Positions 1-20,226 of a stretch of DNA of 20,226 nt are shown in pieces. Under the pieces are notes generated by a model, which was given only the letters and a program-made list of their open reading frames with translations, did no database searches and was not told where the DNA came from. How positions within the stretch are numbered: the stretch's first letter is position 1; the number at the start of each line of letters is the position of its first letter. Origin of the DNA: a virus; IMG/VR virus record IMGVR_UViG_3300032046_000272, positions 1 through 20,226 of that record; one strand, 5' to 3'. The position numbers were made by a program, and so were the translations under genes.

Positions 1-8
1 TCGCTCAG

Positions 9-212
9 GTGGCGTCTAACCCGGAACCGCCGCTCATTATCACTGAGGACGCTTTCGAGTCAACTTCTCACGTGGAGCCAGAGGGCATTGTAGTGGAGTT
101 CAAGGCCAGTTACCTGAGAGGCCTTATCAAGAGTCACACGATCCTACGCATTGCTTGGTCAGAGATAGACCGCGTCCATAAATGGCTGGAAGAGGGGAAA
201 CCAGGCGAATGA
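9..212 (+). CDS. Small hypothetical protein, possibly 5'-truncated
   Basis: A 67-residue reading frame starts at GTG position 9, but the frame stays open to the window edge, so the true start may lie upstream. The protein is acidic in its first third and has an amphipathic, Trp-containing C-terminal part (residues about 34-63, LRGLIKSH then IAWSEIDRVHKWLEE). I do not recognise a family. Its stop TGA overlaps the ATG of the next small gene (ATGA at 209-212), which is typical translational coupling in a phage operon and supports real coding. No ribosome site can be judged because only 8 bases precede the GTG. Confidence 0.55.
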   Translation: MASNPEPPLIITEDAFESTSHVEPEGIVVEFKASYLRGLIKSHTILRIAWSEIDRVHKWLEEGKPGE

Positions 213-358
213 CTGACGGTGAACGGATCGCGACGTTGGAGTTGCAGTCAAGCCATCCAATCCCGGAAGCGACATTCTGTCCCTACTGCGGTCGGCACCT
301 GCGGGGTTTGGTTGGGGCTGGTGATGGTAGAACTGACGCTGACGCTAGACCGCGATAG
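209..358 (+). CDS. 49-aa zinc-knuckle peptide
   Basis: ATG at 209 overlaps the stop of the preceding gene as ATGA, and the frame ends at TAG 356-358. The 49-residue product has a clear half zinc-ribbon, FCPYCGRH, at residues 23-30 (Cys24, Cys27, possible third ligand His30). CPYCG knuckles of this kind are common in very small phage proteins, where they usually bind one zinc ion or pair with a partner. The C-terminus is Gly/Asp/Arg-rich and probably disordered. The last 35 bases overlap the next gene in a different frame. Function is unknown; coupling to the upstream gene and the Cys motif are the evidence that it is translated. Confidence 0.55.
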   Translation: MTDGERIATLELQSSHPIPEATFCPYCGRHLRGLVGAGDGRTDADARPR

Positions 359-518
359 ACTGCGGGCCATCCTGCCGATGCTCTCGGAGCGGCAGCGCGA
401 GGTGGCGTGTCTATTGATCGAGGGGTGCTCACGTCGTGAGATTGCTCGCCGTATTGGGCTGACCCGTACGACAGTCCATGACCACATTGAGAGGATTGTC
501 AGCATCATGTCAGCCTAG
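324..518 (+). CDS. LuxR/sigma-region-4-like HTH peptide
   Basis: A 64-residue protein starting at ATG 324, with a GGGG element six bases upstream as a weak ribosome site; GTG 321 is an alternative. The same frame continues upstream, but that part reads through the zinc-knuckle gene and looks non-coding. Residues 21-59 have the layout of a LuxR/GerE or sigma-70 region 4 helix-turn-helix: SERQREV, then EGCSRREIARRIGLTRTTVHDHIERI. The recognition helix would be about residues 47-58. There is no receiver or effector domain, so this is a bare DNA-binding unit, perhaps a late-gene activator or a terminase-region regulator. The fold is seen in the sequence; the regulatory role is inferred. Confidence 0.7.
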   Translation: MVELTLTLDRDRLRAILPMLSERQREVACLLIEGCSRREIARRIGLTRTTVHDHIERIVSIMSA

Positions 519-527
519 ATTGGTGTC

Positions 528-551
528 GTCCGTCCGTCCGTCCGTCCGTCC
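528..551 (+). repeat. (GTCC)6 tetranucleotide tract
   Basis: Six perfect tandem copies of GTCC fill 528-551, starting 10 bases after the HTH gene stop and ending 76 bases before the ATG of the first membrane protein gene. Tetranucleotide tracts are prone to slipped-strand length change. The tract lies in the leader of the downstream gene, and the frame of that gene stays open back through the tract. Confidence 0.9.
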
Positions 552-575
552 TTACGTAGAGCCTTTCGCATATCG

Positions 576-581
576 TATGAT
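576..581 (+). promoter_or_regulatory. Possible -10 promoter element
   Basis: TATGAT at 576-581 differs from the bacterial -10 consensus by one base and sits in the only notable non-coding gap of the first kilobase, 47 bases before the ATG at 628. The region 17-18 bases upstream (TTACGT at 552-557) is a poor -35 match. It could drive the membrane and terminase genes, but sequence alone is weak support. Confidence 0.25.
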
Positions 582-585
582 GATA

Positions 586-608
586 GCCGGGGTAGTAGAT
601 GCCCCGGC
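586..608 (+). terminator. GC hairpin, terminator- or attenuator-like
   Basis: A perfect 7-bp stem GCCGGGG (586-592) / CCCCGGC (602-608) with a 9-nt loop, followed by only three T residues. It lies between the HTH gene and the first membrane gene, just after the possible -10 element. The short T-run makes it a weak intrinsic terminator; an attenuator or leader hairpin is equally possible. Confidence 0.4.
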
Positions 609-627
609 TTTCGCGTGCGAGGCGATT

Positions 628-990
628 ATGACGCTGGCAGCATTCCTTTCGTGGCTCTCGACTCCCGGCGGCGTGAGTATCGCCGTTGGTGTGCTCCTTT
701 CCTGGATTGCGGACTACATCCCGAAGTACACCTATCTGAACCCGAAAGAGAAGCGTCTGGCGTTCCTGGCGGCCTGCCTCTCCGTGCCAATGGTTGCGGC
801 GACGTTCCGTGCTCTTGCCGGTTATGCCCCGTGGACACTCGACCCTCTCTACTGGCAGGCGATCACGGCCGGTGCGGCGACCTTTGGCTTTGGCACCTTG
901 GTGCACACGCCGAAACTACCGACTATCTCGGAACGCACTCTGCTGAATCGTCTGCTTGCCGAGGACATGGCGCGGAAGGCGATGCGTTAG
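628..990 (+). CDS. Three-helix membrane protein, holin-like
   Basis: The start is taken as ATG 628 because GAGG at 619-622 lies at proper distance; the longer frame would read through the GTCC tract and the hairpin. The 120-residue product has three hydrophobic stretches, about residues 3-28, 44-62 and 76-93, followed by a charged, Arg/Lys-ending cytoplasmic-type tail (residues 100-120). Short proteins with three membrane segments and a charged tail, next to a one-helix coiled-coil membrane protein, are typical of holins, but I do not recognise a named holin family. No endolysin gene is in the window to confirm a lysis cassette. The next gene starts two bases after its stop codon. Confidence 0.65.
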   Translation: MTLAAFLSWLSTPGGVSIAVGVLLSWIADYIPKYTYLNPKEKRLAFLAACLSVPMVAATFRALAGYAPWTLDPLYWQAITAGAATFGFGTLVHTPKLPTISERTLLNRLLAEDMARKAMR

Positions 991-991
991 C

Positions 992-1291
992 ATGGTGGGC
1001 ATGGATACCGGCCTCGTTGTCGCCATCATCACCGCCCTTGCTGGCCTCATCGTCGCCCTTTCTGCCAGGCGCAGGAGCAATGCCGATGCTAACAAGGCGA
1101 CGACCGAAGCCGTGCTCCTGTTGCTCAAGCCGCTCAACGAAAGGATTACGGCGCTGGAATGTGAGGTGGCGATGTTGCGCAGGCGCATCGCGTCATTTCG
1201 ACGGGGAGTGAAGCTTCTCTGCGGCCAGATCATTGACATGGGCCACGTACCGGCGTGGCAAGAGGACGATGAGGAGAATGGTGAGTTGTGA
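992..1291 (+). CDS. Membrane-anchored coiled-coil protein
   Basis: The start is ATG 992, right after the previous stop; ATG 1001 in the same frame is possible. The 99-residue product has one N-terminal membrane helix (about residues 7-24, VVAIITALAGLIVALSA), a basic stop-transfer stretch RRR, then a heptad-like helix with charged and leucine positions (about 36-70), and an acidic tail. This arrangement resembles holin-accessory or XhlA-like and spanin-like small membrane proteins of phages, though none can be named with certainty. Neighbouring the three-helix membrane gene, it may form a two-component membrane-lesion pair. The stop overlaps the next GTG start (GTGA at 1288-1291). Confidence 0.6.
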   Translation: MVGMDTGLVVAIITALAGLIVALSARRRSNADANKATTEAVLLLLKPLNERITALECEVAMLRRRIASFRRGVKLLCGQIIDMGHVPAWQEDDEENGEL

Positions 1292-1524
1292 GTGAGTCCG
1301 GCCTCATCGGCTTACCCGCTCTCGCGCCACTCCAGGCGCATAGTCTCGCGAGCGCACTGAGGGCGGCGCTGCGGTCGCTGCGCGTTGGTCGCGAGGTGCT
1401 CGGCGCACCGCCGGCGACTGAACGTGTGGCGCCGCCGGACGAGGTAGCGGTACAGCAGTGGGCGCTGGCGTTGCGGGGAGCCGAGGACTGGATCGAGGGA
1501 CTCATCCGGTTGGCGGGGGCGTGA
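1288..1524 (+). CDS. Hypothetical 78-aa protein upstream of terminase
   Basis: GTG 1288 overlaps the stop of the preceding gene as GTGA; GAGGAG at 1271-1276 and GGTGAG closer by are candidate ribosome sites. The product is rich in Ala, Leu and Arg, with a helical first half (residues 14-35), a Pro-rich linker (about 40-52) and a helical end containing two Trp residues. No family is recognised. The GTG of the small terminase follows the stop directly, so it is co-translated with the packaging genes and may be a packaging or lysis accessory. Confidence 0.5.
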   Translation: MSESGLIGLPALAPLQAHSLASALRAALRSLRVGREVLGAPPATERVAPPDEVAVQQWALALRGAEDWIEGLIRLAGA

Positions 1525-1905
1525 GTGGCGAACGTCATAGCTGAGAATGCTACACCAGAAAAAGGGCGCGAGTGGTGGCCGCGTTTCCTTGCGGCTCTAG
1601 GCATTGGTGGCAATGTCAGTGCTGCCTGCTTGGCGGCAGGCATTGACCGACGCACGGCCTACCGCAACCGCAAGCAGTTCAAGGGCTTTGCGCGATCCTG
1701 GGCCGAAGCTGTGGATGAGGCTTGTGACATACTGGAGGGAATCGCTTGGGAGCGAGCCAGCGCTAGCAGCGATCTGCTTCTGATCTTCCTGCTGAAAGCG
1801 AATCGACCGGCGAAATACCGTGAGACAGTCCGTCAGGAGCATAGTGGCGATGTGATAGTGCGGGTGGTGTACGGTGGCAACAGAACTGACGATTCGGCTG
1901 CATGA
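1525..1905 (+). CDS. terS: Terminase small subunit
   Basis: A 126-residue protein starting at GTG 1525, immediately after the preceding stop. Residues 28-50 form a helix-turn-helix (GGNVSAACLAAGIDRRTAYRNRK), and residues 84-99 carry LLLIFLLKANRPAKYR, a block seen again and again in small-terminase-like HTH proteins of tailed phages. TerS recognises the packaging site on phage DNA and loads the large subunit. The following large terminase gene overlaps its last 32 bases, the usual order and coupling. The function is supported by motif plus position. Confidence 0.82.
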   Translation: MANVIAENATPEKGREWWPRFLAALGIGGNVSAACLAAGIDRRTAYRNRKQFKGFARSWAEAVDEACDILEGIAWERASASSDLLLIFLLKANRPAKYRETVRQEHSGDVIVRVVYGGNRTDDSAA

Positions 1906-3130
1906 ACCGCATCTCAAGCAGCGCGAGTTCAAGCTCAGCAAGGCAAAGCGCAAAGTCATTGTCACGGGCAGGCGAGCTGGGAAGACGACAGTGTTCAGCG
2001 ATGTGGCGATTGAGGGAATGCTAGCAGGTAGACGCGTGCTCGAGGCGGCGCCTACTGCCGAGCAGACGGACGTATTCTGGGAGGCTTGTGTGAATGCCCT
2101 TGCCGAGCCCATCGCTGCCGGCCTTGTGCGGAAGAACGAAACGGAGCGTCTCCTGGAATCCAATTGGAACAAAGGACGCATCCGCGCGAAGACCGCCTGG
2201 AATGCCGATGGCTTGCGCGGGGACTATGCCGATCTACTGCTGCTGGACGAGTACAGCATCATGGATCCGAGCACTTGGACGGTAGTAGGAGCGCCGATGT
2301 TGCTGGACAATAATGGCGATGCGGCATTTGCCTTCACACCTAAGCGCAAGAACCACGGCTTTCACCTTTACCAGCGTGCTATCAGTGACGATTCCGGACG
2401 GTGGGCGGCTTGGCACTTCACCAGCCTGGATAATCCATACTTGTCGCCGGAAGCACTGGCCGAGATAACCAGCGATCTGACTGACCAGATGTACCGCCAG
2501 GAGATTCTCGCTGAGTTCCTCGAGGGTGAGGGCGCGGTGTTCCGCAACATCGATGCCTGTATGCACGCACCACTAGCCATCCCGCGAGAGCATTACCAGC
2601 ATCACATCGTTGCTGGTGTGGATTGGGCCAAACAGACAGATTTCACGGCCATCTCGGTGGTATGTGCGACGTGCCGACGTGAGATCGCTCGTGACCGTTT
2701 CAACCAGATCGACTACGTGTTCCAGCGGACGCGACTGGGGGCTATGTGTGACCATTGGCAACCAGCCATCATTCTGGCCGAAGCGAACAGCATTGGCGAG
2801 CCGGTGATCGAGGTGCTCCAGCGTGAAGGCTTGCCGGTGGTCGGGTTCACCACAACCGCCGTGAGCAAGCCGCCGTTGATCGAGTCGCTGTCACTGGCTT
2901 TTGAGCGTGGCGAATGCCAGTGGCAGGCCGACCCCATCTGGACGGGAGAACTAGAAGCATACGAGCAACGAATCGGGGCGACAGGACGCAGCGCCTACAG
3001 CGCGCCAGAGGGCCTGCACGACGATACGGTGATTGCCAGGGCACTTGCCTGGTGGGCCGTGACTATGCCGCAACTACCCGCTGAGGGTACTTATGTGTAC
3101 GACCAGCGCGTCGAAATCTCGCCATTCTGA
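1874..3130 (+). CDS. terL: Terminase large subunit, ATPase/nuclease
   Basis: The 418-residue motor protein starts at GTG 1874 inside the terS gene. The N-terminal ATPase has Walker A TGRRAGKT (residues 31-38), Walker B LLLLDE (121-126, catalytic Glu126) and the coupling motif AFTP around Thr155. The C-terminal RNase-H-like nuclease has its expected acidic residues: Asp250 in GVDWAKQTDFTA, Glu303 in LAEAN, and Asp383/Asp384 in LHDDTVIA. All catalytic elements are present, so the enzyme looks intact. It cuts concatemeric DNA and pumps it through the portal encoded next. At 418 residues it is compact for the family. Start choice is the least certain point, since no strong ribosome site precedes the GTG. 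Confidence 0.97.
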   Translation: MATELTIRLHEPHLKQREFKLSKAKRKVIVTGRRAGKTTVFSDVAIEGMLAGRRVLEAAPTAEQTDVFWEACVNALAEPIAAGLVRKNETERLLESNWNKGRIRAKTAWNADGLRGDYADLLLLDEYSIMDPSTWTVVGAPMLLDNNGDAAFAFTPKRKNHGFHLYQRAISDDSGRWAAWHFTSLDNPYLSPEALAEITSDLTDQMYRQEILAEFLEGEGAVFRNIDACMHAPLAIPREHYQHHIVAGVDWAKQTDFTAISVVCATCRREIARDRFNQIDYVFQRTRLGAMCDHWQPAIILAEANSIGEPVIEVLQREGLPVVGFTTTAVSKPPLIESLSLAFERGECQWQADPIWTGELEAYEQRIGATGRSAYSAPEGLHDDTVIARALAWWAVTMPQLPAEGTYVYDQRVEISPF

Positions 3131-3195
3131 GTGATTGATGGGATATAGCGAACGCGGCGGCATCCTGGTACCGGATACCTGGGCGGAGCGAGGCC

Positions 3196-3203
3196 AGGAG
3201 GTG
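3196..3203 (+). promoter_or_regulatory. Strong ribosome site that decides the portal start
   Basis: AGGAGGTG at 3196-3203 is a near-perfect Shine-Dalgarno sequence six bases before ATG 3210. The upstream candidate starts (TTG 3135, ATG 3138) have no comparable site. The same spacing occurs before the protease gene at 5683. Confidence 0.7.
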
Positions 3204-3209
3204 GGCGCC

Positions 3210-4844
3210 ATGCTGGCCAATGTCCAACTGCTCACGGAGCGGCTGGCGGAGCTAGAGTTGGCACTCGAAGACCAGGGCTGGATGCGCCTATCCCAGGAAG
3301 GGCAGCGCGAGTTCAGCCGCGCTGCCCTGCGCAAGATCACGCAACTGGCCCGACTATTCTACCTAAAGAACCCGCTAATCCGCAGGGGCGTCAACGTCCA
3401 GGCCAACTACGTCTTCGGCCAGGGTGTCGAGATTCGCAGCGATAACGAGGACGTCAATACCATCCTCCAGTCCTGGCAGGATGATGCGAAAAACCAGGCT
3501 GAGTTAACCACCCAGCAGGCGCATCTCCAGACAGAGGTCGAGCTGCAAGTGATGGCCAACCTCTTCTTCGTGTTCTTCGTGGATGCGAGGAAGCGTGGCC
3601 GGGTGCGTGTGCGCACTATCCCCTTTGATCAGGTAGAGGACGTGATCGCCGACCCTGAGGATGCGAAGACGCCCTGGTTCTACAAGCGCGTCTGGACGGA
3701 GGCGCGGCTCGATCCGGCACTGGGGCAGATCATGGGCGCCAACCGCACCGAATACTACCCGGACTGGCGCTACCGCCCGGCACAACAACCGGCGACTATC
3801 GGCGACAGCCCGGTACGCTGGGAGAGCCCGGTCTACCACATCAAGGTCGGTGGCCTGTCGGACATGCGATTCGGCGTCTCCGAGGTGTATGCGGCGCTGG
3901 ACTGGGCCAAAGCCTACACGCAATTCCTGGAGAACTGGGCGACCATCGTGCGCTCCTATGCGAGTTTCGCCTGGCAACTGACTACCAAGGCCGGCAAGGC
4001 GGGCGTGGCAGCGGCGAAGACGAAGTTGGGCAGCACTTATGGCACCGGCTTGTCCGGTGGTGAGACCAACCCGCCGCCGATACCCGGCTCCACGTTCATC
4101 GGCGCCGACAGCGTCAACATGCAGCCCATTCGTACCGCCGGCGCCACCACATCGGCAGAGGATGGCCGCCGCCTGCTGCTGATGGTGGCCTCGACGATGG
4201 GATTGCCTGAGACATTCTTCGGCGATACCTCGGTAGGCACGCTGGCGACGGCAAAGAGCCTGGACAGGCCGACCGAGCTCCAGATGCGCCAACGGCAGAT
4301 GCTCTGGCAGGACATCCTCGGCAACATTGCCCGCTACGTCGTCGAGCAGGCAGTGCGAGCCGGAACACTGGCCGGCACGGTGGTAGAGGAAGACGATGGC
4401 ACGCCGATTGTCACTCTGCCAACCAATGATGAGACGGGCGAGCCGGCATCGCTAGACATTCACGTCACGTTCCCGCCGATCCTGGAGCGCGACATCACGG
4501 AGAGCGTCGCGGCAATTGTGGATGCGGCGACTCTGGGCGGCCAGGGGCTCGCCGGGACGCTGGATCTGGAGATGGTGACGCGGATGCTCCTCGGGGCCCT
4601 GGGCGAGCAGAACGCCGACGAGCTGCTGGCCAAACTGTTCCCGCCGCCGGCAGAGGGTGAGGAAGAGGTGCCAATGTGGAAACGGGAGGAGTTGGCGCCA
4701 CCGCCGCCGCCCGCGCCGGTGCTCGTGCCGGCCGTCGGTCAGCCGGGGCAGGGCGCTGAGGTGGAGGAAGATCAACTACAGCAGGAATCCTTCGGTGAGG
4801 CGCTGCGCGAGTTCCGCGATGCGGTGAGGGGGATCAGTGGATAG
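3210..4844 (+). CDS. Portal protein
   Basis: The dodecameric portal forms the DNA channel at one capsid vertex and binds terminase and neck proteins. I choose ATG 3210 (544 residues) because of the AGGAGGTG site; ATG 3138 in frame would add 24 residues. Recognisable blocks: an N-terminal helix, then LFYLKNPLIRRGVNVQANYVFG (about 49-70), a wing region with IPFDQVEDVIADPED, SPVYHIKVGG, and the C-terminal helical part with STMGLPETFFGD and KSLDRPTELQMRQRQ that is characteristic of HK97/SPP1-type portals. The tail after residue about 490 is Pro- and Glu-rich and probably flexible. It sits between terL and the MuF gene, and its stop overlaps the MuF start. Confidence 0.93.
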   Translation: MLANVQLLTERLAELELALEDQGWMRLSQEGQREFSRAALRKITQLARLFYLKNPLIRRGVNVQANYVFGQGVEIRSDNEDVNTILQSWQDDAKNQAELTTQQAHLQTEVELQVMANLFFVFFVDARKRGRVRVRTIPFDQVEDVIADPEDAKTPWFYKRVWTEARLDPALGQIMGANRTEYYPDWRYRPAQQPATIGDSPVRWESPVYHIKVGGLSDMRFGVSEVYAALDWAKAYTQFLENWATIVRSYASFAWQLTTKAGKAGVAAAKTKLGSTYGTGLSGGETNPPPIPGSTFIGADSVNMQPIRTAGATTSAEDGRRLLLMVASTMGLPETFFGDTSVGTLATAKSLDRPTELQMRQRQMLWQDILGNIARYVVEQAVRAGTLAGTVVEEDDGTPIVTLPTNDETGEPASLDIHVTFPPILERDITESVAAIVDAATLGGQGLAGTLDLEMVTRMLLGALGEQNADELLAKLFPPPAEGEEEVPMWKREELAPPPPPAPVLVPAVGQPGQGAEVEEDQLQQESFGEALREFRDAVRGISG

Positions 4845-5679
4845 GCGGCAAGCCCTCCTCGATGCAGCCGAGACCTACTTGGCCAAGGTGGCCCGGCTGG
4901 CCAAGGCGCGGGCGCTGGCGCCACTCGAGGCGGAGCTGGAGCCGCTGGTAGCGGCCGCCTTCCGCGCTCAGGGCAAGGCATTCCTCAAGCGGTTCGAGAC
5001 ACTACAGGATGCTTTCCCGCTAGGGGAAGCCGGCCCGGTCAAGCCCGATGACTGGGAAGCGCTCTGGGATGAGATGGCCGATGAGATGACGGACGGCCTC
5101 AGCAAGCCGGTGCTGCGCACGGTCGCGCGGGCAATGACCGCCGGCGGCAGGCAGGCGCGACTCTCGCTCGGGCTGCGGGGGCGTTTCGACCTGCGCAATC
5201 CGCGCGCGGTGCGTTACGTCGAGGAAGTTGGCGCCCGCTTGGTCAAGACGACCGCCACGACGCGAGACTACATCCGCACGATTGTTACTCAGGGTGTGGA
5301 CGAGGGCTGGTCGTATGACCAAGTGGCCACAAGCATCGCCAAGCGCTTCGAGGAATTCGCGGTCGGGCGGCCTCAGGAGCACATAGACAGCCGGGCGCAC
5401 CTGGTGGCCGTGACCGAAACGGGCCAGGCATATGAGGCGGCGAACTACCAGACGGGTGAGGAACTGCGCGACTCCGGGCTGGTGATCGAGAAGGCTTGGG
5501 AAACAGTGAGAGACAATCGGGTATCGGACGGCTGCCAAGAGAACCAGGACGCCGGCTGGATACCATTCGACAGCGAGTTCCCTGGCGAGTCGAGCACGCC
5601 AGAGGGCAAACTGAGGCCCCTGCGGTTTCCAGGTTGCCGTTGCTGTCTTCTTCAGCGCAGAGCCGGGAGTGGAGGTTAG
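4837..5679 (+). CDS. MuF / SPP1 gp7-type head morphogenesis protein
   Basis: A 280-residue minor head protein starting at GTG 4837, with GAGGGGG just upstream. The N-terminal half is helical and charged. The C-terminal MuF domain (about residues 150-271) shows the family pattern: the helix RAHLVAVTETGQAYEAAN (186-203), then KAWETVRDNRVSDGC (219-233), GWIPFDSEFPGE, and the terminal PGCRCC (265-270). Family members bind the portal and travel with DNA or help prohead assembly. No toxin or other enzymatic extension is fused, unlike some Firmicute MuF proteins. The next gene begins after a 3-base gap with its own strong ribosome site. Confidence 0.9.
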   Translation: MDRRQALLDAAETYLAKVARLAKARALAPLEAELEPLVAAAFRAQGKAFLKRFETLQDAFPLGEAGPVKPDDWEALWDEMADEMTDGLSKPVLRTVARAMTAGGRQARLSLGLRGRFDLRNPRAVRYVEEVGARLVKTTATTRDYIRTIVTQGVDEGWSYDQVATSIAKRFEEFAVGRPQEHIDSRAHLVAVTETGQAYEAANYQTGEELRDSGLVIEKAWETVRDNRVSDGCQENQDAGWIPFDSEFPGESSTPEGKLRPLRFPGCRCCLLQRRAGSGG

Positions 5680-5682
5680 CAT

Positions 5683-7239
5683 ATGCTACTCAGTGAAGCG
5701 GTAACGATCCGACATCAGGCGCGCAGTTTGCTGCGCTCTGCCAAGGACTTACTGGCCAACAAGACGCTCTCTCAGGCGTTGCGCGACCAATTGGACGGCC
5801 TAGAAGGCGCGCTCAAGCGCACTTGGGGCGACTTGGAGGCAGAGGCGGCGGATGCTGAGGTCATGCCCGCGGCAGAGGCAGCGGTGGCAGTGGCCTTGAC
5901 TGAGATGATCAAACACGAGGGCGACAAGTGGGTGCTGTACTCGAAGGATGGCTCAAAGAAACTGGGCGAGTTCGACAGCGAGGAAGCGGCCAAGAAGCGG
6001 GAGCGGGAGATTCAGTTCTTCAAGCACCAGAATGAGGCCATGATCGACCAGGCAGCCATAGCGGTGCCCCTACTTGAGAAGGGCAATATCGAGGGCTTGA
6101 TTGCCGGTTTCGGCGATTGGGCGAAGGGCAGCCAGGCCGAATGCGCGAAGGCACTTGAGGGCAAGGACGGCATCAGTGATGCCAACGCTCTCTGCGCCTG
6201 GCTCAAGGACCAGGCGACCGGCACAACGATGTGGCGTGGCAAACAAGGGGAAGCCACCGGCGACATCGAGATCATCGGCGACGTGATTCCCCTGGTTGAG
6301 GCAGGCAAGGCGCTACGCGCGGACGGCACGATCCGGGCCAGGATTCTCGCGCCGGGTTGGGGCTCCAGCGGCTACTACAGCGCGGCCATGCTCCAGCGCG
6401 ACGGCCCCAAAGTGTTCACCAGGGGCTTGAAGTCGTACTGGGATCATCCGACGGTGAAGGAGGAAGTGGAACGGCCGGAGCGCAGCTTGCGCGACCTGGC
6501 GGGCGAACTGACGACGGATGCCGCCTGGGATGCCAACGGCCCGGCAGGCCCTGGCCTGTACAGCGACGTCAAAGTCTTCAAACCTTACCAGGAGACCGTC
6601 GCGGAGTTGGCACCGCACATCGGTATGAGCATTCGGGCGGATGGTAAGCCGCGCCTGGGGGAGGCCGAAGGCCGCAAGGGCATTCTCATCGAGCAGATCC
6701 TGAGAGGGAAGTCCTTGGACTTCGTTACCCAGGCTGGCGCGGGCGGGCAGATTCTTACCCTATTCGAGGCGGCACGAGGCCGTGCGGCTGTATGGCAGCC
6801 GCAGGAGGAAACAGTGACCGAGGAAGAGGCAAAGGTTCTCAGGGAGAGCAACGCGGCACTAGCAGCGGAGGTCAAACGCCTCCAGGAAGCGGCCATGCAA
6901 CGAGAGGCGCACGACCTGGTAGCCGAGGCGGTGGGCAAGAGTGACCTCCCGGCACCCGCTAAGGTGCGGATTCAGGAAGTGCTCGCGGGCACGGTGCCGC
7001 TGAAAGAGGGGGCGCTCGACAAAGAGGCCCTGACGGCGACCGTGGGCACGGCGGTCGAGGCGGAGCGCAAGTACATCGCCGCGCTGGTGCCCGCCGCCGG
7101 CAAGATCATCGGCATGGGGGGCAGTGTCTCGGCGAGCGAGGGCACGGCGCTCAAGGAATCCTTCCTGCGGCTCTACAAGGCCCAGGGCATGAATGAGGCG
7201 GAATCCGAGAAGTTGGCGAACGCCGCGGCTGGGCGCTAA
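5683..7239 (+). CDS. Capsid maturation protease / scaffold fusion
   Basis: A 518-residue multidomain protein at ATG 5683, preceded by GGAGGT six bases upstream. Residues 80-115 (GDKWVLYSKDGSKKLGEF, then a charged helix) form a small module seen in phage head proteins. Residues 145-186 carry a Cys/Trp block ending NALCAWLKDQ and MWRG. The protease core is about 200-360: SYWDHPT with His255, RPERSLRDLAGEL, HIGMSIRADG with Ser316, and LIEQIL with Glu337; order and spacing fit the His-Ser-Glu triad of S78-like prohead proteases. The rest (370-518) is helical with a coiled coil (379-410), as in scaffold domains. It would scaffold the prohead and then cleave capsid and itself. Triad assignment is inferred from spacing. 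Confidence 0.82.
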   Translation: MLLSEAVTIRHQARSLLRSAKDLLANKTLSQALRDQLDGLEGALKRTWGDLEAEAADAEVMPAAEAAVAVALTEMIKHEGDKWVLYSKDGSKKLGEFDSEEAAKKREREIQFFKHQNEAMIDQAAIAVPLLEKGNIEGLIAGFGDWAKGSQAECAKALEGKDGISDANALCAWLKDQATGTTMWRGKQGEATGDIEIIGDVIPLVEAGKALRADGTIRARILAPGWGSSGYYSAAMLQRDGPKVFTRGLKSYWDHPTVKEEVERPERSLRDLAGELTTDAAWDANGPAGPGLYSDVKVFKPYQETVAELAPHIGMSIRADGKPRLGEAEGRKGILIEQILRGKSLDFVTQAGAGGQILTLFEAARGRAAVWQPQEETVTEEEAKVLRESNAALAAEVKRLQEAAMQREAHDLVAEAVGKSDLPAPAKVRIQEVLAGTVPLKEGALDKEALTATVGTAVEAERKYIAALVPAAGKIIGMGGSVSASEGTALKESFLRLYKAQGMNEAESEKLANAAAGR

Positions 7240-7274
7240 GAGCGTCGGGCCGGAGGGCGGAAAAGGAGAACGAA

Positions 7275-8348
7275 ATGCCTGTTAGATATGTCGCCACGGG
7301 GCGCACGGCGGGAACGGAGATCTCGAGCACCTATGAGGGGCGACACGTGACCCTCGAGGAGTCGTACCTGATTCACCCCTACCACGCGGACGCGTTGGTG
7401 GACAAAGGCGATCCTGTCCTATTCGCGGTCGGCAGTGGTTGGATGAATGGTGTTGGTGTGGCACTCAAGAGCGCGGCGGCCGCCACCGATCTGATCGCGA
7501 TCGACACCGAGGGTATCTGGTACCTGGACGTGACTGGGTGCATCTCGGATGGCTCAATAGACGGGCAAGCGCGGGCCTTGCATGCTGGCGACCCTGTCTA
7601 CATTCGGAAGGCCGGTGGCACCGTGGGTGATCCCGACATACTGAGCGGTGAGGATGATGCCCATAATACCGTGCCATTCGGCTACCTGTTGGGTGACGTG
7701 ACCGCGCATGTATCGACACATACGCTGGTCGCCGTCAAGGTTCACTGGGCTCCGAACTTCCTGGAGTCTATCAACGTTGGCTCCTACAGCACGCCGGCGG
7801 GACCTATCGTGATCGATAACCACGAGATCGACATCTCGGCGACAGCGAGGGCTGCTGCCGAGGCTGGGGAATCGTGGGGCATAGAGTATGCCTGGCTGAA
7901 AGCATACATCGGTCTTTCTGCTCCCCTCCATGCCGACGAGGACATGCACGGCATCTACATCCGGCTGGAGGACGACAAGCACGCGACGGGCGGCGACTTG
8001 TTCGCTGGCCGGTTCCAGACCCATGCCAACCACGCGGCGGCAGTCTGGACACGGCTCTACGGTCTGTACGTCGCCATCTCCAACGAAGTGTCCGGTACTA
8101 TCGCGGAGTCGATTGGCATTGCCATCGCGATGGGTGGAGCTGGTTGTGCTCCAACAATGCAGACAGCACTCCAGATCATGGGTGACGGAACGCTGAGTGC
8201 GGCCCGTCAGAGTTGGTTCCAGACTGAGATTGGCCGTGGTGCCGGCCTGAAGGCGGACACGAGCGCAATGGACGCGAACCTAACCCATAAGATTCCTATC
8301 GACATCGATGGCACGATCTACGCCATCCCTGTTTGCCAGTGGGCCTAG
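7275..8348 (+). CDS. Two-part capsid decoration-like protein
   Basis: A 357-residue protein at ATG 7275 with AAGGAGAA upstream. The N-terminal 155 residues are beta-rich and have features of DUF2190-like capsid cement proteins: GDPVLFAV, a GVGVAL strand, IDTEGIWYLDV, and GDPVYIRK. The C-terminal 200 residues form a second, Gly/Ala-rich beta domain (EIDISATARAAAE, GIYIRLEDD, IAIAMGGAGCAPT, ending in DIDGTIYAIPV) that I cannot place; it may be a surface knob or jelly-roll-like domain. Position between the protease and the capsid gene fits a capsid-decorating protein. The N-terminal assignment is moderate, the C-terminal one open. Confidence 0.65.
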   Translation: MPVRYVATGRTAGTEISSTYEGRHVTLEESYLIHPYHADALVDKGDPVLFAVGSGWMNGVGVALKSAAAATDLIAIDTEGIWYLDVTGCISDGSIDGQARALHAGDPVYIRKAGGTVGDPDILSGEDDAHNTVPFGYLLGDVTAHVSTHTLVAVKVHWAPNFLESINVGSYSTPAGPIVIDNHEIDISATARAAAEAGESWGIEYAWLKAYIGLSAPLHADEDMHGIYIRLEDDKHATGGDLFAGRFQTHANHAAAVWTRLYGLYVAISNEVSGTIAESIGIAIAMGGAGCAPTMQTALQIMGDGTLSAARQSWFQTEIGRGAGLKADTSAMDANLTHKIPIDIDGTIYAIPVCQWA

Positions 8349-8351
8349 GCG

Positions 8352-8588
8352 ATGCTGAAAGAGCAGAACGCGGGGCGGCACGCGCAACTGGAGCGGGAGG
8401 TATTACAACTCTCCTACAAACGCGTGCTGCTCTGCCGCCAACTCGACGAGATTGACAAGCGCATGGCTCAATTCGAGTCGGCGCTGGCCGAGAACGAAGC
8501 GGCCAAACGCGACATTCAAACAGACGAGGCAATCCGAGCGGCTCAATCCGAAGAGGCCGTTGTCAAGGATGCCGAAGGAGAGCCATAA
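8352..8588 (+). CDS. 78-aa coiled-coil protein before capsid gene
   Basis: ATG 8352 follows the previous stop by three bases. The product is almost entirely charged helix: residues about 8-60 have a heptad pattern (LEREVLQLSYKRVLLCRQLDEIDKRM), and the end is Glu/Ala-rich. No family is recognised. A short free coiled coil directly before the major capsid gene could act as an assembly chaperone or a small extra scaffold piece, but this is inference from position. Its last codons contain the GAAGGAGAG ribosome site for the capsid gene. Confidence 0.65.
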   Translation: MLKEQNAGRHAQLEREVLQLSYKRVLLCRQLDEIDKRMAQFESALAENEAAKRDIQTDEAIRAAQSEEAVVKDAEGEP

Positions 8589-9713
8589 ATGGCCGAGTTT
8601 CTGAGCCTCATGGAGAAATGGGACGGTTATGTTCCGGTGCGCAACGCGGGCCTCAACGAGAGCGCCGTGGCCCGGTTCATCGACCTGATGGCCAACGCCG
8701 AGCACATGCCGGCCCATCGCCAGGACTATCTGCTGAGGGAAGTGGTCACGACCAGTGACTTCCCCTCGCTCTTCGGGTTCACGCTCGAGCGTGACTTGCT
8801 GGCGCGCTATCGCGCCGTGGTCCCGGATTGGCAGGCGTATTGCGCTAGAGGCACTCTCCCGAACTTCAATCAGGCCGAGCTCCACAAGGTACAGGGAAAC
8901 GATACCTTGCTCCCCGAGGTGAGCGAGAAGGGCGAGTACCTGGTGGCGCAGATGGTGGATGCTCATTACCACCGCCAGGTGAAGAAGTTTGGGCGGCAGT
9001 TCGACATCTCCTGGGAGAGCATCATCAATGATGCCCTTAGCGCCTTCAGCGACCTACCGCAGCGGTTCGCGGACGCGGTCGTCTACACGCGCGCCTACAA
9101 CGCGACGGGGTTGTTCGCGGTCGCCGCCGGGCCAAACCCCTTACTCTTCGGGGCCGGTGCCACAATCACCGACGTGGATGGCCAGGTCATTACCAATAAG
9201 GGCGTTCTTGATCTGACCATCGGCAACCTCCAGATCACGCTGGATCTCATGGCCAGCCAGACCGACGTGAACGGCCGGCCCCTGGGCATCCGCGGCACGC
9301 ACCTGGTTGTCCCGAACCTCCTAGAGTTGACAGGACGGGCCATTCTGACGAGTACTCTGATCCTTTCGACGGCGGCGGCACCCATCCCCAATGCCAATGT
9401 GCTGTCGCAGATGGGCTTGCAGCTCCACGTGAATCCGCTGCTACCGGTGATCGACACAAGTGGCAACCGCAATGGTACCTGGTACGTGTTTGCCGATCCC
9501 AGCCAGGGCAAGGCGATCCAGATGGACTTCCTGCGGGGCAACGAGGACCCGGAGATCTGTATGAAGGCCAGCGACAAGGTGACGGTCGGCGGCGGCAGTC
9601 TCAGTCCGTTCAGCGGCGACTTCGCCACGGACAACATTTTCTATCGCGTGCGCGACGTGCACGGGGGCACCCAACTCGATCCTCGCTACGTCTACGCTCA
9701 GGTGCACACGTAG
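8589..9713 (+). CDS. Major capsid protein
   Basis: The 374-residue shell protein starts at ATG 8589 straight after the preceding stop, with GAAGGAGAG upstream. Position after protease and decoration genes, length, and sequence character (N-terminal helix FIDLMANAEHMPA, FPSLFGFTLERDL, KKFGRQFDISWESIINDAL, the segment RGTHLVVPNLLELTGRAIL, C-terminal DNIFYRVRDVHGGTQLDP) fit Mu gpT-like and related HK97-fold capsid proteins. The block around residues 120-150 resembles the E-loop/spine-helix region where subunits first bind. A large GC hairpin follows the gene at once. Copy number in the virion should be the highest of all products here. Confidence 0.92.
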   Translation: MAEFLSLMEKWDGYVPVRNAGLNESAVARFIDLMANAEHMPAHRQDYLLREVVTTSDFPSLFGFTLERDLLARYRAVVPDWQAYCARGTLPNFNQAELHKVQGNDTLLPEVSEKGEYLVAQMVDAHYHRQVKKFGRQFDISWESIINDALSAFSDLPQRFADAVVYTRAYNATGLFAVAAGPNPLLFGAGATITDVDGQVITNKGVLDLTIGNLQITLDLMASQTDVNGRPLGIRGTHLVVPNLLELTGRAILTSTLILSTAAAPIPNANVLSQMGLQLHVNPLLPVIDTSGNRNGTWYVFADPSQGKAIQMDFLRGNEDPEICMKASDKVTVGGGSLSPFSGDFATDNIFYRVRDVHGGTQLDPRYVYAQVHT

Positions 9714-9738
9714 ACTAGAGACGTGAGAGCACACAGGA

Positions 9739-9774
9739 CCGCCGCCGGCGCCAGCATTGCCGGGCCGGCGGCGG
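9739..9774 (+). promoter_or_regulatory. 11-bp GC-rich hairpin after the capsid gene
   Basis: CCGCCGCCGGC (9739-9749) pairs perfectly with GCCGGCGGCGG (9764-9774) around a 14-nt loop, in the 83-base gap between capsid and connector genes. No T-run follows, so it is not a standard intrinsic terminator. It could be a partial terminator, an RNA-processing site or a 3' stabiliser for the capsid message. Confidence 0.75.
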
Positions 9775-9796
9775 TGAGTGGCGCGAGAGGTAAGAG

Positions 9797-10183
9797 ATGG
9801 CTTTTACCTACAATCTGAGCACCGACATCGGCAAGATGCGCCTGCTGATCCCGGACCGCAGCGCCAGCGCCTACTTCTTCGAGGACGCTGAGTTGACGGC
9901 GATGCTTTCCGCCGAGGGCGACAACGTCAAACGGGGCACGGCCCTGGCCCTGGAGACGATGGCCAGCAACGAGGCTTACGTCCAGAAGGTGATCCGCCTC
10001 CTGGATCTGAGCACCAACGGGCCGGCGGTGGCAGCGTCACTGATGGCCCGAGCAGCGCAGTTGCGCGAGCAGGCGGACACGGAAGAGGGTGCCGCGGGCG
10101 GCGACTTCGACTGGGCAGAGCAGACGCTGACGAGTTTCGCCGAACGCGATATCCGCTACAACGAGTGGCTACGCGATGGGTAA
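9797..10183 (+). CDS. Head-tail connector (gp6-like)
   Basis: A 128-residue protein at ATG 9797 with GAGAGGTAAGAG upstream. It starts with a short DIGKMRLLIPD segment, then FEDAELTAMLSAEGDNVKRGTALALETMASN, the helix-rich pattern of HK97 gp6/SPP1 gp15 connectors that add a ring beneath the portal. The C-terminal half is helical and acidic (LMARAAQLREQADTEEG). Position right after the capsid gene and before a beta-rich closure protein is the standard place. The next gene overlaps it by eight bases. Family assignment rests on pattern and position. Confidence 0.8.
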   Translation: MAFTYNLSTDIGKMRLLIPDRSASAYFFEDAELTAMLSAEGDNVKRGTALALETMASNEAYVQKVIRLLDLSTNGPAVAASLMARAAQLREQADTEEGAAGGDFDWAEQTLTSFAERDIRYNEWLRDG

Positions 10184-10541
10184 TCTCGGACTGGTGCATC
10201 CGGCGCTGCTGAGTAGCCTGCCCGATCACTTCCACGACACATGCACCGTGCAGGAGGCAACGGAGACGCGCGGTAGCAATGGCGCGGTGCTGTCGGCCTG
10301 GGGCAACCTGGCGGCACATGTGAACCTGGTCTGCATCGTGGCGCCCGTGAGCGCCCACGAGCAGCACCGTGCGAAGGATACGATTACGATCGGGACGCAC
10401 AAGGCCATGTTGGCCGGCTACTACCCGGCGATCACGGAAAAGATGCAGTTGGTGGCCGGCGGCGCGACCTACGACATCGTCGGCGTCTGGCATGACAGTC
10501 TGGCGAAGGCGACGCATCTAGACCTGCAGGTGATCCGGTGA
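10176..10541 (+). CDS. Head closure protein (SPP1 gp16 / HK97 gp7-type)
   Basis: A 121-residue protein whose ATG 10176 overlaps the connector gene. The predicted beta-rich body contains TCTVQEATETRGSNGAVLSAWGN (about 23-45), then HRAKDTITIGTHKAMLAG and TYDIVGVWHDSLAKATHLDLQVI. This strand order with a terminal L-x-L-x-V strand is typical of small beta-barrel head-closure (stopper) proteins, which plug the DNA channel after packaging. The next gene starts inside its stop (GTGA). A precise family name cannot be given from reading alone. Confidence 0.75.
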   Translation: MGNLGLVHPALLSSLPDHFHDTCTVQEATETRGSNGAVLSAWGNLAAHVNLVCIVAPVSAHEQHRAKDTITIGTHKAMLAGYYPAITEKMQLVAGGATYDIVGVWHDSLAKATHLDLQVIR

Positions 10542-11209
10542 GCGGCCCAGTAGTCAGTCTGACGATCACAAACGTCGGTGAGATCATGGGCCAACTCAAC
10601 CGACTGACCGAGGCGACGCGGGGTGCTCAGTTGATGCGCGCCGCCACGGCGGGAGCTCTGATTCCAATGAACGCCGCTAAACGGAGGGCCCCCTGGCGCA
10701 CCGGAACGCTGCGACGCTCGATTCACATCGGCGGGCACACCGAAATGGCGAGTGATTTCAGCCCTGGGGAGGTGGGGCCGGATGGCAAGCCAGCCTATTC
10801 GGACATAGGCAGTCCAGCGCCAGAACCCACGAGAGTGGAGTTACTCATCGGCACCAATCTCGTCTATGCCGGCATCCAGGAATTCGGCGGCGTGGTGAGT
10901 CCGAAGACGGCGAAACTGTTGGCTATTCCCGTGGATGCCGCGGCGCGCACGGCTGGCAGTCCCAGGGGACAAGACCTCGTCTTTGTCAAAACTCAGGGCG
11001 GGCAGATGTTCCTAATGGACAAAGAGGGCAAGATTCGCTACAGTCTGCGGCGGTCGGTCACCATCCCGGCTCATCCCTACCTGCGCCCGGCGTTCGATGA
11101 GAATACTGAAGCGATCGAGCGGGAGATCGGCATCGTACTGCGCGAGGGCATCGAGGACGCATTGGCGGGTCGGGCCGGCTCTGGCATAGCGGCAGGCGGT
11201 GGCGAGTGA
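10538..11209 (+). CDS. HK97 gp10-like neck / tail-completion protein
   Basis: A 223-residue protein starting at GTG 10538, overlapping the previous stop. The fold signature is clear: N-terminal helices with AAKRRAPWRTGTLRRSI (about 46-62), then VYAGIQEFGGVVSPKTAKLLAIPV (108-131), FMLD-type strand near 156, and SVTIPAHPYLRPAFDE (177-192). The long insert after the EFGG loop is like that of Mu gpG/virion-morphogenesis relatives. These proteins complete the neck and join head to tail. The C-terminus ends in a Gly-rich tail (GSGIAAGGGE). The following methyltransferase GTG overlaps its stop. Confidence 0.87.
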   Translation: MSGPVVSLTITNVGEIMGQLNRLTEATRGAQLMRAATAGALIPMNAAKRRAPWRTGTLRRSIHIGGHTEMASDFSPGEVGPDGKPAYSDIGSPAPEPTRVELLIGTNLVYAGIQEFGGVVSPKTAKLLAIPVDAAARTAGSPRGQDLVFVKTQGGQMFLMDKEGKIRYSLRRSVTIPAHPYLRPAFDENTEAIEREIGIVLREGIEDALAGRAGSGIAAGGGE

Positions 11210-12234
11210 AACTCGCTGAGGTAATGCGGACGCGCGAGTCACTGCTGGGCTGGACGCAATCCGGCGTGAGTTGGCACAGCCTCTACCATGACTGGTCAGG
11301 GCGGCTGAATCGCACCGACTGCCGCTTCTGCTGCCGGGGGCCGCATCGCTGCTGCCAACCGGGCCAGACGCTCCTGCTGGTGCCTGGCGAGGGTGACTTC
11401 CTGCGCAGCCGTGGGGTGGCTGCCCAGGGCGATACCTATGTCTGTCTTGGCCGGGAGCATTGCCTGGATGCCCTGCGGCCAGTCTGCTGTCGGACGTATC
11501 CACTAGCACCAGACGCGGACGGCAACCTCTTTGCCGACACCGCTTGCTCGCAGCATCGATGGGCCTCCTGGCACTTTCTCTGCCAGACGGCCAAAGCCTG
11601 GCAGCACTTGCTCACCTATCCGCTGGTCCGACTGTGGCTGATAGGCATGCGGCATGGGCAGTACAATCAGCGGGCAGAGGTGGCGGTGGACGCGATCGAG
11701 CGACCCTTCGACGCTGGGTACACTGCAACCTTCGGCCACTACCATAGCGGCCGGCGCGTGGGGGAGTTGCTGCAGGCGGGCATCATCCGCTCGACCGACC
11801 GGCTACTGGTAACCGGGTGTGGGCGCGGGCAGTCTGTAGCGGCGGTGCGCGAGGAGGGCGTGGACGCCTGGGGCGTGGACGTCAACCCGTCCGTGGTCGC
11901 GGCGAGCGCTGCCCGTGGCTACGTTAGCCAGGGGGACGTGCGGGCTCTGGCTTTCGAGGATGGCTCATTCGACATGGTGCTCTCGGTGGACGTACTCGAA
12001 CACTTACCGGATTACCATCTGGCGCTGGCTGAGATGGCGCGCGTCTCTCGCTGGCGGGCCTACGTCGAGGTAACGGCGCTCGAATCTGCCGAGGACCTCT
12101 TCGAGGACCCGACGCACGTCGTCTTTCTGGGGCTGGAGGAGTGGCGGCGGGCAATTGAGGAGCACATGGCGGTCGAGAGCCTGGCGGAAGTGAGCGGCGA
12201 CAAGCAGGGCATGGTCTGTCGGGTGAGGCAATGA
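11206..12234 (+). CDS. YkgJ-like Cys cluster fused to SAM methyltransferase
   Basis: A 342-residue fusion at GTG 11206. Residues 36-126 are Cys-rich: Cys39, 42, 43, 49, 50 (DCRFCCRGPHRCC), then Cys80, 86, 94, 95 in YVCLGREHCLDALRPVCCRTYPL and Cys114. The CxxCC cluster and the RPxxCRxYPL block match the layout of YkgJ-type metal-binding domains (Zn or Fe-S). Residues about 195-340 are a class I SAM methyltransferase: motif I LLVTGCGRGQSV (200-211), the acidic ribose-binding Asp225 in GVDVN, and GDVRALAFEDGSFDMVLSVDVLEHLPD (243-269), typical of the Methyltransf_11 type. It lies between the gp10-like neck gene and the tail terminator, where no enzyme is needed for assembly, so it is an accessory gene. 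Substrate unknown. Confidence 0.85.
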   Translation: MKLAEVMRTRESLLGWTQSGVSWHSLYHDWSGRLNRTDCRFCCRGPHRCCQPGQTLLLVPGEGDFLRSRGVAAQGDTYVCLGREHCLDALRPVCCRTYPLAPDADGNLFADTACSQHRWASWHFLCQTAKAWQHLLTYPLVRLWLIGMRHGQYNQRAEVAVDAIERPFDAGYTATFGHYHSGRRVGELLQAGIIRSTDRLLVTGCGRGQSVAAVREEGVDAWGVDVNPSVVAASAARGYVSQGDVRALAFEDGSFDMVLSVDVLEHLPDYHLALAEMARVSRWRAYVEVTALESAEDLFEDPTHVVFLGLEEWRRAIEEHMAVESLAEVSGDKQGMVCRVRQ

Positions 12235-12617
12235 CCCTCGACGATGCCCAGTACGCCTACCTGAGCAGCGGGGTCGTCGCTCTGATCGGCACGCGGTTCT
12301 ACCCGGACAGGCTGCCAGAGGAGCCGACGCTGCCGGCGGTCACGTACCAGCAGGTGAGCACGCTACGGCTATCGCAACACACGGGAGCCGTAGCGGGCGG
12401 CCAGGTGCGGATGCAGTACACGGTATTCGCCCTGACACGCGCATCGGCGCGGGCGATCGCGGCGCAGCTCGTGGCCGCCCTCGACAGCTACAAGGGGACG
12501 ATGGGCGGCGTTGGTGGCCTGGCGGTGACGGTGCTCGAGATCGCCAACGAGATCGACCAGCACGACCCGGAGACGGACAGGTACCAGACGATGCTAGACG
12601 CAATCCTGGCCTACTGA
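12231..12617 (+). CDS. Tail terminator / completion protein (DUF3168-like)
   Basis: A 128-residue protein at ATG 12231 overlapping the methyltransferase stop (ATGA). It has the strand-helix pattern of lambda gpU/DUF3168 tail completion proteins: VVALIGTRFYPDRLPEEPTLPAVTYQQVS (14-42), RMQYTVFALTRASARAIAAQLVAALDSYKG (60-89), and a final acidic part with DPETDRYQTMLDAIL. Such proteins cap the growing tail tube and set its attachment face to the neck. The methyltransferase has been inserted between it and the gp10-like gene. Confidence 0.83.
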   Translation: MTLDDAQYAYLSSGVVALIGTRFYPDRLPEEPTLPAVTYQQVSTLRLSQHTGAVAGGQVRMQYTVFALTRASARAIAAQLVAALDSYKGTMGGVGGLAVTVLEIANEIDQHDPETDRYQTMLDAILAY

Positions 12618-12618
12618 T

Positions 12619-12801
12619 ATGCGGGTTGACGAGAGGGGCTACATCAAGTGCGGCGACTGCCATCAGCCATACGCCCGTGTGCATGATGGGGTGCTCGTGA
12701 TCGAGAGTCGCCACGGCGGGGTTAAGCATACGAACTCGATTCGGCTGGAGGATGTGGTACAATTGCTGCAAGAACGAGAGCGCCAGAAGGAGTGCGCCTG
12801 A
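12619..12801 (+). CDS. 60-aa Com-like zinc-finger protein
   Basis: ATG 12619 follows the tail-terminator stop by one base. The product has a CxxC pair (Cys11, Cys14 in IKCGDC) and His32/His37 in ESRHGGVKH, a plausible one-zinc site, followed by a helical end (IRLEDVVQLLQERERQKECA). It resembles small phage zinc fingers such as Mu Com, which is a translational regulator, but the match is only in outline. The last seven residues are encoded by the first copy of a 22-nt repeat that also supplies the ribosome site of the next gene. Confidence 0.6.
   Translation: MRVDERGYIKCGDCHQPYARVHDGVLVIESRHGGVKHTNSIRLEDVVQLLQERERQKECA
12777..12798 (+). repeat. 22-nt direct repeat, copy 1
   Basis: A perfect 22-nt sequence (ends AAGGAGTGCGCC) shared with 12941-12962. 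It encodes the C-terminal residues ERQKECA of the upstream gene and holds AAGGAG (12787-12792) eight bases before the next ATG at 12801. Confidence 0.95.
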
Positions 12802-12968
12802 TGACCAGTCGGAGCAATGAGTACCAGAATCCGTTTATCTGGCGCGGGTTGGTATGCCTGCTGCTAGATCGTGATACAGCCGTGGATGATGTTGAGACGC
12901 TCGACTATGAGGAATTGCGGGCCGAAATCTTGGCCCTGAAAGAGCGCCAGAAGGAGTGCGCCGAATGA
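12801..12968 (+). CDS. 55-aa hypothetical protein
   Basis: ATG 12801 overlaps the stop of the zinc-finger gene (TGATGA), with AAGGAG eight bases upstream; the frame ends at TGA 12966-12968. The 55-residue product has a hydrophobic, Trp-containing start (NPFIWRGLVCLLLDRD, residues 10-25) and an acidic helical end (DYEELRAEILALKERQKECAE). No family is recognised. It shares its C-terminal ERQKECA sequence with the preceding gene because both end in the same 22-nt repeat. Very short, but start, coupling and ribosome site are good. Confidence 0.55.
   Translation: MTSRSNEYQNPFIWRGLVCLLLDRDTAVDDVETLDYEELRAEILALKERQKECAE
12941..12962 (+). repeat. 22-nt direct repeat, copy 2
   Basis: Second perfect copy of the 22-nt unit, 164 bases downstream of copy 1. 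It again encodes ERQKECA at the end of a gene and again places AAGGAG (12951-12956) eight bases before an ATG (12965). Confidence 0.95.
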
Positions 12969-13225
12969 GTCGGATACTACGGTGCGACCAGTGCGGTCGG
13001 GAATGTCCCGAAGAGACGACAGACCGAGTCTGGTTGACTGTATCCTCTAGGCTGGAATTCGACTTCTGCGGTTTTGCGTGCCTTGCAAAGTGGGCCGCCA
13101 ATGTCGCGCGCACCGCGCTGATGCAGCACTATGATGAGCGGTGCGGGGAGAAACCGGAATCGGACCAGACAGAACGCTCGACTAATGCCGTATATGAAGC
13201 CAGCCATCCGGGGTCTACGAGCTAG
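12965..13225 (+). CDS. 86-aa Cys-rich zinc-ribbon protein
   Basis: ATG 12965 overlaps the preceding stop as ATGA, and AAGGAG lies eight bases upstream. The 86-residue product has Cys7, Cys10 and Cys14 (RCDQCGREC) and, after a beta-rich stretch, Cys35 and Cys39 in DFCGFACLAKW, a treble-clef or zinc-ribbon layout common in small phage proteins (CxxC ... FCxxxCLxxW). The tail after residue 60 is polar and probably disordered. Function is unknown; zinc binding is a good guess from the ligands. It is the last gene before an intrinsic terminator. Confidence 0.65.
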   Translation: MSRILRCDQCGRECPEETTDRVWLTVSSRLEFDFCGFACLAKWAANVARTALMQHYDERCGEKPESDQTERSTNAVYEASHPGSTS

Positions 13226-13289
13226 GCTAGCCTGATGTAGCGACCCAACCTAATAAGTACGCCTTGAGCGTCGAGATAGCGCCAAAAGT

Positions 13290-13315
13290 GCGCCGATCCC
13301 GGCGCTCTTTTCGTT
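13290..13315 (+). terminator. Intrinsic terminator inside the tail module
   Basis: GCGCCG (13290-13295) pairs with CGGCGC (13300-13305) around the loop ATCC, followed by TCTTTTCGTT. A competing pairing AGCGCC (13278-13283) with GGCGCT (13301-13306) is also possible. It is in the 115-base gap after the zinc-ribbon gene, the clearest intrinsic terminator in the window. The rest of this gap shows no convincing promoter. Confidence 0.7.
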
Positions 13316-13340
13316 CCCAGTCTGGCCCACGAGGAGGGAT

Positions 13341-13568
13341 ATGGTTCGTTTATCTGCCATGGTTGCGGATCTTCAGAAGGTCCTCACGGAGCATGGTGAT
13401 ATTGAGGTACAAGTGTGCGTGCCGATGAGGAAAGAGGGCCACTCTGCCGTGATATTGGATTTGGCTCCTACCGCTCCTCTCCTAGAAAGAAACAGTCTAA
13501 GCGATCCATTGGCACGTGTTATCGCTGTCGATCTAGTGACGACACCGTGGGAGAGGATGGCGGAATGA
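13341..13568 (+). CDS. 75-aa hypothetical phage protein
   Basis: ATG 13341 has GAGGAGGG immediately upstream. The 75-residue product begins with a helix (LSAMVADLQKVLTEHGD) followed by a strand with IEVQVCVPM and two more predicted strands (SAVILDLA, RVIAVDLVT). This layout (helix, then GDxxVxV strand) is that of a widespread family of small phage proteins of unknown function often described as having a Lxx-L-x(4)-D-x-x-V pattern. It is the first gene after the terminator and its stop overlaps the glycosyltransferase ATG, so the two are probably translated together. Confidence 0.55.
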   Translation: MVRLSAMVADLQKVLTEHGDIEVQVCVPMRKEGHSAVILDLAPTAPLLERNSLSDPLARVIAVDLVTTPWERMAE

Positions 13569-14764
13569 GAATCATGCTCGGCAGCAATCCCCCCTGGCTC
13601 AATAGCGGCTATGGCTCCCAGACACGGGGCCTGCTCACCGCCCTCCAGGGGTTGGGCCATGACGTCGCCTGCTTCGCCACCTACGGCCTCAAGGGGGGCA
13701 AGTTGGAGGTCGGCGGCGTGACGATGTACCCGCGGTGTCAGGACATGTGGGGCGCGGACGTGCTCGCCGGCCATCTGCGCGACTTCGAGGCCGATTTGTA
13801 TGTCACGCTCATGGACAATTGGGTGTTTCCGCCCGACTACCATGACAAGTTCGCCGTGCCCTGGCTCTCCTGGTTCCCGGTGGACACCGAGCCGGCGCGA
13901 CGGTCGGCGGCGCGTATGGCGACCAGGGCCGAGTATAACGCCACCTTCTCGCGCCACGGGGTGCGCATCATGGCGGAGGCGGGTGTGGCAGCCGAGTACC
14001 TGCCGCTTGGCGTGGACATCGAGACGTTCAACCCTGGCGATAGGGAGGCGTCACGGGATTATCTTCAGTTCCCGCATGATGCCTTTGTCGTTGCCATGGT
14101 AGCCGCCAACCAGAGTTACCCGGCACGTAAGGCTTTCCCGGAAAATCTGGAGGCGTTCGGTCGGTTCCAGAAGCGCCATCCTGAGGCGCTTCTCTATCTG
14201 CACACGGAGATGCAGCCGACCAACCCAAACAACACGTTGGACCTCGACGAACTGCTCGAGGCCCTGGATATATCGCTCGAGTGCGTCGTGCGGCCCAACC
14301 AGTACATGTACGTCACAGGAGCCTTCGGTGATGAGGATATGGCCCAGGTCTACCGGGCGGCGGACGTGCTCCTGGCGGCGAGCTCCAATGAGGGTTTCGG
14401 GCTCCCGATCGTGGAGGCGGAAGCGTGTGCCTGTCCGGTGATCGTGACCGACTTTGCCAGCATGCCGGAGACGGCGGCGGGCAACGGCATTCTCGTGCCG
14501 GCCAAGTGCCGCCAGTACACGCGCATGGGTGCCTGGGACGTGCTGCCGGACATTGATGGCATCGAGGCGGCCCTGGAGATGGCCTACGGTTGGAGCGACA
14601 GCGAGCGGGAGATGCGTGGCGATCAGGGTGTCGCCCACATCTGGCGGGAGTATTCGTGGGACGTGGTAACAGAGAGGTACTGGCAGCCACTGCTGGAACG
14701 GATCGAGCGCGACGTGACGTTGGCGAAACTGGAGACACGACAGGCCGCGGCAAGAACGCGGTAA
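13565..14764 (+). CDS. GT-B glycosyltransferase, GT4-like
   Basis: ATG 13565 overlaps the preceding stop (ATGA) and has GGAGAGG upstream; longer frames would run over the preceding gene. The 399-residue enzyme has the N-terminal Gly loop NSGYGSQTRGLL (13-24) of the acceptor domain and, in the C-terminal nucleotide-sugar domain, AAASS-like turn plus EGFGLPIVEAEACACPVI with the EX7E pair Glu276 and Glu284, and TDFASMPE after it. The link YLPLGVDIETFNP (145-157) is the usual hinge. It would transfer a sugar from an NDP-sugar to a glycan, protein or base. Location between neck and tail-tube genes marks it as accessory; virion protein or host surface glycosylation are the main options. Confidence 0.9.
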   Translation: MRIMLGSNPPWLNSGYGSQTRGLLTALQGLGHDVACFATYGLKGGKLEVGGVTMYPRCQDMWGADVLAGHLRDFEADLYVTLMDNWVFPPDYHDKFAVPWLSWFPVDTEPARRSAARMATRAEYNATFSRHGVRIMAEAGVAAEYLPLGVDIETFNPGDREASRDYLQFPHDAFVVAMVAANQSYPARKAFPENLEAFGRFQKRHPEALLYLHTEMQPTNPNNTLDLDELLEALDISLECVVRPNQYMYVTGAFGDEDMAQVYRAADVLLAASSNEGFGLPIVEAEACACPVIVTDFASMPETAAGNGILVPAKCRQYTRMGAWDVLPDIDGIEAALEMAYGWSDSEREMRGDQGVAHIWREYSWDVVTERYWQPLLERIERDVTLAKLETRQAAARTR

Positions 14765-14765
14765 G

Positions 14766-14789
14766 CGCGGACAGGGCACCTGTCTCGCG
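14766..14789 (+). other. Small hairpin before the tail tube gene
   Basis: GACAGG (14770-14775) pairs with CCTGTC (14779-14784) around loop GCA, and flanking CGCG on each side (14766-14769 / 14786-14789) extends the stem past a one-base bulge. It ends just before the GGGGGAGG ribosome site of the tail tube gene and has no T-run. Possibly an mRNA 5' structure for this abundant product. Confidence 0.5.
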
Positions 14790-14801
14790 GGGGAGGAACC
14801 A

Positions 14802-15233
14802 ATGGCAACCAAGGTTTGGGCGAAGGGGACGATCCTGCGTCTCAACGGGACCGCAATCGTCTCGGTGCGCGACATCAGGGGGCCGGCGCGCAGCCGGGCG
14901 ACAATCGACATGACCACTCACGACAGTAGCAACAACTACGACGAGTGGGTGGCGGCCCTGCGCAGCGGCGGTGACCTGACGGCCAATATTATCTACGACC
15001 CGACGACCGCCACGCACGGCACGCCGGCGAATGGGCTCAACTGGCAGTTCGACGATGCGGGCGGCACCCCGGGCAGTTGGGATCTCATTTTCCCGATAAC
15101 CGGGTCGCCGGGCTTCACGTTCAGCGGCGAGTTGACGCAGTTCGCGCCCTCGGCGCCGGTGAAGGACGCGTTGACTGCCGACATCACCATCAAGTTAACC
15201 GGCAAAGCAACGTACAGGGCCGCGATTACCTAA
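14802..15233 (+). CDS. Major tail (tube) protein
   Basis: A 143-residue beta-rich protein at ATG 14802, preceded by GGGGGAGG. The sequence follows the tail-tube pattern of lambda gpV-like proteins: short N-terminal strand, VRDIRGPARSRATIDMTTHDSSNNYDEWVAALRSGGDL (22-59), a loop with DPTTATHG, WDLIFPITGSPGFTFSGELTQF, and a final strand set ending ITIKLTGKATY. Hexameric rings of this protein stack to form the tube around the tape measure. Position before the G/GT chaperones confirms the call. No sheath gene is next to it, so the tail is likely non-contractile. Confidence 0.9.
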   Translation: MATKVWAKGTILRLNGTAIVSVRDIRGPARSRATIDMTTHDSSNNYDEWVAALRSGGDLTANIIYDPTTATHGTPANGLNWQFDDAGGTPGSWDLIFPITGSPGFTFSGELTQFAPSAPVKDALTADITIKLTGKATYRAAIT

Positions 15234-15282
15234 ATGGTGCTACTGATTGCGAGGCGTATGACAGCGAAAAAGGAGTAGCAGA

Positions 15283-15693
15283 GTGGCGAAGGTCTTGGGC
15301 CGCGAGGACATCCTCTCGGCCAGCGATAGGCAGACGGTCACCGTTCCCGTCCCGGAGTGGGGTGGCGACGTACTCGTGCGCGGTCTCACGGGCAAAGAGC
15401 GCGACAGGTTCGACGAGAGCCTGATGGAGGAGACCAAGGGCAGGGGCGGCCGGCGCGAGCGGCGGGTGCGCTGGAATAACGCCCGTGCCCGCCTCTGTGC
15501 CATGTGCATCGTGGACGAAACGGGGCGGCGCCTGTTCACCATGGAGGATGTACAGGCCCTCGGCGAGAAGGGAGCGGCAGCGGTACAACGCGTCTACGAC
15601 GTCGCGGCCAGCCTTTCCGGACTCTCTAGTGCTGACTTGGACGAGCTCCTGGGAAACTCAGACGGCCAGAGCGACGATTCGCCTTCCGCCTAG
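15283..15693 (+). CDS. Tail assembly chaperone G (lambda gpG-type)
   Basis: A 136-residue protein at GTG 15283 with AAGGAG seven bases upstream. It begins VTVPVPEWGGDVLVRGLTGKERD (18-41), then a basic helix, RARLCAMCIVDETGRRLFTMEDVQALGEKG (68-97) and an acidic end: the standard look of siphophage tail chaperones that coat the tape measure during tail assembly. It is the unshifted product; most ribosomes should end at TAG 15691-15693. The codons CTG GGA AAC (15649-15657) contain the slippery heptamer described separately. Confidence 0.88.
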   Translation: MAKVLGREDILSASDRQTVTVPVPEWGGDVLVRGLTGKERDRFDESLMEETKGRGGRRERRVRWNNARARLCAMCIVDETGRRLFTMEDVQALGEKGAAAVQRVYDVAASLSGLSSADLDELLGNSDGQSDDSPSA

Positions 15694-16007
15694 CTCTGGC
15701 GCTGGGTTACGTGGACGTGGACGGCATGTTGGCGAGCGTGCCATCCCGCCTGATCGCCGAATGGCAGGCTTACTACGCGCTCGAGCCATTCGGCGAGATG
15801 CGAGGAGATCTGCGCAATGCCATGCTCTGTTCGCTGGTCGCTAACAAACTGCGCGGCAAGGACGAACCGGCGTTCACGCTGGACGATTTCACGCCGCGCT
15901 TTGCCGACAGCGCCAAGAGACGCAAGCGCCGAGAGCGCCACCAGAGTCCCGAGGAGCAAATGGCGATCGTGATGGGTATGTTCGGCGGCAAGGGAAAGGG
16001 CGACTGA
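15283..16007 (+). CDS. Tail assembly chaperone GT, -1 frameshift product
   Basis: Slippage by -1 at 15651-15657 joins the first 125 residues of G (15283-15657) to a second frame (15657-16007), giving about 241 residues. The T part opens with LRRPERRFAFRLALALGYVD and VDGMLASVPSRLIAEWQAYYALEPFG, the conserved LALALG...EWxAY pattern of lambda T-like extensions. It has no good ribosome site or start of its own before GTG 15711, and its first 18 residues, already conserved-looking, lie before that GTG. It ends one base into the tape-measure ATG. In lambda, GT recruits the tape measure to the tube protein. The frameshift is inferred from signal and conserved layout, not shown. Confidence 0.88.
15651..15700 (+). 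promoter_or_regulatory. Programmed -1 ribosomal frameshift signal
   Basis: The heptamer GGGAAAC (15651-15657) is in the right register, G GGA AAC, to slip to GGG AAA. After a 7-nt spacer, GCCAGAGC (15665-15672) pairs perfectly with GCTCTGGC (15693-15700) around a 20-nt loop. The zero-frame stop (15691-15693) lies at the stem base. Confidence 0.87.
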
Positions 16008-18436
16008 TGTCTACCCTGATGGAACTGGCGGGAAAACTAAGCCTGGATAGCAGCGGCTGGGCAGCGGGCGTTCAGAAGGCCGTGAGCGACACGGAGCAAC
16101 TGGCGCGCGCCACCGACCAGATCACCGTTTCCTCCGAGGCCGTGGCCGGTGCCACCAGTTGGCAAGAACTCGAGGCAAAACTGCTGGCAGTGACCGATCA
16201 AGCGGGCCAGGCGGCGGTGGGTGCCGAGCAACTGGGCGAGGCGACGCAAGCGGGGGCGAGTGAAGGCGCCGCTGCTGTCGAGGGCCTAATCGAGGCCGAT
16301 ATTCAAGCGGCACGGGCGGCGGAAGCAGTTGGTACCGCAACGACTGAAGGCGCCACGAAAGGTGTTGAGGCAGTCGAAGGTCTGAAGAACCAGATCTCCG
16401 GCCTGAGCGATGCCCTCCAGAAGGTAATGACATTGGGTGGCGCGGCGCTCGCTTTCGAGGGCTTGAAGCGTACGGGCGAGCAATACCTCAGGTTTGGCGA
16501 AGCCGGTGCGCAATTGCTGAACCTGGGGCGCGGTTTTGAGGCCGCTGCTCAGCAGGCGGGCAGCTCAGGCGCTGCTATGTCGGCGGCCATCGAGGCCGTG
16601 GGGCGCAACATCGTTGACGACGACTTTGCCATGCGTGAGTTCATCCTGACCACCCGTATGGCAGGGGCCGAGATCGGGCAGCAATGGCCGGAGCTGATCA
16701 AGGTGGCGATGGCCTCGACAGCGCAGGGCATCGGCTCCGTACAGGATAACCTCTCCCTCATCGATCAGTATATCCGGACGGGCTTTGGTCGCGGACTCAA
16801 GATGCAAATGGGGCTGCCCGTCCCAGATGCCGCAGAGGTAATGGATGCCTACGGTGCCAGTCTGGGCAAGACGGCTGATCAATTGAGTCAGGCCGAGCAG
16901 GGACAGGCGCGTCTCAATGCGGTGCTGGCAGCCGGTGAGGCGCAGTTCGGCGACCTCGATAAGGCGAGCGCGCAACTGGCGGGGGGCGGGATCCCGCGCC
17001 TGCGGAACACGTTGGAGGATCTCACCGAGGAAGCGCAGATGGGGGCGGCGCCGGCGATTGACGCGCTGGCGGACTCGCTGAGTAACCTGGCGGGGGTCGG
17101 GATCCCGGCAGTCGCGGTGCTTTCGGATCTCTACGCTTGGCAACAGAAGATCGCGAGCGCGCCGATGCCGGAGGGGATGCCGGGCGGGGAGTTCTTCGGC
17201 GGCGCCCAGGGCATGCTCGACAAGCTGATGGCCGCCACGCCGATGGCAAGCGCCTTCCGCCTGCTCGGCGCTGCTAGTCGGGAGGCGGGGGAGGCGATCG
17301 GCGGTTGGTTGGCGCCAGCGGTAGAGCGACTCTTCGCGGATGTGACAACGCTGCCGGCACCGCTGGAATGGCTGGCCGGCATACTGGGTGTGACGGCTGG
17401 AGACGCGAGTGAGGCGGAGGACGCCGTCAAGGACTTGGGGGCCGCCATAGAGTCACTGCCCACCAGCACCGACCTCGCGATCAGGATGCACATTGTCACT
17501 ATCGGCGCAACCGGTCTCGTTCCTGGCCCGGCGATAGGGCCGGGCTACCACGGCCCGGCGGCGGGCGAGCTGGCCGATCAGCAGAGGCGGGCATCCGGCA
17601 TCTACACGCAACTCGAATACGAGCGAGTGGTGCAAGGTCAGATCCTCGACCTCCAGCAGGATACCGCCAGGCAGATTGCCGACATTGTGGCTGGCTATCC
17701 GGAACCAGTGCAGCGCGTTAATGAGACTCTGTATGACTACGCCACGCGGCTTGCCGATTGGCAGATCAGTGAGGCGCAGCGGGCGGCCAGCGGCTCTGCA
17801 GGCGCTTACAAAGATGCCAGCGACGCGCTCAGTTCCTACCTGACCGCCTACGAATCGGCACAGGAGGGGTTACTCCAGCCAACGATGGGGACGGATATCA
17901 CCGCGCTGGAAGACAGGCTGGGAATGCACGTCGAGACGTGGGATGAGAAGGCGAAGCGGGCGCTAGATGTGGTGAATCGAGGCGCAGAATCGCCCTGGGC
18001 AGCGCCGATGGAGCTGGAGTCACCGCAGGAGGCGCTCCAATACTATGAGGACTATTACGCCGGTGCCTTGCCGGCGGGTGAATACACAGAGGGCATGGGG
18101 GCGGCGGTCGAGCAGTTCCGCTCGAAGATGGAAGCGATGATCGGGCAGCAGAATCTACAAGGGATGTTCAGCGATGCCCTGGCCACCGCGGGACTGGGGC
18201 CAGAGAGCACGTTGGTTGCGGATGCGCTGGGGCCGCAGGGTGGGCCGGCGGCGGAAGCGTTCGCCACGGCGTTCGGGGCGCATGACTGGCCCAAACTGGG
18301 CACTGATACAGGCGCGGCATTCGTCGGCGGGTTTGGCGCCGCGTTAAAGACGCCCGGCACGGCGTTCACGACCACCGTGCGGAATGTCTGCGAGAGTATC
18401 TTCCAGGATTGGCTCAATAGGGATGGTATCCCGTGA
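16007..18436 (+). CDS. Tape measure protein
   Basis: An 809-residue protein at ATG 16007, overlapping the GT stop by one base (TGATG). The N-terminal third is long Ala/Gln/Glu-rich helix (KAVSDTEQLARATDQ and similar), followed by hydrophobic patches near residues 141-155 (MTLGGAALAFEGL) and 365-385 (LAGVGIPAVAVLSDLYAW), and a Gly/Pro-containing middle with a further helical C-terminus. Length, position after G/GT and Ala-rich helical composition are the marks of a tape measure, which sets tail length; at about 0.15 nm per residue it suggests a tail near 120 nm. No lysozyme or peptidase domain is visible. Confidence 0.92.
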   Translation: MSTLMELAGKLSLDSSGWAAGVQKAVSDTEQLARATDQITVSSEAVAGATSWQELEAKLLAVTDQAGQAAVGAEQLGEATQAGASEGAAAVEGLIEADIQAARAAEAVGTATTEGATKGVEAVEGLKNQISGLSDALQKVMTLGGAALAFEGLKRTGEQYLRFGEAGAQLLNLGRGFEAAAQQAGSSGAAMSAAIEAVGRNIVDDDFAMREFILTTRMAGAEIGQQWPELIKVAMASTAQGIGSVQDNLSLIDQYIRTGFGRGLKMQMGLPVPDAAEVMDAYGASLGKTADQLSQAEQGQARLNAVLAAGEAQFGDLDKASAQLAGGGIPRLRNTLEDLTEEAQMGAAPAIDALADSLSNLAGVGIPAVAVLSDLYAWQQKIASAPMPEGMPGGEFFGGAQGMLDKLMAATPMASAFRLLGAASREAGEAIGGWLAPAVERLFADVTTLPAPLEWLAGILGVTAGDASEAEDAVKDLGAAIESLPTSTDLAIRMHIVTIGATGLVPGPAIGPGYHGPAAGELADQQRRASGIYTQLEYERVVQGQILDLQQDTARQIADIVAGYPEPVQRVNETLYDYATRLADWQISEAQRAASGSAGAYKDASDALSSYLTAYESAQEGLLQPTMGTDITALEDRLGMHVETWDEKAKRALDVVNRGAESPWAAPMELESPQEALQYYEDYYAGALPAGEYTEGMGAAVEQFRSKMEAMIGQQNLQGMFSDALATAGLGPESTLVADALGPQGGPAAEAFATAFGAHDWPKLGTDTGAAFVGGFGAALKTPGTAFTTTVRNVCESIFQDWLNRDGIP

Positions 18437-18780
18437 GTTGGATACTTGCCGGTACTACCGTGATCAACCCCTACCACGATGGCGGGTTTAGCCAGGGGCC
18501 GGAGCTCATCGGCGCCACGTTCACCTACCTGGATGGTTCACTCGGTGCCCATAAGTTGACCACGCGCCAGAAGTATGATGTGAAGTGGCGCCCACGCAAT
18601 AGCACTGAGTTCAGCAAGCTGCTCACGGGGCTAGCGCTGCTGTATCTGACCGCCGGCAACGTCACCAACCATCTCAGCGTTACGGAGACAATGACGATCC
18701 GCGAGCGGCCGGTGTTCACGCCCTTTGCCGGCACGGATGCCTGGGAAGTGACGGCCACGCTCGAGGAGACGACGGCATAG
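18433..18780 (+). CDS. Small minor tail protein of unknown family
   Basis: A 115-residue protein at GTG 18433, overlapping the tape-measure stop (GTGA). It is beta-rich with SWILAGTTVINPYHDGGF at the start, GATFTYLDGSLGAHKLTTRQKYDVKWRPRN (27-56) and WEVTATLEE at the end. Strand pattern and position just after the tape measure suggest a small distal-tail or tail-tip subunit; the KYDVKWRP strand set is reminiscent of tube-like beta domains. No named family is recognised. Confidence 0.65.
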   Translation: MSWILAGTTVINPYHDGGFSQGPELIGATFTYLDGSLGAHKLTTRQKYDVKWRPRNSTEFSKLLTGLALLYLTAGNVTNHLSVTETMTIRERPVFTPFAGTDAWEVTATLEETTA

Positions 18781-18820
18781 CATGGCCAATGTGGGCGCGG
18801 CGAGAGCATAGGAGAGAGAG

Positions 18821-19867
18821 ATGGCGCGGCTTTGGACGTGGGGATTCGAGATCGGCAAGCACGATGCCAATGAGTATGCCTATTCTGGATTGTCAATGTA
18901 CAACAATGGCACCCAGAGCCGCACCGGTGTTTGCGGTGCGTCCATGTACTTCACCAACTATCTCAGGCGCGTGCTCTCCTCCAGCCTGACCGAGATCTAT
19001 GTCCGGCGTGGCATATACCCCAGCTCTCCTCATCCCACTGGCGGCAACAAGACATTGATCTTTGTCCTCGCCAATACCGACAACGAGCGGATGGTAGCGC
19101 TGAGATCCCAGACGGACACGGACAAGATCGAGGCCCTGGTCTGGACGGGTGACGCCTGGTCAGTGATAGCCACGTCGACCAATGCGCTGACGATGAATAC
19201 TTATCAGTGCCTTGAGATGCACGTCAAACTGCACGATACCACGGGCATCTGCGAAGTGCGGGTGGATGGCTCCCTCACGGGCTGGATTGACTTCGATGGC
19301 GACACCATCGGCGATCAAACGCCTGCTGACATCAAGAATGTCTGCTATGGAGGTTTTGATGGTACCTATCCCTATGCACGCGAGGGGTACATAGATGACC
19401 TGGCGATCAATGACACCAGCGGCGCAGTGAACAACTCCTGGTGCGGGCAGGGAGGCGTCTACCCAATGCGCCCCACCGCCGCAGGCGACCACACGGGCAT
19501 GACGCCCAGCACTGGCGACAACTGGGAGTGCGTGAATGAGATCGGACCCTCGGATACCGATTACGTGTCCACCGACACGCCGGACGTCTATGATCTCTAT
19601 GCCACCAACGATCCTACGCCTGATCCGGGAGTGGGCATTGTCGTCACGGTGCGCACGTTCGTGCGGGCGAAGCTAGCCACGGCGGGGGCGGGGAGCATCG
19701 CGACGCGGATCAAGACCGAGGCAACCGAGTACACGGGGAGCCCGGTGGCGCTGGACACGACGGCGAAGTACCTGAGCACGGAATACCAAACGAATCCGCA
19801 GACCGGCGTGGCCTGGACGCTCGACGAGGTGAAGGCGCTCCAGATCGGGCAAGTGGCGAAGGCATAA
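18821..19867 (+). CDS. Jelly-roll (LamG/ConA-like) tail protein
   Basis: A 348-residue protein at ATG 18821 with GGAGAGAGAG upstream. Residues about 1-200 follow a concanavalin-A-like jelly roll: FEIGKHDANEY, RGIYPSS, EIYVRRG, FVLANTDNERMVALR, YQCLEMHVKLHDTTGICEVRVDGSLTGWIDFDGD (128-161), and GYIDDLAINDTSG (190-202). After NNSWCGQGGVYPMRPTAAGD comes a second beta part (DNWECVNEIGPSDTDYVST) and the end LDTTAKYLSTEYQTNPQTGVAWTLDEVKAL. Such proteins are carried at the tail tip of many phages and may bind surface glycans. Receptor binding is inferred from the fold and place. Confidence 0.78.
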   Translation: MARLWTWGFEIGKHDANEYAYSGLSMYNNGTQSRTGVCGASMYFTNYLRRVLSSSLTEIYVRRGIYPSSPHPTGGNKTLIFVLANTDNERMVALRSQTDTDKIEALVWTGDAWSVIATSTNALTMNTYQCLEMHVKLHDTTGICEVRVDGSLTGWIDFDGDTIGDQTPADIKNVCYGGFDGTYPYAREGYIDDLAINDTSGAVNNSWCGQGGVYPMRPTAAGDHTGMTPSTGDNWECVNEIGPSDTDYVSTDTPDVYDLYATNDPTPDPGVGIVVTVRTFVRAKLATAGAGSIATRIKTEATEYTGSPVALDTTAKYLSTEYQTNPQTGVAWTLDEVKALQIGQVAKA

Positions 19868-20226
19868 TGCCAATCACTGAGGTCAACGCGACCCAAACCC
19901 TGGCCGAGGTCGAGATCCTTGACTCAGCACCCGATCGTCAGGCGACGCAGGTGCTGGCCGAGGTCGAGATTCGCGCTCCAACATTGGAGGACTTGTCACT
20001 TCTGCCCGATGGCGAGCCTACCGCCATCATCGAGATGGACTGGCCGCGCAATGGCACGTGGACTGAGGAGACGAGCAACGCCCTCCTGGGTGTCTCCTAT
20101 TCCTACGGCATCATCTCTCCCGGTGGCAGTCTCTCGCAACTAGGCGAAGGCCCGGTGGCGCAGATGACTGTGCGCATGGATAACAGTGATGGGCGATTCA
20201 GCCTTGACCGCACGGGTTCCCATGCG
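19867..20226 (+). CDS. Tail hub / baseplate protein, 3' end cut by window
   Basis: ATG 19867 overlaps the preceding stop (TAATG) and the frame is open to the last base, giving 120 residues of a longer protein. It begins with two copies of ATQ-x-LAEVEI (residues 8-17 and 26-35), then the segment PTAIIEMDWPRNGTWTEETSNALLG and QMTVRMDNSDGRFSLDRTGS (about 99-118). The MDNSDGRFS block is like the LDNxDGRFSP motif at the N-terminus of phage tail-hub or minor tail proteins. Its place after the jelly-roll protein fits. The C-terminal part is not seen, so no domain beyond this can be assigned. Confidence 0.75.
   Translation, partial: MPITEVNATQTLAEVEILDSAPDRQATQVLAEVEIRAPTLEDLSLLPDGEPTAIIEMDWPRNGTWTEETSNALLGVSYSYGIISPGGSLSQLGEGPVAQMTVRMDNSDGRFSLDRTGSHA
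19900..19970 (+). repeat. Two 17-nt repeats in the tail-hub gene start
   Basis: CTGGCCGAGGTCGAGAT occurs at 19900-19916 and again at 19954-19970, a period of 54 bases (18 codons). It codes LAEVEI twice in the N-terminus of the last gene. Confidence 0.9.

Follow-up and report, generated by a model that had tools for sequence, protein, structure and literature searches.

A cysteine-cluster protein with a predicted class I SAM methyltransferase domain, inserted between two connector genes of a virus

The bacterial virus record IMGVR_UViG_3300032046_000272, of which the whole analysed stretch of 20,226 nucleotides is called the window here, carries an inserted gene in its head-tail connector module. 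Its 342-residue product joins an N-terminal cysteine cluster to a class I SAM methyltransferase domain. The reading that we favour, with a probability of about 0.45, is that of an acquired methyltransferase modifying the virion or its glycans, with a metal-binding front domain that distantly resembles YkgJ. The components, i.e. a methyltransferase, a Cys cluster, and a glycan cassette in a structural region, are already known.

Results

The fusion gene is nested in the connector module

The open reading frame at 11206..12234 (+ strand, GTG start, 342 aa) is a real gene nested in the head-tail connector module, and both its extent and its location in the neck module are exactly as given in the preliminary description. 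Its upstream neighbour encodes an HK97-gp10-like/Neck1 connector protein (10538..11209, + strand; Pfam PF04883, 2.2e-7; PHROG_5, 3.5e-15), and its downstream neighbour a gp17-like tail completion/tail terminator protein (12231..12617, + strand; PF11367, 9.1e-13; PHROG_347, 9.1e-10). The fusion gene starts inside the stop of the gp10-like gene (GTGA overlap) and stops inside the start of the gp17-like gene (ATGA overlap), which indicates that it belongs to the structural operon and is not a stray frame. An assembly artefact is unlikely, given these overlaps and a base composition like that of the module (GC 0.66, GC3 0.78).

About 80 related viral contigs were recovered with the capsid protein alone and with a six-sequence alignment. 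Many of them are short, and the insertion site itself could be tested in the 38 where both flanking genes were recognised; in all 38, the gp10-like and gp17-like genes lie 9-234 bases apart, taken as the distance between match ends, which identifies the fusion gene as an insertion between two connector genes. In L006, the relative that was read closely, the gp10-like and gp17-like genes overlap each other. The fusion protein was found in none of the about 80 relatives, either by tblastn or by full-sensitivity phmmer against 9,637 open frames.

The C-terminal half is predicted to be a class I SAM methyltransferase

Judged by its sequence, the C-terminal half (11740..12231, + strand) is a class I SAM methyltransferase, with a Gly loop (204-208), Asp225, GD243-244, SFD254-256, and D301PTH. 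Methyltransf_11 (PF08241) matches residues 203-282 of the fusion protein with 59.9 bits against a cut-off of 21.2 (E 3.9e-16), and the methyltransferase part as sole query gives a Pfam E value of 9.2e-17; the assignment proposed beforehand, with the HMM check suggested for this half, is borne out. Motif I of class I SAM methyltransferases reads (D/E)xGxGxG and is usually opened by an acidic residue. This motif and Asp225 had both been described as intact, which holds for the Gly loop (GCGRG) and for Asp225 but not for the leading acidic position, occupied by Val202, opposite which 3bus has an Asp in the alignment.

The closest solved chains of the fusion protein are Rossmann methyltransferases, among them 3bus (1.1e-9, whole protein as query) and the D-glucose O-methyltransferase 6uv6 (9.5e-6). 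Both are Methyltransf_11 chains sharing the Rossmann SAM domain with the fusion protein, whereas their alignments leave its N-terminal Cys domain uncovered. Likewise, in PHROGs and PADLOC scans with the whole protein as query, the matches fall in the methyltransferase part only. Substrate specificity is not readable from such generic Methyltransf_11 matches.

The N-terminal half carries a cysteine cluster that remotely resembles YkgJ

The Cys-cluster region spans residues 39-115 (11320..11550, + strand). The fusion protein has 13 Cys, at positions 39, 42, 43, 49, 50, 80, 86, 94, 95, 114, 126, 205, and 338, ten of which lie within a 76-residue stretch (39-114), and equal clustering occurs in 13 of 20,000 whole-protein shuffles. 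The region reads C39-x2-C42-C43-x5-C49-C50, then C80 and C86, then R91-P-V-C-C-R-T-Y-P-L100, and finally C114SQH117, so that the 9 to 10 Cys of the preliminary description are indeed ten and its two motifs, CxxCC and RPxxCRxYPL, are both present. This cluster is likely a metal-binding site, for Zn or Fe-S. Pfam, NCBIfam, and PDB sequence searches with the N-terminal half gave no match or noise, and PF08421, the zinc domain of sugar C-methyltransferases, had no match in the window record at E<=10. Single-sequence AlphaFold models of the fusion protein are of low confidence (pLDDT 37 and 38).

The N-terminal part had been described as YkgJ-like. The corresponding HMM check does not bear this out, PF03692 (cut-off 23 bits) having no match in the window at E<=10 while control genomes did match; the motifs and a shuffle-controlled alignment speak for it. 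YkgJ proteins were gathered from Pseudomonadota and Bacteroidota genomes, and 10 long sequences and 6 core sequences served to build profiles. Residues 30-135 reach a local alignment score of 26 on these profiles, below any family cut-off, compared to 15 +/- 2.4 for composition-matched shuffles (z about 4.7, equalled by 0 of 300), 15-17 for the reversed sequence, and 12-13 for the methyltransferase part. HMMER gives 7-8 bits, mainly from the RPxxCRxYP piece, and a few shuffles out of 20,000 score higher.

The elements follow one another in the YkgJ order: an N-terminal Cys group, C80, C86, RPVCCRTYPL, and a later C-x-x-H. Here C114SQH takes the place of the C-x-G-H that follows RPxxCRxYP in all 10 long YkgJ proteins from Pseudomonadota. 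The second half of the YkgJ pattern (C - C - RPxxCRxYP - C) is therefore present, whereas the first group, C-x2-C-C-x5-C-C, has neither the C-x2-C-x2-CC nor the C-x4-C-x3-CC spacing of YkgJ. This motif comparison is post hoc, the family having been picked from the motif in the first reading. The resemblance, as far as the sequence goes, is remote and at the level of motifs, and we would give common descent with YkgJ about even odds.

The fusion appears to be rare

YkgJ-type Cys clusters themselves are common, occurring in 215 of 249 sampled Pseudomonadota genomes. None of the inspected long-frame candidates from this phylum is fused to a Rossmann methyltransferase. The fusion was not found in 50,697 phage records by tblastn, where the N-terminal half gave only noise (E>=0.5), and this half had no match in 72,556 plasmid records. 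Against 398 Pseudomonadota and 198 Bacteroidota genomes it gave two marginal matches, both rejected: one (L122) shows no recognisable Cys cluster and was taken as an unrelated enzyme gene, and the other covers 34 residues only. Pattern scans (C-x2-F-C-C...CC, CC-x5-CC...RPxxCRxYP, and GPHxCCxPG), which covered 2.9 million contigs of viruses as well as 84,980 species genomes, returned no fusion, the matches, where any, being due to chance in unrelated frames. These short patterns are insensitive, so the outcome points to rarity and does not establish absence. None of the searches turned up a homologue of the full-length protein.

A glycosyltransferase gene lies in the same region

A GT4-type glycosyltransferase, the probable partner of the methyltransferase, is encoded among the tail genes at 13415..14764 (+ strand; Glyco_trans_1_4, 1.4e-13; PHROG_2170, 9.7e-30). 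Its N-terminal ~50 aa are unmatched, and the true start may lie further in. Both genes are located among virion genes, at 11.2-14.8 kb in the window; they are not adjacent, since the gp17-like gene lies between them, together with a small ORF and a gap. This small ORF (12956-13225, 89 aa) contains CDQCG and one more Cys and shows weak matches to DUF7576 and to a treble-clef domain (E about 0.003-0.008). No sugar-synthesis genes were recognised within the 20-kb fragment, and none of the 80-odd contigs recovered with the capsid protein has a match to the GT4 protein.

Homologues of this GT4 occur in few phages, among them phiPsal1, Mae-JY09, and TJE1. In phiPsal1, the order is capsid, glycosyltransferase, SAM methyltransferase (opposite strand), GT2, and neck; in Mae-JY09, capsid, hypothetical gene, glycosyltransferase, unassigned protein, and sugar epimerase; in TJE1, epimerase, FkbM-type methyltransferase, hypothetical gene, and glycosyltransferase, with terL following a few genes later. 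Sugar genes also adjoin the nearest phage methyltransferases (HTVC008M, Yong-DA). In mycobacteriophage Corndog, an O-methyltransferase and glycosyltransferases encoded between portal and protease were proposed to methylate and glycosylate the capsid (PMC4351075), and in Che8 and Rita, according to work cited in PMC11256854, glycans are bound to capsid proteins.

Corndog gp35-gp38, phiPsal1 genes 10-12, and TJE1 orf11-14 thus resemble the window in having methyltransferase and glycosyltransferase genes among or beside capsid, portal, or terminase genes. Nevertheless, the window methyltransferase differs from all three in its placement between gp10-like and gp17-like genes, and from those of phiPsal1 and TJE1, whose sequences were compared, in its Cys-cluster domain; the Corndog set is known from the paper only. 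The fusion had been called unusual for a phage structural operon, which agrees with its not being found in any collection searched, whereas methyltransferase and glycosyltransferase pairs in such regions have precedents in these three phages.

Discussion

We propose that an accessory ('moron') gene was acquired and dropped between two connector genes, with which it would be translated. The N-terminal ~120 residues would make up a Cys-rich domain that binds metal (Zn or Fe-S) and is distantly YkgJ-like; its most likely task is to give the substrate site its shape or to dock the methyltransferase on the target. The Rossmann domain would bind SAM and transfer the methyl group. Expression is presumably late, alongside the morphogenesis genes, which, together with the GT4 gene in the same region, makes a sugar carried by a virion protein, or that protein itself, the most likely target. 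Methylation of either is, from this genomic context, the most likely and best-supported role.

The Cys domain may instead be a structural zinc module unrelated to YkgJ, with a convergent RPxxCRxYPL, in front of a generic sugar or small-molecule methyltransferase, and we take this to be a serious possibility. Sugar C-methyltransferases do combine an N-terminal zinc domain (PF08421) with a methyltransferase, and the failure of PF03692 to match at E<=10, the Cys spacing of the first group, and HMMER bits reached by some shuffles are all consistent with such a module. It accounts less well for the order CxxC..CC - C - C - RPxxCRxYP - CxxH, which is that of YkgJ, or for a profile-alignment score that no shuffle out of 300 reached, and PF08421 had no match at E<=10 either. 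The stronger claim that the protein is a new architecture, in which a YkgJ-type Zn/Fe-S domain and a Rossmann SAM domain serve a phage in methylating its own virion (protein or glycan), seems unlikely to us. If true, a single chain would unite a FliB-like cluster with a classical methyltransferase, which would offer a handle on YkgJ function; we know of no defined function for YkgJ-type clusters apart from FliB. A natural YkgJ-methyltransferase fusion would suggest that such clusters help to recognise the substrate or take part in the chemistry of methyl transfer. FliB, which methylates lysines at the surface, binds a [4Fe-4S] cluster through CX4CX3CC, a motif compared with PF03692 in the same work (PMC8598068). 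Like the window protein, FliB links an N-terminal Cys cluster to SAM-dependent methylation, and given the similar Cys set and the position of the gene among virion genes, a Cys-bound [4Fe-4S] cluster could take part in methylating capsid or tail lysines. We consider this mechanism improbable: FliB has no Rossmann or SET domain (PMC8598068), whereas the classical Rossmann SAM domain of the window protein makes Fe-S chemistry unnecessary, and the Cys spacing differs from CX4CX3CC.

Morons often have their effect outside the structural operon that carries them, and the gene might be hitch-hiking in the neck operon while its product targets the host or nucleic acid, methylating RNA or DNA, for instance, or serving counter-defence. 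Residues 162-329 match PADLOC mad2 (1.3e-8), a methylation-associated defence protein, as this would predict; we nevertheless rejected a mad2 identity, the match spanning the generic methyltransferase part only and falling far below that of Methyltransf_11. No DNA-methyltransferase family of Pfam or NCBIfam was matched by the fusion protein, and the gene position and the glycosyltransferase partner point to the virion, which together make a host or nucleic-acid target rather unlikely. More improbable still is an inactive methyltransferase, with the protein acting solely as a structural or regulatory part of the connector. Val202 in place of the acidic residue of motif I is what such a protein might show, but the protein retains the Gly loop, both Asp225 and Asp244, and the SFD motif, and its domain score clearly exceeds the cut-offs; moreover, the relatives manage without the gene, whose product is therefore not structurally essential.

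An acquired methyltransferase acting on the virion or its glycans, as favoured here, would enlarge, by an insertion in the neck module, the small group of methyltransferase and glycosyltransferase cassettes in structural regions, which may alter the virion surface. The neck module also carries other genes in the relatives. In eleven of them (L048, L053, L059, L071, L073, L078, L090, L098, L100, L101, and L117), additional genes of unknown kind take up 1-3 kb, between the capsid gene and n1 or between n2 and the gp10-like gene, which makes the neck module a region of variable cargo. Across 18 extra-gene neck loci of the relatives, the 20 proteins scanned include no methyltransferase and no glycosyltransferase; the sole lectin-like domain among them belongs to a Laminin_G_3 protein of L117.

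Two contigs from sample 3300035701 (L002 and L201) show 99-100% protein identity to parts of the window and represent the same virus population. They span the region from the terminase to the decoration gene and that from the end of the glycosyltransferase gene onward, without the methyltransferase region. The window itself encodes a putative decoration/stabiliser protein at 7275-8348, of which another relative (L008:8186-9707) apparently has two tandem versions.

Follow-up and report, generated by a model that had tools for sequence, protein, structure and literature searches.

The head-tail operon carried by a 20,226-nucleotide stretch of viral DNA (IMG/VR record IMGVR_UViG_3300032046_000272, positions 1 to 20,226; hereafter the window) is interrupted by inserted genes that, in our tentative but preferred reading, may add virion-decorating enzymes to it: a GT4 glycosyltransferase that would place a sugar on a virion protein, and a methyltransferase that would cap this sugar. 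We propose virion decoration because distant relatives of the GT4 enzyme adjoin capsid genes and, in some cases, form fusions with methyltransferases. The features concerned are the following.

10538-11209, plus strand: gp10-like neck or tail-completion gene, left border (PF04883, 2.2e-7; phrog_5, 3.5e-15)
11206-12234, plus strand: class I SAM methyltransferase, domain at about residues 190-295 (Methyltransf_11, 3.9e-16)
12231-12617, plus strand: tail terminator, a core gene between two insertions (PF11367, 9.1e-13; phrog_347, 9.1e-10)
12619-12801, plus strand: small orphan gene s1, 60 aa, one CxxC and histidines (weak zinc-type scores only)
12777-12804, plus strand: first copy of a 28-base repeat, at the s1/s2 junction, holding a likely ribosome-binding site (93% identical to 12941-12968)
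12792-12968, plus strand: small orphan gene s2, 58 aa, with a copy of the 28-base repeat at either end (no family match)
12941-12968, plus strand: the 28-base repeat again, where s2 meets s3
12965-13225, plus strand: small gene s3, 86 aa, treble-clef-like cysteines (CDQCG ... CGFAC)
13290-13305, plus strand: terminator-like hairpin, followed by TCTTTTCG (z -3.93)
13341-13568, plus strand: small orphan gene s4, 75 aa (nothing at E<=1 in phage records)
13565-14764, plus strand: GT4 glycosyltransferase, 399 aa, predicted retaining GT-B type (phrog_2170, 9.7e-30; best start ATG 13565)
14802-15233, plus strand: tail tube protein, right border (phrog_158, 2.9e-10)

A previous sequence-only reading had described these genes as one coherent cassette, lying in a slot that normally holds the tail terminator alone. 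The observation was confirmed, every gene it had named between the gp10-like neck gene and the tail tube gene being present in the window, and it is more than chance: of 55 loci of one capsid family holding both gp10 and the tail terminator, 54 have them side by side, and the sole split is the window. The single cassette is unsupported, because the tail terminator sits within the insert. There are thus two insertions: the Cys-rich methyltransferase between gp10 and the tail terminator, overlapping each neighbour by 4 bases, and a second one (12619-14764), placed after the tail terminator and before the tail tube, with three small genes, the hairpin, the fourth small gene and the glycosyltransferase. 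Tail terminator and tail tube are 2184 bases apart in the window, compared to 10-642 bases in 13 relatives, and the window's inserted genes were absent from all 82 relatives examined. The junction of the glycosyltransferase with the tail tube was confirmed by a second contig, whose glycosyltransferase is 99% identical; the remaining insert junctions are known from the window alone. A megablast of positions 9500-16500 against 50,697 phage records gave no match, and the window showed neither an Rfam match nor a tRNA.

The zinc-site cysteines that had been noticed in two of the small genes were recovered as CxxC-type sites in s1 and s3. For s3, DUF7576 (0.004) and VATC (0.0076) were the matches observed, neither reaching the Pfam cut-offs, and no match was obtained in phage records; s1 had none in the 50,697 phage records at E<=1. 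The 19-mer core of the repeat is expected 0.02 times by chance. The hairpin, which separates s3 from both s4 and the glycosyltransferase, outscores 199 of its 200 shuffles in folding (z -3.9), a terminator scan found 2 sites against a mean of 3.0 in shuffles, and no sigma-70-like promoter was found between s3 and s4. The small zinc-site genes had been counted as part of a modification system; this is unsupported, because no relatives were found and they travel with neither enzyme. All four small genes would most likely be passengers without a link to the enzymes.

The phrog_2170 match of the glycosyltransferase spans profile positions 3-366 of 374, its match to Pfam PF13692 is above the cut-off, and the protein carries an EX7E motif (E276, E284). 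The AlphaFold model (pLDDT 90.2) shows a GT-B fold whose best PDB match in Foldseek was MshA (5.1e-18); the nearest solved structures are MshA and a chlorovirus glycosyltransferase, and also PimA and PimB'. The motif, scored by script as EX7E(A/S), was present in 51 of 54 family members (L061 and L077, each with an in-frame stop, were left out of the alignment). Scanning viral contigs with the single sequence returned the near-identical L002 as the sole match. As the phrog_2170 profile also matches all 14 control genomes, it is by itself no marker of the phage family; its glycosyltransferases are filed as moron or host takeover.

We then considered where the relatives sit. We confirmed 156 GT4 relatives in viral contigs (80 kept) versus 6 in the genomes of 84,980 species, a phage bias that rests on, and is limited by, the nearly identical patterns used in the two scans. 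Among 53 non-redundant loci besides the window, a major capsid gene lay within 5 genes upstream in 33 of the 46 loci having at least 3 upstream genes, and a glycan-type cluster within 7 genes in 27 of the 41 having at least 3 downstream genes. The viral relatives are mostly located 3' of the major capsid gene and 5' of the head-tail connectors, and two different capsid families carry them. Pfam analysis of flanking proteins (95 of 123; the 28 omitted comprised five tail genes of the window, minus-strand calls likely to be spurious, and ORFs considered structural or remote) revealed 23 GT2, 11 epimerases, 8 radical SAM proteins and 2 UDP-galactopyranose mutases, together with several methyltransferases. 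The glycosyltransferases of Microcystis phage Mae-JY09 (38% identity over 96%) and Pontimonas phage phiPsal1 (34% over 94%) are found in the structural module 3' of the capsid gene, whereas that of the window has the tail terminator on one side and the tail tube on the other; in phiPsal1 a methyltransferase and a GT2 adjoin it, unlike in the window, where no GT2 does. The window's glycosyltransferase, directly 5' of the tail tube gene, thus differs in position from most relatives and shares with them the habit of residing inside a virion operon. Taken together, these results support the assignment of this GT4 family to phage structural modules, where it usually adjoins the major capsid gene.

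The same loci revealed a recurrent coupling to methyltransferases. Of 54 GT4 representatives, 47 were searched (omitting the window, five genome loci and L005), and FkbM was detected in 10 of these records, and in 7 it was fused to the GT4 domain in one of two orders, C-terminal in six (L030, L031, L048, L050, L063, L065) and N-terminal in L035; it was a separate near gene in L026 and L056 and a distant one in L033. No FkbM was found in the control, 47 of the 82 capsid-family loci, all lacking GT4. In L063, the GT4-FkbM fusion separates a gp10-like gene from the tail terminator, as the methyltransferase does in the window. When three methyltransferase families were considered, one was near GT4 in 19/47 records compared to 3/47 control loci (Fisher p 1.6e-4, a value not free of relatedness, because the two sets are different phage lineages). 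Here, near means within about 5 kb, judged by hand from coordinates; L078, among the 19, scores below its family cut-off, and L178, a would-be fourth control, falls narrowly outside the limit at about 5.5 kb upstream of the capsid gene. A literature search, with most subscription papers beyond its reach, returned no paper on the GT4 slot or on GT4-FkbM fusion in phages.

These observations divide the idea of a system adding methylated sugars to the virion into two parts. What held up is a GT4 family placed in structural modules with sugar-nucleotide and glycosyltransferase genes and repeatedly coupled to methyltransferases; joint travel of the window's own two enzymes, which are separate genes and not one protein, is unsupported, because no other examined locus holds both. 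Independent distribution of the genes had been named as the observation that would count against the idea, and the outcome was mixed: proximity and fusions on one side, and on the other GT4 without a tested methyltransferase nearby in 28/47 records, the majority, and methyltransferases without GT4 in neck or tail slots of three relatives (L153, L165, L170). It is conceivable, if rather doubtful, that these are unrelated morons, the glycosyltransferase perhaps decorating the virion while the methyltransferase and the small genes arrived separately for other jobs such as protein or RNA methylation or regulation. The two insertion points, the lone methyltransferases, the absence of both enzymes together from every other locus examined and the orphan small genes are consistent with this, as are the inserts of relatives, mostly unknown or HNH endonucleases (48 of 107 scanned, omitting alternative tail genes of about 340-360 aa and near-duplicates). 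The fusion recurring in two orders and the excess of proximity over the control argue against it.

A change of the host surface against superinfection had also been put forward. Made late in infection by the glycosyltransferase, and possibly the methyltransferase, it would block superinfection or the loss of progeny to debris. Cell-surface glycans and glycolipids are common GT4 products, and MshA, PimA and PimB' are among the structures nearest to the model. Nevertheless, the family resides in virion structural operons, mostly directly 3' of the capsid gene. Serotype-conversion operons hold a flippase or membrane partner beside the glycosyltransferase, and no such partner adjoins that of the window. 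We regard a host-surface role as unlikely; genome position favours the virion as the putative target.

The methyltransferase was assigned by its Methyltransf_11 match (59.9 bits against a cut-off of 21.2), and all the NCBIfam matches shown were far below their cut-offs. A D-glucose O-methyltransferase (6uv6, 9.5e-6) was one among many generic matches. The protein is not of the FkbM family, had no close relative in any locus examined and no match in a single-sequence scan of viral contigs; its AlphaFold model, built from one sequence, reached a pLDDT of 36.6, too low to be of use. In PADLOC, the generic methyltransferase part alone was matched (mad2, 1.3e-8), and we did not accept a defence role. 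The N-terminal region of about 165 aa contains 11 cysteines (CX2CCX5CC ... RPVCCRTYPL ... C) and has no Pfam or NCBIfam match, with solved structures appearing only at E>=0.23. Searches for relatives of this region gave chance matches only in phages (tblastn), none in a scan with a mixed YkgJ alignment, and 2 matches in a DNA motif scan of viral contigs, neither of which fell in a listed reading frame encoding a similar protein. In 400 Chloroflexota genomes, matches were obtained in 16; we take them as chance because they are weak and mostly interrupted (of the 17 places listed, 13 contain internal stops).

By eye, the spacing CX2CCX5CC, the RPxxCRxYP-like string and the later cysteine resemble the CxxCxxCC proteins YkgJ and FliB (PF03692). 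FliB, a flagellin lysine methylase, methylates a surface filament protein and is described as binding a [4Fe-4S] cluster through CX4CX3CC (PMC8598068). The enzyme could by analogy be a virion-protein methylase with a FliB-like cysteine cluster, acting on tail tube or neck independently of the glycosyltransferase. We find this improbable: PF03692 did not match the region at E<=10, and the real sequence did not stand out against a profile of 27 CxxCxxCC domains, where 2764 of 2982 scored shuffles reached its score, or against a subset profile, where 658 of 2955 did. The cysteine expression that matched 0 of 3000 shuffles was chosen post hoc, with the sequence already known. In addition, the window's region is fused to a class I methyltransferase, whereas the FliB authors report finding no Rossmann or SET-type domain in FliB (PMC8598068). 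The YkgJ/FliB likeness is one of appearance, profile tests giving it no support. Glycosylation of phage DNA bases against restriction is highly improbable: DNA-hypermodifying virus glycosyltransferases are described (Pyle 2024, cited in PMC12619734), but the window's annotated genes include no base-modification gene, and the family is accompanied by sugar-nucleotide and GT2 genes, next to capsid genes.

Virion decoration has precedents. In chlorovirus PBCV-1, as described in PMC9614988, glycosyltransferase and methyltransferase activities, fused in A064R and separate in A061L, yield an O-methylated sugar on the glycan of the major capsid protein. The fusion logic is shared by several of the phage GT4 relatives, whereas the window's enzymes are separate genes, known here from sequence; by the same description, A064R differs further in its GT-A domain 1, its domain 2 of a new glycosyltransferase family, its algal host and its proven activity. 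In mycobacteriophage virions, glycans are reported on capsid and tail tube subunits (Freeman et al. 2023, via PMC12619734 and PMC10568470); the window's glycosyltransferase gene is directly 5' of the tail tube gene, and its glycan is predicted.

Virion decoration could proceed as follows, building on what was directly established, namely the gene order, the enzyme families, the predicted fold and motif of the glycosyltransferase, the structural-module habit of its family and the methyltransferase fusion and proximity elsewhere. The two enzyme genes would have entered at separate points, the glycosyltransferase probably from an unrelated phage lineage. Probably made late, alongside the tail proteins, the GT4 enzyme would act with retention, taking a sugar presumably from a nucleotide-sugar of the host and placing it on a virion protein, the tail tube (14802-15233) or the capsid (8589-9713) being the likeliest acceptor. 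The methyltransferase would then act on this product and cap the sugar or, less likely, methylate the protein. Besides the mixed distribution described above, what counts against this reading is the hairpin after s3 with no promoter found behind it, the placement of the glycosyltransferase before the tail tube instead of after the capsid gene, and a methyltransferase outside the FkbM family. A bolder version, which we consider a long shot, is a mobile GT4 and methyltransferase module hopping between head-tail operon slots of unrelated siphophages to place an O-methylated sugar on capsid or tail, here with a new metal-binding Cys domain that would make methylation of a tail-located glycan or protein Fe-S- or zinc-dependent.

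To our knowledge, most phage glycosyltransferases have no known target. A family found alongside the capsid and tail genes of several unrelated lineages, and repeatedly fused to methyltransferases, leads to a testable prediction, a methylated sugar on the virion, and provides a gene marker for finding phages that carry one. If true, tailed phages would share the chlorovirus type of capsid glycan logic, which would bear on their stability, adsorption and immune recognition.

The window, a virus record of 20,226 bases, holds a siphophage head-tail module, and genes are inserted into it at two points. In the list below, the connector-position genes and the probable tape measure are named by size and position.

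Head-tail module of the window (start positions) and the genes inserted in it (coordinates)
1874, terminase
3135, portal
4837, head morphogenesis
5683, protease
8589, capsid
9797 and 10176, connector-position genes
10538, gp10
11206-12234, methyltransferase (inserted)
12231, tail terminator
12619-12801, 12792-12968, 12965-13225 and 13341-13568, small genes s1 to s4 (inserted)
13565-14764, GT4 glycosyltransferase (inserted)
14802, tail tube
15283, chaperone
16007, probable tape measure

The sequence-only reading had described an accessory cassette between the gp10-like gene and the tail tube gene. Every inserted gene that it named was found, which confirms and sharpens the observation; the single insert did not hold, since the tail terminator sits between the methyltransferase and the remaining inserted genes, and two insertions are therefore indicated. 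Among named relatives of the portal (3135-4844), the best came from an archaeal virus, Methanoculleus virus L4768/Blf4 (43.7% over 82%), followed by Glutamicibacter and Arthrobacter phages. In a near-identical contig, L002, the tail tube and chaperone were 100% identical to those of the window and the downstream genes 94-98%; the tape-measure-position gene (L002:1668-4088, window 16007-18436) was only 56% identical and, on this comparison, was apparently the only one replaced.

A capsid protein alignment scan gave 349 relatives, of which 80 were kept, and 82 loci were analyzed together with earlier hits. Both gp10 and the tail terminator were detected in 55 of these loci, window counted, and were adjacent in 54; only the window showed an intervening gene. 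The two genes overlap by 4 bases in 34 of the 54 adjacent loci, and the window methyltransferase overlaps each neighbour by 4 bases. This arrangement suggests that the gene was inserted seamlessly and that its translation is coupled to that of its neighbours. The gap from tail terminator to tail tube was 2184 bases in the window compared to 10-642 in 13 relatives. The glycosyltransferase, methyltransferase and small genes were found in none of the 82 capsid-family relatives, many of which are fragments. At other places these relatives carry further inserts, of which 48 were scanned; most had no match, and the others matched HNH endonucleases and a few methyltransferases. Relatives lacking GT4 also had lone methyltransferases, placed either behind the tail terminator or ahead of gp10 (L165:3591-4145, L153:6628-7140, L170:11119-12579).

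The window glycosyltransferase matches phrog_2170. Its structure model, built on 30 aligned relatives, had a mean pLDDT of 90.2, and the nearest solved structures were MshA and the chlorovirus glycosyltransferase 3oy2, each a GT-B enzyme. A degenerate scan recovered 156 relatives from viral contigs, of which 80 were kept, compared to 6 from the genomes of 84,980 species, and 54 GT4 loci remained after near-duplicate removal, window counted. Their usual order is portal, scaffold, capsid, small protein, GT4, GT2, epimerase and connector genes. A capsid gene lay within 5 genes in 33 of the 46 loci with enough upstream sequence, and in 27 of the 41 with enough downstream sequence a cluster of glycan-type genes lay no more than 7 genes away. 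Three loci (L071, L077, L092) had no glycan-type gene between GT4 and the connector genes; GT4 can therefore be found with no partner genes close by, a situation near to that of the window.

Other genes were also observed in the GT4 islands. Radical SAM genes recur (8/95 flanking proteins, some with B12-binding or SPASM domains; L031:11094-12146, L051:9182-10429 and L048:7432-8190, among others). L048:6731-7432, whose neighbours are a radical SAM gene and a fusion of GT4 with FkbM, matched PF01973 (MptE-like) below the cut-off (3e-6), a family related to Maf flagellin glycosyltransferases. Pfam counted the catalytic domain of class I tRNA synthetases (Glu/Gln type) in 3/95 flanking proteins, and one gene cluster holds three loci in GT4 islands (L025:2551-3252, L030:10891-11658, L050:9605-10342); the counted proteins are probably the genes of this cluster, which accordingly look like carriers of such a domain.

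FkbM methyltransferase domains were detected in 10 of 47 GT4 records. Six have the domain fused C-terminal to GT4 and one, L035, has it N-terminal, with GT4 spanning residues 290-682 of a 683-residue protein. A separate gene nearby encodes it in L026 and L056, and a distant one in L033; the product of the L026 gene shared 34-42% identity with the fused domains. The L063 fusion (669 aa) has a gp10-like gene on one side and the tail terminator on the other. Viral structures matching the glycosyltransferase model included two phage proteins named FkbM methyltransferase (936 and 787 aa), which look like further fusions. Overall, a methyltransferase (FkbM, Methyltransf_11 or Methyltransf_24) lay within about 5 kb in 19/47 GT4 records compared to 3/47 control loci, capsid-family relatives without GT4 (4 if L178 is included; Fisher p 1.6e-4 for 19/47 against 3/47), a difference that shared ancestry may inflate, as the controls share the capsid lineage of the window and the GT4 records belong to other lineages. 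Since the window methyltransferase is Methyltransf_11-like and not FkbM, the link would extend to it only by analogy.

This methyltransferase also has a Cys-rich region (11 cysteines in about 90 residues) resembling CxxCxxCC proteins and FliB, a [4Fe-4S]-binding enzyme that methylates flagellin (PMC8598068). Homology to either was unsupported by formal tests, and searches of phage records, 400 Chloroflexota genomes and viral contigs found no relative of the region, which is an orphan and probably binds metal.

Zinc-site-like cysteines are present in s1 and s3 and absent from s2 and s4. Searches of 50,697 phage records with s1, s3 and s4 gave no match at E<=1, and the fetched loci held no convincing match to any of s1-s4. 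A 28-base repeat, in copies 93% identical, brackets s2 (12777-12804 at the s1/s2 junction, 12941-12968 at the s2/s3 junction), and the copies carry the likely ribosome-binding sites of these junctions. This suggests that s2 was gained, or is removable, through recombination between them. The local GC of 0.56, compared to about 0.63 around, is as for recent passengers. The coherent modification system first proposed finds partial support: the coupling of the two enzymes is backed by the family evidence, and nothing ties the small genes to them.

In the preferred account, virion decoration, GT4 would add a sugar to a virion protein and the methyltransferase would finish that sugar. Among proven systems the closest is PBCV-1 A064R/A061L, in which virus enzymes, fused and separate, make O-methylated rhamnose on the capsid glycan (PMC9614988). 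Glycans on capsid and tail tube have been reported in mycobacteriophages (PMC12619734, citing Freeman 2023). Genome position favours the virion as the putative target. Taken alone, action of GT4 on a virion protein is slightly the better bet; virion decoration as a general account falls just short of an even chance, and the finishing of the sugar by the methyltransferase is a more tentative proposal still.
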